A stretch of DNA of 64,000 nt from Prevotella sp. Rep29 (GTDB lineage: Bacteria > Bacteroidota > Bacteroidia > Bacteroidales > Bacteroidaceae), in contig NZ_CP047159.1 in the NCBI RefSeq assembly GCF_019551475.1, forward strand, positions 124,001 to 188,000, in the 5' to 3' direction. A program made the position numbers and the translations under genes. Below are positions 1-64,000 of this stretch, one piece after another; the first letter of the stretch is position 1; each line of letters opens with the position of its first letter. The notes beneath the pieces are model-generated. The model ran no database searches. It was not told the DNA's origin and saw only the letters and a program-made list of their open reading frames with translations.

Positions 1-1505
1 TTGGCCAGTTGTGAGGCATCCAGTTCGCCCGCTTGTTCCAGGGCGGCTGCAATCTCGTCGTTGATTTCTGGATTCTTCAGGTCTTGCAGTTTCTCACCAC
101 GATTCTCATAATAGAGTGGCACCGTTGCTTTATCCTCTACGGCCCGTTTGAAGTCATAGATACTTACGTAGCCACCAAAGGTACGTGCCGTGATGTTGTC
201 GTTTGACAGCAACGGTGTACCTGTGAAACCGATGCGATGGGCGGTTGGCAGCAAGTGCATCAGGTTGTCGGCAAAGATGCCATTCTGCGTGCGGTGCGCC
301 TCGTCGCTCATCACGATGATGTCGTGGTCGGGATAGATCGGTTCAGCCTTCGGGTCGTTGAACTTCTGAATGAGCGAGAAGATGAACGACGGATTGCCTT
401 TCAACTTCGATTTCAGGTCCTCGCCACTGCTGGCGATGAACTTCTTCGCCTTCACGTTGCCCAACAGTCCGCAGTTCTCAAACGTGTCGCTGATTTGTTT
501 GTTCAGTTCGTCGCGGTCGGTCAGTACAAGGAAGGTGGGCGAGCCCTCAAACTTGCGACGAATCTTCTGCGAGAGGAACAGCATGGAATAACTCTTACCC
601 GAGCCTTGCGTATGCCAGAACACACCTAACTTTCCGTTCAGATACTGACGGTTGCGATACATTTCTACGGCTTGGTTCACACCAAGGTATTGGTGGTTTC
701 GGGCCAGAATCTTAGCCGTTCGTCCGCCGCTGTGGTCGTAGAGGATAAAGTTTTCCAGCAAGTCCAAAAAGTTCTCCTTCTTACAGATACCCCTCAACAT
801 CGTCGGCAGTTCGATGTTGCCGGCATCTTCCTCCTTCAGTCGTTTCCATTCGTGGAAGAACTCCCATTTCGAGTCGATGGTTCCCACACGTGCCTCCAGT
901 CCGTTGCTGAACATGATAAAGGCGTTGTGATAGAACAGTTGCGGAATCGTATCCAAATAGTCGCGATAGTTCTTGTTGAAGGCATCCACTACTTCTACAT
1001 CGTGGTTCTTCAGTTCCATAAACAGCAAAGGCAGCCCATTCACGAAGCCCACGATGTCGGCACGGCGATGATAGAGCGCACCATACACCCACATCTCGCG
1101 GACACACAAGAAGTCGTTCTTCTCTGGCGAAGCGAAGTCTATCACTTTGGCACGCACCTCCTCCGTCTCGCCGTTCGGTTTTATGCGGGTCACGGGCACA
1201 CCGTCCTTGATGTACTGATACTTCTGCTCGTTCACCTGCATCAGCGTCTGCGAACTCATGTGTTCCGTCATGCGCTCCGTAGCCTCCTGCAACTGCTTGT
1301 CCGTCAGCCAAGGGTTCAGCGTCTTCAGCGCCTTGCGGAAACGGCCCGTCAGCAGTACTTCATGGTAAGACGTGCGCCCCAGCGTACCGTTCGTGCCGAG
1401 CACCTCCTTATCAAAAGCATACACACTCGTCCAGCCCAGTTCCTTCTCCATCAAATCGGCTGCACTCCGCTGTATCAGTTGGTCTTCGCTATAGTCCTTT
1501 GCCAT
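1..1505 (-). CDS. hsdR: Type I restriction endonuclease subunit R (HsdR), N-terminal part, runs off the window
   Basis: The reverse strand is open from an ATG at 1505 to the window edge with no stop, so the C-terminal part is missing. The start reads MAKDYSEDQLIQRSAADLME. It is followed by an HsdR N-terminal nuclease region with the PD-(D/E)xK-type stretch DIVGFVNGLPLLFMELKN, then a Walker A (HTQGSGKSYSM), a helicase motif II (VMSDEAHR) and motif III (GFTGTPL). In type I R-M systems HsdR is the ATP-dependent translocase and nuclease that acts with HsdM and HsdS. It is the last gene of an operon that starts near 9898, 7 nt after the stop of the unknown gene 1513-2475. Recognition is secure. 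Whether the full gene is intact cannot be seen. Confidence 0.95.
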   Translation of the reverse strand, partial: MAKDYSEDQLIQRSAADLMEKELGWTSVYAFDKEVLGTNGTLGRTSYHEVLLTGRFRKALKTLNPWLTDKQLQEATERMTEHMSSQTLMQVNEQKYQYIKDGVPVTRIKPNGETEEVRAKVIDFASPEKNDFLCVREMWVYGALYHRRADIVGFVNGLPLLFMELKNHDVEVVDAFNKNYRDYLDTIPQLFYHNAFIMFSNGLEARVGTIDSKWEFFHEWKRLKEEDAGNIELPTMLRGICKKENFLDLLENFILYDHSGGRTAKILARNHQYLGVNQAVEMYRNRQYLNGKLGVFWHTQGSGKSYSMLFLSQKIRRKFEGSPTFLVLTDRDELNKQISDTFENCGLLGNVKAKKFIASSGEDLKSKLKGNPSFIFSLIQKFNDPKAEPIYPDHDIIVMSDEAHRTQNGIFADNLMHLLPTAHRIGFTGTPLLSNDNITARTFGGYVSIYDFKRAVEDKATVPLYYENRGEKLQDLKNPEINDEIAAALEQAGELDASQLA

Positions 1506-1512
1506 AATGACA

Positions 1513-2475
1513 TTACTTTATTTTATACTTTTGTTTCCACTCTGTCACACACTGAAGACTGTGGCTGTCGTCTTGAGTTTCAACGCCATTTAAACTTCCG
1601 TCAAATCTAATCTCGCCTTGATGAGTTCCATTATCATTACATAATTCAAATTTTCCGTGTGCAGTATCTATTGATATGAATTGGTATTTCCCATCTTTTT
1701 TTATGCTATATATTATGGAAACTTTTTTATTGCCATGATCTTTCTCCAAGTCACTCAACTCTGTTTCGCAATTGTAATAATTTTCAGAACAAATCAGAGC
1801 CCCAGTTTTCTCAGAGTAAGCCTTGATCTTTTCACCTTGATGCCTAATGATAATTTCATTGTGTTCCGATACGATTGCATCATCATTTGTTTCTTTCCAA
1901 TTCGTATCCCTTAACCTAAGAAATTTTGGATGAGGCAATCCAAGATTGTTACTTCCATCAGGGGCAATACGATTCTGACAGTCAATAAGTTCTTGGCGTA
2001 AGATCTCTATAATTATGTCACGACGTGGCATAATCCCATTAGTATTTATCCAATCAATTTCGTCTGGATTATCCTTAAACCACTGATTATGCCATTTATC
2101 TATAGTAGATTTGTCATAAATGTAATCTGATTTTGGGCATCCAACACACATAAATCCACCTAATGTCCTAGGCATTGGCTTATTTTCGAATTTATCCTTT
2201 TCCCCAATTTGAATTGGCTTAAATAAAGGATTAGAAGAGATAAAAAGCTGTTCGTAAGCAATACTTCCGAATTCTTTCCAACAGTCATTAGTTGGATCAT
2301 AACCATATGCATAGAACAATTCCCATTCTTCACTATCATAATATAGCGTGTCTTTACATGCGTCTGCTTCTTTTACCATGGAGACGAAATCATCGACAGC
2401 ATAACTTATATTATGCTTATGAACATGAGGGAATGACCCTCTTTTATCTAAAAGAATACTTCCGCTAACCTTCAT
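1513..2475 (-). CDS. Unknown protein embedded in the type I R-M operon
   Basis: A protein of 320 residues that I do not recognise. I start it at the ATG at 2475 (MKVSGSILL), which overlaps the stop of the upstream ATPase by 11 nt; the longer frame to 2499 begins with TTG. The N-terminal half is hydrophilic and contains GGFMCVGCPKSDYIYD, with two cysteines. The C-terminal half contains short beta-rich repeats around lysine and aspartate. No signal peptide, membrane segment or nuclease motif is visible. Its coupling to the DUF3696-type ATPase suggests that the two act together. The gene sits between the ATPase and hsdR, so it is cargo inside the R-M operon rather than a canonical Hsd subunit. 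Confidence 0.75.
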   Translation of the reverse strand: MKVSGSILLDKRGSFPHVHKHNISYAVDDFVSMVKEADACKDTLYYDSEEWELFYAYGYDPTNDCWKEFGSIAYEQLFISSNPLFKPIQIGEKDKFENKPMPRTLGGFMCVGCPKSDYIYDKSTIDKWHNQWFKDNPDEIDWINTNGIMPRRDIIIEILRQELIDCQNRIAPDGSNNLGLPHPKFLRLRDTNWKETNDDAIVSEHNEIIIRHQGEKIKAYSEKTGALICSENYYNCETELSDLEKDHGNKKVSIIYSIKKDGKYQFISIDTAHGKFELCNDNGTHQGEIRFDGSLNGVETQDDSHSLQCVTEWKQKYKIK

Positions 2476-3571
2476 GATTCTCAACACGCTTGCGTCCAAA
2501 CTCCATCAGTTTAGACATATCCTGTCTTACTTGATCAAAGAAATCAACAGGGAATTCATTAAGGTTTCCCCATTCGTCCATTCCAAACTCCATGATATTC
2601 TTATCGCCATTCTTATTCTGGAAGAAATAGATCGTCATATCGTCATGCAACATATCTGTCCTGCCCTCTACAATCATTCTGCGGATACCATTGACAATGT
2701 GTTCGCTATGTGTCTCTATTATTACGCGTACACCTGCGGATGCCATACGAGCGAGGAAGTAACCCATATTCGACTGTGCCTTGGCATGAAGATGAGCCTC
2801 TGGGTTCTCGACAATCAATATTCCACCTTTGGGAACAGTCAAACCGCTTACAAGGATAGGCAGAGCGTATGTAATACCGAAGCCAATGTTCGTAGCTGCA
2901 TTATCATGATCTTTGATTTTATAGGTCTTGTCGCCTTTCTCCAATTCAATTTCTACACCAGGAAAAATATAGTCTATCCATTCATTAAGCTGCCTTCTTA
3001 GTTTAATGTCATCTGTAAAATTTATAGACCGATAAGAATCTGTTTTAAAGAGAAAATCATTATTATTAATGATGTCGCCGGTGTTTTTCCCATGGCAATC
3101 ACATGTGGTGGAATCTTTTATATATTCATACTCATAATGAGGTGCCATACGGTCTGCACACAGGTACGTGAAACCTTTAAGAAACATCTTCTTTAAAGAT
3201 AGCTTATCGGAGGCATTAATTGTGAAATATACATCATTACCATCTTCTTCATTATCTTCTTCTTTAGCATCAAATGATATGTCTTGCAATGAAAATAATA
3301 TATCATAGGCATCTCTGTTATCATTTGAAATGTCGTAGAAATGCCCCAAATCTATTGCATATTTATCATTCTTCAACGGTATTGGTATTTTTTCCAATTC
3401 GGGATCATCCACTATTGTTTCTGATAATGTTTTTGCTAATAATAATGACTGTATAACAGAACTTTTACCAGCAGAGTTCGCGCCAGTAAGTAAAGTTATA
3501 TCATTAAAAATAAACTCACGCTTCTTATCAAAGCATTTATACCCATCTATTGTCAGTTTCAGTTTGTCCAT
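2465..3571 (-). CDS. AAA-family ATPase with DUF3696-like C-terminus
   Basis: 368 residues. The Walker A is LLTGANSAGKSSVIQSL near residues 27-43. The Walker B region is GILIVENPEAHLHAKAQSN, followed by IIETHSEHIVNGIRR, the SMC/RecF-like D- and H-loop pattern. The C-terminal PVDFFDQVRQDMSKL resembles the DUF3696 tail of ATPases found in many defence loci. The insertion between the two Walker motifs is long and acidic. The gene lies 2 nt after the DUF262 gene and overlaps the next gene by 11 nt, which points to one translation unit of three. Such ATPases usually act as sensors or motors for a partner effector. The partner here is either the DUF262 protein or the unknown protein. Confidence 0.85.
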   Translation of the reverse strand: MDKLKLTIDGYKCFDKKREFIFNDITLLTGANSAGKSSVIQSLLLAKTLSETIVDDPELEKIPIPLKNDKYAIDLGHFYDISNDNRDAYDILFSLQDISFDAKEEDNEEDGNDVYFTINASDKLSLKKMFLKGFTYLCADRMAPHYEYEYIKDSTTCDCHGKNTGDIINNNDFLFKTDSYRSINFTDDIKLRRQLNEWIDYIFPGVEIELEKGDKTYKIKDHDNAATNIGFGITYALPILVSGLTVPKGGILIVENPEAHLHAKAQSNMGYFLARMASAGVRVIIETHSEHIVNGIRRMIVEGRTDMLHDDMTIYFFQNKNGDKNIMEFGMDEWGNLNEFPVDFFDQVRQDMSKLMEFGRKRVENHEG

Positions 3572-3573
3572 TT

Positions 3574-4935
3574 TTATCGAAGATATTTATCAAACAATTC
3601 GTTTTTAATACTCTGTATAGTATATGCAATATTTGCTTTTCGAGCGGTACTCGAAGTTATTGCCGCATTCAATTGGCTGTCTTTGCGAAGAAGTTGATTA
3701 AGTTCTTCAACCAAATTAACACCTTGTTTGATGCCATTCTCATATTCAGAGCTATGATGTGCCAAAAGAACAGAAATGGCTAACATTAGAGATTTGTTCA
3801 CAGAACTTTTTTTTCCTGTATTTGGACTAATTTTTCTAAAAGCTGAAGAACCAAATATCCTGTATGCAGATTCCATACTTTTCACAAACGATTCGTAATA
3901 GGCTCTTAATTCTGATTCTTCTTTGCCATTCAACACATCTATATACCCATTAAGAGAATCTCGCATAAAACCATTGTATTCACCAATAGGATTGTCTAAT
4001 GAATACTGGTCGTAAAAATAGATATAGCGCAAAGCGCACTCTTGAGCAGCTAAACGAGTATCCTTGACTCCTGAGTTAGTTGCTTTTTTAAATTCTAATG
4101 ACCTAATCATATCCAATAACAATTTCTGGACCTTTGGCCTTGACATGCAATTCCTAATTTCCTGCTCATTGAGAGCCTTTCCACCAGTATTTAATCTACG
4201 AAACAAATCATATTTTAGCATTACAGGCGAACGGTAATCAATAACAAAACACATGATTTGTGTCTGTCTAAATTTTCGGAACTGTAGTAAAGGGATTTTC
4301 CCTTTTAATTCTGAGTACTTAAAGCCATTGCATTCCGTGAAATATTCCATGTTGCACAACGCAAGTTTATCCTCCATAAACTGCTTTATGGTTGTGATTC
4401 TTTGCAATCCATCTACAATAGTCAAACGGCCATCAGAATATTGGCTTAAATATACAGAAGGCAAAGGCAGACCGAGCAAAATAGATTCAATTAATTTACT
4501 TTGTCGAGTCTTATCCCATACAAAATTACGTTGGAAATTAGGATTGATTTCAAGATCACCTTCTTTAATTAATTCCATTAGCATCTGTATGGAGAAATCC
4601 TTTCTTTCTACATAAATATCGTCAGGACTGTATCTATAGGATTCATGTTCCTCAGGAATATCATCATTGACATCCAGACCTTCTTCTTGCGTTTCTATCC
4701 ATTCTTCCAATAGCCCCAAAAGGCGAGTATAAATCTCATCATCATCTTCTTCAAAGATGCTATTTTTGACAGTAAAAATTTGTGTATCAGGATTCTGTTT
4801 TACAGGAATGCGTATTTCATTCTCTTTGTCTTTGAATCCTTTTAACCAAAAATCATTATTGTCATCTTTGGACAATTTGAAAGTGGTTTCATTTGTTCCA
4901 CCTTTCAGGGTGAATCTTACTTCTAACTGAGACAT
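3574..4935 (-). CDS. DUF262 domain protein (GmrSD N-terminal/ParB-like fold)
   Basis: 453 residues. The DUF262 signature is clear: NPNFQRNFVWDKTRQSKLIE, then LLGLPLPSVYLSQ and the catalytic-type motif IVDGLQR near residues 172-178. In GmrSD and BrxU this ParB/sulfiredoxin-like domain binds or hydrolyses nucleotides and drives a nuclease. Here no HNH or DUF1524 nuclease motif follows, and the C-terminal half is helical. The first 125 residues form a separate acidic domain (EEDDDEIYTRLLGLLEEW). The gene follows hsdS by 30 nt and precedes the ATPase by 2 nt. It may be a defence module of its own or may modulate the type I enzyme; the sequence does not decide. Confidence 0.85.
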   Translation of the reverse strand: MSQLEVRFTLKGGTNETTFKLSKDDNNDFWLKGFKDKENEIRIPVKQNPDTQIFTVKNSIFEEDDDEIYTRLLGLLEEWIETQEEGLDVNDDIPEEHESYRYSPDDIYVERKDFSIQMLMELIKEGDLEINPNFQRNFVWDKTRQSKLIESILLGLPLPSVYLSQYSDGRLTIVDGLQRITTIKQFMEDKLALCNMEYFTECNGFKYSELKGKIPLLQFRKFRQTQIMCFVIDYRSPVMLKYDLFRRLNTGGKALNEQEIRNCMSRPKVQKLLLDMIRSLEFKKATNSGVKDTRLAAQECALRYIYFYDQYSLDNPIGEYNGFMRDSLNGYIDVLNGKEESELRAYYESFVKSMESAYRIFGSSAFRKISPNTGKKSSVNKSLMLAISVLLAHHSSEYENGIKQGVNLVEELNQLLRKDSQLNAAITSSTARKANIAYTIQSIKNELFDKYLR

Positions 4936-4965
4936 TGTACTATTATTTATTGTTTATCATTCCTT

Positions 4966-6180
4966 TTAAACTTGTATTACTCCACCCATCAGCTTGGGAA
5001 GCAAGCGGTCGCGGGCTTCAGTGAGAAGGCGGATTTGAGAAGAAAGATGAAGAATTTGGTTCCTCATACATTCTGCTAAATCACTATATGATGTCATAAT
5101 CTCATCATCAGGTACGTTAACAAAGACTTGATCAAGTTTATTTCGCTGAATGTGCTTCATTGTTGAACCTGTTGTGAGATTTTGAAACTCTTCTATTGTG
5201 TTCGATACTGACTGCAACAAGAACTCTCTTCCAATTCCCTTTGCTGGAGTTACCTTGAATAAATGTTGATTAAGCCAACCATCTTCTCCAGCCCAAACAA
5301 TCACCATAAGAGTAGCAGACCATGAGAAGAGCAGGTCTCCTGCTTTCACTAAATATTTTGCAGGGACTCTTTCTCCATCATTTCTTGGAGTATCATTACT
5401 TACACCATTACCCATTTCCTTTATTTTGATTATGGGCTTTCCTGATTCTTGCCAATCAGATGGCTTGAAAGCAAAACCATTTAGGTATTTACCTAAATGA
5501 GAAATTGGCTTCTTCTCCCACCCCTCAGGCACACCATCGATAATCTTGGTGTTTTCGTGGCCGGGGAAGTGGAGGTCAACGAACCATTCCTTATAGAGTC
5601 GCTGCGCTGCTTCCTCCAATAACTTTATCTGATTCTGATAGTTCTCTATCAAAGAGTCATAACGAGAGAGGATAGTAGCAATGCGGTTTTGAACCTCTAA
5701 AGGAGGACATGGAATCAATAGATTCTTAATGTCTGAAGGGCTTATATTAGCTTGGTTTGCAGCACCACCTGCTTTTTGTGCCAATTCTACTTTTACTTCA
5801 TATTGACTAAGATAATAATATATAAAATCAAGACATGACAAACTGTCATCTTTGTTTACAATCTTGCCGACGCGCTGATTTAGAACAGTTACATCATCAT
5901 ATCTTACTCTCCCAACTCGTCCAACAACCGATGCAATTTGATTAATATGTGAGCCTGTCATTGCTATCAAGACATCGCCTTTTTTTAAAATATATCTTGG
6001 ATTCTGAAAAGCGATTGAATTAGGAACATATGAAAGATCTTCCAACGATATATACGGTGGACAAACATTCTTTATCTTTATCACAGGAATTCCCGAATCA
6101 GAGAAATCCTTAGATTTATATGCAAAACCCGAAAGGACTTCTATATAGTCTCCCAACTTCACTTTCTTCCACTCACTCAT
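4966..6180 (-). CDS. hsdS: Type I restriction specificity subunit (HsdS)
   Basis: 404 residues with two target recognition domains. Residues 1-150 form the first, followed by the spacer helix containing NRIATILSRYDSLIENYQNQ and LLEEAAQRLYKEWFVDL. Residues 220-360 form the second, followed by the terminal helix HLSSQIRLLTEARDRLLPKL. Each domain starts with the typical GYxNGFAFK or LSGFAYKSKDF motif. HsdS sets the DNA sequence recognised by the HsdM methylase and HsdR nuclease. The start ATG overlaps the stop of the preceding gene in ATGA, so translation is coupled. The length is normal for an intact, bipartite specificity subunit. Confidence 0.95.
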   Translation of the reverse strand: MSEWKKVKLGDYIEVLSGFAYKSKDFSDSGIPVIKIKNVCPPYISLEDLSYVPNSIAFQNPRYILKKGDVLIAMTGSHINQIASVVGRVGRVRYDDVTVLNQRVGKIVNKDDSLSCLDFIYYYLSQYEVKVELAQKAGGAANQANISPSDIKNLLIPCPPLEVQNRIATILSRYDSLIENYQNQIKLLEEAAQRLYKEWFVDLHFPGHENTKIIDGVPEGWEKKPISHLGKYLNGFAFKPSDWQESGKPIIKIKEMGNGVSNDTPRNDGERVPAKYLVKAGDLLFSWSATLMVIVWAGEDGWLNQHLFKVTPAKGIGREFLLQSVSNTIEEFQNLTTGSTMKHIQRNKLDQVFVNVPDDEIMTSYSDLAECMRNQILHLSSQIRLLTEARDRLLPKLMGGVIQV

Positions 6181-7274
6181 ACCTCATCCTCCTTCTGTTT
6201 TTTGTCTCTGAGTTCGTTTTCAATATCCTCAATAGATGGCAAGGCGCTCTTGAAGTCCTCGGTCAGTTTGTCGAAGATTTCAACGGAAGACACCCCGATG
6301 GGAGATTCTACCCCTTGTAGAGTATATTCTGCCACAACATCGTTTTTGTCTTTACAGATGAGTAGACCGATAGTTGGATTGTCGTGCTCGGTGCACATCA
6401 GTTTGTTGACTGCTGTGACGTAGAAATTCAGTTGTCCAATGTGCTCAGGCTTGAAGGCTGTTGCTTTTAGTTCTATCACGACATAGCAGTGTAGGCGCAC
6501 ATGATAGAATAGTTGGTCAATGTAGAAATCTTCATCTCCAACACGGAGGTGTACTTGGTGACCATAGTAGGTGAAGCCCTTGCCCAGTTCCAATAAATAC
6601 TTGGAGATGTGAGAATCGAGATGCTCCTCCAATTCTCGTTCCTGCATATCCTGACGAACGCCCATGATGTCTATAACGTAGGGATCTTTCGTTATTTGCT
6701 GTGCAAGGTCGCTCTGCGGTGTAGGTAGTGTTCGTTTGAAATTGCTAATAGCCTTTCCCTGTCGTTCGTAGAGGTTGCTGTCTATCTGCCAGTCAAGTAC
6801 TGTGCGGCTCCAATTGTTTTCAATGGTCTGTTGGATGTAGAACAAAGCCATGTTCATATCCTTGCATCGCTGCATAATAAGGATGTGATGCCCCCAAGGA
6901 ATAGAGAAGAAAGATTGCGGCACAGGTTGTGCCGTTTTTGATGAATCTTCCATTTGCGGCACAAGTTGTGCCGCAAATGGAAATACGTCTTTATATGTGA
7001 TATACCATTTGCGAATTCTCTCTATGTTACGCAAAGAGAACCCCTTCATTTCTGGAAACTCTGCCGACAGATCCTGACTGAGTTGCTTCAAGAAACCGTC
7101 ACCCCATTTGGCATTCTTCTGTTTCTCTACGATGTCACTCCCCAACTGCCAGTAGAGCTGCAACAGTTCGGTATTGACTTTGACGGCTGCTTTTATCTGA
7201 CTCTGGCGTATGCGTATCTTTAGTTCGCAAATCCACGCAGCATAGTCTTTGTTAATATGTATTAGATTACTCAT
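6177..7274 (-). CDS. YhcG/DUF1016-family PDDEXK nuclease-like protein
   Basis: 365 residues from the ATG at 7274, which overlaps the hsdM stop as ATGA; the longer frame to 7289 would start inside hsdM. The N-terminal DUF1016 region includes LLQLYWQLGSDIVEKQKNAKWGDG and FSLRNIERIRKWY. The C-terminal part has the nuclease pattern FYIDQLFYHVRLHCYVVIELKA, with the D and E-x-K residues of the PD-(D/E)xK fold, then GQLNFYVTAVNK. Proteins of this family are often found inside type I R-M operons in Bacteroidetes, and their role there is not settled. It ends in an ATGA overlap with hsdS, so it is firmly part of the operon. Confidence 0.9.
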   Translation of the reverse strand: MSNLIHINKDYAAWICELKIRIRQSQIKAAVKVNTELLQLYWQLGSDIVEKQKNAKWGDGFLKQLSQDLSAEFPEMKGFSLRNIERIRKWYITYKDVFPFAAQLVPQMEDSSKTAQPVPQSFFSIPWGHHILIMQRCKDMNMALFYIQQTIENNWSRTVLDWQIDSNLYERQGKAISNFKRTLPTPQSDLAQQITKDPYVIDIMGVRQDMQERELEEHLDSHISKYLLELGKGFTYYGHQVHLRVGDEDFYIDQLFYHVRLHCYVVIELKATAFKPEHIGQLNFYVTAVNKLMCTEHDNPTIGLLICKDKNDVVAEYTLQGVESPIGVSSVEIFDKLTEDFKSALPSIEDIENELRDKKQKEDEV

Positions 7275-9133
7275 TTCAGTTCCTCCCATGCTTTTTGTAT
7301 CTCGGCCATCAAGATGTTAGCCTCGCTGTTCAGCTGTGCCAGCTCGGCATGAATCTCGTTCATGCGCTCATGGAAGTCCACGCCGTCGTCTTCCTGCTCG
7401 GCTACGCCGACATAGGCACCAGGAGTGAGCGAGTAGTTCTTTTCCTCTATCTCTTGAATGGTGGCTATCTTGCAGAGGCCAAGAACATCCTTGTATTCAC
7501 CATCGCCAAATTTTTCTGTGAGCCATTCAAACTGGCGAGCCGTTTCAAGAAGATCTTCCCAATGCTCTATAGTCTCTTTCCGTTCAGCCTCAACCTGTTT
7601 CTTCTCTTTTCGGGTGGCAGAAGCAATGGCCTCTTTTGCCTGTTTCTTTTCATATTCCAAACAGGCGGCAAACCTTGTAGAGTACTCCTTTTCGCCATTC
7701 TTAATAACTTCTTCAAGTCTTTCTTGCGTCAATGGAGCTGATACATTATCAAGTATCTCGACATAATCTCTGATTAACGATAGGTATTTCTCTTTCTCAC
7801 CACGATAGAGATGTACGATGGCTTGCAGGTTGCGCAACTGCCATTCTGTCCATTCATTCAAGGTGCGGTCAACAACCGTATAGTAGTTGCGGGCATCGAT
7901 GAACAGTACCTTGTCGCGAATATCGGCATGCTTGTTGCGGTCGAAGAACCACAGCGAGCAGGGCAGGGAGAGCGTATAGAAGAAGTTGTTGCCTACGCTG
8001 ACCATTACATCCACATCACCCGTGCGCACCAGCTTCTCACGAATATCACGGTCTTTATTGGCGCTGTCAGTCGCTGAACTGGCCATCACGAAGCCTGCAC
8101 GTCCGTGATCGTTCAGGTAGGCGTAGAAATAACTAATCCAAAGATAGTTGGCGTTGCCTATCTCCTTAGTCTTCTGATTCACTCCCGGAAGACCGAAGGG
8201 CAGTCGGCCAGCGGCTGAAGCCGATTCTGCTTTCACTTTATCGACATTGAAGGGCGGATTAGCCATCACATAGTCGCACTTTCCGGCGAGGTTATGGGCA
8301 TCGTGGTAGAAAGAGTTGGCCTCGTCGCCAGAGATGATTCGCCCGTTCAAACCATGAACAGCCATATTCATCAGACAGAGCTGCGCATTGTACTCCACCT
8401 TCTCCTGTCCATAGAAAGTCATTTGGGTGTTGGCATTCAATCCTGCCTGATTTACGAAGTCACCTGTCTGAACAAACATTCCACCGCTGCCACAAGCCGG
8501 GTCAAGCATGACGCCTTGCGTGGGCTCCAGTACATTGACCAGCATTTTTACCAATGATTTCGGCGTGAAGAATACGCCATCGTCGGAAGCTACTGCCTTG
8601 GCAAACTTTGAGAGGAAGTATTCGTAGATGCGTCCGATGATGTCGCCACCGACCTCGTCGATGGTCTTGTTGTTGAAGATACGGAGCAGTTCGCGCAGAA
8701 GTTCATCGGCAAACATCGTATAGGTCTTGGGCAATACGCCCGTCAATTGTTCGCTCTGATCTTCCACCAACTGCATAGCATTGTTCACAGCCTCGCCCAA
8801 TGAGTTGATTTCCTGTCCGTCTTTAGTCTTCAAGCCAGCAGCCACGATGTTATCAGGCAGATTCACAAGATAGTCGAACTGTGCCTCACGGGGAAGATAT
8901 AATGCACTTTTGGCAGCGAAATCGCTGGGCTCCACGGGCATCACACGTCCGCCACGACTGGGGCGATTCTCCAGAATTTCGGCTTCCACCATTTTATAGC
9001 GGCTGTAGGCATAGCGCAGGAACAGCAATGCCAACACAGGCATGCAATACTGGCTGCTGGTCAGTTTACTGCCTTGTCTCAGAAGGTCTGCCGATTCCCA
9101 TAACTCGGCTTCAAGTTTTCGTATATTGATCAT
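7271..9133 (-). CDS. hsdM: Type I restriction DNA methyltransferase subunit (HsdM)
   Basis: 620 residues. HsdM N-terminal helical domain at residues 1-140. The N6-adenine methylase fold has the SAM-binding motif I DPACGSGGMF at residues 211-220 and catalytic motif IV NPPF at 292-295. The C-terminal region is a coiled-coil-rich tail (EYEKKQAKEAIASATRKEKKQVEAE) that contacts HsdS in characterised enzymes. HsdM protects host DNA by methylating the HsdS target. It follows the DUF2971 gene by 3 nt and overlaps the YhcG-type gene by 4 nt. All key residues are present. Confidence 0.96.
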   Translation of the reverse strand: MINIRKLEAELWESADLLRQGSKLTSSQYCMPVLALLFLRYAYSRYKMVEAEILENRPSRGGRVMPVEPSDFAAKSALYLPREAQFDYLVNLPDNIVAAGLKTKDGQEINSLGEAVNNAMQLVEDQSEQLTGVLPKTYTMFADELLRELLRIFNNKTIDEVGGDIIGRIYEYFLSKFAKAVASDDGVFFTPKSLVKMLVNVLEPTQGVMLDPACGSGGMFVQTGDFVNQAGLNANTQMTFYGQEKVEYNAQLCLMNMAVHGLNGRIISGDEANSFYHDAHNLAGKCDYVMANPPFNVDKVKAESASAAGRLPFGLPGVNQKTKEIGNANYLWISYFYAYLNDHGRAGFVMASSATDSANKDRDIREKLVRTGDVDVMVSVGNNFFYTLSLPCSLWFFDRNKHADIRDKVLFIDARNYYTVVDRTLNEWTEWQLRNLQAIVHLYRGEKEKYLSLIRDYVEILDNVSAPLTQERLEEVIKNGEKEYSTRFAACLEYEKKQAKEAIASATRKEKKQVEAERKETIEHWEDLLETARQFEWLTEKFGDGEYKDVLGLCKIATIQEIEEKNYSLTPGAYVGVAEQEDDGVDFHERMNEIHAELAQLNSEANILMAEIQKAWEELK

Positions 9134-9136
9134 TCG

Positions 9137-9898
9137 TTATACTTTTACAGGTTCCCCCTTCAACCTTAAGGCTTCAGGATCTAATGTCATTTGATAAATA
9201 TCTATGTTAGGATTCAATTTCTTTGCAATGTCGATTATCTTCGTCTTATTACTAGGCAACATGTTTACGCCTAAGAATACCGATTCGAAACAATCGCTGG
9301 ATAAAGGCACATAATGTCTTATTTCTTTCCAGTCAACGACCTCATCTTTTTTGAATTCATCAGGTATATCTCGTCCTGCATGAATCCAGACAGGGTCTTT
9401 TGTTATTATGCGAACTTCTTGCTCATGTTCCCAGGCTTGTGCCTTTGTAAGTAGCAAATCGTCCCATGATGGATGGTCTTTGAAATAATCCGGCTTTTGC
9501 AAAATATCCTTATACTTAACTTCTCCAGCAAAAGGGTACATCATCCCCAAAAACATATGTTGGCAACATTTCAAAACAGCATCTTTGTTAAGGCCGATAC
9601 ATATACCTTTGTGATTGTTATAATATGCCCACATTAACAAAGAGTCAAACACTTTCGATAGACAACACATCCATATACTGTTTCTCAAGTTCTTCATATC
9701 GTTCTCTCCTTTTGAGGAAAGGAAATCAGCAGGAGGCCAATTGTGTGGGCGTTCGGGAACATGCGAATAGTCAAAGAGGGCAGGGTGGCAGTCAAAAGGA
9801 TCGTTAAACTTAGTGGCATTGGTGAACTGTAGATTGTGATGCTCCAGCATCGCCAACCCACCGTTGAAGTCGAGATATTTGAATAACGTTATAGCCAT
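9137..9898 (-). CDS. DUF2971 family protein, first gene of the R-M operon
   Basis: 253 residues. The pattern FKYLDFNGGLAMLEHHNLQFTNATKFNDPFDCHP and, further on, WMCCLSKVFDSLLMWAYYNNHKGICIG is characteristic of DUF2971. That family is widespread in bacterial accessory DNA and has no agreed function. A HEQEVRII motif follows, a feature of the same family. It starts an operon of eight genes on the reverse strand that ends with hsdR, with a -7 box about 85 nt upstream. DUF2971 genes recur near defence genes, so a role as an accessory toxin or regulator is possible but not shown. Confidence 0.85.
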   Translation of the reverse strand: MAITLFKYLDFNGGLAMLEHHNLQFTNATKFNDPFDCHPALFDYSHVPERPHNWPPADFLSSKGENDMKNLRNSIWMCCLSKVFDSLLMWAYYNNHKGICIGLNKDAVLKCCQHMFLGMMYPFAGEVKYKDILQKPDYFKDHPSWDDLLLTKAQAWEHEQEVRIITKDPVWIHAGRDIPDEFKKDEVVDWKEIRHYVPLSSDCFESVFLGVNMLPSNKTKIIDIAKKLNPNIDIYQMTLDPEALRLKGEPVKV

Positions 9899-9982
9899 AT
9901 TCCCGTTATATCTATTACTTGACCTGTTTCGCCATCTACATCATCTTTTGCACGTTGTCAACATGATGTCTTTTCTTGGCTA

Positions 9983-9990
9983 CAAAATTA
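9983..9990 (-). promoter_or_regulatory. Bacteroidetes-type -7 box for the R-M operon
   Basis: On the reverse strand this reads TAATTTTG, matching TAnnTTTG. It is about 85 nt upstream of the DUF2971 start codon. I see no clear -33 TTTG at the usual 19-21 nt spacing, so it may be weak or regulated. Confidence 0.5.
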
Positions 9991-10111
9991 CACAATTTCT
10001 CACGAATAACCTTCGGTTATGCAAACTATTTGCCGTATTATGGCTCTTTTTTATGATTTTTTGTGGGAATTGCCCTTTTAGATGGTAACGAATTGTGCTA
10101 AAATCAAATTG

Positions 10112-10143
10112 TTGGTACTACATCATGCCTTCGTTAGAACCAA
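10112..10143. repeat. Inverted repeat upstream of HTH gene, shared with element 2
   Basis: TTGGTACTA and TTAGAACCAA form an imperfect inverted repeat, followed by a short block (ctttgaaaag) that recurs at the equivalent place in element 2 (37996-38027 and following). Both precede the HTH gene of their element, so this could be an operator or an element-specific control site. The rest of the 592-bp stretch 9899-10490 holds two -7 boxes (10211-10218 and 10366-10373) and no gene that I can support. Confidence 0.45.
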
Positions 10144-10340
10144 CTTTGAAAAGAGGCGGCGAAAGAGGTTGGTTTTAGAGCCGTTTTTCGGCTGATGCCC
10201 TGTGTTGGATTAACTTTGCAGGGCGTTTCGGGATGAGAGGCAAAAAACGGCCTCTACACAATTTAATAGTATGTTTTTCGCCGAATTATCATACTATCCT
10301 CTTAAACTAATTGAAAAAACGGCAGTTGGAAAGCTGATTT

Positions 10341-10373
10341 TTTGCTGCAACCCTATAAGAGCGTATAACTTTG
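10341..10373 (+). promoter_or_regulatory. Promoter of the element 1 HTH/replication module
   Basis: TTTG at 10341-10344 and TAACTTTG at 10366-10373 are spaced by 21 nt, a good fit to the Bacteroidetes -33/-7 consensus. Transcription would start near 10380 and leave a leader of about 110 nt before the HTH gene at 10491. A second -7 box (TAACTTTG) is at 10211-10218. Confidence 0.65.
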
Positions 10374-10490
10374 CAGTACCAAACGAGGCGGAACCTTCCA
10401 CCACCTTGTGAGAATTAACAAAACTCGCTAAGCTCTCCTTTGGGGTAGTCGGCGCAATAAGAAAACAAGAATTATAACATAAATAGAAGT

Positions 10491-10871
10491 ATGGTGAACG
10501 AGAATTCCATTTTAGGCAACCAACTGGTTGTGATGAGCAGGGCCGACCTTGATGCCCTGGTCGAGAAGATGGCAAGCAACATGATTGCCATGAGAGTCGA
10601 GGACAAGAGTACTCACAAAAGTGACGTGTGCCCTGTAGTGCATGACGATGAGCGTTTCATCACCCGTGAAGAAACGGCCAAACTACTCCATGTGGATTAC
10701 TCCACGTTGTGGCGATGGAACAAGTTGGGACTTCTTCGTCCCAACAAGGTCGGGCCAAGGCGCGTCATGTACAAGTACAGCGATGTGCTGAAGAAACTCA
10801 ATGGTGAAGGACAACAGAACAAAGAACAAAAAGTGGAACAGAAAGGAGAAGACGATGCAGAAAGATGCTAA
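10491..10871 (+). CDS. Excisionase/MerR-like HTH protein of the mobile element (element 1)
   Basis: 126 residues. The DNA-binding part is FITREETAKLLHVDYSTLWRWNKLGLLRPNKVGPRRVMYKYSDVLKKL, an HTH_17/excisionase-type winged helix. The N-terminal part (NSILGNQLVVMSRADLDALVEKMAS) is a short helical segment also present in the element 2 copy at 38248-38589, so the two are paralogues. In Bacteroides mobile elements, proteins of this type head the replication/mobilization operon and can control excision. It is preceded by a good promoter and overlaps the next gene. It has a run of lysines and glutamates at its C-terminus. Confidence 0.85.
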   Translation: MVNENSILGNQLVVMSRADLDALVEKMASNMIAMRVEDKSTHKSDVCPVVHDDERFITREETAKLLHVDYSTLWRWNKLGLLRPNKVGPRRVMYKYSDVLKKLNGEGQQNKEQKVEQKGEDDAERC

Positions 10872-11670
10872 CACCATTTTGCTTTTCACGGAGCATCGAG
10901 CAGCCATCGATTATTTGTCGGACGAAGATGCCGGCAAACTCATCAAGGCTCTCTTTGCATACGTAGATGAAGGCAAGTTGCCCGATTTCAATGGGCCGAT
11001 GATGTCTCTCTTCACGGTAATCCGTACCCAGATAGACCGCAGCCACGAAGCGTACAAGGCAAAATGCGAGAAGAACCGCTCAAACTCGATGAAACGAAAG
11101 GTCATGCAGGGTAACTCTGCGGTAACATCGATGGACAACGACCGCAATCCGTCATTATCGTCCGATAACGACCGATGTCCACCGACAACGACCGTTGTCC
11201 ATCCTAATCCTACTCCCAACCCAAATCCTAAGTCTAATCCAGACATTGATGATGGTGCTGACACACACATCATCAATGACGTGGAGGTGGTTGTGGATGA
11301 GGAATTCCCATTTGATACAATTTGGGAAATGTACGGAAAACCTATCGGCGATATTGAGCAGTTGCGGCAACGATGGCGGCAACTATCTCTCGACGAAAAG
11401 AAAAAGATCTTTGAATACGTGCCCAAGTACGTCATGGCTCGGCCAGAGAGTAAGTACCGCAAGGACTTCGCCAACTTCCTTACATACCGCACTTGGGACA
11501 CGGAACCGTTAACGTCAAACACTTTATACAATGGAAGCAACAATCAGTACAGTACTCCATCAAATGGAACAAGACGGGAAGTTGCCATGCAAAACACAAA
11601 GCAACTCGTTACCCAACTCCTTGCCAGCATCAATGAACCTGCCGTCAGCTTTGGCGAAGGTGAAGGATAG
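10855..11670 (+). CDS. DUF6291-like mobile-element protein
   Basis: 271 residues from the ATG at 10855, which overlaps the HTH stop by 17 nt. The N-terminal MQKDANTILLFTEHRAAIDY followed by GKLIKALFAYVDEGKLPDF and an IDRSHEAYKAKCEKNR segment resembles the DUF6291 region seen in replication/initiation-like proteins of mobile elements. A low-complexity linker rich in Pro, Asn and Thr follows, then a C-terminal helical part (YVPKYVMARPESKYRKDFANFLTYR). That architecture recalls phage replication organisers with a C-terminal helicase-loader-like segment. Function is not shown. It probably acts with the next gene. Confidence 0.65.
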   Translation: MQKDANTILLFTEHRAAIDYLSDEDAGKLIKALFAYVDEGKLPDFNGPMMSLFTVIRTQIDRSHEAYKAKCEKNRSNSMKRKVMQGNSAVTSMDNDRNPSLSSDNDRCPPTTTVVHPNPTPNPNPKSNPDIDDGADTHIINDVEVVVDEEFPFDTIWEMYGKPIGDIEQLRQRWRQLSLDEKKKIFEYVPKYVMARPESKYRKDFANFLTYRTWDTEPLTSNTLYNGSNNQYSTPSNGTRREVAMQNTKQLVTQLLASINEPAVSFGEGEG

Positions 11671-12172
11671 GTTCCCGACCATTGAAAGTTTTATGGTTGC
11701 CCTTAACCCCGACAGGCAGTTGCAGATTAGCGAGCATCCCGAAGAGTGCTACTTCGGGCAGTCTCCAACTTTGACCTCCCTGAATGTCGTCTATGGGCAT
11801 GGGGCTGCCGAGGCTTGGCTGTTGCCTGAAGTACAGGATGCGTGTCTGTTTATGGGCGTTAAGGAAATGCCTGACAACTATCAGGCAGCAAAACTGGTCA
11901 AGATAATAGCACAGCAATATGGTTACTTGAAGGTCGATGAGGTGCAACTGTTCTTCTTCTATTTCTGCTCAGCCCGCTACCGTCACTTCTATAACACCTA
12001 TGACCCTTCTATCATTATTCTCAGCCTTCGAGATTTCCTGCGTGACAGGAATCGGGCTTACGAAGAAAGGGAACAAAGGGAAAGAGAAAGGGAACGTGAG
12101 GAGTGGAAGAAGAATGCAATGACGCACGAACAGTATCTGGCATGGTTGGAAACGCATCACAAGCAGGAATGA
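11633..12172 (+). CDS. Mobile-element protein of unknown function with basic-acidic C-terminal helix
   Basis: 179 residues if started at the ATG at 11633. The frame is open from 11531, but its first 34 residues lie wholly over the upstream gene. The conserved-looking core is FMVALNPDRQLQISEHPEECYFGQSPTLTSLNVVYGHGAAEAWLLPEV and FFFYFCSARYRHFYNTYDP. The C-terminus is a charged coiled coil (REREREREEW). It resembles small proteins that follow DUF6291-type genes in Bacteroidales elements, possibly the DUF6633 group, but I cannot confirm this. It ends the short operon that begins at 10491. Confidence 0.6.
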   Translation: MNLPSALAKVKDRFPTIESFMVALNPDRQLQISEHPEECYFGQSPTLTSLNVVYGHGAAEAWLLPEVQDACLFMGVKEMPDNYQAAKLVKIIAQQYGYLKVDEVQLFFFYFCSARYRHFYNTYDPSIIILSLRDFLRDRNRAYEEREQREREREREEWKKNAMTHEQYLAWLETHHKQE

Positions 12173-12178
12173 AAGGCG

Positions 12179-12203
12179 ACGGGCTTGCCCGTGCCACATT
12201 TTT
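12179..12203 (+). repeat. Palindrome plus GCCACATTTTT, copy 1
   Basis: The 14-bp perfect palindrome ACGGGCTTGCCCGT is followed directly by GCCACATTTTT and later GGGAAGC. The second copy is at 12367-12392, and an inverted partial copy (AAAATGTGGCAAG) is at 12507-12519. The short palindrome with a T-run could act as a terminator for the upstream operon, but the repetition suggests a protein-binding or transfer-related site. Confidence 0.5.
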
Positions 12204-12366
12204 CAGGTATCGGGAAGCTCACTACCCGTTCCGATTTTCATCGGACGGTGAATTGACCAGATAATTCTGCAAGCAGAGGTCACGGAATCTGGCATGAGGG
12301 CATGCTCACACATGGCAGGACATTAAATCAGATGCCGATACTAAAGGATAATATCAAGCCTGTCTA

Positions 12367-12392
12367 ATCGGCTTGCCGATGCCACATTTTTT
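12367..12392 (+). repeat. Palindrome plus GCCACATTTTTT, copy 2
   Basis: ATCGGCTTGCCGAT is a perfect palindrome with different arms from copy 1 but the same core (GGCTTGCC) and the same GCCACATTTTT suffix and GGGAAGC further on. Covariation between the arms of the two copies suggests that the pairing itself is selected. Confidence 0.5.
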
Positions 12393-12614
12393 AAGTAGTG
12401 GGAAGCCTAATTCCCCAGACGGCCAAAGTCGTTGGGAGGCACGCCACTTCAAGAGCAAGCTTTAGTATTGTTATGACATCATCTAAAAACGAATGATAAC
12501 ATCTCGAAAATGTGGCAAGTGATGTGTAAAACCGGAGAGTAGAAAGCTTGCTTTTCAGTACTCGGCTTAGGCCTCATTTTGAAGCTTGTTTGAAACGAGT
12601 TTTGAAAAAACTCT

Positions 12615-12690
12615 TAGCCTAATTAGAGTTAACTTTCCTTAACTCAAAATTTGTCCTTTCAAAATTGTGCTTTTGGGAGCAGGCTCGGAC
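12615..12690. other. Putative oriT (transfer origin) of element 1
   Basis: The order TAGCCTAAT, then GAGTTAA-CTTTCC-TTAACTC (inverted repeat 12626-12645), then GGGAGCAGGCTC is also found at 42055-42128 in element 2, directly upstream of the MobV relaxase (there GCGTTAA-CTTCCA-TTAACGC and GGGAGCAAGCTC). Conservation of structure with changed arms fits a relaxase target. Element 1 has no relaxase in view, so it would be mobilised in trans. The rest of 12173-12909 holds the two palindromes described above and no gene. Confidence 0.5.
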
Positions 12691-12872
12691 AAGGAATGGA
12701 GTGTAAAAACGGAGTATAGCAGTCCTATCAATCGTTTGTTTCTGACAAGGTAGTGGCTAATACAAAGCGGGTAATGACATCACACGTACTCATTTGCCCA
12801 AGTCAATCGTTAAAAAACACAGTGCAAACAATTTTTTCTCTTGAAAAATTACCATATTTGGGAATTTTATCT

Positions 12873-12880
12873 TACCTTTG
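12873..12880 (+). promoter_or_regulatory. -7 box for higBA
   Basis: TACCTTTG, 30 nt upstream of the ATG at 12910. It sits inside the longer open frame that starts at 12841, which argues that the real start is 12910. Confidence 0.6.
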
Positions 12881-12909
12881 CAGCGTCAAAGTACAAATCT
12901 TTTCACAGA

Positions 12910-13242
12910 ATGAAAGTAATCTTTAGAGACATTGCGTTATCTGAATTGTACGAGACAGGCAAAACCAAGGACAGGAAATACAAGCAAATATGTAAGAACA
13001 AAAAACTGGTCAATGGCTATATTAAAGCCGTAGGTATTATGTACAACGTAGAATCCACGGAAGAATTGAAGCCCTTCAGTTTTCTTCATTACGAGAAGCT
13101 GAAATACCAACGAGGCGAGCCTAAAAGTTCAGTAAGACTTGTAAATGGAATGGTTGAACGCCTGTTATTTGTAGAAACAGATGACGGCATTGAAGTAGAA
13201 TTAATAGAAATTGATAGTACGCATTATGGCAACAAGAAGTAA
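12910..13242 (+). CDS. higB: HigB-like type II toxin (RelE/ParE superfamily)
   Basis: 110 residues from the ATG at 12910. The features are those of the HigB branch: LKPFSFLHYEKLKYQ in the middle, SVRLVNGMVERLLFVETDDG, and a terminal EVELIEIDSTHYGN. HigB toxins are ribosome-dependent mRNA nucleases in the characterised cases. The gene is followed, with a 17-nt overlap, by a HigA-type antitoxin, which is the HigBA order (toxin first). The -7 box at 12873 and lack of any upstream gene make this a stand-alone stability module of element 1. Confidence 0.8.
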   Translation: MKVIFRDIALSELYETGKTKDRKYKQICKNKKLVNGYIKAVGIMYNVESTEELKPFSFLHYEKLKYQRGEPKSSVRLVNGMVERLLFVETDDGIEVELIEIDSTHYGNKK

Positions 13243-14335
13243 CAGATTAGTTCCTGCCAGGGCAATACACCCAGGAGAAATCTTGCGTGATGAGTTGCAG
13301 GAACGTGGTATCAAGCAAAAGGATTTTGCCCAAATGATTGGCGTGCAGTCAACTCATCTGAATGAATTTATTAAGGGGAAGCGCAATCTGAATGAAGATT
13401 TGGCTATGAAGCTGGAAAAACATTTGGGCATCCCGTTTAAAACATGGATGAATCTGCACAATGGCTATGTGTACGACTGCAAGGCATTGGAAGAAAGACA
13501 GACCGAAGAGCAAAAAGCTATTGCTTTTGAAAAAGCGTGTTCGGAATTTTTTAATCTGAATTTGTTATACAAAAGGCTTAGAATGTCTATCCTCCCCTGC
13601 CTTGAACGAGTAGCTAAAATAAAGGAAATGTTTTCTTTCGACCTATTGTCTTCTACAGAGCTTAGATTACAAGTCGCAGGTTTATACAAACATAGCGAGA
13701 AGGTGCAGATAGATGAGAAAAACATGCAAACATGGCTACTATTGAATTGGTTGGCAACTACAGAAACGAAAGTTCAAGCAAACTACAAGAAAGGAAATGG
13801 TTTAAAAGCCGCTGAGTCTATTGCAAGAATGGCAAATGCTCGTACTCTTTCTGTTCAGTCAATGAAGGATTGTCTAAACCAATTCGGTATTTTATATGTA
13901 GAAGTTGAGAAACTGGATAAGGTGCCTGTTGATGCTTATAGCACTATTGTGGATGGTCATCCAGCTGTGACTGTGACATATCGTTATAATGATATGGACA
14001 AGCTGGCTTTTGATGTATTACATGAATTATGCCACATCGAAAACCATCTTTCAGAAGAACAAAAAGCCTTTATATCTATGGAGGGTACCTTGTACTCCAC
14101 CGACCCAAGAGAGAAAGAAGCGAATGATTTTGCCCGACAACAGCTTATACCAGATGACATATGGACTGGTATTTTACGAGTTGGCAGCAGTAGCCTCTCT
14201 CCACACAAGATTGTGAAGACCATTGCCCAAGAAGCATCTAATCGTGGTGTCAGCCCGTCTATAGCTATTTCAAGATATAAACATGACACCAACTGGTACA
14301 ACACATCGGCGTATAGATCTCCTAAGATACACTGA
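13226..14335 (+). CDS. higA: HigA-like antitoxin fused to an ImmA/IrrE-type metallopeptidase domain
   Basis: 369 residues from the ATG at 13226. The N-terminal HTH (HPGEILRDELQERGIKQKDFAQMIGVQSTHLNEFIKGKRNLN) is the HigA/VapI type. The C-terminal part carries DVLHELCHIENH, the HExxH zinc motif of ImmA/IrrE peptidases, and a downstream EKEANDFARQQLIP that supplies the third ligand. In phage and ICE systems ImmA-type peptidases cleave repressors. Fused to an antitoxin it could allow regulated self-cleavage or toxin release. It overlaps higB by 17 nt and is followed by a terminator. Length is far above a plain HigA (about 100 residues). Confidence 0.85.
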   Translation: MATRSNRLVPARAIHPGEILRDELQERGIKQKDFAQMIGVQSTHLNEFIKGKRNLNEDLAMKLEKHLGIPFKTWMNLHNGYVYDCKALEERQTEEQKAIAFEKACSEFFNLNLLYKRLRMSILPCLERVAKIKEMFSFDLLSSTELRLQVAGLYKHSEKVQIDEKNMQTWLLLNWLATTETKVQANYKKGNGLKAAESIARMANARTLSVQSMKDCLNQFGILYVEVEKLDKVPVDAYSTIVDGHPAVTVTYRYNDMDKLAFDVLHELCHIENHLSEEQKAFISMEGTLYSTDPREKEANDFARQQLIPDDIWTGILRVGSSSLSPHKIVKTIAQEASNRGVSPSIAISRYKHDTNWYNTSAYRSPKIH

Positions 14336-14351
14336 TGAGATAATTGTTTAG

Positions 14352-14378
14352 AAAAAGCGAGGTTGCCCTCGCTTTTTT
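14352..14378. terminator. Bidirectional intrinsic terminator between higA and hipT
   Basis: AAAAAGCGAGG, loop TTGC, CCTCGCTTTTTT. An 11-bp stem with T-runs on both strands, placed between convergent genes. Confidence 0.85.
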
Positions 14379-14446
14379 GTTCAGCGCCATAAGCACTCTC
14401 TGCAAGAATAACCCTCAGATTGAGAATCCTGGAAATTATGGAAATC

Positions 14447-15391
14447 TCACCTTTGCAATCGGGCCAATCTGGACGTAACAAGCTCCAAATACGCAGACTT
14501 CATATCTTCACAGAGGAAGGAAGCCTGGATTAAAGCCTGCCACTTTGGTAGAGCCTTGTGAAGACCTGCTATAAGACGTAGCACTACATTCTCCTCCAAC
14601 CCCATCGTTTTGGCAGCTTTTAGGAAATCGTCCAGACGTAGTTTTGTCTTTCTTCCGGAAAGAGGCAGCGCCAGTTCCTCCTTGTCCTTAGGGTTGGCAA
14701 TAGCAACGTTGAGGAGGTCGTATGCTGGTGTCAACTGGTATTTCTCAGAAGGGCGATAGAGTGAGAAGTTCTTCAGATGCATGTCGTTGTTGCCTGTCAC
14801 AAAACAGAAAAGCAAGAGCTGCATATAGTTCGTCAGGTCGAGCTTAGGTGTGCTGCTATACTGCGCTATGGTCTTCGCTATCTGCTCATGCGAGCCTTTG
14901 TACTTATACTCTGTGGGATGCAGTGTCAGTTGACACATATCCTCCATGTCTATCTTCTCACCGTTCTTGGTGCGGTCAATGCGTTTGGTAATGTAACCGA
15001 GTTCCCCATCAGCCAAACGAATAAGGCTATGAGGGACGACATTTATCTTCGCTGCTTCAGCAAGGTGCATCGTCAGGTCTTCGTTTTCTGGCAACTGCGG
15101 ATAACTATCTGTCTGGGGCTTGAAGATGTAGTCGCCCCAAAGTCCCACGATGGTTAGCCGGCTACAGCCCTCATGCTTGCTGAGGTTCAGGGATAGCTTA
15201 GGCTGGACACCTGTTAAAGATGTCTGGGCACGAATAACTTGCTCAGCCAAACTATCAAGGTCTTCATGCCGGTATTCCATTGACGGGACATCTTTTGTCC
15301 CGAAGAACTTTCGGGAACAACCTGGATGGAAATCTTTTTGTCCTTCCTCCAGAGGTTGATAACAATACAGACACTTACACTTACACATCAT
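14447..15391 (-). CDS. hipT: HipT-like kinase (HipA C-terminal core), element 1
   Basis: 314 residues from the ATG at 15391, which overlaps the hipS stop as ATGA. It begins with a cysteine-rich knuckle (MMCKCKCLYCYQPLEEG...FHPGCSRKFFG). The kinase core has SLTGVQPKLSLNLS (glycine-rich loop), YIFKPQ (lysine for ATP) and the catalytic GNNDMHLKNFSLY with the D and N residues. DLLN follows for metal binding. HipA kinases phosphorylate aminoacyl-tRNA synthetases (GltX in HipA, TrpS in HipT). The N-terminal subdomain of HipA is encoded separately as hipS, so this is a split, HipBST-like system. All catalytic residues are present. Confidence 0.85.
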   Translation of the reverse strand: MMCKCKCLYCYQPLEEGQKDFHPGCSRKFFGTKDVPSMEYRHEDLDSLAEQVIRAQTSLTGVQPKLSLNLSKHEGCSRLTIVGLWGDYIFKPQTDSYPQLPENEDLTMHLAEAAKINVVPHSLIRLADGELGYITKRIDRTKNGEKIDMEDMCQLTLHPTEYKYKGSHEQIAKTIAQYSSTPKLDLTNYMQLLLFCFVTGNNDMHLKNFSLYRPSEKYQLTPAYDLLNVAIANPKDKEELALPLSGRKTKLRLDDFLKAAKTMGLEENVVLRLIAGLHKALPKWQALIQASFLCEDMKSAYLELVTSRLARLQR

Positions 15392-15720
15392 TCGCCTCCT
15401 TCCTTGTTTATGGGTACAACACTGACAGAGCCGATGCACTCCTTGCAACACAGCAGCAGCAGAGACATACGATCGAGGACGCTGATGTCGGTGTTGCGGA
15501 GTGCCACATCAAGCAACCATCCTTCGGGTATCAGGCCGTCGAAGAACGGAAACAGCACAGGGCTTACGAATGCCTCCGTCTGCAAAGGAAGCGTCAGACT
15601 TACAGGCTGCGCATCCTCACGAGCGAGATACGCTTCATCATAGCAGAAGCGGTATTCGCCACCTTCTTCCGTCAGGATGCCTGCAAGAATGTCTTTGCGA
15701 TATATTTCTGCTTGTCTCAT
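15388..15720 (-). CDS. hipS: HipS-like small protein (HipA N-terminal subdomain), element 1
   Basis: 110 residues: MRQAEIYRKDILAGILTEEG, then QPVSLTLPLQTEAFVSPVLFPFFDGLIPEGWLLD and the closing SLLLLCCKECIGSVSVVP. This matches the Couple_hipA/HipA N-terminal fold as an independent protein. In the E. coli O127 HipBST system HipS, not HipB, is the antitoxin. The gene overlaps hipB by 4 nt upstream and hipT by 4 nt downstream, so the three are translated together. Confidence 0.85.
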   Translation of the reverse strand: MRQAEIYRKDILAGILTEEGGEYRFCYDEAYLAREDAQPVSLTLPLQTEAFVSPVLFPFFDGLIPEGWLLDVALRNTDISVLDRMSLLLLCCKECIGSVSVVPINKEGGE

Positions 15721-15920
15721 TGCTTGGGTGTTGCCGTTAGTTCGTAGTTAAACAAATCAAGTAGTTGGTTCACCTTATCCATTCTCAGCGTCGGTTTTCC
15801 CTGTTCCAGATTTCTGACGAAACAAAGCCCCACGCCCGACTTCAGTGCGAGGTCTTCCTGAGTAAGACCATATTCCTTGCGTAGGGTCTTTACTACTGCT
15901 GATAATTTTGTTCTTGCCAT
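15717..15920 (-). CDS. hipB: HipB-like Xre-family antitoxin/repressor, element 1
   Basis: 67 residues. The HTH is VVKTLRKEYGLTQEDLALKSGVGLCFVRNLEQGKPTLRMDKVNQLLDLF, a Cro/C1 type typical of HipB. In HipBST, HipB represses the operon and augments HipS. A -7 box and an imperfect palindrome lie just upstream (15922-15951), where the protein could bind for autoregulation. It is the first gene of the operon hipB-hipS-hipT. Confidence 0.88.
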   Translation of the reverse strand: MARTKLSAVVKTLRKEYGLTQEDLALKSGVGLCFVRNLEQGKPTLRMDKVNQLLDLFNYELTATPKQ

Positions 15921-15921
15921 G

Positions 15922-15951
15922 TCGAATTATATTGTTTCGAATGCAAAATTA
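15922..15951 (-). promoter_or_regulatory. hipBST promoter and possible operator, element 1
   Basis: The -7 box reads TAATTTTG on the reverse strand (15944-15951). Between it and the start codon lies TCGAA...TTTCGA (15922-15940), an inverted repeat suited to an autorepressor. The stretch 15952-16179 has no gene I can support. Confidence 0.55.
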
Positions 15952-16148
15952 CAACTTTATTTTGATATTACATCATTTCTAATATAAAATCTCTATAATT
16001 TAACAAAAATATATGCGTTTTACTGCTGTTTGTTTGAGAAAGCACCATCGCTCTTGCTGGTTTTTGCCTCTTTTTGGAGGCGGTAAAAGAGAAGATGGTG
16101 TATTTTGTGGCTCCAATTATTATACTGAACACTAAAATGGTGTAAGCC

Positions 16149-16169
16149 GGGGTGGTGAATTGCCACCCC
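16149..16169 (-). terminator. Hairpin after the element 1 integrase
   Basis: GGGGTGG and CCACCCC form a strong 7-bp stem about 11 nt past the integrase stop. There is no good T-run on the reverse strand, so it may only stabilise the 3' end. Confidence 0.4.
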
Positions 16170-16179
16170 AGCTTCATTC

Positions 16180-17646
16180 TCATTTTTCTATTAGTTCCAT
16201 TAGCAGGTTTGCCATTTCCTCCTTGCTCATATTCTTGATGTCATCTTTTGTAATAGCAGGAGTGGGATTCAGGTTCAACAGCTTGGAGTTGTATTCAATC
16301 TGCTTTTCCAAAGGATATTTGGCAATGTAAAGGTCAGTGACAGACTGGCCCTGAGAGTGGGCCATACCTTCATCAATGTATGACCGCTCCACACCAGCAT
16401 GGGTAAGGTTGGTGGCAAAGGAGTGACGTGCCCAAGTTCCAGAGGGACGAACTTCCCAATGAAGCACATCTTTACAGATTTTGATGAGACGGTCTTGAAC
16501 ATTGGAGTTTTCACCTGACACACGCTTGCGAATGTCTCGTTCATGGGTGGCCCCTTCCAAAATATGGGGAAAGACGAGGGCATTTAATTTGGGAGGTGCC
16601 GCAATATCATCGAGAATGTGCTGCAAGGGTTCCGTGATGGGAATAATGACCTCGCCACCGTTTTTACTGCGTCCACGAGTTTTCTTACGGTAGAACTTGA
16701 AAGCCCTGCGTTCGGTGTCGAAGTAGTATTGAGAGTAGGTCAGCTGGGCCACATCTACCAGATTGAAGCCGTTGCCCAGATATTGAACAAGGAAAAGTCC
16801 CAAAGCGTAATGAGCACGCTCTGCATACCCTTTTTTCCAAGTATCGGGGTAGTTCTTATTAACAAACACTTGATAAAGTTCTGTCATTCGGGCAATATCA
16901 AGATATTCGTCCTTGCGCGATGCTGGAGCTGGTATTGACACCTTCCCTTTCTTCGCATTGGAGAATGGATATTCCGTCTGCAGCAGGTAGCCACGGCGGC
17001 GACACTCATTCCATACTGCACGACATTGGCGCATGTTGATTCCGCGAGTAGTGCTTTTGACGGGCTTCAACTTCTTACCATCAGGGCCAATAGCACCATT
17101 TATCATTCCATCCTCCCATTTCTTTATGTGCTCTATACTGACCTCAAATCCCTTGATATCTTCCTTCCAAAGAAATCTCTTAAAGGAATTCAAGGCTGTT
17201 TCGTATGGCTCGGCAGTAGTATATCTGGCACCATTGTTTTCTGTACGTAGATTGTGGATTATTTCTTCCCAGATACCGATGAACGACTCCTTCGTTTCCC
17301 TTGTGACCTTGCCCTCGACCACCATACGCACGGCATCAAGTGTCAGCTCATGACCAGGATTGAGGTTAATTAGCATTGTCTTATACTTGTCCACAATGTC
17401 CAATAACCGCTTCTTCTCCTCGTACTTGGGCGACTTGCTCTTCTGTACGTTGCAGATTTCCGAGAACTCCTGTTTGCTATAACTACCACCTATCGGATAG
17501 TAGTACGAACGGCGGTCGATGGTGAATCGAGCCTTCACAGGGTATTCTGTTACATCTTTGCGATTGCTACGGATGTCAAGAACGATTGCCATTGTACACT
17601 GACGTTCTTTGAAACCCGTCAGCGAGGTCGTGAGTTTCTTTGCCAT
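16180..17646 (-). CDS. int: Tyrosine-type site-specific integrase, element 1
   Basis: 488 residues from the ATG at 17646 (MAKKLTTSLTGF). The frame is open to 17886, but the extra part contains GCGAAAAC repeats that look like integrase arm sites, and the shorter form matches the 482-residue integrase of element 2. A SAM-like core-binding domain is followed by a catalytic domain that ends with ARHSFATNLTHAGVERSYIDEGMAHSQGQSVTDLYI, containing the R-H-x-x-H/W and tyrosine of this family. The order of the C-terminal motifs fits integrases of Bacteroidetes ICEs and mobilizable elements. It lies beside the att repeat at 17925. Confidence 0.9.
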   Translation of the reverse strand: MAKKLTTSLTGFKERQCTMAIVLDIRSNRKDVTEYPVKARFTIDRRSYYYPIGGSYSKQEFSEICNVQKSKSPKYEEKKRLLDIVDKYKTMLINLNPGHELTLDAVRMVVEGKVTRETKESFIGIWEEIIHNLRTENNGARYTTAEPYETALNSFKRFLWKEDIKGFEVSIEHIKKWEDGMINGAIGPDGKKLKPVKSTTRGINMRQCRAVWNECRRRGYLLQTEYPFSNAKKGKVSIPAPASRKDEYLDIARMTELYQVFVNKNYPDTWKKGYAERAHYALGLFLVQYLGNGFNLVDVAQLTYSQYYFDTERRAFKFYRKKTRGRSKNGGEVIIPITEPLQHILDDIAAPPKLNALVFPHILEGATHERDIRKRVSGENSNVQDRLIKICKDVLHWEVRPSGTWARHSFATNLTHAGVERSYIDEGMAHSQGQSVTDLYIAKYPLEKQIEYNSKLLNLNPTPAITKDDIKNMSKEEMANLLMELIEK

Positions 17647-17663
17647 AGTTCTTCTTGTTTTTG

Positions 17664-17812
17664 TTTTCGCGAAAACATTCAGCCTTGCAGAACCATAGTC
17701 TGCCGCCGTGAAATCGCCAAAATCTTGTTCATTTTCTTGCAATTTTCTGAAACCTCCAGACTCGAATCTGATGTCCTCTCGCAAAATTTTCGCGAAAACG
17801 ATGCGAAAACAA
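17664..17812. repeat. GCGAAAAC arm-type repeats near the element 1 integrase
   Basis: TTTTCGCGAAAAC occurs at 17664-17677 and 17787-17801, followed by GATGCGAAAACAA to 17812. They lie between the integrase start and the att repeat, where accessory integrase-binding sites are expected. The motif differs from the one at the ends of element 2. Confidence 0.5.
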
Positions 17813-17924
17813 TCGGGTTGAGTTAAGGGGTTTTTTAACGTTTCGTTTGATGGTGCAAATTTAGTAAATATCTGTGTATCAGCCAAATTTCAAACAAAGA
17901 AAATTTCATAAAATTGTATTCTCT

Positions 17925-17984
17925 CAGACTCATAATCTGGAGGTCCCAGGTTCAAGCCCTGGCTGGTCCACACTGAAAATCAAG
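17925..17984 (+). repeat. att direct repeat, left copy (3' half of tRNA-Met)
   Basis: Sixty bases identical to 52206-52265. They contain the anticodon loop CTCATAA (anticodon CAT), a T-arm CCAGG-TTCAAGC-CCTGG and the acceptor 3' strand, plus about 14 bp beyond the tRNA end. No 5' half precedes it, so this is not a functional tRNA gene but an attachment-site scar. It marks the junction of elements 1 and 2. Confidence 0.88.
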
Positions 17985-18020
17985 GAGTTACATCAAAAAT
18001 GTGGCCCCTTTTTCTTTGTT

Positions 18021-18129
18021 TTGCGAACAATTTGCGAACAAAATTGCATTTCGCGAACACCAATATAATCTTTCTGCAATAATTGATTCTCTCATTTTGT
18101 TCGCAAATCTCATTATTTTTGTTCGCAAA
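18021..18129. repeat. Left-end arm repeats of element 2 (TTGCGAACAA)
   Basis: TTGCGAACAA, TTTGCGAACAAA and CGCGAACAC lie in direct order at 18021-18060, and two inverted copies (TTTGTTCGCAAA and TTTTTGTTCGCAAA) lie at 18096-18129. The first two copies with their spacer are identical to 52049-52072 at the right end. This fits binding sites for the element 2 integrase. Confidence 0.6.
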
Positions 18130-18199
18130 CCATTTTCGGCATATTATTCAGTAATATCAGTAATACGAGTAAGCTTTCTGATGAAACGCTCAATTATCC

Positions 18200-18860
18200 T
18201 TTTACAGCAACCCAGCGTCTACCCTTGTCAGGCCCATCGTGACGGATAAAGCCTTTGGTATGCAAAACGCTTAGCCGCGGCAGATGGTCCTTGCATCAAC
18301 TTTGAAATGCCATGCAAGTGAAGCTGATGTTTCTAGGACATTTTCTAGGACACTATCTAGGACATTCATTTGTTCTGTCTCTATCAGCCGATTAAAATAA
18401 TCTTCTGCCTTTCATTGAGTTGGGCTGCATTTCAACCTCCGACATAATCTCCGACATCACCTCCGACATTTGCCATCTGCTCAAACTTCGTCCGCTATAT
18501 AGTCACCTGTATTGCTGCTTTCTTCAAATATACGTTGTAGTTCTTCCTTCGGAGTCAGCACCTTTGCCAAATCGCCAATTGCGATTGGCGATTTAGGTTC
18601 TATGACATTCCATGCCCCATAGAACAAGCGCATGTTTTTGGGGCTAGACTCGCCGAAGCCCCTTACCCAGAGAACTCCTGCCTTAACCGTTAGCTAATAC
18701 TCTTCAAAGCGCCAGATTTCCCATTTTGGGTTACGGGTGTTCTCGGATATATACCTTCCCACACCATAATACAAGGCTAACTATTCTTGATTGACCCTTT
18801 AGACGGCCCGTGATTAACTCTGCAAAATAGCCTTTTGGGTGATGTTATCAACCGCCACCA
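18200..18860 (-). pseudogene. Decayed gene remnant, possibly an AlbA_2/HATPase-type ATP-binding protein
   Basis: No intact frame, but the reverse strand keeps recognisable protein segments in shifting frames: VGRYISENTRNPKWEIWRFEE near 18720-18780, LAKVLTPKEELQRIFEESS near 18520-18580, then MSEVMSEIMSEVE near 18440-18470 and NVLDSVLENVLETSA near 18320-18370. The repeated MSEV/VLENV stretches are typical linkers in C-terminal parts of divergent AAA-4/AlbA_2-type regulators. Several stops interrupt the frame. A perfect inverted repeat (AAATCGCCAAT/ATTGGCGATTT) lies near 18573-18598. The whole 884-bp gap 17985-18868 contains only this remnant and the arm repeats. Confidence 0.45.
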
Positions 18861-18868
18861 ATTGTTCT

Positions 18869-19705
18869 TTATTTTTCATTATTAATATATCCCTCTTGGT
18901 CATATCCACGGTGGTGTTTGTTGATCATATCTATGAGAGACTGCAAATAGGGAATATCACACTGAAGTGTATGATACTTGTCATATTGTTCGTTGTACCG
19001 AGTTAATGATCCTTTGGATAACCGTTGTTCAATATCTGATGGGATAAGATATATGGAGCGATCATCAAGATGTTTATGGAATTCCGTTAAGAAGATGTGG
19101 ATTCCTGCCAAATCAAAGTCACCAAAGTGAACGTATTTGTTTGGAATAGTTAGAAGCCAATTACGCAAATCAGTTGATTGGGGATAGCGGGATGCAAAAA
19201 GAAGTTGTTTATCTCCTAACAAAGACTCAAACATCTTCCTTTGCTGACGAATCATACGGAAGTTCTCCATATTCTCAATTCCCACCACGACAATATCCTC
19301 TGGAATAACAAAATGTTTCCAATTGTCGATAAACACAAAACTTCCTTCAGGAGGATTAACCACAAACGGTTCGCCATTTAGCGAACACTCAATAGACTTA
19401 TAACTATTGATAGGGAATCCTAGACAAGAGCGAATCGTCAAAAGTTTAGAATTCCCTGTTTCTGCAGCTATTGAAGAACGAGAATCCGAAACGGTAACAT
19501 CAAGCATTCGATAATTCTCATCTTTGTCAATGAGGTATCTTTTAAGTGCCTCAATATCACGGGCACGATATGACTTCCGAGAGCCACGAGTCGTCACCAA
19601 CAGCAACCCTTCTGCCATCAGTTCATCAAGCAACTTGCTGCTTAACTTTGAACTTGCAATCTGCTCGCCAGAAATCAATGCCTGTATGGATGCACTTATT
19701 GCCAT
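18869..19705 (-). CDS. jetD: Wadjet protein JetD (TOPRIM nuclease subunit)
   Basis: 278 residues. A short winged-helix N-terminus is followed by the TOPRIM signature: VVVGIENMENFRM (catalytic Glu) and YVHFGDFDLAGIHIF (D-x-D). This is the DUF2220-type nuclease that cuts plasmid DNA trapped by the JetABC condensin complex. It starts 3 nt before the end of jetC on the same strand. Shorter than the JetD of type I Wadjet, as is usual for the compact types. Last gene of the jet operon. Confidence 0.88.
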   Translation of the reverse strand: MAISASIQALISGEQIASSKLSSKLLDELMAEGLLLVTTRGSRKSYRARDIEALKRYLIDKDENYRMLDVTVSDSRSSIAAETGNSKLLTIRSCLGFPINSYKSIECSLNGEPFVVNPPEGSFVFIDNWKHFVIPEDIVVVGIENMENFRMIRQQRKMFESLLGDKQLLFASRYPQSTDLRNWLLTIPNKYVHFGDFDLAGIHIFLTEFHKHLDDRSIYLIPSDIEQRLSKGSLTRYNEQYDKYHTLQCDIPYLQSLIDMINKHHRGYDQEGYINNEK

Positions 19706-19707
19706 AA

Positions 19708-22700
19708 TTATTTTGTCCGTTTCAAAAGTTTGTCCACTCTTGTCTTCACGCCATGTTTACTGAGTAAATAGGTGTATTTGTAATCGTATGGATTATAAGA
19801 TGTGGGTGAACTGTTGATGAGATAGATATTTCGAGAATTGGCAAACTGTAGGATACCCTTGATATTGTTGGGATGCAGTCGTCCTATCTCGTCCATCATG
19901 CAATGTACGATGAAATTACCACTTTTCCTTTCCGCTTTCTTCTTAAACACATTGATGAGCATGATGTTCACCATTGCTTTTACCAGGATATCCGTACCAT
20001 CAGACCCCACATTATTGATACGCTCCACCCAATTGGTGTCGTTGTCGTTTTCTTTCACACGGAACTGCAATCGGAAGGCATCGCCAAGTGATACCGTTGG
20101 TCGGCTTTGCTCATCTTGCAATTGATGAGAGAGGCTCTTCAGATAATCTACGACCTTGCGATTCACCTCGTCGCGATTGTCGCTGGAGAAAAGGTTAAGT
20201 TCGCCTATCGACAGGGCATTTTCCACGGTATAGTTATGAATGGACATGAGCAACTGCATGAGTCGGTCTGACGACTCATTCGCCCGAAGTTCAATGCTCT
20301 TGATAACTCCTGCGAAGTTCTTTTCCACAAAATCCCTGTTGATATCCAGTATCACGCTGTCCACATCCGACCTGCGTTTCATCAGTGTGCCAATCTCCGT
20401 AGAGATGCGCCCCAGGATATCCTTGTAATGCTCGCTGGTACGACGACGGAACTCTTCAATCTTATTATTATCCATGAAGTCTTGTAGGTTGGCGGCTATC
20501 TCGAGATAGTCTTTGTCCGTCACAGGCATGGTATTGAAGTGGAAGGCATTCTGAGGCTTGAAGTTGCGATTGAAGTTGATGACGATGTCTTTTAATCGGT
20601 CCAATGTCTCCCGCTTCTGGTTCACCGTTCCACGAAGCTGACTGATCAGCTGCTGACAATCCTGTTGGGACTCCATCGGCTTGTCATCAGAGAGGAAAGC
20701 ATCGGGCACCAAATGTTCGTTTTCTACTACCTGATGATACAGGTTCAATCCCTCGCGACGATGATTCAAATCTTTGATGACTTGTTTCTGACACTCCTCC
20801 TGTTCTTGCCGTTTCTTTTCGATGCGTGTACGTTTGTCCTCATATCGCTGACGCATCATGGCGAGTTGCTGATTAATGTCGTTGATGCACTTTTTTATCT
20901 CAGGTTCCTTCGCAAACAGGTTCTGCTCTGCATCGCGGTATCTGATGACCGTGGGGCGCTCATCGTCTATCTGCGCCAGCAGTTTCTTAAGCATCTCCAA
21001 TGCTTTGCGGTATTGCTCCAACAGGTTAACGTCAACGCCTTTTCCGGACAGTTCTGCTTTCTGTTGTTCGTCAAGCTGAGCTTTCTGACTGACAAACTCC
21101 TGATTGCGAAGAGAGGCCTCCGCCTTTTGAGACTCCTTGAACACCCGCAATTCCTCATCGAGCATTTTTGAAGATTTGTTAAAGGCATTATCCAAACTGT
21201 TGAGTTCCTTTTTATTTTGGGCCTCTTTCTTTTCACGGACATCCTTCTCTGCCTGTACTTTCAACAAGGCATCGTTAAAGGCACGTTCGCGAACCTCTTT
21301 TTCCTTTGCAACCATTTCCTGCTCTTCCATCTCCAACTGATGCTGCTGGTTCTGCAGGTTCTGTCGTTTTGTGGGAATCTGCTCTTCTTCCACTTTTAGG
21401 CGAGAGTATTCCTGACGAAGCGGTTTAAGCAGATCACCATATTTCTTACCAAGTTTTGATATATCTTCCTGCAAGGTGATAGGCAATTGTGTGAGTTGTC
21501 TGTTCAACTGCTGTACCTTCTCTTCCAGTGTTTCTTTCTCAGCACGAAAATCATCGGGCGTACGATGTACGGCATCAATATTATCCAAGTTGAGCTTGAT
21601 GCCAAACAGACTGTCGGATGCCGCTCCGAGTTGAGGCTCCAGTCCCCCTGCATATAGAATCCGTTCTTCGTCCACCACCTTGCCGATTGTCTCTTCCCAT
21701 CCATCGGCATTCTCGGTAAGCCACTGATACAACGAGCCGTCCAGATGGGATAACAGTTCATAAATCTTGGCTATCTGTTCTTCGTGTTGAACGCGGCTGG
21801 CTTCGAGCCGTTCCTGTTCACGCTGAGAGGCTTGTTTAAGCTCAGCCTCTTTCATCTCAAACTCAGCAGTCAGTTGGGAAATCTGGCTCTTGATAGCTGT
21901 CTGTTGAGCGGTGTTCTCCTTTTCTGCTACCTCCAACTGCCGTAGCTGCTCCAGTACCTGCTTCGTTTTTTCAGCCTTAGGATGCCACTGTCGCAGTTCT
22001 TTCACGGCATTGTCTGCCCTATTTTGCTCTGCCAGCAGCATCTGCAAGCGCTCGTCCGACTCATGACGCCTACTGTTGAACGCATCCATCACGGCATTTC
22101 TGTTCTTTGTGCGCTCATCCTCCAAACGTTTCCGCTTTTTCTGCAGGGCATCCTGCTTTTGATAGTATGCCTCCTTTTGAGCATTTTCAAATGCCATACG
22201 GGCATTCTCAAGTTTGCCCCTGGCGATATTATACTTTTCTTCTATCGATGCATGTGTTTTCAACAGGTCATCCAGCAGTATCTGCTTGTCAGCAGCTTCG
22301 CTCTTAATGGCATCCTCACGGGCGGCCAAAGCCAGTTTTTCCTCGATATGCAAGGTCTCGAAATCTTTCCGTGCCTGCGCTATCTCCTTCAGTTTTTCTT
22401 TCTTGCCGCCCAACGTTTGATTGAGTTTGTCTTTTTCTCCGTCATAGTCTGCCGTCAGTTCTTTCTCACGATTTCGCTCCTTTTCGATATTCATTTTCAA
22501 CTCTGTAGCCTCTGCCTCCAATAGCGGAATCTTCTGTTCACTCTCTGCTACAGCATGATTCAGCATGCGCCACACATCTAATAATTGCTGGTCGAGTGCC
22601 ACAATTCGTCTGCCTTGTTCAGCAATCTTCAATGCTTGCTGACGTACAGGGTAGTTACCATCACGCGTCTGCCTGAACCAACAGTCTATTTCGTCATATT

Positions 22701-23358
22701 CCCGTTCAAAGTCGGTCACCAGTCGTCTGTAGGTCTGCAGGTCGATGGGTAAGTCCTCGTCTGCCATTGATTGTATGATGGTGTTCTTCACGAAGTCAGC
22801 ATCCAGTTTGGTATTCAGAAAGACGTTCTGAATGCTTCGCGGAATGTTCTGATAGTGGGCACTCTGCACTAAGGCATAGCGAACGTATTTGTGATCGTGG
22901 GTATTGCCAAAGATAATATCCTTAAACACCACGCCAGAGTCTATCCTTGCAGATACTGACACATTTTTATCAATACGCTCACGTATCTTCACCCAGTCAC
23001 TCAATACCTGCTTATCTTGGTCAACTATCCAATCGCGCTGATAAGGAGCATCGATAAACCGCCATGAAGCTCGTCCCTGATAACGACTCACCAGTATGGT
23101 ATAGGCCCCATTGTCGCGCATCACCTCATAAAGGATGTACGAGTTTGACTGACGGAAATAGAACTCGTCAAATGACTTCTGAGCCTGCTGTATGCCCAGA
23201 CGATGCTTGTCTGCGTTGTAGAAGAACAACAGTGCTCGTAAAACCGTACTCTTGCCCACACCCTGAGTACCAGTAAAATGCACATTGCCATCAACTGAAA
23301 TCTCAGCGTATGGTATATTAGCGCTATTGACAAATATGATTTTATTCAGGTATTTCAT
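19708..23358 (-). CDS. jetC: Wadjet protein JetC (SMC/MukB-like ATPase)
   Basis: 1216 residues. Walker A FTGTQGVGKSTVLRALLFF at residues 29-47. Two long coiled-coil arms from about 230 to 1000, with a hinge-like region near 530-640, are followed by the C-terminal head with SLGDAFRLQFRVKEND, VGSDGTDILVKAMVNIMLINVF and the Walker B FIVHCMMDEIGRLHPNNIK. JetC loops and extrudes circular DNA so that JetD can cleave it, giving protection against plasmids. It overlaps jetB by 17 nt. Confidence 0.93.
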   Translation of the reverse strand: MKYLNKIIFVNSANIPYAEISVDGNVHFTGTQGVGKSTVLRALLFFYNADKHRLGIQQAQKSFDEFYFRQSNSYILYEVMRDNGAYTILVSRYQGRASWRFIDAPYQRDWIVDQDKQVLSDWVKIRERIDKNVSVSARIDSGVVFKDIIFGNTHDHKYVRYALVQSAHYQNIPRSIQNVFLNTKLDADFVKNTIIQSMADEDLPIDLQTYRRLVTDFEREYDEIDCWFRQTRDGNYPVRQQALKIAEQGRRIVALDQQLLDVWRMLNHAVAESEQKIPLLEAEATELKMNIEKERNREKELTADYDGEKDKLNQTLGGKKEKLKEIAQARKDFETLHIEEKLALAAREDAIKSEAADKQILLDDLLKTHASIEEKYNIARGKLENARMAFENAQKEAYYQKQDALQKKRKRLEDERTKNRNAVMDAFNSRRHESDERLQMLLAEQNRADNAVKELRQWHPKAEKTKQVLEQLRQLEVAEKENTAQQTAIKSQISQLTAEFEMKEAELKQASQREQERLEASRVQHEEQIAKIYELLSHLDGSLYQWLTENADGWEETIGKVVDEERILYAGGLEPQLGAASDSLFGIKLNLDNIDAVHRTPDDFRAEKETLEEKVQQLNRQLTQLPITLQEDISKLGKKYGDLLKPLRQEYSRLKVEEEQIPTKRQNLQNQQHQLEMEEQEMVAKEKEVRERAFNDALLKVQAEKDVREKKEAQNKKELNSLDNAFNKSSKMLDEELRVFKESQKAEASLRNQEFVSQKAQLDEQQKAELSGKGVDVNLLEQYRKALEMLKKLLAQIDDERPTVIRYRDAEQNLFAKEPEIKKCINDINQQLAMMRQRYEDKRTRIEKKRQEQEECQKQVIKDLNHRREGLNLYHQVVENEHLVPDAFLSDDKPMESQQDCQQLISQLRGTVNQKRETLDRLKDIVINFNRNFKPQNAFHFNTMPVTDKDYLEIAANLQDFMDNNKIEEFRRRTSEHYKDILGRISTEIGTLMKRRSDVDSVILDINRDFVEKNFAGVIKSIELRANESSDRLMQLLMSIHNYTVENALSIGELNLFSSDNRDEVNRKVVDYLKSLSHQLQDEQSRPTVSLGDAFRLQFRVKENDNDTNWVERINNVGSDGTDILVKAMVNIMLINVFKKKAERKSGNFIVHCMMDEIGRLHPNNIKGILQFANSRNIYLINSSPTSYNPYDYKYTYLLSKHGVKTRVDKLLKRTK

Positions 23359-23899
23359 CTTCGTTGGCTATTTGAATCATGTTTACCAGTTCCTCGGCAT
23401 AGTGGAAGGCCGATGTAATCTTGTAGGTCTCATCCTGTTCACTAATGCATTCGGCAAATCCCATACCCTGCATCTCTTGAAGCAGTTTGTTCACTATTTC
23501 CAAATAAGACCCCACACCATATTTCTTATAAAGGTGACCAGCCTTCTCCTTCAGTTCAATGTCCAAACTGATTTGCTCTATCAGATGGCTCTTACGAAAC
23601 TGATAGCCAGCCGTAAACGATTGGTTGTAGGTCTTCAGGAAGTCCAGATAGTCTAGCCATTTGGAAAAACTCTCCAACTTCTGTTCTATGGACTGCTTTC
23701 CCTCACCAATACGTGAGAAGTAGAAGTAGCCGTTGCCTGCCTCCAATTGCAGACCTATCTCCTTGAAGAAATCAGCATAATCGTCGAAGTTTTCCTCAAT
23801 ATCCTCATACAGATGACGGATAGAGGTATCAGAGCTGTCTACCGAAAGGAATTCTCCACGGCTCAGTCTCTCGTAAATTCGTTGAGTATTATTTCGCAT
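23342..23899 (-). CDS. jetB: Wadjet protein JetB (MukE-like kite subunit)
   Basis: 185 residues from the ATG at 23899 (MRNNTQRIYERLSRGEF), which overlaps the jetA stop by 11 nt; the longer frame to 23935 adds 12 residues inside jetA. The content is helical with winged-helix-like stretches (FFKEIGLQLEAGNGYFYF, LLQEMQGMGFAECI), as in MukE/JetB. It ends within the start of jetC. Identification rests mainly on position in the four-gene operon and on size. Confidence 0.85.
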   Translation of the reverse strand: MRNNTQRIYERLSRGEFLSVDSSDTSIRHLYEDIEENFDDYADFFKEIGLQLEAGNGYFYFSRIGEGKQSIEQKLESFSKWLDYLDFLKTYNQSFTAGYQFRKSHLIEQISLDIELKEKAGHLYKKYGVGSYLEIVNKLLQEMQGMGFAECISEQDETYKITSAFHYAEELVNMIQIANEDEIPE

Positions 23900-25088
23900 A
23901 GATAATAGGATATTCGATGTCTTGATAAGTGGCATATTTCCCTGTCATCTTACATTCGTCAGGATGCAGGATGACCAGTTGGCAAAAGAGGGCTGCGTGG
24001 TCTTCTATTTCACGTTTAGCCTTATAATCGTATCTCAGAATAAAGTCGAACAGGTTATAGCTTGACGCAGAAAAAGCATTCCATACTTCATTAGGATCGA
24101 CATCCTTCAACCGCTGAACGTGTTCCTGCAAGTCTTCGTCTGTCAGCGGTTCGGCCTCTGTCCTTGCGTTTTTTTTCAAACCATTTCGCTCGGCTATCCG
24201 TCTCAGGATGCTCACTATCTGGTCGTTCTCCCTCAGCATTTCCAAAGAGAGTCTTATTTTGCTGTATTGTCTGGATTCCATCCATAGTGGATTGCTATCT
24301 TCCAACACCTGAACCAGATTGGTATCAGTCTTGATGAGTAACTGGTCTTGCAGATATTTCAGCTTGCGTATCTTCTTATAAAGCTGGTTTTGTTGTTCAA
24401 TCTGGTTGATATAGACGATAATCTGTCTGTCTATTTCCATCAGAGCATGGTACGCCTCCACAAAGTCGTGTTTCACGTCGCTACATGTCTTTGCCATGTG
24501 TGGGTCGTTGGCCATCAGGAAGAATGCGTGCTCCGTATCCATTAGTTTCTCGCATTCGCGTATCATCGAGCGGATGCTATGGCTCTTCTCATCTAGGTTT
24601 TGCAGCTTCTTTTTCTTGATAATATAGTTGGGTTCTTGCTTATACGCATTATCCATATTGCGCTTCAAGTCAACCACATTCTTCAGCGTTCTGAATCCCG
24701 TCTTTTTTAGCAGTTGTCGCACACTATCCTGATAGCCAGCCCTACGGTTGGCATTCGTCTCCTGCAAGAAATATCCGATATGTTCCTTCAGCGTGTTGAT
24801 ACATTCCTGAACACTTAGCACACTTATTTCCTCGTTCACATTCAGTACTTCCTCAAAGAAATTGAGGTAGTCGCTTTCTATCTCTACCGTATTGCCCGCC
24901 TCCACCAGTACGCCATAATCCAGCAGTTTCTTTAGTCGTGCTTCATTTCCTCCCACCAGTTCCAAAGCCAACCCTTGTGGAAACTTCATTAGTTTCCGCT
25001 TCTCAAACATCTCACTCAGTAATCCTTGTTCTCGCGAGAGTGTCTTAGTCAGCTCCTCTATGGTTCTAAAATGTGAAAGAATCTCCAT
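23889..25088 (-). CDS. jetA: Wadjet protein JetA (MukF-like kleisin)
   Basis: 399 residues from the ATG at 25088; the upstream GTG at 25094 is less likely. Largely helical, with a winged-helix N-terminus (TLSREQGLLSEMFEKRKLM) and a central coiled coil (LMEIDRQIIVYINQIEQQNQLYKKIRKLKYLQDQL), as expected for a kleisin that bridges JetC heads. It begins the jetABCD order. The gap of 91 nt to the upstream methyltransferase-HIT gene has no clear -7 box, so the jet genes may be read through from the promoter at 27465. Confidence 0.85.
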   Translation of the reverse strand: MEILSHFRTIEELTKTLSREQGLLSEMFEKRKLMKFPQGLALELVGGNEARLKKLLDYGVLVEAGNTVEIESDYLNFFEEVLNVNEEISVLSVQECINTLKEHIGYFLQETNANRRAGYQDSVRQLLKKTGFRTLKNVVDLKRNMDNAYKQEPNYIIKKKKLQNLDEKSHSIRSMIRECEKLMDTEHAFFLMANDPHMAKTCSDVKHDFVEAYHALMEIDRQIIVYINQIEQQNQLYKKIRKLKYLQDQLLIKTDTNLVQVLEDSNPLWMESRQYSKIRLSLEMLRENDQIVSILRRIAERNGLKKNARTEAEPLTDEDLQEHVQRLKDVDPNEVWNAFSASSYNLFDFILRYDYKAKREIEDHAALFCQLVILHPDECKMTGKYATYQDIEYPIIYAK

Positions 25089-25179
25089 AAACACTTATAA
25101 CTCTATTATTTTTATCTTCGTACGTATAGCTCCATTGTTATGCTCCATCTTCGTCGCAAATCCCAAAACCACGCTTATT

Positions 25180-26043
25180 CTAATATTTCTGTTTACTTGG
25201 TATAACGCCCCTAACCCCGCCTTTTGGATTGGGCACATCGCCCTTGTATCGGGGGATAACGTGCATGTGGCAATGAAAAACAGACTGGCCAGCAGCTTCA
25301 TTGATATTGATGCCAACATTATATCCATCTGGATGGAAACGCTCGTCAATCTTCTTCATGACATATTCTTGTACCACATTCATTGCCTCTTTTTCGTGGT
25401 TTGTTAAATCGCGATAAGATGCAACGTGGCGTTTTGGTATAATCAAAGCATGCCCAGGAGAGACAGGATAGCCGTCATAGAATGCAACACAAGTGGCCGT
25501 CTCGCAGATGATTTCCACCCGACGGGAAAGACGGCAAAATGGGCATTTCTCGCCTTCCACGCGCGGCAGCTTGTTGAAATGGTTATATTGGTAGAGTTCG
25601 TAGCTCTTGTTGGCAACGAGGCTCTTGTACGGCAATTTCACATTACATTGGTATGTGTATTGCTTGTGGATGGCATGGAGCCGGAAGCCCTCTTCTTCAA
25701 GGTCGCGGCGTACGGCAAAATAGGCCGTTCCTTTAGGTGAAAGCAAGTTAGTGACATTCATCAGCACCTCGGCTTGGGCGTAGGGTTCCAAGACGTTCAG
25801 CACATAGTTGCAGAAGATGGTGTCGAATTTGCCCTCGGGGAAGTCCGGGCGGTAGTAGTAATCGTAGCCGATGATGTCGAAGCCCTGCTTCCTAAGCTCG
25901 TCTGTATCGAAACCGAAACCGCATCCGAAATCGAGAATCTTGCCCTTCAGCAGTTTGTGCTGCATGAGGTATCGCGTCGGCACAGAAAAATCCGTGCGCT
26001 TGATCGCTGTGAGGTAGGGATGGTTTATTTTCTCTGGTTCCAT
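25180..26043 (-). CDS. SAM-dependent methyltransferase fused to a HIT-family hydrolase
   Basis: 287 residues from the ATG at 26043 (MEPEKINHPYLTAIKR), 2 nt past the HNH gene; the frame to 26169 overlaps that gene. Residues 1-150 are a class I methyltransferase with motif I ILDFGCGFGFDTDEL and FDTIFCNYVLNVLEP. Residues 175-287 are a HIT domain: KCPFCRL (Zn-type CxxC), GYPVSPGHALIIPKRH and the triad QSVFHCHMHVIPRY. HIT enzymes hydrolyse nucleotidyl bonds on alpha-phosphates. The fusion partners a HNH nuclease and an Xre regulator here, and I infer a joint defence or nucleic-acid modification role. The substrate is unknown. Confidence 0.85.
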   Translation of the reverse strand: MEPEKINHPYLTAIKRTDFSVPTRYLMQHKLLKGKILDFGCGFGFDTDELRKQGFDIIGYDYYYRPDFPEGKFDTIFCNYVLNVLEPYAQAEVLMNVTNLLSPKGTAYFAVRRDLEEEGFRLHAIHKQYTYQCNVKLPYKSLVANKSYELYQYNHFNKLPRVEGEKCPFCRLSRRVEIICETATCVAFYDGYPVSPGHALIIPKRHVASYRDLTNHEKEAMNVVQEYVMKKIDERFHPDGYNVGININEAAGQSVFHCHMHVIPRYKGDVPNPKGGVRGVIPSKQKY

Positions 26044-26045
26044 AG

Positions 26046-27125
26046 TTATTGGGAGCTTAGGGTTCGGAATCCCATGTTGACAGCCATTTGGCTTAGAGGG
26101 GAGAAGGTTTTGCGGCAGACATTCAGAAACTGCTCGTCTGACATTTGTATCAAGTCCTGCGGGGAACACCCCAAGGCATAGTACTCGTCCAAAGTATTAT
26201 CCCTTTTCCCGCTTTGTGGAATGTACAAACGCAAAGCCCTGTGCTGTACCTTCGCCATCTTAGGGAGATAGTAGTTAAGGTCGGGAATGCGGTTGCTCTT
26301 GGAGGAGTTGAAAGAGCCGTCGGCTGGAATCAAGTTCCAGTTCTGATTGTGCGACACGAAGCTCCACGGAATGAAGTGGTCGAGGTCATACTCATTCCTC
26401 CCAAGCGGCGTGTTCTTGTATATACACCGGATAGGACCGCCTATCTCGATGACCTTGTTCCAGAACTTCTTCTGTCTGGTCAGCGGCTCCCGCTCTTCCG
26501 GACGAAGCAGTTTGCCGGATATGTTCGGGACGTTGGGATTCTTCGACTGCAAGAACAACGCGAGATTCCACAAAGCAAAATCACGAAGCACCTCATAATT
26601 GGTCATCAGATAGTTGCTCCAATGGGGATTGATGGTAACTGTAAGCCCTTCACCACTACCCGTCAGGGAATACAGACAATCATTCTCAAACGATTGGCTG
26701 CGATGTTGCATATCGTAATCGTCGGTCGTGTCAATCCATGGTTTCTGAAAGCGGAAAGGGACATTATTCAACAGAATCCTAACCCTCTTCTTTACCTCCC
26801 GATTCTCCGAGATGGCATTAGAGATGGCATCACTCTTATCTTCGAGTCTGTCATCTACCGTAATTCCTGTCAACAGAGCCACATCAGGAATAATCTTCGA
26901 CATGGAATCGCCTTTGCCAAACGACAATCGGAAATACTGGGTCGGGTACCACGCATAGGCAACCATCCGTGCAGCTACATCGAGAGCCAGAATTTCATCC
27001 TTCTGCTCCTTGACGTGCATGTCGAGCAAAGCCAAGAGCCAATAAAATTTGTATGTTGCCGTCGTCGTGTCAAACACGCGATTCATGGCATTGGTTGACA
27101 ATATGTCCGACTGGGGAATCAGCAT
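26046..27125 (-). CDS. HNH endonuclease domain protein
   Basis: 359 residues. The HNH core near residues 240-285 reads RNEYDLDHFIPWSFVSHNQNWNLIPADGSFNSSKSNRIP, with D-H, H/N and N-x-x-K positions for a beta-beta-alpha metal finger. The N-terminal 200 residues are of unknown type. DNA cleavage is likely; specificity is not visible. The gene precedes the methyltransferase-HIT gene by 2 nt and follows an Xre regulator, so the three seem to be one operon. Confidence 0.82.
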   Translation of the reverse strand: MLIPQSDILSTNAMNRVFDTTTATYKFYWLLALLDMHVKEQKDEILALDVAARMVAYAWYPTQYFRLSFGKGDSMSKIIPDVALLTGITVDDRLEDKSDAISNAISENREVKKRVRILLNNVPFRFQKPWIDTTDDYDMQHRSQSFENDCLYSLTGSGEGLTVTINPHWSNYLMTNYEVLRDFALWNLALFLQSKNPNVPNISGKLLRPEEREPLTRQKKFWNKVIEIGGPIRCIYKNTPLGRNEYDLDHFIPWSFVSHNQNWNLIPADGSFNSSKSNRIPDLNYYLPKMAKVQHRALRLYIPQSGKRDNTLDEYYALGCSPQDLIQMSDEQFLNVCRKTFSPLSQMAVNMGFRTLSSQ

Positions 27126-27200
27126 ATTTTCTACAAATTAGAATGTATTAAAATACGAATGTCAGCATTTAGGATGTTTACAGTCCGACTCTGCTTCAGC

Positions 27201-27440
27201 CTAACTACTTCCTTTCTCTTCATCTTTATCAAGTTCTTCATACCTGACAAGGTCATTAAGTTCCACATTAAGCAGTCTTGTTATCTTCATCAACGACTCC
27301 AACGGCGGTTGTGACGAGTTGGTACACCACTTAGAAACAGTCGTTGGCGCACATCCCAACTGTTTTGACAGCCAGAGGTTGGACTTCTTTTTCTCTGCCA
27401 GTATCACCTTCAGGCGATTTAGGTCTTTGTTACTTGCCAT
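27201..27440 (-). CDS. Xre-family transcriptional regulator
   Basis: 79 residues from the ATG at 27440 (MASNKDLNRLKV). The frame reaches 27467, but that start would lie in the -7 box. HTH: LWLSKQLGCAPTTVSKWCTNSSQPPLESLMKITRLLNVELNDLV. It leads the HNH and methyltransferase-HIT genes and probably represses them by binding the palindromes at 27465-27545. The acidic C-terminus (EELDKDEEKGSS) is short. Confidence 0.85.
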   Translation of the reverse strand: MASNKDLNRLKVILAEKKKSNLWLSKQLGCAPTTVSKWCTNSSQPPLESLMKITRLLNVELNDLVRYEELDKDEEKGSS

Positions 27441-27464
27441 TACAATATGTTTATTATTCGCCCA

Positions 27465-27545
27465 CAAAGTTACTCATTTTATCTCAGACCACAGGTCTGA
27501 TTGCTCTTAAAAGTTACTAAAACGAGTAATTTTAGTGAAATTTGT
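27465..27545 (-). promoter_or_regulatory. Promoter with candidate operators for the Xre-HNH-MTase/HIT operon
   Basis: TAACTTTG on the reverse strand at 27465-27472 is the -7 box. CAGACC-ACA-GGTCTG (27484-27498) is a perfect palindrome just upstream, and AAAGTTACT recurs at 27466 and near 27507, the latter paired with AGTAATTTT. These fit repressor sites. The remaining stretch up to 27772 shows no gene. Confidence 0.6.
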
Positions 27546-27772
27546 TCACTTTATAGCGCGGTTTGTATCGTTTTTTCCAGTCAAAAGCAGGATTTGTTCA
27601 ATTCCCTAACAGAGAGTGTTTTGAAAGTTTACGGTGCTCGCGCTCCATAAACACCATCGCCTCATTATACCTCTTAACCATCTTTATTCCTGAGTCATAC
27701 CCGCTCCTTTATTATCTCAACAATCGACCTGAACTGTGTCGCGCACAACGAATCCAGATTCTCCGCATTCGT

Positions 27773-30700
27773 CTAGTCTATATACTCTTTGATAGCATCT
27801 ATCTTGTCATAGATGGTCTCTATCACCTTCAGTTTGTCAGCTTGGGGCTTGGTTTTGTTAGGGTCAATCTCATTCAGCCGCCTCACCATTTCTTCCTGCT
27901 CATCTTTCTTTCCTTTCCAGTACCCTACCAAATCAGCGTAGAACAACGAACTACGAATAGTATCGTCCATCACAACGGGCAATATCCGTTCCTTATAATG
28001 CTCATCTTCCAGAATGCCAGTCAATTCATACATGCAATTCTGGGAATACAAGTATGCCCTACTTAAAACGACGATTACCTGCTTCCCTGCTCTGATGGCA
28101 TTCATGAAGTCCTTGATATTCTCGTTATAAGGGCAGTCTTTCTTGTCTCGCTTGTAAGGAATGTTATGCGTATCTAGAACATAGCACAGGTAATCTACCG
28201 TATGCTGAGAACTACTCTCCCAATTGTAAGAAATATAAAGTATATCCTCAACGGCATCATTACCATCAGCCGCATCTCGTTTTTCTTCACCCCCGCGATA
28301 AATGTCACTTACATCTGTCCCTAATAGCTCCATAACAGACTGTATATCACAGACTCCCGGATAGGACTCATAAAACTTGTCTTCAAAAGCGATGATATAG
28401 CGGTTCAAATACTTGAATTCTTCACCTCTCTTTGTAAGGTCTTTCAGATATTGCTTGACTTCCTTCAGTGCTTCCTCGCTCAATAAAGCTATTCGCTCCA
28501 GGGATGTCATAATGCTATTTGATGTATGAATACCGTCAATCTTATGTTCTTGACAGTACTTTACAAAATAGCACAACGACGGTATGGCGTTCGGTGTCGC
28601 ATAGTTAAAGATGAAATCCTCACCATGATTCATCATATCCGGATGCCGTACCAGATAGTCAAGTCCGTCCAGACTTCCCATACTTATCAACAACCTTACC
28701 GCCCTGCTCAAGTCATAGCCAGTATAGTTTTTAAACTCCGGCTCCAGTTCTTGTCTTACCCAGCCATCATCTCCTATGTTTCTGTGGATGGATGTATAGC
28801 AAAACAACTTATCCGAAATACTCATACTGCGACTTGCTGCTTTTATCTCATCAATCATCAGTCTTCCCTTGATAAGCGCCTCAAGAATATTGGCAGAGAG
28901 ATTTTGTGAGGATAATGCAAATCGAAGGGCTTCTTTGTAGCCTTCGGTTATATGATTTTCTACAATATAATTAGCAAAATTATAAAGTCTATTGCTTCTT
29001 AAATTGCATGGCAAGTTCTTTAGTTTTTTGACAACCTCTGGTGCCAAAGTATTGACAGGAACTCTCTCAGAAATGTATTTGAACAGCGAATATTCAGTAT
29101 TGAAATAATTGTCTTTGTCTTTCTTCGATATACTAAAGTCTGAATAATCCAAAAGCCCCATAAGTGTTTCTTGGGACACCTCAAAATATTCATGTAAAAG
29201 CAGTGAGATGGCCACTTTCGAGAAATAATAGGGCTGTTCCCCTCTGCTTACTTTTTCTACTGTCCTTTTTGCCGTATCCAAACAGCGTTTTATTATTTCA
29301 TCGGTAACAGCCAAGTCGTCATTGGGTCTTGAAATCAACTCCTCTATCTCTTTCATAAAGAAGGCTTCATACACTTCTTTGTTCTTGATGCCTTTTATGA
29401 TTCCCTCCAAATCATATTGGTTGTTATCATTAGTATAATGCATGATAAACCTGTAGGCATATTGGTTATAACCATCCTCTTGCTGTCTCAAATAATTCCA
29501 ATGCTCCTTGCGTGTTTCAAATTTGCCAAGCTCTCCCACCATTTCCAACACTTCCTGCTTGAAGACAGAATAATCTGTAAAATCTTTAAAGCAAGCACGC
29601 TGCCGCTCCTTCCTTTTATTAAAACGGGGATTTGCTGGGAACAACTCTTTATAAAGAGCATTTGCATATTCTGCAACTTCTTCACAAGGCATTTCTCCAT
29701 ACCACGAGGCCTGCGCCCTATGGCATTCATTCGTCTTATCAAAATGACCGAAATCTTCTTTCACATCATCAACCGTCATCCACAAGGCTGCCATAAAGAA
29801 GGTTTTGCGTATATTGTCATGCTCAGTCTCTTTCGGATCTTGTTGCTCAAATATCAGCTGACATTTCTTATAAAATTGTTCTCGGCCACTATCCCTTAAT
29901 CCTGCGTCACAATATGCCTTTCTTATAAGGGATAAAAGTCCTTTGGCATGTTCATCTCTGTCAAAATGGTAGTGGTACTCTTTAAACAGCCTAACATAGA
30001 ATTCTTCTAATAAGGGAATACAATCTTCTTGTCCTTTCTTAATAAAGGTCGCCAATAATGATAGCACATTACTCATCATCTGATTATACTCTTCCCACTC
30101 GTCACGATAAAAACTATGGGGGTTGTAGAATTGATGTGTTATTATCTTCTTTACACTATCTTCAGTTTTTACTTTACTTAAAGCATTATAAACAACCGTT
30201 CTCGATACAATATGAGTAGTTATCCCTTCCTGCTGGTTGTGAACATATTTTTCTTTATCCAATATATAATCCACATATTCGTCGACGTTGTCTGACAAGT
30301 CTATCAGTCTCACCATCGAGCGAATAGCCTCATAATGATCAGAATCGTTGACTATAGCGAGAAAACGCTCCAGATATTCCTTTTGTGCAAAGAACTCATT
30401 GTCCATATACAAGAAAGAGAGGTTGTGCTTTTTCTCATACGTAAGGGCATCTCTCGTCTTATTTTCCAGCATTACAAACAGAGTCTCGGTTAGTTCCTTG
30501 CTTTCGTATTGCAACCATGTCCAGTTCAGGAAATAGCAGAGACACGTAAGGTCTGCAAAATAGGCCGTTTCTATGGGTGCATCCTGCAGCTCATCAATGA
30601 TAAAACCTATCGATTCTTTACTTTTAGCGAATTCTATTAAATTCTTGTAATCCTGAGTAAGAATACTGGCCATTCGGATACCCAAAGATTTGTATTCGAG

Positions 30701-32317
30701 CATCAACCCCTTAAACACTTCGCATCTGACCGCTGGACTCAACATATCACGGTCTATGTAGATTATAAGCTCCAAACTGGCCGTGCGTAGCCATTTAATA
30801 ATATCTTGTACATCATTCTCCTCTCCTTTACCATACATAGAGACCCACAGCATAATGATATTATACCACTCAGCCTTTATTCTGCCCGTGGGTTGTGCAG
30901 CGAGCTGCTTGGCTCGCTCTATTCCTTCTCTTTTAAGGTAATTCGCAACAAGCCATTCACGGAAAGCATTATGTTTGAAGGAGTATCTACCATTTTCGCA
31001 GCGTATCAAGTCATATCTCAGACACTCTATAACGTTGTCTTGATTATCACCTAAGCACTTCAGCAGTTCTTCATTGCTTAATGTTTGAACATTCAGAAGT
31101 GACAGGCCTAAAGCAACCTTTTCAAGCAACTTTACAGAATCATCAAAGTTATGCCTTACAGCAAGTTTAACCCTTTTGTATTCTTTCTCCTCTCTATGAC
31201 TTTTTTCTATAAAAAGACGATATATCTCAGCCTTGTTCTTAGGCAGCTGCTTATTATTTTCTTTGTAGGCTGCTATCAATACATTCAGGAAGAACGGGTT
31301 TCTGACAAAATCTGTCAACTCATTCTCATTGATCAAGGCGACCAGGCCGTTACCTTCCCCTAGTTCACGGTTGATATGATCGTTGGCATCTCCATAGCTC
31401 AACTCTTCCAAGAACAAATCGGTAAACTGTTCCAGTTCCTTCTCCCTCCTGTAATTGCTACGACAGGAGAGCACCATCTTAGTCTCAGGATGATCGTAAG
31501 CATAACCATTGATTTCTTCAATAAGGTCATCATATTTCTGCCCGTTCACCTCATCCAGAGCATCAATAACCACGACTATTTCTTTACCTCCTTCGAACCG
31601 AGCAGATGGTAGTTCTGCCCGTTTCAGTTTGGTGTTGTTTCGCACCTCCAACATAATGGGCTGGTAAAGTCCGCTGTCCTGCAATTCCCAGCAGAGTTGT
31701 TTCAATTCAGTAGTCTTTCCTGTCTGAGCACTGCTGTATATAATGTATTTATTGGTCGGTGCTTCTACAAGGCCGGTAACGAATTCTGCCAGACAATGCC
31801 TTTCTCTCAATTTTAGGGCATAATAGATAAAACTGTCTTGTGTATTCTCCAACGAACAATATCTCCTAATATATCCTTCTACAGCCTTGTGTACTTGCAG
31901 CCCCCGCCACTGACTATTTCCATTTGCAACAATATTTGATTTAATCAGTGCGCTCAGATGGTCAACTTTCTCTCCCACCTCCTTGATGGCCAGTTCTTGT
32001 ATGAAGTGTGCGCATTCCTCTTCCTTGCGTAGCTCTTCCGCCAACAGGTTTACAAGACTCCTAATAGCAGCAGCATCCTCTTCGTTATTCTTTTCCGCCA
32101 CTCTGGTCAATTCTTGTAGGTTTGAATACCTTTGTTTCGCTATCTTTTGCCTCAAAGCATCTTTTGCGCACCATTTCTCCAAGGCCAACTGGTAGCATTT
32201 GTCTATCTTTTCCTGTAAAGACAAATCATCCCCACCCGAAAGCATTTGCTTCAAGGTAGGGATGTTACCTGTTATATATGAAATAACAAAACTAACAAAT
32301 ATATCTAAACCAGTCAT
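27773..32317 (-). CDS. STAND (NACHT-like) ATPase with C-terminal TIR domain
   Basis: 1514 residues. N-terminal helical part 1-150, then a P-loop NTPase with Walker A IIYSSAQTGKTTELKQL near 193-209 and Walker B EIVVVIDALDEVNG near 245-258. A very long helical-repeat region (about 450-1350) would be the sensor. The TIR domain occupies residues 1357-1514: LYISYNWESS, RAGKQVIVVLSRAYLYSQNCMYELTGIL, with the putative catalytic Glu at 1431. Bacterial TIR domains of this type degrade or rearrange NAD+ to cause abortive infection. STAND proteins often recognise phage proteins. It ends an operon that begins at 37579. This is an Avs-like sensor, but TIR at the C-terminus is less usual. Confidence 0.9.
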   Translation of the reverse strand: MTGLDIFVSFVISYITGNIPTLKQMLSGGDDLSLQEKIDKCYQLALEKWCAKDALRQKIAKQRYSNLQELTRVAEKNNEEDAAAIRSLVNLLAEELRKEEECAHFIQELAIKEVGEKVDHLSALIKSNIVANGNSQWRGLQVHKAVEGYIRRYCSLENTQDSFIYYALKLRERHCLAEFVTGLVEAPTNKYIIYSSAQTGKTTELKQLCWELQDSGLYQPIMLEVRNNTKLKRAELPSARFEGGKEIVVVIDALDEVNGQKYDDLIEEINGYAYDHPETKMVLSCRSNYRREKELEQFTDLFLEELSYGDANDHINRELGEGNGLVALINENELTDFVRNPFFLNVLIAAYKENNKQLPKNKAEIYRLFIEKSHREEKEYKRVKLAVRHNFDDSVKLLEKVALGLSLLNVQTLSNEELLKCLGDNQDNVIECLRYDLIRCENGRYSFKHNAFREWLVANYLKREGIERAKQLAAQPTGRIKAEWYNIIMLWVSMYGKGEENDVQDIIKWLRTASLELIIYIDRDMLSPAVRCEVFKGLMLEYKSLGIRMASILTQDYKNLIEFAKSKESIGFIIDELQDAPIETAYFADLTCLCYFLNWTWLQYESKELTETLFVMLENKTRDALTYEKKHNLSFLYMDNEFFAQKEYLERFLAIVNDSDHYEAIRSMVRLIDLSDNVDEYVDYILDKEKYVHNQQEGITTHIVSRTVVYNALSKVKTEDSVKKIITHQFYNPHSFYRDEWEEYNQMMSNVLSLLATFIKKGQEDCIPLLEEFYVRLFKEYHYHFDRDEHAKGLLSLIRKAYCDAGLRDSGREQFYKKCQLIFEQQDPKETEHDNIRKTFFMAALWMTVDDVKEDFGHFDKTNECHRAQASWYGEMPCEEVAEYANALYKELFPANPRFNKRKERQRACFKDFTDYSVFKQEVLEMVGELGKFETRKEHWNYLRQQEDGYNQYAYRFIMHYTNDNNQYDLEGIIKGIKNKEVYEAFFMKEIEELISRPNDDLAVTDEIIKRCLDTAKRTVEKVSRGEQPYYFSKVAISLLLHEYFEVSQETLMGLLDYSDFSISKKDKDNYFNTEYSLFKYISERVPVNTLAPEVVKKLKNLPCNLRSNRLYNFANYIVENHITEGYKEALRFALSSQNLSANILEALIKGRLMIDEIKAASRSMSISDKLFCYTSIHRNIGDDGWVRQELEPEFKNYTGYDLSRAVRLLISMGSLDGLDYLVRHPDMMNHGEDFIFNYATPNAIPSLCYFVKYCQEHKIDGIHTSNSIMTSLERIALLSEEALKEVKQYLKDLTKRGEEFKYLNRYIIAFEDKFYESYPGVCDIQSVMELLGTDVSDIYRGGEEKRDAADGNDAVEDILYISYNWESSSQHTVDYLCYVLDTHNIPYKRDKKDCPYNENIKDFMNAIRAGKQVIVVLSRAYLYSQNCMYELTGILEDEHYKERILPVVMDDTIRSSLFYADLVGYWKGKKDEQEEMVRRLNEIDPNKTKPQADKLKVIETIYDKIDAIKEYID

Positions 32318-32323
32318 TATACT

Positions 32324-33358
32324 CTATAATTCAACGGGCAAGTAAAACTGCCCACAGTTTCTAATAGGTTCAACATTCACTTTTCTATCCGACGGCAGCA
32401 CTGCGTAAATAGCTTGTATAACTGCATCAGGATTGATATCCTGCACATACACTTTCTTCAAATTTGGCATTCCGCTAAAGATAGCTCTATCTGTCACCCT
32501 GTTAAAGAAGGGGAAAGAGTAACCAATTACGACTACTATTTCCGTATCATTTGTAGTTTGAGTCAGGGTTGTCTTGATTTTCTCATTGTTTGGCGATTCT
32601 TCCCAAGCAAACGACAGATGCGTTTTGAAATACAAGCCTATGCCTGACGTATCAACTTGTGAATCGTGATAGAATTCTATTACCTGTAGAGCAGCCGGCA
32701 TATTCTCCTCATCTTCCTTAATATATTGGATGGTAGACTTATCCTCGAACGTTGCTGAACCGTTAATCTTAACAATCCTTCCACTGTTCGTTAGTTTCGG
32801 CCATTCTCCTTGGATGTTCTTCTCAAATAGTGGCAATTTGCCGTCATGATTATAAGCCTTGTATGCATTCTCTATCTGAGAGTCATAGTTCCAGGATACA
32901 ATACTGATATCTTTGGGTAGCATCAGGCTCCCCTCTTCCAGCACATTTGCCAGAAAAGTATCGTATCTGCCATCAGGTTTATAAACCAGTTGCGCCCATA
33001 CGAAGAAAGCGCACAAAACGGCTTTTAGTTTATTGAACTCCTTTTCTCTTCCTGTCAGATACAACTTACGTGCGTATGTATCAATAGTGGCGTGCTCTTG
33101 AATTCCTTTAATGAGTTGATCAATATCATAGAGCATGTCACGCCTCTCTGATTCTATATTGGATGCAGACTGCCTGTAAGTGTTTTGAAATACCATCTCG
33201 CTATCAGAAGGTATCACAGCCGTCTCTATATAAGTTCTGAATAAAGCGAACTGCTCCGGTATCTCCGATACGACGGGGATACCTTCTAAAATCTTTTTAC
33301 CATCATCCCTTCTGCCATAGCTGGCTCCAGCACCTAGATAATATATAGTTTTACTCAT
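32324..33358 (-). CDS. SIR2-like domain protein
   Basis: 344 residues. N-terminal TIYYLGAGASYG is the SIR2 nucleotide-binding loop. KDISIVSWNYDSQIENAY supplies the N-D pair of the NAD+ pocket, and EIVVVIGYSFPFFNRVTDR is the GxS/F strand of the SIR2 fold. In defence systems such as ThsA, DSR and SIR2-APAZ this domain depletes NAD+. Here it lies between the TIR-STAND gene (6 nt away) and the unknown gene, so two NAD-active domains are encoded in one operon. Confidence 0.85.
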   Translation of the reverse strand: MSKTIYYLGAGASYGRRDDGKKILEGIPVVSEIPEQFALFRTYIETAVIPSDSEMVFQNTYRQSASNIESERRDMLYDIDQLIKGIQEHATIDTYARKLYLTGREKEFNKLKAVLCAFFVWAQLVYKPDGRYDTFLANVLEEGSLMLPKDISIVSWNYDSQIENAYKAYNHDGKLPLFEKNIQGEWPKLTNSGRIVKINGSATFEDKSTIQYIKEDEENMPAALQVIEFYHDSQVDTSGIGLYFKTHLSFAWEESPNNEKIKTTLTQTTNDTEIVVVIGYSFPFFNRVTDRAIFSGMPNLKKVYVQDINPDAVIQAIYAVLPSDRKVNVEPIRNCGQFYLPVEL

Positions 33359-33370
33359 GTTATATATTTC

Positions 33371-35461
33371 TTACGCTATTAACAATTCTCTCAATCCATT
33401 CTTATTCGATGTCCATACTAAACTCATGAAATGAATCGTAGGTTGACACTCTATTTCATTCAGGCAGGCTATCTCATCATGAGTAAGATAGTCCTCATTC
33501 CCATTACACAATAGTTTATCTACAACCACAAACATAGAAGGACTTATGACGCCTTTATCCATCAATTCCAATAACTCTTTCTGGCTATCATTAAAATCAA
33601 TATTGGCGCAAAGTTCCTTTCTATCATTGTAATAAAGTTCCTTCAATTCAGCATCCTTCTGCACCAAACGCCTTCGATGGTAAAAAATACCATTATCGTG
33701 AATATAGGATGCATTAATCGGCGAGGGAGTATCTTGACCATTTTTCTTATAATATTGTGCTTGCGTTTCAAGCCACTTCTTTAATTCCTCCCTACCTGTC
33801 TGAATTTCACCTAGTGAAGATACCCACGCCAGCATGTCGGGGACTGCTCCCATAAAGCTGACTTTAACCTTTCTATCATCTAAATTCCATGATAAGCAGA
33901 AAGAAATACTATCCTCTATACCATTACTATCAAGCCCCTTCAAGAGCATCTTTATCCCTTCAAGCGTCTTCTCAATCGCACTTGCAGGATTATTGCCACC
34001 GTGAAATATCTCAGGTAAATCATGGAAATTGTCTCTATAGCTAATGAATCGGCAGTTTGGATAGTCCATTTCTCCTCCACAACGTCGTATACACTTCGCC
34101 AAATCAACGGCCATCAAATCTGTTGTTTCTACTATCCCCTCCATCAGTTGACATGTATCAAAATCTCTATAGAGTCGTTTTACTCCTTCTTCACCTTTTG
34201 TATGATAGCTATATAGCAATCTAACGCCATCTCCTTTCTTAGGTACAAACGGCACATATTTTGAAAGGGGATTTACAGGCTGCTGTTTCTGTGCCACGAA
34301 GGGCACATTTTCGCCAAAATATCTATATATATCCTGATTCCCCCTAAGATAATGAGTTATTAGACTTTTCCATTTCCTGATTGGCAGCGGCCCATCTATT
34401 CTGAAAACCTTGGTATATACTGCAGTATGCCCCATCGCTGTTATCGGGTTTTCTAACCGTCTGCATATTGCCTCAAGGTCATAACTTCGTATAGCCCCAT
34501 CAAAATGGTCAAACATGCCAGTTGTTGTGTCATAGAATGAATGCAGATATCGGCATGCATACGTCCCTTCTGACAGTGTCGGTGCCTCAACGTCCGTAAC
34601 CTCCTCCATCTCAAACTGACGTTTCCCATCTTTATCTTGCCATACAAATTCAGTTTTCTTTATTTGATTAAAGAGATATTCTGTTTTATTTGTATCGTAT
34701 GCCGCAACGCCTTCCTTTATCTTACTGATGTCATCTGTATACTCTGGACCATACCAATAGTCAAACTCTTGAGTTTCTTTAAACGATGGCGTATATCCCA
34801 CATAGTCCAAATCAACCCGTATTCTCACTGGGGTCTCTTCGGTGTTTGAATCAAATAGTTCTTTAAGAAAATCCTTATTAAAGCAATTATAACGGGATAG
34901 TGAACGTCTTAGAAAAGGATGTACTAACACCGAAAGATTGTTCTTCTTCGAGGCAAAAACACCGTCTCCCTTATATTCAAAATTCTGAAGCAGATTGCTT
35001 AAATATATAAGTCCATCACTGTCAATCTCACCTCTTAGGAATGGAAATGCATCAAGTACGATGCTATCATAGCCGTACAACACAATCCCATTTGACATCA
35101 TACGACATTCATCCTTCATTAATCCCAAGTTACTCACCTCTTTGTTGAATTCCTGTGAATACCGCAGGACTCGTTCTATCATTTTTTCATTAAGATAGTC
35201 AGTTCTGGCTGCCATCATCCAGCGATTCTCTTCTGTCGTTTCAGGCAATGAAGTGTTACCCAACAAATAGGTGCTTTCATGAGACAAAAATAATGCTGAA
35301 ATACGAGTTACTCCTAAAGGACGATGTATATCATGCTCAATATTTGATGGCACACAACGACCATAGCCTTGCCATAGTGCATCTTCCAATGCCCCTATAG
35401 AGAACCTTACACCCGATTTGGATATGCCGTCTGTCAAATATACTCCAGTTAAATGCTTCAT
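33371..35461 (-). CDS. Unknown large protein of the TIR-STAND/SIR2 operon
   Basis: 696 residues that I do not recognise as a known family. Notable segments: SGVRFSIGALEDALWQG near the N-terminus, HDIHRPLGVTRISALFLSHESTYLLG, which may be part of a hydrolase-like fold, and YFGENVPFVAQKQQPVNPLSKYVPFVPKKGDG in the centre. The C-terminal third is mixed alpha/beta. No membrane segment, Walker or HNH motif is visible. It precedes the SIR2 gene by 12 nt and follows the DUF4393 gene by 62 nt. It may be the partner of the SIR2 protein or a co-sensor. Confidence 0.75.
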   Translation of the reverse strand: MKHLTGVYLTDGISKSGVRFSIGALEDALWQGYGRCVPSNIEHDIHRPLGVTRISALFLSHESTYLLGNTSLPETTEENRWMMAARTDYLNEKMIERVLRYSQEFNKEVSNLGLMKDECRMMSNGIVLYGYDSIVLDAFPFLRGEIDSDGLIYLSNLLQNFEYKGDGVFASKKNNLSVLVHPFLRRSLSRYNCFNKDFLKELFDSNTEETPVRIRVDLDYVGYTPSFKETQEFDYWYGPEYTDDISKIKEGVAAYDTNKTEYLFNQIKKTEFVWQDKDGKRQFEMEEVTDVEAPTLSEGTYACRYLHSFYDTTTGMFDHFDGAIRSYDLEAICRRLENPITAMGHTAVYTKVFRIDGPLPIRKWKSLITHYLRGNQDIYRYFGENVPFVAQKQQPVNPLSKYVPFVPKKGDGVRLLYSYHTKGEEGVKRLYRDFDTCQLMEGIVETTDLMAVDLAKCIRRCGGEMDYPNCRFISYRDNFHDLPEIFHGGNNPASAIEKTLEGIKMLLKGLDSNGIEDSISFCLSWNLDDRKVKVSFMGAVPDMLAWVSSLGEIQTGREELKKWLETQAQYYKKNGQDTPSPINASYIHDNGIFYHRRRLVQKDAELKELYYNDRKELCANIDFNDSQKELLELMDKGVISPSMFVVVDKLLCNGNEDYLTHDEIACLNEIECQPTIHFMSLVWTSNKNGLRELLIA

Positions 35462-35523
35462 TTTTCTACTTAATCAGTTATCTACCAACCTCTCCTCCGA
35501 TGTCTTATTATTGGAATTAGAGA

Positions 35524-36312
35524 CTACCTACAAGCTTCTCTAAACTGCTTGCCATATTCATTCACATAAACCACACTATCTGTGGTCTCTATTTTGAGTT
35601 GCTGTTGAGGATACGCATTTTTATATCCATCAAGCACCTGCTCTAAAAAAGTAGTTTGTCGCAAAGCTGAATAATTGGCCTCAGTGATAGTTCTATCATA
35701 CATTAATTCTAAAATGCCAAATTTGCTCATACGAATAAGAGATGCAGATACGGCAAACTCGTCATAGCCATCAATTGTCCATCCCAAATACCACTCGGGC
35801 AATGCATTTGTATAAATCTTGTTGGTACCGTTAATCGCAATTCTCGGATTAATCGCCATTACATATCCACGGGTTTTTGATAACTTCTCAAAGAGCAATG
35901 CATCTAACCTGTTCATTTTCTTGATAATGTCGACATAGGATGGATGCACTACATTCTCCTTACTAATATCCATCGAATTAGCAAGCAAGGCGATGTACAT
36001 TTCCCTCAGTGTCTCATTCTGTGCTGTATAAGTCAATGACTGTAGCAAGGGCACAGCTATTTCTGGGTCAGGACTCTTCAGCCGCTCCTCAGGTACTTTC
36101 TCCAATCGCTTTTGCACCTCTTTCTCAACGTAGTCCTCTATCTTTTCCCAACACCAAAGGAAACCACGTATTGGCGCCAGTAATGCTTTTACAGTCCTTC
36201 CAGCAACAGCCCCTACTTCAGATACAGCAGGTCTCGCTGCATCCTTATATACTTCTACACCTAAATCCTTTATCAAATCCATATATTCTTCTATATTCCG
36301 TAGTCCCGGCAT
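35524..36312 (-). CDS. DUF4393/Abi-alpha family protein
   Basis: 262 residues. The pattern PAVSEVGAVAGRTVKALLAPIRGFLWCWEKIEDYVEKEVQKRLEKVPEE and LKSPDPEIAVPLLQSLTYTAQNETLREMYIALLANSMD is typical of DUF4393 (Abi-alpha), a family associated with abortive infection. The first helix is amphipathic, which may allow membrane contact (APIRGFLWCW). Same strand as its neighbours, 13 nt after the ATPase gene. Confidence 0.85.
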   Translation of the reverse strand: MPGLRNIEEYMDLIKDLGVEVYKDAARPAVSEVGAVAGRTVKALLAPIRGFLWCWEKIEDYVEKEVQKRLEKVPEERLKSPDPEIAVPLLQSLTYTAQNETLREMYIALLANSMDISKENVVHPSYVDIIKKMNRLDALLFEKLSKTRGYVMAINPRIAINGTNKIYTNALPEWYLGWTIDGYDEFAVSASLIRMSKFGILELMYDRTITEANYSALRQTTFLEQVLDGYKNAYPQQQLKIETTDSVVYVNEYGKQFREACR

Positions 36313-36325
36313 CCTTTAGATGCCC

Positions 36326-37579
36326 TCACACCTCCATCAACCACTTCCACACCGGCACCACGGGTATCCCCCCTTCTGTGCCCTCCTCATCATACGTAAT
36401 CAGCAGACACTTCCAATCCTCATGTGCCTTAGTATATTTCACTAGTGGCGGCACCTCCCTGTTGTAAGTGGTCTCCTCCTTGATGCTGTACGACACCTGG
36501 ATGGCTAACTTCTTATCAGGCACTATAAAATCTATCTCTTTGTCAGCATTCAGATAATACACATTCTCCTTGCCGTATCGTCTGAATAGTTCCACCGCCA
36601 CCATGTTTTCCAGTAGCGACGTCTCTGAGTTCATCAAGAACAGATTCAGCAATCCGTTGTCTATAAAATAATACTTCTTTTGCATCTCCTTTTCAGTCAG
36701 CTTACCCACCTCGTTCTCCATGGGCAGTATCAGCCAACTGTCAGCGGCATACCCCGCATAGTCTATCGTAGTAGGCACACTGATGGACGACCCCGTCGAC
36801 ATAATCACATTCTTCAGCCTATTATATGACAGAGGCTGCTTCACGCTCTCTGCCATTTTCTTAATCAGGATGTTCAACACCCTGTCGTTCTTAATGTTGT
36901 TTCGAGCACAGATGTCACCAAGGTAAATCTTCTGGTACAGGCTCGACAGCATAGCCCGCTTGTTCTTAAACGACAGGATCTCTGGCAGACCGCCGTAATA
37001 GAAGTACTCATTAAGATGTCGTTTTACTTCGCTTCTCTGAATCGTGTCATACTCCCAATGGTCTTTCAGTTCTACCTGCTGCGCTGCTAGATACTCTCTG
37101 AATGAATATGGGTACGCATCATAGATAAAGAACCGGCCGCCCAACGTAGTTGCCACCTCTTTACTCAGCATCTTCGCATTGCTACCCGTCACATACACCC
37201 TGTATTTCGCATCAGCCAACCTCCGCACAAACTTATCCCAGTGTGGAATGTTCTGCACCTCATCCAGAAACACCACAGGCTTCTTGCCATACAGTTCCAT
37301 ATGTGCCTCCAGCAGACTGTTGAAGTCATCCGTCTGAAATTCAGCTAGACGCTCATCCTCAAAGTCCACAAACAATATCTCGTCCCATCCCTTTCCGGTA
37401 GCCTGCAACTGACGCACACGCTGATACAGCAAGTACGACTTACCCGCATGTCTCACGCCAACTATCACATAGTTCCCGTTCTCCTCGAATTCTACGGGAC
37501 GGTTCACAATCACCGCCTCATCCACCTCGCGTTGCTTACTAATCAAGCATTGTTTGATGACATCTTTACTTATACTCAT
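36326..37579 (-). CDS. ATPase of the AAA_14/DUF4143 family
   Basis: 417 residues. Walker A IVGVRHAGKSYLLYQRV near residues 36-52; Walker B KKPVVFLDEVQNIPHWDKFV; sensor VYVTGSNAKML; then the winged helix and restriction-nuclease-like DUF4143 tail YFIDNGLLNLFL...LLENMVAVELFRRYG...NADKEIDFIVPDKKLAIQVSYS, with E...D...Q-x-S positions. The family is very common in Bacteroidetes, and its biochemical role is uncertain. It is the first gene after a -7 box, which places it at the head of the STAND operon. Confidence 0.88.
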   Translation of the reverse strand: MSISKDVIKQCLISKQREVDEAVIVNRPVEFEENGNYVIVGVRHAGKSYLLYQRVRQLQATGKGWDEILFVDFEDERLAEFQTDDFNSLLEAHMELYGKKPVVFLDEVQNIPHWDKFVRRLADAKYRVYVTGSNAKMLSKEVATTLGGRFFIYDAYPYSFREYLAAQQVELKDHWEYDTIQRSEVKRHLNEYFYYGGLPEILSFKNKRAMLSSLYQKIYLGDICARNNIKNDRVLNILIKKMAESVKQPLSYNRLKNVIMSTGSSISVPTTIDYAGYAADSWLILPMENEVGKLTEKEMQKKYYFIDNGLLNLFLMNSETSLLENMVAVELFRRYGKENVYYLNADKEIDFIVPDKKLAIQVSYSIKEETTYNREVPPLVKYTKAHEDWKCLLITYDEEGTEGGIPVVPVWKWLMEV

Positions 37580-37627
37580 ATAAATTATATTTAATAAGAA
37601 TTGGGCAATTTTGTTAAGTTTGGCTTA

Positions 37628-37635
37628 CAAAGTTA
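37628..37635 (-). promoter_or_regulatory. -7 box for the ATPase/DUF4393/SIR2/TIR-STAND operon
   Basis: Reads TAACTTTG on the reverse strand, about 49 nt upstream of the ATG at 37579. No clear -33 box. Confidence 0.5.
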
Positions 37636-37732
37636 AGCATTTTCTATAAAACAGAATTAATAAACCCTGATTTTTTGCAATATTTTCACCTTTTTTATCA
37701 CAAAACCATGATTTTCCCTGGCTATTCTTATA

Positions 37733-37922
37733 CTAGGGAGTGTTTATTGTATTTGGTGTTGCCCTAAACACTTCTGTCAGATATGACACGATTCTTCTAC
37801 CTCGTTGCCACTTTGAACTCTTGGATGTCATGAACTTCTTTTCCTCACGATAGATGAAGGTGTCAACCCTTTGGACAAGAGAATACTTATAATTCTTTCC
37901 AACAAAATCGTAGATAATACGG
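37733..37922 (-). pseudogene. Short protein-like remnant
   Basis: The reverse strand is open for about 60 codons without an ATG at its start, including VVYIRIIYDFVGKNYKYSLV and KWQRGRRIVSYLTEVFRAT, then TAG at 37733-37735. The composition looks coding. I do not recognise it; it is likely a fragment of a lost gene at the cargo/mobilization boundary. The stretch 37580-38247 otherwise has only control sequences. Confidence 0.3.
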
Positions 37923-37995
37923 ATGTAAACGACAAAGAGTCATATTGTGTCTTACTTGTCTTGTTATGACTCACGAATCTCCCAGATTCAAAATG

Positions 37996-38027
37996 TTGGT
38001 TCTAATTGCCCTCCTCGTTAGAACCAA
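37996..38027. repeat. Inverted repeat upstream of the element 2 HTH gene
   Basis: TTGGTTCTAA and TTAGAACCAA form a perfect 10-bp inverted repeat with a 12-nt spacer. Related to 10112-10143 in element 1, at the same place relative to the HTH gene. It is a candidate operator. Confidence 0.5.
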
Positions 38028-38094
38028 TTTTGAAAAGTAAGGGCAAAAACGGCTGGTTTTTGATGCGATTTTCTTCTTGGAGCTTGCAGCACTC

Positions 38095-38102
38095 TAATTT
38101 TG
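38095..38102 (+). promoter_or_regulatory. -7 box for the element 2 HTH/mobilization module
   Basis: TAATTTTG, about 145 nt upstream of the ATG at 38248. It follows the inverted repeat. Confidence 0.45.
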
Positions 38103-38247
38103 CATTCGATTTCGTGGCGGTGCCTCAGATTACAGGATTGTCGGACGCGACACTTCATTAAATCTGAAATGCAAAAGGATCCGTGCATAAGGTGCCAAGC
38201 GGATGAGAGATAACAAACAAAACTTTCACTTCAAAAAAAACGTGATT

Positions 38248-38589
38248 ATGCAATCTGAAAATAGGATCTTAGGTAACCAACTGGTTGTAATGTCGAGGGA
38301 AGACCTTGACGCTTTGGTAAACGAGATGGCCCAAAACATCGTAGCAGCTCAAACTAAGAACGCACAGAATGACTTGGAGACATGGATGAATGTCCCGGAA
38401 GGAGAACGATTCATCACTCGTGAAGAAGCCGCTCGAATACTGCATGTGAACTTCACCACCCTATGGCGATGGGACAAGCAGGGCCACCTCCATTCCAGAA
38501 AGATTGGAGGCCGTCGGGTGATGTACAAATATAGTGATGTCCTGGCATTGCTTAATGGTGAAACAAAAGATGTGTCCAAAAATGAGTGA
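38248..38589 (+). CDS. Excisionase/MerR-like HTH protein of the mobile element (element 2)
   Basis: 113 residues from the ATG at 38248; the frame extends upstream to 38203, but the start chosen aligns with the element 1 paralogue (10491). ILGNQLVVMSREDLDALVNEM is followed by the HTH FITREEAARILHVNFTTLWRWDKQGHLHSRKIGGRRVMYKYSDVL. It heads the mobilization genes of element 2 and overlaps the DUF3987 gene by 8 nt. Probable roles are control of excision or replication. Confidence 0.85.
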   Translation: MQSENRILGNQLVVMSREDLDALVNEMAQNIVAAQTKNAQNDLETWMNVPEGERFITREEAARILHVNFTTLWRWDKQGHLHSRKIGGRRVMYKYSDVLALLNGETKDVSKNE

Positions 38590-40003
38590 GCAAGTCATGC
38601 CATTTGTGGGAGGACAGCCCGACTTCCTCTCTATGGTTAATGCCGAGGTGGAGAAGGTGGAGCCTGTTATCAAGGCTTCGCTTACTTCTCCGGAAGAACA
38701 ACTGCCATTCCTTGTACCTCCTGAGACATTGCCTACTCCTTCTGGCAAACCGAAAGGGGGGCAGCACTTGAAAGCCTCGGATTTCACCGAGCCGACTCTT
38801 CCTGTTGATTGGCTATCACAATCTGTACAAGACTATATCCGAACTGTTGCAGAATCGTACGGATGCCCACAGGACTTTGTTGTTGCCATCTGTTTGACTA
38901 CAGCAGGCATCGCTGCAGGGAAGAAAGTGCAGCTCGTCACCAACCCATATGCCAATTATCCTTGTGACTTTATCTGTATGGTAGGTAAGCCGAGTCGTAA
39001 CAAAACAGGACCATTGAAGGAAGTCACCAATCCTCTTCGGGAACACGACAAAGCAAACTTTGCCAAGTATTCAAAAGCAAAAGCGGTCTATGACCAAAGC
39101 AAACGGGAGGACAGAAACTATAGCGGTGAACAACCGATATTTCACCAACGAGTGGCTGGGGACAGTTCACCAGAGTCACGTAACGCATTATTGGCACAAG
39201 GTGATATGCTTATCATTGTCGCTGACGAGCTGAAATCTTTCATTGATTCTTTCGGTCGTTACTCTAAAGGTGGTAATGGTTCGGGAGCCGAGGTGTCTCA
39301 ACTGCTGTCAACTTGGTCGAATGTCAGCTTCACCATCAATCGAAAGTCAGAAGACACCAAGCTTGTCGATGACCCAGCCATGAGTATCATTGGTGGCATT
39401 CAACCAGGACCACTCGGTAAGACTTTTGGCACCGATGCCTTGATGGATTCGGGCTTTACCCAACGTTTTCTTTTCGTCTATCCTGATAAGGCAGAGTTTA
39501 TCAAGAGACAGGACCGTAGACGGATGACACAGGAAATGCGTGACAGTTGGGGTGACATCATCGGAAAACTGTTCGGCATGGAAACATTGGTACTCCAGCT
39601 ATCCCATGAGGCAGAAAGACTCTACGCTGACTACGCTGATGCCAATGACATGAAGGCTGATGCTGAAGAGGATGACTACATCGGTGGTATGAGACAGAAG
39701 ATGAACATCCATGTGCTGTGGCTGGCTATCATGGCACATCTGCTGTCTGACCATTGGAACGAGCCTGTTATCACAGGTGAGGGCATGGAATATGCCATTC
39801 GCATTGCTGATTACTTTACCCAGATTCATGTTGAACGCATCTATCCTTTGTTGCGAGGCTCGGCAGCCACACAGCGTCCGATGACCAACGGCGACCTGCT
39901 TCGGGCTGTCAGTCGGCAGTTCAAAATCAAGTCGCAGAACTCTCTTGCCGAAGTCCTCGGTGTGTCACAGCAGTATGTCAATAAAATACTAAAGGAGCAA
40001 TGA
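38582..40003 (+). CDS. DUF3987 protein (mobile-element primase/helicase-like)
   Basis: 473 residues from the ATG at 38582, which overlaps the preceding stop. Landmarks: VDWLSQSVQDYIRTVAESYGCP near residue 80, FICMVGKPSRNKTGP (a P-loop-like turn), LIIVADELKSFIDSFGRY (Walker B-like) and STWSNVSFTINRKSE followed by AMSIIGGIQPG. This is DUF3987, which in Bacteroides elements accompanies VirE-N/PriCT proteins in replication of the excised circle. C-terminus carries a small HTH (SQNSLAEVLGVSQQYVNKILKE). Confidence 0.85.
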   Translation: MSEQVMPFVGGQPDFLSMVNAEVEKVEPVIKASLTSPEEQLPFLVPPETLPTPSGKPKGGQHLKASDFTEPTLPVDWLSQSVQDYIRTVAESYGCPQDFVVAICLTTAGIAAGKKVQLVTNPYANYPCDFICMVGKPSRNKTGPLKEVTNPLREHDKANFAKYSKAKAVYDQSKREDRNYSGEQPIFHQRVAGDSSPESRNALLAQGDMLIIVADELKSFIDSFGRYSKGGNGSGAEVSQLLSTWSNVSFTINRKSEDTKLVDDPAMSIIGGIQPGPLGKTFGTDALMDSGFTQRFLFVYPDKAEFIKRQDRRRMTQEMRDSWGDIIGKLFGMETLVLQLSHEAERLYADYADANDMKADAEEDDYIGGMRQKMNIHVLWLAIMAHLLSDHWNEPVITGEGMEYAIRIADYFTQIHVERIYPLLRGSAATQRPMTNGDLLRAVSRQFKIKSQNSLAEVLGVSQQYVNKILKEQ

Positions 40004-40158
40004 TGGTTGTAGTTGTAGATGTCAGTAATAGCCTATGGATAAAGGGCGCAAGCCAACAACTACCCTACAACCAAGGTGCTCTTATCTCCATCATGGAATC
40101 TCATCTATATGGTTGTACCCTTGTTGTAGCATTAAGCCCCGTATTTACAAGACTTTAA
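40000..40158 (+). CDS. Possible small coupled ORF in a GTTGTA-rich stretch
   Basis: A 52-codon frame starts at ATG 40000, overlapping the DUF3987 stop in ATGA. AAAGGAG at 39991-39997 is a good Shine-Dalgarno sequence, rare in this phylum. The peptide starts MMVVVVDVSNSLWIKG. However, the DNA is rich in GTTGTAG and its complement CTACAAC (40006-40020, 40065-40071, 40123-40135 and 40164-40180), so the stretch may be a cis-acting repeat site, such as iterons, rather than a gene. Confidence 0.3.
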   Translation: MMVVVVDVSNSLWIKGASQQLPYNQGALISIMESHLYGCTLVVALSPVFTRL

Positions 40159-40201
40159 GCCAAGCTACAACTACAACAACTAACTTAAATTTTGAATAAC
40201 G

Positions 40202-41080
40202 ATGAAAAGTTTATTTGATACGAAGATTAGCTATTATAGAAACGTGGAAGACAATGTCGGCTCGGAAATTTCCCTGCGTGACTTCCTCTTCAACGACCAA
40301 CACAAGGAACAGATTGAGTATATCCGTTCCATATCGGATGAAGATAAACAAAAGCGCTTGAAGTTGCAACTGCCCGTGGCAACCATCTCAGGCACATTTG
40401 CCCCTACATGTAAGGCGGAAAACCTCGTGGCCCACTCGAACCTTCTCTGTATTGACATCGACAAGAAAGACAACATGGACGTTGACTGGTTCGATGACCT
40501 GAAGCATGAGTGGCATAACATCCCCCAGATACTCTATGCGGGCCGCAGCATCCGTGGCAAAGGCTGGTTTGCCATCTTCCGCATTGCCTATCCTGATAAG
40601 CACGAGGATCAGTTCGAAGCCCTGAAACGTGACTTCGCCAACAGCGGACTAATCATTGACAAAGCATGCAAGAACGTGAACAGGATGCGCTTCATCTCCT
40701 ACGACCCAGAGCCGTATGTGAATGAAGATGCTACATTATATACTAAGGTGTGGGTGGAACCCAAACCGGCATACCAGAGTTCCAGTGCATATAGTGGTGA
40801 CGACATTGAACAGGTCGAGAAGTGCTGCCATATAATTGAAGACCGTAGCATCGACATTACCGCCACCTACGATGAATGGTTCCATGTGGGTGCAGCCTTG
40901 GCATCACTTGGTGAATGTGGACGTAGTCTGTTCCATATGGTCAGTTCGCAAAATGCGAAGTACAAAGCATCTGAGACAGACAAGAAGTTCGACAATCTTC
41001 TGCGCAATGTCAGCAATATCAAGATCGGTACGTTCTTCCATATCTGTTCACAGCATGGAATCAACTGGAAGGAGGGCTGA
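40202..41080 (+). CDS. VirE N-terminal/BT4734-type protein with PriCT-like C-terminus
   Basis: 292 residues. The N-terminal half SLFDTKISYYRNVEDNVGSEISLRDFL and GTFAPTCKAENLVAHSNLLCIDIDKKDN with RSIRGKGWFAIFRIAYPDKHEDQF is the BT4734/VirE-N domain, a primase-related fold. The C-terminal part (IEDRSIDITATYDEWFHVGAALASLGECGRSLFHMVS) is the PriCT-2-like segment. These proteins act in replication of Bacteroidales mobilizable elements. The gene is 2 nt upstream of a toprim-like protein. Confidence 0.85.
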   Translation: MKSLFDTKISYYRNVEDNVGSEISLRDFLFNDQHKEQIEYIRSISDEDKQKRLKLQLPVATISGTFAPTCKAENLVAHSNLLCIDIDKKDNMDVDWFDDLKHEWHNIPQILYAGRSIRGKGWFAIFRIAYPDKHEDQFEALKRDFANSGLIIDKACKNVNRMRFISYDPEPYVNEDATLYTKVWVEPKPAYQSSSAYSGDDIEQVEKCCHIIEDRSIDITATYDEWFHVGAALASLGECGRSLFHMVSSQNAKYKASETDKKFDNLLRNVSNIKIGTFFHICSQHGINWKEG

Positions 41081-41082
41081 TT

Positions 41083-41994
41083 ATGAACACGGAGATAACA
41101 AGTTTCAATAGCACATTCTTTGAATACCTTTGTGGTTTCATCTGGTTTGACCAAGATAAGTTAGAGGCTCTGATGAAACGCTATCCAATTGGTGCGACAG
41201 AGCAAGGCGAACCAATATTCTGGCACATTAATGCAGAACGTAAGATTACCAATGGTCATATCCTTACAATGGACAGCGAAACAGGTAAGGTCTATGACGA
41301 CAGTTGGTATTATCAAGACGGGCGACCGACTTGCTTGTTTGGTGAGCACTTGCTCAATGCATTCCCCACCCAGACGGTTGCACTGGTGACGGATGAACTG
41401 ACTGCTGCCGTTATGAGTTGCTTTCCAACGCCATACGTTTGGCTTGCAACTGGAAAAGAACAAGCGACTCCCTCCGATTTGCTTCCACTCGTAGGTAAAT
41501 CTGTGGTTGTGTTTCCTGACAAAGGTGAGTACTGCAAATGGCAGGAAATGCTGCAAGCAGTTCCCAATCTCCAGTTTCATCTCTCAGATGTGATGGAGAA
41601 AGTACAAGGCGATTGCCACAACATTGCCCAGATGGTTCTCAGCCAGCAACCCCTACACCCAACCGAAGAAGAAGCTGCTTTGATGAGAATGGAGGATGCC
41701 AATCCCAACATCGCACTGCTCGTCAAGGCACTTAATCTGGAGGTGGTGGGTGTTTCTTCCATCGACGAAGATGCGATGAAACCAATATCCAAATCTGAGG
41801 TAAAAACAGAACCACCTCCACAAATAGAGGATGACGACGCCATGAAATCATTCCTGATGGTACAGGAAAAACGATGGCACGGCAGGAATCTAGAATGCCA
41901 CAAATGCTCTCGTTCCCATGAGGGAATCAATGGGACATATTGTGATGAACTCCATCAATATGTCGAATATGGAAAAGGCAATTGCGGCAGATGA
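41083..41994 (+). CDS. DUF6371/TOPRIM-like mobile-element protein
   Basis: 303 residues. WDRINGHILTM-like phrasing (ERKITNGHILTMDSETGKVYDD) and VALVTDELTAAVMSCFPTPYVWLATGKEQATP...VGKSVVVFPDKGEYCKWQEM follow a toprim-like pattern (E, then D-x-G). In related elements a DUF6371 protein with a zinc-binding N-terminus complements the VirE-N primase. The C-terminus has a small Cys pattern (LECHKCSRSHEGINGTYCDELHQYVEYGKGNC). Ends the replication gene set, just before the putative oriT. Confidence 0.7.
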   Translation: MNTEITSFNSTFFEYLCGFIWFDQDKLEALMKRYPIGATEQGEPIFWHINAERKITNGHILTMDSETGKVYDDSWYYQDGRPTCLFGEHLLNAFPTQTVALVTDELTAAVMSCFPTPYVWLATGKEQATPSDLLPLVGKSVVVFPDKGEYCKWQEMLQAVPNLQFHLSDVMEKVQGDCHNIAQMVLSQQPLHPTEEEAALMRMEDANPNIALLVKALNLEVVGVSSIDEDAMKPISKSEVKTEPPPQIEDDDAMKSFLMVQEKRWHGRNLECHKCSRSHEGINGTYCDELHQYVEYGKGNCGR

Positions 41995-42054
41995 ACTTGT
42001 TCATCAAAGGAGCCAAAATCGAATAGAGGGAAGAGAGTGATTCTACGAATCGCA

Positions 42055-42128
42055 TAGCCTAATATGCGTTAACTTCCATTAACGCGAGTGGGTGAGGCTG
42101 TTATTGTTATCCCGTTCGGGGAGCAAGC
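42055..42128. other. Putative oriT of element 2
   Basis: TAGCCTAAT, then GCGTTAA-CTTCCA-TTAACGC (42066-42085), then GGGAGCAAGCTC, directly upstream of the mobV gene. The same order with different arm bases is found in element 1 (12615-12690). Relaxases of the MobV family nick next to such inverted repeats. Confidence 0.6.
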
Positions 42129-42179
42129 TCAGAAAAAGAACATCAATTACAAACAACATCAATCAAAAAACAAAGCATT

Positions 42180-43637
42180 ATGAACAAGAAACAGGTAATG
42201 GACATACGTCCAAACTCTGATGGCATCAGCCAGGCAGAGAGTAACGAACAACAGCGAAACTGGAGCAAAGACTTCCTTCAGAAGAAATCCAATGACCCGA
42301 TGGCGAACTATGACCCGACACGAACACACCTGAATTTTGAGGTGGTTCGTGGTAGCATAGTCCAGCCTATCGACAAGTCGAAGTCCATCATGAAGATGAT
42401 GGCTGACAATCTTGCAGCACGTGGAATCAAAGACCCTAATGCCCGAGAGGATGTCCGTCGTCGGCAGAACACGCTGGCCCAATTTATCTTTGGCGGAAGC
42501 CGAGAACGTATGAACGAACTCGCCTTTGGCAACCAGACATTGAACCTTGGCAAAGGGGCTGACAACTCCCACCTGACACGGAACAATGACATCGAGGAAT
42601 GGGCTAAAGATGTATATGCTTTTGTTGCCCATCGTTTCGGCGAGGAGAACATCGTCAGCTTCTACGTCCATCTTGACGAGACCAATGTTCATGCACATTG
42701 TACACTTATTCCACTTGATCAGAAGAAGAACCGTATTTCGTGGCGTTCTGTATTTGGTCAAAACAGGTATGAGATGGGGCAGCTGTTTTCCCAACTGCAC
42801 GATGAGTTCTCAAAAGAGGTTAGTATGAAGTGGGGACTGGAACGAGGCGACAGCATCAGAGAAACTGGTGCCCGTCACCGATCCACTTATGAATACAAGC
42901 GGGAACTTGTTAATGACGTGAACCAGCTTGAAAGTCGGAAGGTTGGTTTGGCTGCCGACATCCGACAAGAAGAACGCAAACTGAAAAGTCTGACAACAAT
43001 GATAGCCAATCTTCGGGAGCGTCGTGCATCTATCCAGCGAGAGATAGACGAAATTGCCCGTAGCTTAGGTGAGGAAGGTACGGACAACATTCTTCTGACA
43101 GCCCGTATTAAGAACCTTCGCCAAGAGATGGAAGACATTGACAGCAAAATTGCTGAACGCTCCAAAATGCTAGAAGAAACGAGTGCCAGCCTTAAGAATA
43201 TTCGAGAAGAACTATTTGATATGAAACGAGAGCACCAAAGAGCCTTGGAAAGAGAAGGAGATGATATTGACAGGGAGGCGACACACGTCCGTATGGGAAT
43301 CAACAGTACCTACAATATGATGTTGGCTACGACTATGCAGGAAATTATCCCAACCCTAAACGATAAGCAACGTGACATCTTACGAGAGAAGGGTTATTAT
43401 GACCTTGCCGAAAACGTTCAAAATATAGCCAACTGTGCCATGTTACTGGCTATCAACTATGTCAAACAAGCCACGGATTACGCAGAATCATGCGGTGGCG
43501 GTGGTGTGTCTAACTTGTCTGGGTGGGGACAGAAGAAGGATGAAGATGATGTTCAATGGTGGGTGCGTTGTATCGCTACGGCTGCCGCAATGGTTAAACC
43601 AAGAGGGAAAAAACAGTCTGCAGGAGTAGGAAGATAA
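42180..43637 (+). CDS. mobV: MobV-family relaxase
   Basis: 485 residues. The relaxase region contains the metal-binding motif III FYVHLDETNVHAHCTLIPLD and motif RISWRSVFGQNRYEMGQLFSQLHDEF. A long coiled coil (about 240-360; LRQEMEDIDSKIAERSKMLEETSASLKNI) follows. MobV relaxases nick oriT and pilot the strand into a recipient, using the conjugation machinery of a helper element. No type IV secretion genes are in this window, so element 2 is mobilizable rather than self-transmissible. Confidence 0.92.
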   Translation: MNKKQVMDIRPNSDGISQAESNEQQRNWSKDFLQKKSNDPMANYDPTRTHLNFEVVRGSIVQPIDKSKSIMKMMADNLAARGIKDPNAREDVRRRQNTLAQFIFGGSRERMNELAFGNQTLNLGKGADNSHLTRNNDIEEWAKDVYAFVAHRFGEENIVSFYVHLDETNVHAHCTLIPLDQKKNRISWRSVFGQNRYEMGQLFSQLHDEFSKEVSMKWGLERGDSIRETGARHRSTYEYKRELVNDVNQLESRKVGLAADIRQEERKLKSLTTMIANLRERRASIQREIDEIARSLGEEGTDNILLTARIKNLRQEMEDIDSKIAERSKMLEETSASLKNIREELFDMKREHQRALEREGDDIDREATHVRMGINSTYNMMLATTMQEIIPTLNDKQRDILREKGYYDLAENVQNIANCAMLLAINYVKQATDYAESCGGGGVSNLSGWGQKKDEDDVQWWVRCIATAAAMVKPRGKKQSAGVGR

Positions 43638-43645
43638 AAAGTTAC

Positions 43646-43696
43646 GCCCGAATAAATCTCTTGTTGTGGGAATCATTCGGGCACGCAAACTTTTTT
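43646..43696 (+). terminator. Candidate terminator after mobV
   Basis: GCCCGAAT (43646-43653) pairs with ATTCGGGC (43675-43682), and a TTTTTT run follows at 43691-43696. The 8-nt gap between stem and T-run makes it a weak intrinsic terminator. Confidence 0.45.
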
Positions 43697-43745
43697 ATAC
43701 ACAAGTGTATAAGCAATAAGACCTCTTAAAATAGTTCTCCGAAAT

Positions 43746-43777
43746 TTTGGTCAGTTATACGAAAAAGTGTACCTTTG
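43746..43777 (+). promoter_or_regulatory. Promoter of the tRNA-sensing leader and RNA ligase operon
   Basis: TTTG at 43746-43749 and TACCTTTG at 43770-43777 are separated by 20 nt, an excellent match to the Bacteroidetes -33/-7 consensus. Transcription should start near 43784, about 30 nt upstream of the leader ORF. Confidence 0.75.
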
Positions 43778-43813
43778 CAGTCAATTTTACGAAAATCCAT
43801 AAAAATAGCAGTA

Positions 43814-43978
43814 ATGCAGAGACAGAAATTTAACATATTAGGCGGACTGAACATTCAGAGCACATGGTGCCTTGAATGCGATTCCTATATGCATACGTCA
43901 AGCATTGCTGCACCACGCTATTCAGATAGGAAGGCTTTCCATATTGCACGAGGAGGGAGTGGATTACTCCTGACATAA
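43814..43978 (+). CDS. Leader peptide rich in Trp/Cys/Ser/Tyr/Met/His codons
   Basis: A 54-residue ORF between a strong promoter and an intrinsic terminator. Codons 18-30 (43865-43903) encode WCLECDSYMHTSS. Seven of the eight tRNAs of the nearby array decode codons in this run: TGG, TGC, TAT, ATG, CAT, TCA and AGC. The eighth, Phe, decodes TTC at codon 42, followed by another CAT. Residues before the run (MQRQKFNILGGLNIQST) and after it look ordinary. Nothing suggests a stable folded protein. I read it as the sensor of a transcription attenuator: slow decoding of the run would leave 43935-43941 free to pair with the terminator. An alternative is a small protein of unknown function. The frame is also open upstream to 43775, but those codons overlap the -7 box. 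Confidence 0.65.
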   Translation: MQRQKFNILGGLNIQSTWCLECDSYMHTSSIAAPRYSDRKAFHIARGGSGLLLT

Positions 43979-44043
43979 TTGTACGTGCAAACACGAGATT
44001 AACGAAGTGGTTGGAAAGTCAGCAATGCTTTCCAACCATTTTT
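43935..44043 (+). promoter_or_regulatory. Attenuator: antiterminator segment and terminator before the RNA ligase gene
   Basis: TGGTTGGAAAG (44008-44018) and CTTTCCAACCA (44028-44038) form an 11-bp stem with a 9-nt loop, followed by TTTTT (44039-44043). CTTTCCA at 43935-43941, inside the leader ORF, can pair with TGGAAAG (44012-44018) of the terminator 5' arm, so the two structures exclude each other. No separate -7 box that I trust lies between 44044 and the ligase ATG at 44185, so ligase expression probably depends on reading through this terminator. Confidence 0.7.
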
Positions 44044-44184
44044 CGTTTGTGCCTATCACAACCATGAACACTGTCGACTTACCACCGACAAGACTTCTCC
44101 TCATCGGCCTGGCCTACGGCACAATATGTAGTCAATCAATTATTAACCGCGCAGCGATGCGCAAAAACAAGAAGGAACAAAGAA

Positions 44185-45222
44185 ATGTTAGAATTCAAAA
44201 AGTACAGCTCCATCGAGAATTCCTTCAACAGAGAGTTCATGGAGCGCATCATGGCAGAGATGCCTACCGATTTGGAATATGTGGTACAGGAAAAGGTACA
44301 TGGTGCCAATACCAGTTTCCTCTGCGACGGAGAGAAAGTAAGGTTTGCAAAGCGTACCTCCTTGCTGGAAGCGGAGGAGATGTTCTACGACTATCCCGAG
44401 TTGCTTGAAAGGTACAAAGACAAAGTCTTGGCCCTTGTCAAGGATGTCCTCAGCAGATATGAGGACGTGAGGAGCGTCAATGTCTTCGGTGAGATGTTTG
44501 GTGGGACCTATCCCCACAAGGATGTTCAGCCAAACCGCAAGTTGTCTCTCATCCAAAAGGGTGTATGCTACACTCCTGAGCATGAGTTCTATGGCTTTGA
44601 CATCTATGTCATCAACGAGGATGGCAGTAGGTATCTGCCTGTAGATGAAGTAAACGAGTTTTTCGACAAGCACGGATTCTTCTATGCCAGGACTCTGTTC
44701 AAGGGCACTCTCGGTGAATGTCTCAAATACCCTAACGCTTTCCAGAGCAAGATTGCCGAATGGCTTGGCTTCCCTGCCATTGAAGACAACATCTGCGAGG
44801 GTATCGTGATAAGACCTGTCGTTCCCATGTACCTGAGGAATGGAAGCAGGGTGCTCATCAAGAGCAAGAACGAGCGTTTTGCCGAAAAGAAGAGCGTGAA
44901 GAAACGCAACAAGCTCTTTGCCGAACCTGTTCCTTACAGCGAAGCCTTGAAGGCACTCGTTCCAGAGGTAGAGGCATACGTTACCGAACAGCGCCTGTCA
45001 AATGTGGTGAGCCACATAGGTGAGGTACACGTGCCTAAAGACTTCGGAAAAATCATGGGTCTGTTCTCTAAGGACGTGCTCGAAGATTTCTTGAAGGAAC
45101 ATGGCGGTGAGTATGGTTGCCTTGAAAAGAGCGAACAGAAGTTGCTCAACAAGGAACTAAACAAACTTTCCACTGAGATGGTGAAGAAGGTCTATATGGG
45201 CCAGGCTTACATACTCGATTAA
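44185..45222 (+). CDS. Rnl2-type RNA ligase
   Basis: 345 residues. The nucleotidyl-transferase motifs are in order: motif I EKVHGAN at 36-42 with the adenylated Lys37, RNA/DNA-ligase motif III VNVFGEMFGGTYPH, motif IIIa HEFYGFDIYV, motif IV CEGIVIRPV and motif V RVLIKSKNERFAEK. This is the T4 Rnl2 branch, which seals nicks with 3'-OH and 5'-phosphate ends. The C-terminal 100 residues form a helical domain. It is the first gene of an operon with two metallophosphoesterases and lies behind an attenuator. No polynucleotide kinase gene is seen nearby. Repair of cleaved tRNA is my inference. Confidence 0.9.
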   Translation: MLEFKKYSSIENSFNREFMERIMAEMPTDLEYVVQEKVHGANTSFLCDGEKVRFAKRTSLLEAEEMFYDYPELLERYKDKVLALVKDVLSRYEDVRSVNVFGEMFGGTYPHKDVQPNRKLSLIQKGVCYTPEHEFYGFDIYVINEDGSRYLPVDEVNEFFDKHGFFYARTLFKGTLGECLKYPNAFQSKIAEWLGFPAIEDNICEGIVIRPVVPMYLRNGSRVLIKSKNERFAEKKSVKKRNKLFAEPVPYSEALKALVPEVEAYVTEQRLSNVVSHIGEVHVPKDFGKIMGLFSKDVLEDFLKEHGGEYGCLEKSEQKLLNKELNKLSTEMVKKVYMGQAYILD

Positions 45223-45280
45223 TTAACAGACTCTCTCCGTGCTCCAAATGGGGCATGGAGAGAATAAAACAAAGAAGAAA

Positions 45281-45862
45281 ATGAATTTCAAGTTTAATGT
45301 AGAACATACGTTCTTTACATCAGATACGCATTTCAATCATGCGAACATTATCAAGTTTTGCAATCGTCCATTCAAGGACGTAGAGCAGATGAACGAGGTG
45401 ATGATAGCAAACTGGAACAGCGTGATAGGTAAAGATGATACAGTTTTCCACTTGGGCGATTTCTGCCTGGGCGGCGCAGCAGAATGGACAAAGATACTCG
45501 ACCGTCTGAATGGCAAAATTTATCTAATCATGGGTAACCACGATTTGAAGAATATTCGACAAGGATTCATCAGTCGCTTTGAGCATGTAGCCATGCAAAT
45601 GCACATCGAAGTCGGCAAGCAACGAATCTATCTGTGTCACTTTCCTTTTCTGTGCTTTGAGGGTGGATACAAGGACGTATGGCAGCTATTCGGTCATGTC
45701 CATACCCGAAAGAATAACACAGGAAATGACGCGGAGAGGCTCCAGTTTCTCTATCCGACCCAGTATGATGTGGGAGTGGACAACAATGGCTTTGCTCCAG
45801 TATCATTTGGGCAAGTAAAGAGAATCATTGACAAGCAAGTTGAACAAAGTAAAGAAAAGTAA
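45281..45862 (+). CDS. Calcineurin-like metallophosphoesterase 1
   Basis: 193 residues from the ATG at 45281; the frame extends to 45239, but the alignment starts at NVEHTFFTSDTHFNHANI. Motifs: DTHFNH, HLGDFCLGG, IMGNHD, YLCHFPF and FGHVHTR, the full set of metal ligands of the binuclear phosphoesterase superfamily. Members of this superfamily remove 2',3'-cyclic phosphates or phosphates from RNA ends in the bacterial Pnkp complex. That would prepare ends for the ligase upstream. The exact substrate is not known. Confidence 0.85.
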   Translation: MNFKFNVEHTFFTSDTHFNHANIIKFCNRPFKDVEQMNEVMIANWNSVIGKDDTVFHLGDFCLGGAAEWTKILDRLNGKIYLIMGNHDLKNIRQGFISRFEHVAMQMHIEVGKQRIYLCHFPFLCFEGGYKDVWQLFGHVHTRKNNTGNDAERLQFLYPTQYDVGVDNNGFAPVSFGQVKRIIDKQVEQSKEK

Positions 45863-45864
45863 CA

Positions 45865-46632
45865 ATGAAGATACAATACATGAGTGACCTGCATATGGAG
45901 TTCGCAGAGAACAGCAGGTATCTGAAACATAATGAGTTTCCTGTTACGGGTGATGTGCTGGTTCTGGCCGGTGACATCTTCTATCTGAGAAACGATGTGG
46001 CCCCACTGGGCAGGTTCTGGAAATGGGCATCCGAGAACTACAGGCAAGCCCTGATAGTCCCTGGCAACCATGACTACTACGGACATTATGATGTGATGGT
46101 TCGTGGTATGCATTGGACTTGGATGCTGAAAGACAATGTGGGCTATTACCAGAATCAGGTGGTTCGTATTGACGATACGGATTTCATCCTCAGCACTCTC
46201 TGGTCTCACATACCACCAACGCATGAGTATGTGGTGTCCCATGGGCTGAATGACTTCTATCAGACTCAATATGATGGACATCGCCTGACGGTCGAAGACT
46301 TTAACATGATACATCAGTATTGTCTCAGCTTCATCAAAAAAAGTATAGCAGAGAGTGTGGCTAAGCATATTGTTGTTGTCACCCATCACCTCCCGACACT
46401 AAAGGTGGTGGCTGACAGGCATTTGGGTTCTGACCTCAATCCGGGCTTCTCGACTGAACTTGGCGACTTCATTGCAGACAGCCCAATCGATGTCTGGATT
46501 TACGGTCATTCACACACGAACATCGACACAACGATAGGACATACTAAAATTGTGTGTAACCAGATGGGATATGTGTTTGCGAATGAGCATCTGACAAACG
46601 GATTTGACTTCGGCAAAATGATAGAGATTTAA
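45865..46632 (+). CDS. Calcineurin-like metallophosphoesterase 2
   Basis: 255 residues. Motifs: YMSDLHMEF, VLAGDIFYLR, VPGNHDYYGHYD, VVVTHHLPT and IYGHSHTNID. The five motif set is complete. It starts 2 nt after phosphoesterase 1 and overlaps the next gene by one base. It is a different subfamily from the first, closer to general Icc-like enzymes. Two phosphoesterases in the ligase operon suggests successive removal of cyclic phosphate and monophosphate. Confidence 0.85.
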   Translation: MKIQYMSDLHMEFAENSRYLKHNEFPVTGDVLVLAGDIFYLRNDVAPLGRFWKWASENYRQALIVPGNHDYYGHYDVMVRGMHWTWMLKDNVGYYQNQVVRIDDTDFILSTLWSHIPPTHEYVVSHGLNDFYQTQYDGHRLTVEDFNMIHQYCLSFIKKSIAESVAKHIVVVTHHLPTLKVVADRHLGSDLNPGFSTELGDFIADSPIDVWIYGHSHTNIDTTIGHTKIVCNQMGYVFANEHLTNGFDFGKMIEI

Positions 46633-47081
46633 TGAATGACAAACATACAAAGAAAAAGTATACAATTATGAGTGGAGGCACTTTTGATTATTCACAACGG
46701 ACTATAGAACTTATAGCTGATGATATCGAACAAACCATCTTGGAAGCAGGGAGAAAGATTCCTGATGTATTATTGGAAGAACAGCAACATCGTTACTCAC
46801 GAGAGATGCCATTGGAGGAACAATACTATCCTTCATATAATCGTAAGACAATGGACATCATGAAACGAGCTGTTTATATCCTTAGAATGGCATACATATA
46901 TGCACAGAGAATAGACTGGATGTTGTCTGGTGATGACGGTGAAGATGATCTCGTTAGACGCTTAGACAAAGAACTGCATGAGCTTAAAATGAAGTATCCT
47001 AGTGGAAAGTTCACGTTTAAGAAGAAAAGCGTTCGATATGATGCTGACTACGGTGGCTTTCGTGAAATGTCAGATGAGTAA
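46632..47081 (+). CDS. Small protein of unknown function in the ligase operon
   Basis: 149 residues; an alternative start is the ATG at 46668 (MSGGTFDYSQRTIELIADDIEQTI). The GGTFDYSQ...IADDIEQ pattern resembles small phage- and element-borne proteins of unknown function that I have seen near tRNA and phosphoesterase genes. The rest is helical and charged (RAVYILRMAYIYAQRIDWMLSGDDGEDDLVRRL). It shares its first A with the stop of phosphoesterase 2. Confidence 0.6.
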   Translation: MNDKHTKKKYTIMSGGTFDYSQRTIELIADDIEQTILEAGRKIPDVLLEEQQHRYSREMPLEEQYYPSYNRKTMDIMKRAVYILRMAYIYAQRIDWMLSGDDGEDDLVRRLDKELHELKMKYPSGKFTFKKKSVRYDADYGGFREMSDE

Positions 47082-47104
47082 ATGAATTATTAAAACAAAT
47101 AAAG

Positions 47105-47407
47105 ATGAATAGAAATAACAAACAAAGTGACAGAGAAATCTTAGAAGAAATACTTATGATTCTAAGAAATCTGAAAGCATCTCCTGTAGTTGTCCAGCCC
47201 TCTATGAAGGTTTACAAAAACAAAGAGGTTATGGAATTGCTGGGAGTGAAGGATAAATATCTCAAGAAACTAAGAGATAATGGATATCTTGGTTTTTCAA
47301 GAGAAGGCGATAAGTTTTGGTATACGCAGAAAGATGTAGATTGTTTTCTGCACAGTTTTCATTATGAACCATTTAATAGCAATATAAACAAATTATGGAC
47401 TCTTTAA
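47105..47407 (+). CDS. Small HTH_17-type DNA-binding protein
   Basis: 100 residues. KVYKNKEVMELLGVKDKYLKKLRDNGYLGFSREGDKFWYTQKDVDCFL is the excisionase-like winged helix of Bacteroidetes mobile elements. The N-terminal coiled coil (DREILEEILMILRNLK) may allow dimerisation. Placed after the ligase genes and before the WYL-type fragment, it may control this operon or the tRNA array. Confidence 0.8.
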   Translation: MNRNNKQSDREILEEILMILRNLKASPVVVQPSMKVYKNKEVMELLGVKDKYLKKLRDNGYLGFSREGDKFWYTQKDVDCFLHSFHYEPFNSNINKLWTL

Positions 47408-47422
47408 ATTATAAATACATTC

Positions 47423-47839
47423 ATGCCAGTAAACAAAAACGCATTATTGCGTTACAAGATAATAGACAGATGCCTACGCAACAGATACAGAAGATGGACG
47501 ATAGAGGACCTGGTTGATGAAGTTTCTGAAGCGCTGTACGACATGGAAGGTATCCGCAAAGGCATCTCTTTAAGAACTGTTCAGAACGATATACAGATCA
47601 TGCGTTCTGACAAGCTCGGATACAATGCGCCCATTGAGGTATATGATCAGAAGTACTACAGGTACGCTGATCCGAACTACTCTATTACAGAGTTGCCCCT
47701 GACAGCTGAGGACTTCAATCTTATTACTAAAGCTGTGAAAATGTTGGAAACGACAGGGGACAAACCAGAGTTTCAGCAAATGGGTAGAATACTCACACGG
47801 GTTAAGAAAAGGCTGACGGCAATTCTTAACTATGGATAA
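47423..47839 (+). CDS. WYL-type regulator N-terminal domain without the WYL domain
   Basis: 138 residues: MPVNKNALLRYKIIDRCLRNRYRRWTIEDLVDEVSEALYDMEGIRKGISLRTVQNDIQIMRSDKLGYNAPI is the winged-helix start of the large WYL regulators of Bacteroidetes (about 330 residues). The frame stops after a linker, with a proper terminator directly behind, so the sensory WYL and C-terminal domains are absent. It is either a truncated remnant or a stand-alone DNA-binding protein. WYL domains bind nucleic-acid ligands in some systems, so its loss changes how it could respond. Confidence 0.7.
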   Translation: MPVNKNALLRYKIIDRCLRNRYRRWTIEDLVDEVSEALYDMEGIRKGISLRTVQNDIQIMRSDKLGYNAPIEVYDQKYYRYADPNYSITELPLTAEDFNLITKAVKMLETTGDKPEFQQMGRILTRVKKRLTAILNYG

Positions 47840-47842
47840 TGG

Positions 47843-47880
47843 AAAGACTCCAGTTCCTTTTATCGGCAACTGGAGTCTTT
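47843..47880. terminator. Bidirectional terminator between the ligase operon and the tRNA array
   Basis: AAAGACTCCAGTT and AACTGGAGTCTTT form a 13-bp stem with a 12-nt loop and A/T-runs on both sides. It ends both the forward operon and the reverse tRNA transcript. Confidence 0.85.
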
Positions 47881-47889
47881 ATTTGTTGA

Positions 47890-47962
47890 GTGAGGAATCG
47901 GATTCGAACCGATGAATGACGGTTTTGCAGACCGCCCCCTTAAACCGCTCGGGCATCCTCAC
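47890..47962 (-). tRNA. tRNA-Cys (GCA)
   Basis: 73 nt. Acceptor GTGAGGA/TCCTCAC, anticodon loop CTGCAAA in stem GCGGT/ACCGT, T-arm ATCGG-TTCGAAT-CCGAT. No CCA is encoded. Last gene of the array. Confidence 0.88.
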
Positions 47963-47969
47963 GTAATAG

Positions 47970-48043
47970 GGAGTTTGACAGGTTTCGAACCTGCGACCAC
48001 CAGAGCCACAACCTGGCGCTCTACCTACTGAGCTACAAACTCC
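47970..48043 (-). tRNA. tRNA-His (GTG)
   Basis: 74 nt. Acceptor GGAGTTT/AAACTCC, D-arm AGCTCAGTAGGTAGAGC, anticodon loop TTGTGGC, T-arm GCAGG-TTCGAAA-CCTGT. CCA is not encoded. Confidence 0.88.
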
Positions 48044-48050
48044 ATGTAGT

Positions 48051-48136
48051 TGCGGGAGCAGGATTCGAACCTGCGTCCGGTTTTTGGCCGGCCCAGCTTA
48101 TGAGACTGGTGAGTTGGGCCACTACTCTATCCCGCG
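48051..48136 (-). tRNA. Initiator-like tRNA with anticodon CAT and an extra-long variable arm
   Basis: 86 nt. The acceptor is CGCGGGA/TCCCGCA with the C1-A72 mismatch of bacterial initiator tRNA. The D-stem GAGT/ACTC has the initiator-like A11-T24. The T-arm GCAGG-TTCGAAT-CCTGC is also initiator-like. But the anticodon stem is CCAGT/GCTGG, without the three consecutive G-C pairs of initiators, and the variable region GCCGGCCAAAAACCGGAC folds into a 4-bp arm that Met tRNAs do not have. This is a chimera of unknown decoding role. Confidence 0.8.
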
Positions 48137-48142
48137 ATTTTG

Positions 48143-48215
48143 CAGAAGCAGAAGGGTTCGAACCTCCGACCTTCGGTTTTGGAGACCGACATTCTACCAA
48201 CTGAACTATGCTCCC
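48143..48215 (-). tRNA. tRNA-Trp (CCA)
   Basis: 73 nt with discriminator. Acceptor GGGAGCA/TGCTTCT, anticodon loop CTCCAAA in stem CGGT/ACCG, T-arm GGAGG-TTCGAAC-CCTTC. Confidence 0.87.
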
Positions 48216-48220
48216 ATCGT

Positions 48221-48301
48221 TGAGGTGGAGGGACTCGAACCCACGAAGCCGAATGGCGGCAGATTTACAGTCTGCTCTCGTTGCCGCTGGAGAACACCTC
48301 A
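48221..48301 (-). tRNA. tRNA-Tyr (GTA)
   Basis: 81 nt, class II. Acceptor TGAGGTG/CACCTCA, anticodon loop CTGTAAA in stem GCAGA/TCTGC, long variable arm CGCCATTCGGCTTC, T-loop TTCGAGT. Confidence 0.86.
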
Positions 48302-48310
48302 ATATATTTG

Positions 48311-48383
48311 TGGAACCTCGTGGAGTCGAACCACGTTCTCAGGATTTTCAGTCCTGCGCATACACCAAGTCTGCCAAAGTTCC
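48311..48383 (-). tRNA. tRNA-Phe (GAA)
   Basis: 73 nt. Acceptor GGAACTT/AGGTTCC, anticodon loop CTGAAAA in stem CAGGA/TCCTG, T-arm CGTGG-TTCGACT-CCACG. The D-arm (TGGCAGACTTGGTGTATGCG) is Leu-like, unlike ordinary bacterial tRNA-Phe, so the body is divergent. Confidence 0.82.
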
Positions 48384-48388
48384 ATCAG

Positions 48389-48476
48389 AGGAGGCTAAGG
48401 GATTCGAACCCTTGGAGCGTTTTACCGCCCTCTGGTTTTCAAGACCAGTGCAATAGACCAACTCTGCCAAACCTCC
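48389..48476 (-). tRNA. tRNA-Ser (TGA)
   Basis: 88 nt, class II. Acceptor GGAGGTT/AGCCTCC, anticodon loop CTTGAAA in stem CTGGT/ACCAG, long variable arm, T-arm AAGGG-TTCGAAT-CCCTT. Confidence 0.85.
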
Positions 48477-48484
48477 AACTTATG

Positions 48485-48569
48485 CGGAAGCAGAAGGATT
48501 CAAACCTTCGGAGCCTTGCGGCTCGGCACGTTAGCAGTGTGCTGGTTTCGACCGCTAACCCATACTTCC
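48485..48569 (-). tRNA. tRNA-Ser (GCT)
   Basis: 85 nt, class II. Acceptor GGAAGTA/TGCTTCC, anticodon loop CTGCTAA, variable arm CGAGCCGCAAGGCTCC, T-loop TTTGAAT. First gene of the array, just downstream of the promoter. Confidence 0.83.
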
Positions 48570-48657
48570 ATTGGATTTAACTCCGTTCAATTCCGTCACG
48601 ACTCGACATAGCATGAGTAAACTCCGCTCTGTTCTCGCTGTTCCGTCATTTCGGGTG

Positions 48658-48665
48658 CAAAGGTA
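48658..48665 (-). promoter_or_regulatory. -7 box of the tRNA array
   Basis: Reads TACCTTTG on the reverse strand, about 90 nt upstream of tRNA-Ser(GCT), in the only place where an array promoter could lie. I see no clear -33 TTTG at 19-21 nt. The rest of 48570-48882 contains no gene. Confidence 0.6.
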
Positions 48666-48882
48666 CAATGCCACTCTGCAGCCTTTCTGCGTAACAAGAA
48701 AAAGTTACAAAAAAATGATTATTTTTCGCTAATGATTATTGACAAATTAGCTTTTCCCATAAGTACAAAGCATAAATGCCCAAATGAATTACTGATAACA
48801 AGTAGTCATTCGGACATTCTTATGTAAATCTTGGAAAAATGTATAAAAAGAGGCAAAAACACCTTGGAAAAGTGTAATTGCA

Positions 48883-49905
48883 TCATTTAAATCCCAACGT
48901 CACACGTCGATAGTTGTACGAAAGCCAGTAGCTGCGTTTCAATGGGTCTGACAGGAAGGAACGGTTGATTAATTCTTTGGCCAACGGATGTTCCTTGGCA
49001 AAGAAATCCAATTCCCGTTTCACCAATTTTGCAGTCATACCAATGCGATGACCAAACTCCTCGAAGTCCTTACGGCCAACAGTTCTTGTATCGGATAGTT
49101 GCATGCCTTCTTTGAACAATCCTTTATCAAGAGCGAAGATGCGTGGCATGCTCAAATGTAGACTGGTATTGATGAGGTCGTAGGCAGGGGTGAGGTGGTA
49201 TTCTCCGTCACCTCGGTTGATTAGTGAGAAATTTTTCAGATGCGCGTCATCGTTGAGGGTAAGATAGTTGAAGACAACGATGCGGAAGAACTTTAGGATT
49301 TCAACGGGAGCAGCCTTGACGTATTTGCGGATGATGTCCGCACACTCCTCGTAGCTCAAATTACTATATTTGTAATCGCTGCCACCATTGGCATTGGTAA
49401 GTCCTGCCAGCGAGGCGAAATCTTCCTGACTATACTTCTGTCCATCTGGTCCGACATCGAAACGTCGGCAAAGATAGGCTGCTTCACCATCTTGGAAGAA
49501 ACAAATGCCATTAGCAGCAGTCTCAATGTGATAGACTTGAGAAGCCAACTGCATCGTCAGATGTTCATTGGCTGGACAATATTTGCGGTCAAGCAAAGCA
49601 TAGGATGAAGGAGCCGGTTTCAAGATGTATGTTCCACGTTCACCTTCGGCTGGCTTTACCAAATGTCCCTCACTATCCATCACCAAACTCGCCTTGGGCT
49701 GAACGCCAGAAAGCGAGATTCGTCCTACATTCTTCAGATAGGCTTCATTGTCGGCACTGTCATTGTCGGCACTGTCATTGTTGGGGCTGTCAAAATCCAA
49801 CACATGAAAAACCTCCTTCCCGTCAAACAATAGTTTTCGGGCTACAGGGGAATAGGTGATAAAGCCTTCCTGCAAGGTGGAAGGGCAAACATAGACCTCT
49901 ATCAT
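48883..49905 (-). CDS. hipT: HipT-like kinase, element 2
   Basis: 340 residues from the ATG at 49905, 2 nt past the hipS stop; a GTG at 49911 overlaps that stop. Kinase motifs: ISLSGVQPKASLVMD (glycine-rich loop), YILKPAP, YLTLNDDAHLKNFSLINR (catalytic Asp and Asn) and LTPAYDLINTS (DxxN). In contrast to the element 1 protein there is no Cys-rich N-terminus; residues near 45-60 contain the repeat NDSADNDSADNE, from a 15-bp tandem repeat at 49748-49790. Likely a tRNA-synthetase-directed kinase, as in HipBST. Confidence 0.85.
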   Translation of the reverse strand: MIEVYVCPSTLQEGFITYSPVARKLLFDGKEVFHVLDFDSPNNDSADNDSADNEAYLKNVGRISLSGVQPKASLVMDSEGHLVKPAEGERGTYILKPAPSSYALLDRKYCPANEHLTMQLASQVYHIETAANGICFFQDGEAAYLCRRFDVGPDGQKYSQEDFASLAGLTNANGGSDYKYSNLSYEECADIIRKYVKAAPVEILKFFRIVVFNYLTLNDDAHLKNFSLINRGDGEYHLTPAYDLINTSLHLSMPRIFALDKGLFKEGMQLSDTRTVGRKDFEEFGHRIGMTAKLVKRELDFFAKEHPLAKELINRSFLSDPLKRSYWLSYNYRRVTLGFK

Positions 49906-49907
49906 AT

Positions 49908-50216
49908 TCACATCGGTTTAATGGTTACGGCTCCGATGGTATCGTGCCCGGCTGTTGCAAGCATGATACCAAAATCATCGTTTTCATCGATATGATGCAA
50001 CATGGATTGCACCTGACGATTGGAGCCTTCAGACAACATGTTATAAAAATAAGGAAAGAGATGGTTGGAACGGTAAGGCTCTTTTCTTACGGGCATTGCC
50101 AAGCAAAGTGGCTCACCGTGGTAGTCCTCACCATAAGTGAACACATATTCCCTGGCATCCGTCTCTTGCAATATGCCTGCCTCCATATCGTGAACATAAA
50201 CTTTACACTGTCTCAT
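49908..50216 (-). CDS. hipS: HipS-like small protein, element 2
   Basis: 102 residues from the ATG at 50216 (MRQCKVYVHDMEAGILQE), matching the element 1 start; the frame to 50222 begins with TTG. The fold landmarks are LCLAMPVRKEPYRSNHLFPYFYNMLSEGSNRQVQ and FGIMLATAGHDTIGAVTI. It overlaps hipB by 14 nt. Confidence 0.83.
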   Translation of the reverse strand: MRQCKVYVHDMEAGILQETDAREYVFTYGEDYHGEPLCLAMPVRKEPYRSNHLFPYFYNMLSEGSNRQVQSMLHHIDENDDFGIMLATAGHDTIGAVTIKPM

Positions 50217-50424
50217 AATCAAGCTGCTTGATGTTAATGTCTATTTGCAAACCCAAAGTATCGAGTATCGTGAGCAAGGTGGCGAGCTGAGGATTACCCT
50301 CGCCTCGTTCAATCGCTACAACGGTATTAACAGCTACACTTGCCAGGTCAGCCAATGTTTGTTGGTTGATACCCAATTTTTTCCTTCTTTCCTTGATGGC
50401 ATTCCCTATTTCCTGTTGTATCAT
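50203..50424 (-). CDS. hipB: HipB-like Xre-family antitoxin/repressor, element 2
   Basis: 73 residues from the ATG at 50424 (MIQQEIGNAIKERRKKL). The longer frame to 50463 starts upstream of the expected transcription start. HTH: LGINQQTLADLASVAVNTVVAIERGEGNPQLATLLTILDTLGL. Three copies of a TTGCGATTT-like motif lie in and around the promoter and may be its operators. Confidence 0.85.
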   Translation of the reverse strand: MIQQEIGNAIKERRKKLGINQQTLADLASVAVNTVVAIERGEGNPQLATLLTILDTLGLQIDINIKQLDYETV

Positions 50425-50450
50425 AATCTCAATATATTGCGATTTCGGTG

Positions 50451-50567
50451 CAAAGATAAGCAATTCTTTTCAAACAAAGGCGCAAATTCTCAATAAAATG
50501 CGATTTTAGGTATAATTTACTATGAATTGCCATAATAATATGTAAAAATCACAACAAATTGCGATTT
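50451..50567 (-). promoter_or_regulatory. hipBST promoter and operator-like repeats, element 2
   Basis: The -7 box TATCTTTG is at 50451-50458 on the reverse strand. ATTGCGATTT or ATGCGATTT occurs at about 50437-50445, 50499-50507 and 50559-50567 on the forward strand. Regular spacing of some 60 bp suggests repressor binding. Confidence 0.5.
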
Positions 50568-52016
50568 TTATTGTTGCCCCATCATCTTCTTTAGCATTTC
50601 CTTCATCTGTTCAGGAGTAAGACTATCAATGTCGATAGGTTCTTCTTCCTTTTCAAGGTTGAGCAGCTTACTATTGTTTCGGAATCGGATTTCAAGAGGA
50701 TACATGTCCTGATAGCCGCTGGTTACATCGTTACCTTGCGAGTGACCCATACTTTCAGAAATGTATAGTTCCTCTACGCCCGCCAACTTCAGATTTGTAG
50801 CAAAAGAATGACGCGCCCATGTTCCAGACACCACCTTGTCCCACCCAAGTACTTCTTTGCATATACGGTTCATGCGGTCTTTGATGTTGGAGTTTTCCTG
50901 TACCGTCAGTTTCCTTCGCAAGGTTTCATCTGTGGCTCCATTGAAGATTTGAGGAAAAACATATGCGTCCTTCTCTGGCTTGGCTCCAATCTCATTAAGG
51001 ATCACTTTGAGTGGTTCTATGATAGGAACGATAACCACCGACATGCTGTTGCTTCGTGCCGATGTTTTCTTTCGCATAAACTCAAAAGCACGACCACCTT
51101 CTGCAAAGTAAGTACGGTTGTAGGTCAAACGTCCTGCATCGGCAAGATTGAATCCATTGCACAGATATTGTGCCAGGAATAGGCCCAAAGAATCATGGGC
51201 ACGTTTCTTATAAGCTGGATCCCAACCTTCGGGATAGCGCTTCTCAACGAAGACTTTATATAGTCCCGTCATTTCATCAACGCTAAGATACGATTGCTGG
51301 CGACGTTTACCTCGTGGAATTGAGATGAGCGTGTTGTCCTTGTTGGAGAAGGGGTATTTGTCCTCGGTCAAAAAACCTTGGCGAATGCATTCATTCCAAA
51401 CAACACGGCAGGTCCGAAGATACATACCACGGGTGGCATCGGCAATCTTTCCGACAACCTTGCCGTTTTCGACCACACCATTTTTCATTACATCATTCCA
51501 CTTGTCAATTACGTTTTTGCCGACCATGAAGCCCTTCACATTACCAACGTATTTAAGGAAGGAGTTGAGTGCCCACTGGTAGTTCTCTGCGGTACCAACC
51601 CTGTCTTCTGCTTTCATTCTTGCGATAATGCTCTCCCAAACACCTACAAAAGATGTAGCTTTATCATATTCGATTTCCGCACCTGTCAGATAAGTACGGA
51701 TAAGGTCGAGTGTTAAAGTCTGCTTCTTGCTCAGTTTCTCCAGTTTTTCCCTGTAGCTTTCTAGCATCTTTAGCCATTCGACATGAACAGGCATGAGCGA
51801 ACTTTTCGCTCCTTTCACGCTACATACGTCATTGAAGTACTTTTCGTTTTGATAGTCCATATCCTTTAGCTTGTAGTAATACCGTTTAGCTGCTATCTGA
51901 AAACAGATGGCCAAAGGGTATACATCCGTACTCTTATTGGTACGTTTGTCTAGAACTAAAGTAAGTGAACAGTTGTCCACTTTTCCGCACTTGATAGATG
52001 TCTTTTCAGCCTTCAT
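50568..52016 (-). CDS. int: Tyrosine-type site-specific integrase, element 2
   Basis: 482 residues, a paralogue of the element 1 integrase over its whole length (for example YFAEGGRAFEFMRKKTSARS against YFDTERRAFKFYRKKTRGRS, and SGTWARHSFATNLKLAGVEELYISESMGHSQGNDVTSGYQ). The catalytic R, H and Y are present in the C-terminal ARHSFATNL...MGHSQ...Y stretch. It lies 190 bp from the right att repeat, with arm repeats between. It is expected to cut and join the 60-bp tRNA-Met repeat. Confidence 0.9.
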   Translation of the reverse strand: MKAEKTSIKCGKVDNCSLTLVLDKRTNKSTDVYPLAICFQIAAKRYYYKLKDMDYQNEKYFNDVCSVKGAKSSLMPVHVEWLKMLESYREKLEKLSKKQTLTLDLIRTYLTGAEIEYDKATSFVGVWESIIARMKAEDRVGTAENYQWALNSFLKYVGNVKGFMVGKNVIDKWNDVMKNGVVENGKVVGKIADATRGMYLRTCRVVWNECIRQGFLTEDKYPFSNKDNTLISIPRGKRRQQSYLSVDEMTGLYKVFVEKRYPEGWDPAYKKRAHDSLGLFLAQYLCNGFNLADAGRLTYNRTYFAEGGRAFEFMRKKTSARSNSMSVVIVPIIEPLKVILNEIGAKPEKDAYVFPQIFNGATDETLRRKLTVQENSNIKDRMNRICKEVLGWDKVVSGTWARHSFATNLKLAGVEELYISESMGHSQGNDVTSGYQDMYPLEIRFRNNSKLLNLEKEEEPIDIDSLTPEQMKEMLKKMMGQQ

Positions 52017-52048
52017 AACTATAGTCTGTTGCTTCGTTCATGGGAATC

Positions 52049-52082
52049 TTGCGAACAATTTGCGAACAAAATGCGAACAAAA
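52049..52082. repeat. Right-end arm repeats of element 2 (TTGCGAACAA)
   Basis: TTGCGAACAA, TTTGCGAACAAA and ATGCGAACAAAA in tandem; the first 24 bases are identical to 18021-18044 at the left end. They lie between the integrase start and the right att copy. Confidence 0.6.
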
Positions 52083-52205
52083 TCGCCCATTAATTGAGGT
52101 TTATTAAAATTTCACTTTTGCGCTGCAAAGTTACAAAATAATTGTGAGACAACAACTTACAAAGCCAAGAAAAATTTTATGAAACCCTAAAAAATTTTAT
52201 TTTAA

Positions 52206-52265
52206 CAGACTCATAATCTGGAGGTCCCAGGTTCAAGCCCTGGCTGGTCCACACTGAAAATCAAG
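52206..52265 (+). repeat. att direct repeat, right copy (3' half of tRNA-Met)
   Basis: Sixty bases identical to 17925-17984, again with no tRNA 5' half upstream. Marks the right end of element 2 and the junction to element 3. Confidence 0.88.
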
Positions 52266-52295
52266 CACTTGCGAGAAGCTCGCAAGTGCTTTTTT
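52264..52295 (+). terminator. Intrinsic terminator just past the right att repeat
   Basis: AGCACTTGCGAG and CTCGCAAGTGCT form a perfect 12-bp stem with an AAG loop, then TTTTT. The stem starts inside the att repeat (AG) and is absent at the left copy. Confidence 0.85.
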
Positions 52296-52301
52296 CATGT
52301 C

Positions 52302-52324
52302 TGCGTAAACAATGCGTAAACAAA
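52302..52324. repeat. TGCGTAAACAA arm-like repeats at the left end of element 3
   Basis: TGCGTAAACAA and TGCGTAAACAAA in tandem. Same position as the element 2 arm repeats relative to att but with a different sequence, so probably for a third integrase outside the window. Confidence 0.5.
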
Positions 52325-52501
52325 CGAGTTGAGTCGGCTATTTTGCATCATGGATAGTCATGGAGTTTCAGTGACAAGATAAAGCCTTTTTAATGCCAAT
52401 TAGCCATGCAAACATCAAGAATAATGTTAAAAACACATAAAATTGTATTTTTTTCTACAGATATTGCACTACTTTCTACTTTTTGCAATAATTTTTTTTT
52501 G

Positions 52502-52509
52502 TAATTTTG
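52502..52509 (+). promoter_or_regulatory. -7 box for rloAB
   Basis: TAATTTTG, 35 nt upstream of the rloA ATG, preceded by a T-run. The stretch 52325-52501 has no gene. Confidence 0.5.
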
Positions 52510-52544
52510 TAGCAAAATTACGATAACGGATAAAATATTGCAGT

Positions 52545-53822
52545 ATGATACGAGATTTTTGGGTAAAGAACTATCTTTCCATTCGCGACAAGCAGGAATT
52601 AAACTTTGTGGCAAAAGGACCATCTTCGGAACTTGTCACCGAAGTTGCTGATGGCGTATTCTTATATAAGTTAGGCATCCTATATGGTTCAAATGCTTCG
52701 GGCAAGTCGAATATGCTGATAGCTTTGAATAGCGTATTTAGTATATTGGTTCATCCGAAATCAAAAGTGACCTCAAAAATCAATAGAATACCATTTGCTC
52801 TCACAAAAGATCAATCTACAGAAATGTATGTGTCGTTCTATGCTGATGGTATTAGGTATGATTATGGCGTGACATTTAACGAAAAATATATTTTGAATGA
52901 AGTCTTGTACTATTATCCCAACAAGTCCAAGTCTTTGTTCTATGAACGCTCATTCGTTGGCGAAAACGTACAGGCAAATATTAAGTTTGGGCAGAGCCTT
53001 AAACTGCAAGATAAGACTGCTGAAAGTATTCGAGAAAATACTTGGAACAACCATAGTGTCTTGGCTGTTTGCGGGAAAGTTGCACTGAAAGAGGATGTTG
53101 CTACATTCATTCATCTTTACGATTGGATTATGAAGAATTATCATGAAGTGGATGGTGACGAGGAGATAGGGATTGTTGAATTTCTTAAGGAAGCGCATGG
53201 CGATTCATCAAAACGTAAGTTCTTCAATCTTATGCTGCAAAAAGCCGATTTGAATATTATGGAGTTTAGGCCAATCATAGAAGACCGTATCTTGTCAGAT
53301 GAACTTCGTGAGCGCATTATAAAGCAGGATTTTTCTGAAAAGGTGAAAGAAGACCTTCTTAAACCTACGACAGAATCTATAGCCTTCATTAATCATTCTG
53401 CGGAAGGCAATTTTGAGATACCTCTCAAATGGCAGTCAAAAGGTACTATAAAATACATACGCATACTGGATGCATTATATGATATGATAACAAGTCCTCA
53501 TGTATATTATCTTGATGAATTAGGAGAGGATTTACATAATGACCTGTTGTACTACTATCTCAATGTCTTCATCTTCAATTCCGATAAGTCGCAGCTGATT
53601 ATCACGAGTCAGGAGACCACCCTCCTTTCGCAGGATATGATTAACGATAACAGAGGCGTGGTGTGGTTTGTTGAAAAGAACAAGGATACTGCATCATCCG
53701 AATATGCCCGTGGTGACTCCTTTGGCTTGCACAAGAATCTCTCGCTATACAATTCATATCGTATTGGCCGATTGGGAGCCAAGCCAGAACTGGGTAGTAT
53801 CTTTATAAACTTGGAGGACTGA
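52545..53822 (+). CDS. rloA: RloA-like AAA ATPase
   Basis: 425 residues. MIRDFWVKNYLSIRDKQELNF and Walker A GILYGSNASGKSNMLIAL at 44-61. The Walker B and D-loop are VYYLDELGEDLHNDLLYYY and the H-loop region is QLIITSQETTLL. This AAA_15/21 family is the RloA partner of RloB, first named as R-linked ORFs near hsd genes in Campylobacter. In the similar PARIS system an AAA_15 ATPase releases a TOPRIM effector upon sensing a phage inhibitor. The gene precedes rloB by 1 nt. Confidence 0.85.
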   Translation: MIRDFWVKNYLSIRDKQELNFVAKGPSSELVTEVADGVFLYKLGILYGSNASGKSNMLIALNSVFSILVHPKSKVTSKINRIPFALTKDQSTEMYVSFYADGIRYDYGVTFNEKYILNEVLYYYPNKSKSLFYERSFVGENVQANIKFGQSLKLQDKTAESIRENTWNNHSVLAVCGKVALKEDVATFIHLYDWIMKNYHEVDGDEEIGIVEFLKEAHGDSSKRKFFNLMLQKADLNIMEFRPIIEDRILSDELRERIIKQDFSEKVKEDLLKPTTESIAFINHSAEGNFEIPLKWQSKGTIKYIRILDALYDMITSPHVYYLDELGEDLHNDLLYYYLNVFIFNSDKSQLIITSQETTLLSQDMINDNRGVVWFVEKNKDTASSEYARGDSFGLHKNLSLYNSYRIGRLGAKPELGSIFINLED

Positions 53823-53823
53823 T

Positions 53824-54438
53824 ATGGGGAAACTACGACAAACAGCACTCATCCTGGGTGAAGGGCCAACGAAGTTCTTCTACTTTAAGTCCCTATGCGA
53901 CGTGTTCAAGCGTCTGACCATCAAGCCAGACTACCCGAAGCATACCAACATCAAGGAACTGGAAGCCAAGATTGAGGAGGGGGTGGCAATGGGTTACAGC
54001 CATATCTTCTGCATTATTGATATGGATACGAAAGATAGGGAGCCTGAACGTTCACAATATCAGAAACTAAAGACAAAGTATGCCAAGCCTATCGACAAGC
54101 CAAAGAAAGGCATCTATTGCGAGGTGGAGTTCTTCGAGACTCACCGCTGCACCGAACTATTCTTCCTTTACTATTTCCGCTACACCTCACGTCCATACGA
54201 AACACAAGAGCCTTTACTCAAAGACCTCAACCAATGTGTCGAGTATCGAAAGACGATAGAGTTTTTCATCAAAACCAGAGGATTGCATGGTTACTTTGAG
54301 CGCAATGGTGGTAGTCTTGAAAAGGCTGTGATCAATGCTAAACGTTCAATGGATGAGAAGTTGAAGGATGGTAGAGATTATACCTACTCGGAACTGGGAA
54401 GGTTAATTGAAAGATTAAAAAAACTGATTACAATTTGA
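53824..54438 (+). CDS. rloB: RloB-like TOPRIM protein
   Basis: 204 residues. ALILGEGPTKFFYFKSLCDVF carries the catalytic-type Glu, and HIFCIIDMDTKDREPERSQY the D-x-D motif of a TOPRIM fold. CEVEFFETHRCTELFFLYYF is the conserved RloB segment. In PARIS the TOPRIM effector AriB cleaves tRNA, so RNA or DNA cleavage is plausible here; the target is unknown. It ends just before the ATG of the AAA_13-like gene at 54450. Confidence 0.85.
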   Translation: MGKLRQTALILGEGPTKFFYFKSLCDVFKRLTIKPDYPKHTNIKELEAKIEEGVAMGYSHIFCIIDMDTKDREPERSQYQKLKTKYAKPIDKPKKGIYCEVEFFETHRCTELFFLYYFRYTSRPYETQEPLLKDLNQCVEYRKTIEFFIKTRGLHGYFERNGGSLEKAVINAKRSMDEKLKDGRDYTYSELGRLIERLKKLITI

Positions 54439-54449
54439 ATTGTTGTATT

Positions 54450-56651
54450 ATGATAAAAAGCATCAAGATAAATTGGAAAAATTGTTTTGGAATAAAGCAA
54501 TTAGAGCACGAATTTAAGTTTACATCCGGCAAGCCTATCCATTTGCTTTATGCTCCGAATGGAACAATGAAAACTTCTTTTGCAAAGACAATGAAGTTTT
54601 TGTCAGGACAAAGCAAAGAAAAACCTTGCGACAAACTTCATCAGGACGAAGAAAGCAAATATGACGTATTGGTTGATAATAATTCCATTTCTAAAGACTC
54701 CGTATTTGTAGTAAACGGAGATGAGAACATTGACTGCGCCTCTTCTTTCGTTAATTTTTTAGCGAGTTCAGAGCTTAAATCAAAGTATGACAACATTTAT
54801 AACAAGCTCAATAAAGAGAAGGATGCACTGATGACTAAATTGAAAAATGCATCTAATAGCACGGACTGCGAAAAAGAAATTATTGAGGCATTTTCGTCAA
54901 ATAATAACGTAACAATCTTCAATATTTTAGATGATTTGTGCGAAAGTGTAAAGACAGGGCTACCATTGTTCGAATTTAAATATAATGATGTATTCGACAC
55001 AAAAGGAGCAGTTAAAAGTTTTCTTGAGGCAAACAAAGACAGTCTAAAAGATTACATAGATAATTACGAGAGATTGTTATCAGAATCCTCGTTATATCGC
55101 TCTGTAGATGGTTTTTCTTTTGGAACCTATCAAGCTTCTCAATTGTTGCAAAATGTTTCTGATGGGAACTTTTTTGGCGTCAAACATAAAATGATGCTAC
55201 AAAATGGCATGGAGGTTACGTCTCATGAGCAACTAAAGCAGATAATGACAGAAGAGCAAGAAAAGGTTCTTAGCAATGAAAAGTTAAAGAAAACCTTCGA
55301 AAAGATAACTAAAGCTATCGATAAAAACTCAGAACTTCGTGAATTCAAAAAAGTAATAGAGTCTCATCCAGATTGGATTATCGAGATGCTCAATTATGAT
55401 ATGTTTCGCAAAAAAGTTTGGCTGGGTTATTTAGCTAAGGATGACATTAAGCCTTTATTTGATTCTTACATTCAAGTGTATAATGACAATAAGGAAGAAC
55501 TGCTTGCAGTCTTAGCACAAGCTGGCCGGCAGCAGGAGAAATGGGAACGTATCATTAAACTCTATAATGCGCGCTTTCATATCCCTTTTCAAGTATCCAT
55601 ATCTAATCAACGAGACATAATCCTGAAACAAGAAGCCGCAAAATTACAGTTTTCATATGTTGAAGAAGGAAAAGAACCTGTGTTAAGTTCCCAAAAAGAA
55701 CTTGAAAATATTCTCAGTAGAGGTGAAAGACGTGCTTTCGTTATCTTACAATTTTTATTTGAGATGGAATCTCGCAAAATGTCACAGAACGATACATTTG
55801 TCGTTATGGATGATATTGCAGATTCTTTTGATTATCAAAACAAATATGCTATAGTTGAGTATATTAAGGATTTGGCAGAAGAAAATAGTAATAAGTTTTT
55901 TATGCTTATTTTGACACATAATTATGATTTCTATCGTACTATTGCTTCTCGTCTAAGTAAATCTATAAGTGAATTATGGATGGTTGAACGTAAGTCGAAT
56001 AGCCAAATTTCCGTTGAACAAGGACAATATCGAGGCGATGTTTTTGCAAATGCCTTTGTTGGTAGAGATCAGGACGATAAAATATTCATAAGTATGATTC
56101 CATATGTTAGAAACCTTATTGAATATTCTAACGGTGAAGAGGATAGAAAGTATCTCTTATTGACAAGTTGCCTTCATCAGAAAAATGACACAACCTCAAT
56201 AACAGAATCACAAGTAATAGATGTTATGAAAGATTTTACCAGAGGAAAAGGTATGAAACGCACCGATTCTGGAAGGAAAATGTATGATATAATAATGGAG
56301 ACGGCAGAATCTGTAGCGAACGAACAAGACCCCAATCTTGTACTATTGCAAAATAAGATAGTTTTATCAATTGCTATACGCTTAATGGCGGAAAAATATT
56401 TGAAAGAAAAACTTCTTTCTTCAGGAGTTAAGGAGGAAGATTTGTTAGTCACAGGAAATCAAACTGGAACTTGGACTGGTAAATATAAAACAAATTGTCC
56501 AGACGATGCAAATAGAACTATCATAGAACGAGTTAATATGATGACCCCAGAATTGATTCATCTCAATAGTTTTATGTATGAGCCACTAATAGATATGTCT
56601 ATATTCCATTTGATAAAACTATATAATGACTGCAAAACTTTATCTGCATAA
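54450..56651 (+). CDS. AAA_13-like SMC-type ATPase of unknown function
   Basis: 733 residues from the ATG at 54450; the frame extends to a TTG at 54435. A deviant Walker A, YAPNGTMKTSFAKT (about 34-47), lacks the second glycine. An ABC-like signature LSRGERRAFVILQFLFEM and Walker B TFVVMDDIADSFDY follow, then ILTHNYDFYR. Between them is a coiled-coil-rich insertion. This arrangement occurs in AAA_13 proteins, which include anticodon nucleases PrrC and RloC, but I do not see a clear R-E-H catalytic triad, so I do not call it one. It directly follows rloAB on the same strand. Confidence 0.75.
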   Translation: MIKSIKINWKNCFGIKQLEHEFKFTSGKPIHLLYAPNGTMKTSFAKTMKFLSGQSKEKPCDKLHQDEESKYDVLVDNNSISKDSVFVVNGDENIDCASSFVNFLASSELKSKYDNIYNKLNKEKDALMTKLKNASNSTDCEKEIIEAFSSNNNVTIFNILDDLCESVKTGLPLFEFKYNDVFDTKGAVKSFLEANKDSLKDYIDNYERLLSESSLYRSVDGFSFGTYQASQLLQNVSDGNFFGVKHKMMLQNGMEVTSHEQLKQIMTEEQEKVLSNEKLKKTFEKITKAIDKNSELREFKKVIESHPDWIIEMLNYDMFRKKVWLGYLAKDDIKPLFDSYIQVYNDNKEELLAVLAQAGRQQEKWERIIKLYNARFHIPFQVSISNQRDIILKQEAAKLQFSYVEEGKEPVLSSQKELENILSRGERRAFVILQFLFEMESRKMSQNDTFVVMDDIADSFDYQNKYAIVEYIKDLAEENSNKFFMLILTHNYDFYRTIASRLSKSISELWMVERKSNSQISVEQGQYRGDVFANAFVGRDQDDKIFISMIPYVRNLIEYSNGEEDRKYLLLTSCLHQKNDTTSITESQVIDVMKDFTRGKGMKRTDSGRKMYDIIMETAESVANEQDPNLVLLQNKIVLSIAIRLMAEKYLKEKLLSSGVKEEDLLVTGNQTGTWTGKYKTNCPDDANRTIIERVNMMTPELIHLNSFMYEPLIDMSIFHLIKLYNDCKTLSA

Positions 56652-56702
56652 GTTTATAGCTTCAATTCTTGGAATGAAATTATCAGTACGAAGTTAAGCA
56701 AA

Positions 56703-56807
56703 TTACTTCGTTACAATATCATATAATGACTTGTAGTCCTTGGCAACGTCGTAGATGTGGCCGTTCTCGCTGATGGTCTCGAAAAGAGCATTATAGCAAA
56801 TAAACAT
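56703..56807 (-). pseudogene. C-terminal gene remnant
   Basis: Open on the reverse strand for 34 codons ending in TAA: MFICYNALFETISENGHIYD, then DYKSLYDIVTK. The composition and third-position bias look coding, but no upstream part is present. Probably the tail of a lost neighbour. The gap 56652-56859 is otherwise empty. Confidence 0.35.
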
Positions 56808-56859
56808 CCCCTGTGTATGCGAAACACAGAGGATATAAGGTTTATTCCAAGGACTGTAT

Positions 56860-59800
56860 TCATCTATTCACTATTCTCTTGAAAAGAGTTTCGATATATT
56901 TGTCGTCCTCATCAAACAGCACGTGGTTTTCGGCAAATTCAGGGCGTGTTCCCCAGAAATTCACGTCTTGATATGCTGTGTTTGAGAGAATATAACTATC
57001 GAGAGTGATGTCTGCATCATGAAGCGTAGGTTCTACTTCTTCCTTCAACGTTTTGTAAAGCTGAATTTTGGGGTCTTGCAATCCTTTTAAGTTACGAATA
57101 CCTTTTGGATCGATGAATGTGACATGCTGATGCGCCCCATCGTTCACCCATAGGATGAAGTCAGGATAGAAGCCGCTTGATTCAAAGAAGCCAATACCTT
57201 TACGGCTCTCGTTCCTGAGAAGGTATATGTCCTTACCCGCAAGCATCCCATTCCTGTTTTCATCAAAGAATTTTCTTACATCTGACACGAATCGCTTTTC
57301 TCCTGGGTTAAGAGCCACAGGAGAAATCTTTATCAAAGGTTCGTTGGTATCTTTATCCACCAGCAGCTTTTTACCATTAGCATCTCTATCTTGCAGGCAA
57401 AGCAACGGATAGAAAAGATGTTGGTCGAAACGAAGTGATGTAATCCAAGTTCCATAGATACTGAAGTCGCGTTCCAAGTTGCCTGATAATATCTGTTCAC
57501 GAAGCTCGTGCAGTTTGTCTATCCATTCTTGCTTGTCATTGCGGACTTCAACGGTATATTCTTCAAAGAAGTTTGGATCGTTGGGCGACAAATAGACCGT
57601 CTCCATATACTTTGACTCCCATTTTCCTTTGCTCATTTTGTATGCACGGTCAATATATGCTCGTAGCAATGCAATGGTAATCTCCTCCCATCGAGACACA
57701 TCCCTTCCAAAGTCTTTTGGCGTGAGGTCGTCTTCTTGAATGAACAGTTCATACCAGTCTGAAGACTGCATTAAGCGTTGCAATGTTTCCATGCTCAGTT
57801 CCATGTTCCACCAGCTACGTTCATTTTTCATCTGCTCAATGGCAAAGAATATCTTATTCCAATTGAGCAGCGCAAGATGATTTGAGCGCAGCTTGCCTTT
57901 AGGCATTACAGCACCTTCCTCTACACCAGCCTTTTTACTCCACAAAGCATCGACCTTTGGTAACCAGTCCACCTTGACACGCACTTTATCCATGCAATCC
58001 TCAGGATGCACCACGATCGTTTTCTTGAAGTCGTAACCTTCTTTCAGGCGAACCACTTTCAGTTTTGTCTCACCAAGCAAGTTGACGGTTGGAATCTTCA
58101 CTTCCATATAGGATTCTTCATTGCTAGGTAATCCTTCATCTTCCAGATATTTCCTGAAGGTGTCCATATAGTCAGCCCTTACACCAAAGATATTCAGGGT
58201 TTCTATCTCTCGTAATCCTTTGGGTAGATTGCCTGGATTATAGCTGCTGTCGAGTGCTGTACTTCGTTTCAAGGAATACTTATAGCCTTTCAAGCGCACA
58301 CCACGGCCAAAGAGCTGAATGATTTCCGAACCCTCACTTCGTCCTACGTTCATCAGTCCCATAGCGCTGACACGCCAGCTGCTCCATCCTTCACTGAATT
58401 TCTTGGAACCTATAAGGATGTTGATGGTAGAGTCTTCATCATTAATGTGAGAGAACAAAGAATTATTGCCAAACTCACGTGTCTCACAGTCCAAATCGTT
58501 CGACTCACACAGTTTGATAAGCGTATCGCTGTCACCCACATTGATAACTCCGAAATAAGGAGCATTCCCTACACGCAAACCTATTTCACCGTCACCACCT
58601 TTCTGCTTATCTATATGCAGATGAGCATTGGGCACATTGCTATGGAACAGCCTTTCTATTATCTTTTGATATGTTTGGACTGCGAAAGCATCTTCCTCAC
58701 CAAGTTTCAGTCCTTGTTTTGTCAATAAGAAATTATTGGCAAACAACGAATAGCCACGTGGATTCTTGATACCATCATTAGGATTGAGCAGACGCTTGAT
58801 ATAGCCGCTAAACTCCGAAGGTTTATTGATGAAGTCTTGTAGGAAAAGGAGTATCTTTACCACATCACTCACCTTGCGCCCGCCTTCAGTACGCACGGCA
58901 TTCACTGAGCTACCCACAAAGATGCCCAACGGACGAGCAATGAGGAACTTGTTTTTAATGTTCGTATCGCCATCGAAAGCCAGCGTCTGTTCATAGAGAC
59001 AAAGCAGATAGGCTGTCAGGTACATATTCAGCAGTTCCTCGTTCTCCACCGTTGCCATATTCATGATACGGTAGTCTTTACCATAACCATCATTGTAGAA
59101 ATAGCGGTAACTATAGTCAAAGAGTGTGGCTTTACCATATTCTTCCAACAATGCCGTGCGATTGGCTCCCGTTTGTGCGGCAATAGCCTGTCCGAAGGTT
59201 GCCGAGTATTCAAACGAGAACCCCTCCTGAGTCAGTTTATTTCTATAGCCTTTCCACACTTCGCCGCCGCTACCTTTATGTCCTTCGTCAACAAGTACAA
59301 GGTTATTGCCCTCGAAGCTGTCCACTGCTACCGTCTTGTCACCATCCTGCTCTGCCAGTTTGTTGATGTCTATTACATCAATAGTCCGACCTTCAAAGAA
59401 GCCACCACGACTTTGTTTGGAGAATAACTGAGCATCAAAATTCGACGCTTTCAGTTCGTCAAGATGCTGACGTGAAAGCCCCTCGTTGGGTGTCAAAATC
59501 ATGATGCGATTCAGTTTCTTGGCATTATGTTTCTCAGCATAATGCAAATACTGTTTGATGTTGACGTGCATCATCAGCGTTTTACCCGAACCCGTTGCAG
59601 CCCAAAACGCTACTTTGTTCAAGTCATCTTCAGTAAACATTGGCATGTCGTGCCATGTTTCCGTTCGCTGGTTGAAGTCATGCACCAGGAACGTATTGAT
59701 GTCATCGAGCAGACGCTGTTTGTCTGAGAAAAAGCGGTCGAGATAAATTTCAGTGAAGAGCAGAGCCAAATACTGGTAATACTTCCACGTTATCTTTTCT

Positions 59801-60072
59801 TCTCGCCGTTCGTTGATCTCCTTTGTATGTTTCACTATGTTGCGGTCATACTCATAGAGCTTTTCCTCCTTGATTTCATAGTCATACATGTGCATCTTCA
59901 GCGCATAGAAAATGCGCGATGTACCTTCGTCATCCACACCTTCCAGCGCAGGGTCCTTCAAGTCTTGGCTCAATGCCTCCAAGTCCTTGCACCCCAACAG
60001 GTGCAGAATGTATTTATGCAGCACTAAAGCCTCTTGCAGGCGTGGTGGCCGTGTTGTTTTTTTCTTAGCCAT
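56860..60072 (-). CDS. res: Type III restriction endonuclease-like helicase/nuclease subunit (Res)
   Basis: 1070 residues from the ATG at 60072; the frame to 60078 begins with TTG. Helicase motif I WAATGSGKTLMMH near 157-169, motif II NLVLVDEGHKG, then SFEYSATFGQ and, further on, the SF2 second RecA-like domain QLFGRGVRLKG. A C-terminal nuclease pattern YPDFILWVNDGAHQHVTFIDPKG gives PD...D-x-K. It translocates on ATP and cuts when two Mod sites are met. The length is usual for Res. The partner mod gene lies at 61892, separated by two unusual genes. Confidence 0.88.
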   Translation of the reverse strand: MAKKKTTRPPRLQEALVLHKYILHLLGCKDLEALSQDLKDPALEGVDDEGTSRIFYALKMHMYDYEIKEEKLYEYDRNIVKHTKEINERREEKITWKYYQYLALLFTEIYLDRFFSDKQRLLDDINTFLVHDFNQRTETWHDMPMFTEDDLNKVAFWAATGSGKTLMMHVNIKQYLHYAEKHNAKKLNRIMILTPNEGLSRQHLDELKASNFDAQLFSKQSRGGFFEGRTIDVIDINKLAEQDGDKTVAVDSFEGNNLVLVDEGHKGSGGEVWKGYRNKLTQEGFSFEYSATFGQAIAAQTGANRTALLEEYGKATLFDYSYRYFYNDGYGKDYRIMNMATVENEELLNMYLTAYLLCLYEQTLAFDGDTNIKNKFLIARPLGIFVGSSVNAVRTEGGRKVSDVVKILLFLQDFINKPSEFSGYIKRLLNPNDGIKNPRGYSLFANNFLLTKQGLKLGEEDAFAVQTYQKIIERLFHSNVPNAHLHIDKQKGGDGEIGLRVGNAPYFGVINVGDSDTLIKLCESNDLDCETREFGNNSLFSHINDEDSTINILIGSKKFSEGWSSWRVSAMGLMNVGRSEGSEIIQLFGRGVRLKGYKYSLKRSTALDSSYNPGNLPKGLREIETLNIFGVRADYMDTFRKYLEDEGLPSNEESYMEVKIPTVNLLGETKLKVVRLKEGYDFKKTIVVHPEDCMDKVRVKVDWLPKVDALWSKKAGVEEGAVMPKGKLRSNHLALLNWNKIFFAIEQMKNERSWWNMELSMETLQRLMQSSDWYELFIQEDDLTPKDFGRDVSRWEEITIALLRAYIDRAYKMSKGKWESKYMETVYLSPNDPNFFEEYTVEVRNDKQEWIDKLHELREQILSGNLERDFSIYGTWITSLRFDQHLFYPLLCLQDRDANGKKLLVDKDTNEPLIKISPVALNPGEKRFVSDVRKFFDENRNGMLAGKDIYLLRNESRKGIGFFESSGFYPDFILWVNDGAHQHVTFIDPKGIRNLKGLQDPKIQLYKTLKEEVEPTLHDADITLDSYILSNTAYQDVNFWGTRPEFAENHVLFDEDDKYIETLFKRIVNR

Positions 60073-60081
60073 AATCAAATA

Positions 60082-60729
60082 TTACCAAACGTATGTTTCA
60101 GGATAGTTTACAATGACGAAATTGACATTTTCGCCTTCAACAACTTCTGAAGAAATGACATATTTGGGCATGCTGATTGGATTTTTCAAGAATACCTGCA
60201 TATTTCCTTTGACATTGCCTCGCTCAGGAGCATATACTTCATTGGGATCGACTGCAGGATCTCTCCTTCCGAAAATGAGGACTTTCTCGTTGAACTGATC
60301 AATAAAAGTCTTTCCACAGGGTTTCCGTAAGAATCTTGCCATAGAATCACATACCTGCTGGTGTGACTTTATTCGTTTCTTCTCAACATGCTTTTCAGAA
60401 TAACAGCCTAAATCGCAGAAAATGACTTTATGATTATCTGCATCAAACATCAGCAAATCACACCGGCCGCCATTCGCATAGTTTTTTCCATTGAACTGAT
60501 TTATGTAATCCTCATATTCAACTATAGTAATGGTGTTGTCAGCAGCGTCAACCTTCATCGTATTTTCATTACACCCGTTCCTCTCTGGGAAATTTTGTTT
60601 GCAATTACGACAAGCCACTTGATCGCCAAGTTCAAATGTTCCTTTTTTATCACTGTAGTTCAAAGTAACATTAGGACGAGTCAAGCCATAGGCATGTGGC
60701 AGGTCATCTTTCAATAGTGTTTCAATCAT
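60082..60729 (-). CDS. Unknown protein with a possible degenerate nuclease fold, inside the type III operon
   Basis: 215 residues. ANGGRCDLLMFDADNHKVIFCDLGCYSEKH has the hydrophobic-D...hydrophobic-D spacing of PD-(D/E)xK folds, but the third residue (K/Q) is not at the expected position. A Cys pair (ACRNCKQNFPERNGC) precedes it. The C-terminus is beta-rich. The first 8 nt overlap the upstream ATPase, so the two form a pair, perhaps an ATPase with its effector. Confidence 0.65.
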   Translation of the reverse strand: MIETLLKDDLPHAYGLTRPNVTLNYSDKKGTFELGDQVACRNCKQNFPERNGCNENTMKVDAADNTITIVEYEDYINQFNGKNYANGGRCDLLMFDADNHKVIFCDLGCYSEKHVEKKRIKSHQQVCDSMARFLRKPCGKTFIDQFNEKVLIFGRRDPAVDPNEVYAPERGNVKGNMQVFLKNPISMPKYVISSEVVEGENVNFVIVNYPETYVW

Positions 60730-61879
60730 TTGTCAACTCTGTATATTCGTTGAAAATTGCACTCATCATCTCTGTCAAATCAAGCGTATCCACGATGTCA
60801 CGACCTTTGTCATCCTTCATCAGGAGATTCATAGTTTTCCCATCGTGTATGCCATAAACAGCCAGATTCTCGTTTGTCAACTTTGCCTTACCTTCTTTAG
60901 TCTGATTGAGCACTATGTTCAGATAGTTCAAGATATAAGGGCTATGAGTAGCCAGCATTATATTCAGTGTGCGGTCATTTTCTGCATGTAATGCCGTATA
61001 ATATATATTCTCTACCAACTTGCACTGAGCATCTGGGAAGAGGCTCAACTCTGGCTCCTCAATGTGTATATCCACAACCTTTAATAATGTCTGAGGTTCA
61101 ATCACAGCATTGAATTTATCCAGATTTTCAGCTTCAAACAAAAAGTTCATCACCGAGCGTTTAAAAGCATCTTTGAATGAAAAATCCTTGGCAAAGTAAT
61201 CTACAATCAAAGCAAGTGGAGCAGACGTTTGAATACCTGACGATGCCTCGGTCAGTTCTATAGGAGCATGATGACCGTCTGTTGGTACTATCTGATAGCG
61301 CGTAGGCTTTCCCTTGGGGTGGGTAATGAGCATCTTCATGCCCACAAAGTCCATTTCAAGTTTCTTCTCGCCTTCAGATGCACATCCGAAGTCATCGTTT
61401 GTTTCATGAAAATAGAAGCCAAGCGTTGCACCTTTATTCTTCCATGATGTCTGTGCCCATGTTGGAATGATATTGCGGTTCTCCGAAACATACGAGTTCT
61501 TGCATAACATCAGGTGTTGTTGTTCTATAACTTCCGTTTTCTTCAGATTTCCGTTTTCTATACGCACTTCATAGCTTATATCATCGTCCATTTGCACACG
61601 ATAAATAATCAAGCTATCCTTTGTGAACATCTTAGTCATTCCCTGACGTTTGAGCATCGAATCAAGACGGAGTCTGAATGGAGATTTTGTTATGTTCGAA
61701 TGGTACAGGTACGATCGGATATTGGCCATCTTATATATATAGCGCATCATAGCCACAACCTTCATCAACGTACTCTTACCACTGGCAGACTCACCTATCA
61801 ACACAGTGAAAGGTTTTATTTCGAGGTTCTCAATATTCTTGAGTGGACCAAATTCTTTAATTGTGATGTACTCTTTCAT
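60722..61879 (-). CDS. AAA_15/21-type ATPase inside the type III operon
   Basis: 385 residues. YITIKEFGPLKNIENLEIKPFTVLIGESASGKSTLMKVV carries the Walker A near 27-43. DIHIEEPELSLFPDAQCKL is the Walker B with D-loop, and NIMLATHSPYILNYLN the H-loop. A typical overcoming-lysogenization-defect-like ATPase, often coupled to a nuclease or TOPRIM partner. Its gene overlaps the 215-residue protein gene and follows mod by 12 nt, so it is part of one operon. Confidence 0.85.
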   Translation of the reverse strand: MKEYITIKEFGPLKNIENLEIKPFTVLIGESASGKSTLMKVVAMMRYIYKMANIRSYLYHSNITKSPFRLRLDSMLKRQGMTKMFTKDSLIIYRVQMDDDISYEVRIENGNLKKTEVIEQQHLMLCKNSYVSENRNIIPTWAQTSWKNKGATLGFYFHETNDDFGCASEGEKKLEMDFVGMKMLITHPKGKPTRYQIVPTDGHHAPIELTEASSGIQTSAPLALIVDYFAKDFSFKDAFKRSVMNFLFEAENLDKFNAVIEPQTLLKVVDIHIEEPELSLFPDAQCKLVENIYYTALHAENDRTLNIMLATHSPYILNYLNIVLNQTKEGKAKLTNENLAVYGIHDGKTMNLLMKDDKGRDIVDTLDLTEMMSAIFNEYTELTND

Positions 61880-61891
61880 AATGCTAAAACT

Positions 61892-64000
61892 TTATTCATT
61901 TTCAAACATACGTTTTGCGAACTCTTCTTCCGTCAACACTACTTTCCAGTTTTCCTCGTCTCTGCGCAGGTTAGGCAAAGTGTTGTCGCCGTTTACATAG
62001 ATTACTTTATATTCAGAATCTCGTGTATTGAATTTCCTGCGTCTAAAGAAATCACATAGAGCCTCGTTGTTGATCTTCTCGCAGTTACGCCAGATGACGA
62101 GCGTTTCCAGTCCTCCACGATGCGTCTTTCCTTGAATAACACAGATGTTGTCATTCTCAAACCAGTCTTCCGTTTCCACGTTCAAACCTATCAGATAGTT
62201 AAAGGTCTCTACCATATCCACCTTCGTCTCTACCAACTCATTGTCTTTGGTGGTTTTCAGTGACATATTGAACGGATTGACGAACATCTTCAGGTTCAGC
62301 AGCGAGTCGCGAGTCTCGGTGTCGAGCATATAGCTGAGCATATAACTCTCATGAAATTCATCATCGCGCCAATCCGTCTGCTGTTTCTTGATATCAAGGT
62401 TGTTCAGCGTATCTTCGTATTGCTCCAAACGGATGTACTTGAAACATTGTGAGATACCATTGCGGGATATTGGTTTCTCGTCTTTCCAACTATCAGAATA
62501 AACAGTCCTTTCCATTCGAGGCTTGGTTACATTGTCAAAAATTTCTCCTACCTGAGAAAGAAGATATTTTCTATTACCCTGGTCTTTGTTCATTTCAATT
62601 ACAGCATGACCAGTAGAACCAGAACCTGCGAAGAAATCAATAATCAAGGCATTTCTGTCTTTGCCTATATTTTGTAATGAGAGAATATGTTGAATAAACG
62701 ATATAGGCTTTTTACCGTTTCTAAAAGAAACACCACCTTCATCAGTTGCATCATTAAATGCTTTCTCAAAATCAATATAGTTTGGATAAGGGATTTCTAT
62801 AGTATCTTTTCTATTTATTGGTGCACCTTGATAATAATCTCCGTTTTTTCTTCCACTCTCAACAGATGGTGTCCAAAAATATCTGAAGCCCAATTTGTCA
62901 TCACCCATATTGGGGACTTTGAAGATATGACCTGGATGTGAAGCTGCTAAATTTTCAAGATAGGCAACATAAAAGCGTCCACTAGAGTTTCCTTCTCGTA
63001 TAGAACCTCTAACACTTATAGGTTTTGTATAATCAAAACTCGATTCTTGATGTTTTATTATTTTATAATGTTCTGGTGCATATACTTCTACTTCCTTATT
63101 GCCTAACGACAAAACTTCATCAGGGCCTCCCTCTGTTTCTATCGTATATAGATAGTCAGCATCAGAACTGTTATCTTTTTGTCGTTTTAATGGCTTAAAT
63201 GAGTCGCTTAAAGCATAGAGAAGAAGAGATTCATAAACCTCATGAAAGTCTTTATCCCCTTTTAGAATTCTATCTTCATGCCTAACTTTAACGCTGAAAG
63301 TCGTTAAATATTTCGAAAACATACTATCCAGTAAACATTTAGAATTGAATAGTTCGTTTTCATTAATACTTATAGAGATACTACTGTCAGGAGTCATGAG
63401 TTTTTTCGCTATTAACAATCTGTTTTCCATCATTGTCAACCACGAAGAATCTTTATATTGGTCTTTATATACAAAACCATCAGAACCTGTATTATATGGT
63501 GGATCAATATAAATTGCATTCACACTCTTAATGTATTTCTCACTTATTAGATTTAAAGCATGATAATTATCAGACTTTACAAGCAAGCCATTGGTCTGCT
63601 CATCAATATTCTCCATGCTCTTTACCAATTGATGCTTAAACTTGGCATCGAAGAAAGCGGTGTCAAGAACAAGGAAAGGGTTCTGCTTTAAGAACTCAAC
63701 GGTAAGTGGTTCGCTGTATGCTTCTGTCATCATGTCGCCCTTAATATAGTCAATAGCAAACAGGCGCACCCATTCCTTACGCTGGGCTTCGTTGGCAATA
63801 ATCTCCGGGTAGAGTTTCTCTGGCACACGGTCGAGCGTGATGCAATAGTCGCTTTGAACCACAAACTTCTTTTTCAGCCATAGCTTACGTTGGAAGTTTT
63901 CAAGTTGAGCCAACATTCGGATAATCTTCTCACCTACTTGTTTAATAGCGCGAACAATAGTCAGCTGGCTGTTGATGAACTGGGCATCAAGGTCATCGAT
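61892..64000 (-). CDS. mod: Type III DNA methyltransferase (Mod), 5' end beyond the window
   Basis: The reverse frame stays open from the stop at 61892 to the window edge, so the start lies outside; an internal ATG at 63916 should not be taken as the start. The upstream residues IDDLDAQFINSQLTIVRAIK fit a type III Mod N-terminus. Motif IV AIYIDPPYNTGSDGF (about 63490-63510) precedes motif I FFAGSGSTGHAVIEMN (about 62600-62640), which is the beta-class order of N6-adenine methylases. Mod sets the recognition sequence for the type III enzyme. At least 700 residues are visible. Confidence 0.9.
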   Translation of the reverse strand: MDDLDAQFINSQLTIVRAIKQVGEKIIRMLAQLENFQRKLWLKKKFVVQSDYCITLDRVPEKLYPEIIANEAQRKEWVRLFAIDYIKGDMMTEAYSEPLTVEFLKQNPFLVLDTAFFDAKFKHQLVKSMENIDEQTNGLLVKSDNYHALNLISEKYIKSVNAIYIDPPYNTGSDGFVYKDQYKDSSWLTMMENRLLIAKKLMTPDSSISISINENELFNSKCLLDSMFSKYLTTFSVKVRHEDRILKGDKDFHEVYESLLLYALSDSFKPLKRQKDNSSDADYLYTIETEGGPDEVLSLGNKEVEVYAPEHYKIIKHQESSFDYTKPISVRGSIREGNSSGRFYVAYLENLAASHPGHIFKVPNMGDDKLGFRYFWTPSVESGRKNGDYYQGAPINRKDTIEIPYPNYIDFEKAFNDATDEGGVSFRNGKKPISFIQHILSLQNIGKDRNALIIDFFAGSGSTGHAVIEMNKDQGNRKYLLSQVGEIFDNVTKPRMERTVYSDSWKDEKPISRNGISQCFKYIRLEQYEDTLNNLDIKKQQTDWRDDEFHESYMLSYMLDTETRDSLLNLKMFVNPFNMSLKTTKDNELVETKVDMVETFNYLIGLNVETEDWFENDNICVIQGKTHRGGLETLVIWRNCEKINNEALCDFFRRRKFNTRDSEYKVIYVNGDNTLPNLRRDEENWKVVLTEEEFAKRMFENE

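Follow-up and report, generated by a model that had tools for sequence, protein, structure and literature searches.

A candidate ribosome-controlled attenuator ahead of an RNA ligase operon and a tRNA array in Prevotella

An operon for RNA repair that lies beside a tRNA array and behind a short open reading frame and a terminator raises the question whether its transcription is governed by translation of the leader and, if so, by the supply of which tRNAs. The initial annotation of this DNA had proposed an attenuator that senses the loss of the element's own tRNAs. We analysed a stretch of 64,000 nt of Prevotella sp. Rep29 (GCF_019551475.1, contig NZ_CP047159.1, forward strand, 124,001–188,000; in the following, the window) with the region 43746–48665 as the region of interest, and compared it with other loci, designated here by L numbers. 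The promoter, the leader ORF, the terminator, the ligase operon and the tRNA array were all found where they had been placed before (Table 1). We suggest, with moderate confidence, that the leader (43746–44043) is most likely a ribosome-controlled transcription attenuator.

Table 1. Features of the leader, the operon and the array (positions in the window)
Feature	Position	Strand	Evidence
Promoter (TTTG 43746–43749 ... TACCTTTG 43770–43777)	43746–43777	+	Sequence
Leader ORF, 54 codons, MQRQKFNILGGLNIQSTWCLECDSYMHTSSIAAPRYSDRKAFHIARGGSGLLLT	43814–43978	+	Homologous ORFs, frame conservation
P0 5′ arm (CATATTAGG, one bulged T)	43834–43842	+	Sequence, swap test
P1 5′ arm (TTCAGAGC); 7-nt loop 43862–43868	43854–43861	+	Covariation
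P1 3′ arm (GCCTTGAA)	43869–43876	+	Covariation
Proposed control-codon run, codons 18–30 (WCLECDSYMHTSS)	43865–43903	+	13-codon window test, P=0.017–0.027
P0 3′ arm (CCTATATG, codons 24–26)	43884–43891	+	Sequence, swap test
Segment 2 (delta), putative antiterminator 5′ strand (GGCTTTCCA)	43933–43941	+	Complementarity, covariation with terminator arm
Intrinsic terminator; 5′ arm 44012–44020 common to antiterminator	44004–44042	+	−21.8 kcal/mol, arms covary
Post-terminator element: hairpin GTCG-ACTTACCAC-CGAC plus CTTCTCC	44073–44100	+	Sequence comparison
Rnl2-family RNA ligase	44185–45222	+	PF09414, PF18043, TIGR02307
Metallophosphoesterase 1	45281–45862	+	PF00149; phrog_547
Metallophosphoesterase 2	45865–46632	+	PF00149; phrog_1649
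149-aa protein	46632–47081	+	No Pfam, NCBIfam, PHROGs match
Small helix-turn-helix protein	47105–47407	+	Weak HTH_17, under family cut-off
138-aa WYL-type gene accompanying tRNA arrays	47423–47839	+	Annotation of plasmid relatives
tRNA array: Cys, His, initiator-like CAT, Trp, Tyr, Phe, Ser(TGA), Ser(GCT)	47888–48569	−	8 tRNAs
Array promoter −7 box (TACCTTTG)	48658–48665	−	Sequence

The leader promoter, which is of the Bacteroidota type, would place the transcription start a few bases 3′ of it; the −7 box of the array promoter is presumably of the same kind. Matches to the promoter portion of the leader profile also occur 5′ of four tRNA arrays (L017, L023, L024 and L048; E 0.0056 to 9.5e-6). 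The first gene of the operon codes for an RNA ligase with the RNA_ligase and the Rnl2 C-terminal domain, which reaches 224.3 bits against TIGR02307 (cut-off 197.15). Neither an RtcB ligase nor a CARF/sigma-54 activator is present among the operon proteins (Rnl2, phosphoesterases and small proteins). Searches of Pfam, NCBIfam and PHROGs gave no match for the WYL-type protein; 14 of the 19 plasmid records with a relative of it annotate a "WYL domain-containing protein".

The terminator is promoter-proximal and precedes the whole operon. As stated before, CTTTCCA at 43935–43941 is able to pair with 44012–44018 in its 5′ arm, and this duplex extends to 9 bp (43933–43941 with 44012–44020, −13.6 kcal/mol). 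When 19 arm pairings were subjected to a swap test between lineages, with near-identical leaders collapsed, four reached P<0.003, namely the terminator (0 of 5000 permutations), the antiterminator (P=0.0012), P1 (P=0.0026) and P0 (P=0.0028); the other 15 gave P=0.026–0.88. Compensatory antiterminator/terminator forms occur in L013 (ACTCCCCA/TGGGGAGT) and L032 (GACTTCCC/GGGAAGTC). In 18 of 19 leaders the terminator arm finds its best partner in the homologous segment close to the end of the ORF, and the same holds for 8 of 10 further leaders. Complementarity and covariation together support the presence of a mutually exclusive antiterminator. In the window, AAGCATTGCTG seemed by eye to pair well with the loop of the terminator, a pairing that was rejected since this loop differs in other lineages. 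The hairpin stem of the post-terminator element differs in sequence yet pairs in L007 and L011, and in other lineages a similar motif sits inside the terminator loop. Rfam gave no T-box match between 43000 and 49500 (E up to 1) and no cis-regulatory family above the gathering score in the window's leader; L137–L141, L154 and L156 gave tRNA matches only.

Is the leader ORF translated? It is open in the 31 leaders read and in ten further ones, the copy in L003 being without the usual start. An open frame of this kind would also be found if the ORF coded for a small functional protein and the terminator were an ordinary upstream one, a reading that we find scarcely credible as the terminator covaries with segment 2, the N- and C-terminal codons vary freely across leaders and the product has no Pfam match. 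Of 23 leaders, 19 have segment 2 in the frame of the ORF, at 7 different positions and with motifs picked by eye, and L005, L006 and L009 share an in-frame insertion of 66 nt in the ORF. In most leaders the stop codon follows about 30–40 nt past segment 2, so that a terminating ribosome would not cover this segment, a point against ribosome control.

Two helices lie within the ORF. P1 has 8 bp, is paired in 94.7% of the cells over 26 leaders and has a covariation of 1.51, where 50 column shuffles gave no more than 0.94; the copy in the window contains one A·C mismatch. P0 is paired in 71.4% of the cells over 26 leaders in the register of L017. The window uses a shifted register, and RNAfold of its codons 13–43 alone pairs 43884–43891 with codons 37–39 instead of the P0 5′ arm. 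The deep conservation and covariation of both helices, a CUUACC-like motif recurring in terminator or post-terminator loops and the lack of an Rfam family for the leader would suit a translation-independent RNA that binds a ligand or a protein, like a riboswitch or the site of an antitermination protein, with P1 (7-nt loop in aligned leaders) and CUUACC/CUUCUCC as binding site and the ORF as a by-product or of minor importance. We consider this improbable, because the frame conserved through segment 2, the in-frame insertion and the codon/array correlation in the true frame only (see below) all point to translation.

Arrest peptides such as TnaC and ErmCL stall the ribosome together with a small molecule. 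The nascent leader peptide might do the same, given that the residues N-I, Q-G and Y-V-H-T recur across lineages; however, these residues largely coincide with pairing positions of P0 and P1 and the peptide otherwise differs widely between lineages, which makes an arrest peptide very improbable.

Comparison of the leader sequences thus supports well a transcription attenuator with a leader ORF. An anti-antiterminator was sought by pairing segment 2 with the arms of P1, the arms of P0, the stretch just upstream and the ORF start, and none passed the swap test (ORF start P=0.051, others 0.34–0.86). Because no other RNA partner passed, we propose that segment 2 is masked by the ribosome, and we infer that the ribosome controls the attenuator. 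A moving ribosome would mask segment 2 and a ribosome stalled upstream would not. Stalled in the first 30-odd codons, likely for want of a tRNA called for there, it would leave 43933–43941 free to capture the terminator 5′ arm at 44012–44020, and the polymerase would read into the RNA ligase operon. P0 and P1 may pause the polymerase or synchronise it with the ribosome. The physiological signal may be cleavage or depletion of tRNAs, for example by an anticodon nuclease, and the array could later restore the missing tRNAs and thereby shut the switch off again.

Which tRNAs would be read is a separate question. Codons 18–30 had been put forward as control codons matching the array, and such a run is present, modestly above chance: the best 13-codon window holds 8 array-read codons (P=0.027), or 9 when ATG is counted (P=0.017), in a comparison with as many as 20,000 windows taken from long ORFs of the window and of ten loci. 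The ORF as a whole is not enriched (15 of 53 codons, P=0.149; with ATG 16 of 53, P=0.179), and part of the conservation of the run can be ascribed to its overlap with P1 (43854–43876) and the P0 3′ arm (43884–43891). The assignment of the CAT tRNA as reader of the ATG at codon 26 was not borne out. Judged by eye, this tRNA starts with C1 and ends in ...GCA like the host initiator-type tRNA (C1 × A72), and it has a long variable arm; it should therefore not read an internal ATG.

The run is identical or differs by one codon in the array-bearing loci (the window, L001, L002 and L010), and it is equally well kept in L003, L004 (6 kb read), L006, L007 and L008, where no downstream tRNA was found, and in L009 despite a different array. 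In addition, P1 and the terminator are kept without the run in L011–L013, L015, L020, L028, L029, L032 and L018b, an observation that the initial annotation itself had counted against its proposal; L057 keeps P1. The leader was also retained in eight of eight examined loci that showed no tRNA gene within 14–40 kb downstream. The control codons had been expected to covary with the tRNA set. Among seven of the 15 ligase-type loci with tRNAs (the window, L009, L024, L027, L031, with its Gly and Leu tRNAs upstream of the leader included, L048 and L049) they do not (r=0.034, P=0.36); L001, L002, L010, L017, L019, L023, L039 and L040 were omitted as near copies or partial arrays. Codon enrichment across 14 leader lineages, near-identical leaders again collapsed, failed as support for control codons: among the residues served by the array of the window, only Cys (19 vs 6.0 expected) and Ser (39 vs 24.5) are clearly above expectation, W, H, F and M are not, and W/C/Y/H codons are more numerous in frame +2 (98) than in the true frame (56). 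With the run kept where no array was found and missing where the switch is kept, and with leader and tRNA set uncorrelated in the ligase-type loci, "own tRNAs" is too strong for the window's locus, and stalling at any depleted tRNA, of the host or of the element, fits its leader better.

On the contrary, the expected covariation appears in the sister leaders that stand directly before the WYL-type gene (L137–L141 and L154). In the four with the fullest arrays, the own array reads 32 of 50 codons (L137), 24 of 51 (L140), 37 of 51 (L141) and 33 of 50 (L154); none of 20,000 gene windows is as high for L137, L141 and L154, and P=0.0036 for L140. Off-frame counts are 13–21 for L137, L140 and L141. 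CAT tRNAs were taken to read ATG in these off-frame counts; the comparison of these leaders with gene windows and the correlation, pairwise and permutation tests left them out, the 75-nt one of L049 included. Where two leaders differ, codons read only by the own array outnumber those read only by the other one by 12:0 (L141–L154), 13:1 (L137–L154), 14:4 (L140–L154), 7:2 (L137–L140), 2:0 (L137–L141) and 1:0 (L140–L141). Four of six loci entered this pairwise test, six another one and all eight, with the later finds L209 and L211 added, a permutation of codons against arrays, which was matched in frame by 22 of 20,000 permutations and in the off frames by 19,466 and 6,870; these P values are optimistic because leaders and arrays share ancestry. 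A broken Thr tRNA of L140 and a degenerate Cys tRNA of L141 (identity by eye) were scored absent, the TCA anticodon of L137 was disregarded and Arg-TCG of L211 was taken to read CGN. There are exceptions: 5 Tyr and 4 Phe codons remain in L209, whose array has neither a Tyr nor a Phe tRNA, 9 Ser codons persist in L140, for which no Ser tRNA was found, and L154 has one Cys codon and no Cys tRNA. The small arrays of L138 (2 tRNAs) and L139 (1 tRNA) match 8 of 50 and 1 of 52 codons. Across these sequences the codons of WYL-type leaders match and, with exceptions, follow the tRNA set of their array.

The leader might instead be a general stall sensor, an ORF that samples many codons so that the switch opens whenever elongation is blocked, whether by lack of any tRNA or by a drug that targets the ribosome, the array match of ligase-type leaders being incidental. 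We hold this for possible but unlikely, as 5 of 14 leaders contain just 15–16 amino acids (L020, L029, L013, L018b and L057) and the WYL-type leaders follow their arrays. Within the attenuator reading, the window's leader may nevertheless be a less array-specific, broader stall sensor than the WYL-type ones. Tentatively, and at just under an even chance, we suggest that multi-tRNA attenuators form a family on Bacteroidales mobile elements, in which selection keeps the leader codons matched to the element's own array; loss or cutting of exactly those tRNAs would stall the ribosome and turn on the RNA ligase, the WYL-type array gene and the phosphoesterases, so that translation itself would raise the alarm when tRNAs are attacked.

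The leader, comprising promoter, ORF and terminator, recurs ahead of Rnl2 ligases, metallophosphoesterases and the WYL-type gene beside tRNA arrays. Ligases without it exist (L014, L016, L021, L022, L026 and more distant ones), thus leader and ligase are separable, and on viral contigs model R1 detected no leader at the ligase relatives L086–L089. Blastn of the window's leader against plasmid and phage collections gave no match; L209, a sister leader located on a plasmid, came to light by another route. A pattern match on a viral contig (L150) looks like chance.

The leader peptides of the trp, his and ilv/leu operons are ribosome-mediated attenuators of amino-acid operons. Like them, the leader described here has a short ORF, a terminator close to the promoter, an antiterminator mutually exclusive with it, a hairpin early on that might pause the polymerase, and codons through which tRNA supply would be reported. 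It differs in standing before genes of RNA repair and of a tRNA array, not before biosynthetic ones, in having codons for up to about ten tRNAs, a set that follows the neighbouring array in sister loci, and in placing segment 2 inside the ORF, most often about 30–40 nt before the stop. T-box riboswitches likewise control transcription antitermination by tRNA state, as is proposed here, but bind a single tRNA directly. Compact clusters of tRNA genes, known as tRNA array units, occur on phages and plasmids as well; those described here accompany a WYL-type gene and a leader of attenuator-like structure. We found no multi-tRNA attenuator of RNA repair in the literature searched.

The rsr-yrlBA-rtcBA RNA repair operon is switched on by tRNA damage through RtcR, a CARF-domain activator that binds 5′ tRNA fragments with a cyclic phosphate (PMC7790460). 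Both are RNA-ligase operons, and the induction by tRNA damage shown there is proposed here; however, the sensor there is a protein, whereas here the shortage of tRNAs would be read by the ribosome together with a cis-acting RNA, and the ligase is Rnl2 and not RtcB. Phage RNA ligases and tRNA sets act against RNase effectors (PMC7824862), and the ligase, phosphoesterases and tRNAs found here would similarly repair or replace cut tRNAs; no attenuator is described in the sections of that source on which we rely, and the present genes are on Prevotella mobile elements.

For mobile elements and phages that would have to notice cut tRNAs early enough to repair them, a leader through which the ribosome monitors many tRNAs simultaneously would serve as a general and evolvable alarm, in which the codons change when the array changes. 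With 3,068 relatives of the WYL-type protein (E up to 0.001) among 4,380 candidates, the codon/array rule is testable at scale, and the codon content of a leader would hint at which tRNAs a hidden nuclease attacks.

The leader is a conserved RNA. The initial annotation had proposed that a leader segment pairs with the 5′ arm of the terminator, and comparison of homologous loci (L-numbers) supports this: in the window, segment 2 (the antiterminator 5′ strand) forms a 9-bp duplex of −13.6 kcal/mol with this arm, and a swap test, in which the duplex energy of matched arms is compared with that of arms dealt among lineages (14 lineages for P0 and P1, 13 for the other pairs), gave P=0.0012. The same test yielded P=0.0028 and P=0.0026 for P0 and P1, two helices inside the ORF, and 0/5000 for the terminator arms. 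For 15 other arm pairs P was 0.026–0.88, and the sole pair below 0.05, which combines the P0 3′ arm with the start of the ORF, adjoins P0. P1 (8 bp, 7-nt loop, codons 14–21) is paired in 94.7% of cells among 26 leaders, and its covariation of 1.51 exceeds all 50 column shuffles (maximum 0.94). P0 encloses P1 by pairing codons 7–10 with 24–27, in a register which differs from lineage to lineage. The whole structure (26 leaders) surpassed all 500 shuffles in cells paired and in covariation score; of these 500, 30 equalled it in cells with both sides changed, 263 in pairs with both sides changed and 440 in further pair types. Downstream of the terminator lies a second conserved RNA element with the hairpin loop ACTTACCAC followed by CTTCTCC; the sequence of its stem varies with pairing kept, and a similar motif is found in the terminator loop of other lineages.

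Positions of the leader and of neighbouring features in the window
Feature	Position	Strand
Leader promoter	43746-43777	
Leader ORF	43814-43978	
Leader terminator	44004-44042	
Second conserved RNA element	44073-44100	
138-aa WYL-type gene	47423-47839	
Array CAT tRNA	48049-48136	-
Presumed HipA/HipB-like genes adjoining the element (named from translations)	48883-50463	-
Presumed ATPase with RloB-like partner adjoining the element (named from translations)	52545-54438	+

Homologues of leader and ligase came mostly from Prevotella and other Bacteroidales. Of the 53 ligase loci from a genome scan, 31 have a match to a leader profile (23 seeds, 22 of them from these loci) ahead of the ligase. Some of the 53 end short of the leader position; no match was obtained before the ligase of L014, L016, L021, L022, L026 or before more distant ligases. 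Model R1 was run on 34 loci. With a covariance model, leaders turned up in 23/398 genomes from the genus and in 3/393 from the order, the window's own being part of both counts, and with a second model in 4/90, 1/5, 2/8 and 8/110 (overlapping sets). Behind several leaders the ligase is absent: a WYL-type gene follows directly in L137–L141 and L154, a metallophosphoesterase in L142, L143 and L155, and in L145 a phosphoesterase separated from the leader by another gene. At L018:5404-5917 a tandem pair of complete leaders with terminators has one ligase behind it. The contig G079:C90 (L057, L061, L062) carries one intact divergent ligase and two more fragments with stops, and the Prevotella dentasini JCM 15908 ligase (L010:6001-7034) looks frameshifted in its record, as the matches are split over two frames.

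From the sequences we infer that the leader ORF is translated. The frame of segment 2 is constant in 19 of 23 leaders, across seven positions; the exceptions are the four similar leaders L011–L013 and L146, and in L011–L013 the frame is, by eye, regained a few bases downstream. A 66-nt repeat inserted in L005, L006 and L009 leaves the ORF open. Palindromic repeats are inserted in the ORF of L003, L005, L006 and L009 (in frame in the last three), and similar ones lie 3′ of the terminator in L003–L006 and L069 (in L005 the stretch is masked).

The window's codons were also thought to match its tRNA array, so that the leader would sense loss of the element's own tRNAs. For the run of codons 18–30 the match exceeds chance modestly (P=0.027, or 0.017 when ATG is counted), but for the whole ORF it does not. 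Nor do codons and arrays covary among ligase-type leaders: over seven ligase-type array loci the two are uncorrelated (r=0.034, P=0.36), and the run common to the array-bearing window, L001, L002 and L010 also occurs in elements showing no downstream tRNA gene (L003, L004 with one synonymous change, L006 with M26T, L007 with H27Q, and L008) and in L009, which has an array of Cys, Arg, His and Ser. ARAGORN found no tRNA gene within the 14 to 40 kb read downstream of any of eight array-less leaders (L003, L006, L007, L008, L011, L012, L013, L057). Across 14 lineages, Cys and Ser alone among the window's array residues are clearly more frequent than expected. Sites at which the window's codon, but not that of the other leader, belongs to the window's array set, against the reverse, number 3:1, 9:4, 10:1 and 5:1 for the similar array-less L011, L012, L013 and L146, and 12:9, 6:4, 10:5, 6:6, 7:6 and 8:6 for L015, L017, L020, L028, L031 and L032; these counts mildly favour a codon/array match in the window leader.

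Among WYL-type leaders the expected covariation is found, with exceptions. Own-array codons make up 32/50 in L137, 37/51 in L141 and 33/50 in L154, equalled by none of 20,000 gene windows, and 24/51 in L140 (P=0.0036). The L154 array is without Tyr and Ser-TGA but contains Pro and Arg-CCG, and its leader has one Tyr codon (4–5 in the others compared), one TCN codon (6) and three Pro codons (1–2). The number of Cys codons falls from 2 in L140, which has an intact Cys tRNA, to 1 in L141, where this tRNA is degenerate, and 0 in L137, which lacks it. Differing codons in six pairs divide into own-array-only and other-array-only as 12:0, 13:1, 14:4, 7:2, 2:0 and 1:0. In permutations, whose values are optimistic because leaders and arrays share ancestry, the four WYL-type loci ranked 1/24 (2/24 for codons 2–27 alone and likewise for codons 28 to the end), adding L138 and L139, with arrays reduced to two and one tRNAs, gave 3/720, and 11 array loci of both types gave P=0.0022 in frame, against 0.89 and 0.44 in the two other frames. 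L209, on a plasmid of Segatella hominis, and L211, later finds from plasmid and phage collections, have leaders almost identical to that of L137 with 23/50 and 29/50 own-array codons; with them included, and with the same shared ancestry, the permutation gave 22 of 20,000 in frame compared with 19,466 and 6,870 of 20,000 in the other frames. There are counter-cases: L154 has one Cys codon and no Cys tRNA, and L140 retains nine Ser codons where a Ser tRNA was not found. Since L209 also keeps Tyr and Phe codons without those tRNAs and the Tyr-like tRNA gene of L211 is, by eye, interrupted, the matching lags or is imperfect.

Literature searches on attenuation linked to an RNA ligase or to cleavage of tRNAs, on tRNA arrays of mobile elements and on Bacteroides leader peptides turned up no such system. 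The closest functional parallel is RtcR, a protein that senses cut tRNAs (PMC7790460).

Behind the window's leader follow the Rnl2-family ligase, two metallophosphoesterases, two small proteins and the WYL-type gene, which is convergent with the eight tRNA genes. The region is flanked by a Mob_Pre relaxase and a tyrosine integrase and therefore looks like a mobile element. By eye, the anticodon loops of host and array tRNAs are identical for Cys, Trp, Tyr, Phe and Ser-TGA and one base apart for His and Ser-GCT, so that the array is not obviously nuclease-proof at the anticodon; the tRNA bodies differ, likewise by eye. The array CAT tRNA has initiator-like ends (C1, ...GCA) yet, oddly, a long variable arm. 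Short array tRNAs occur with TCA (L137:2490-2561), CCG (L154:4612-4682) and TCG anticodons (L211:5679-5750); the body of the first resembles glutamine tRNAs, and altered decoding or a suppressor is therefore possible.

According to tblastn, every fetched locus with tRNAs at the end of the operon (14 ligase-type, six WYL-type) contains the WYL-type gene, among them L019, L040 and L139, each with a single tRNA there. Few array-less loci have it (intact in L008/L099, truncated in L144 and L156). Its product, with 3,068 relatives of which some are annotated as WYL domain proteins, belongs to a very common unnamed family that tracks tRNA arrays. The array would add tRNA supply, and we suggest the WYL-type gene as a candidate regulator of the array.
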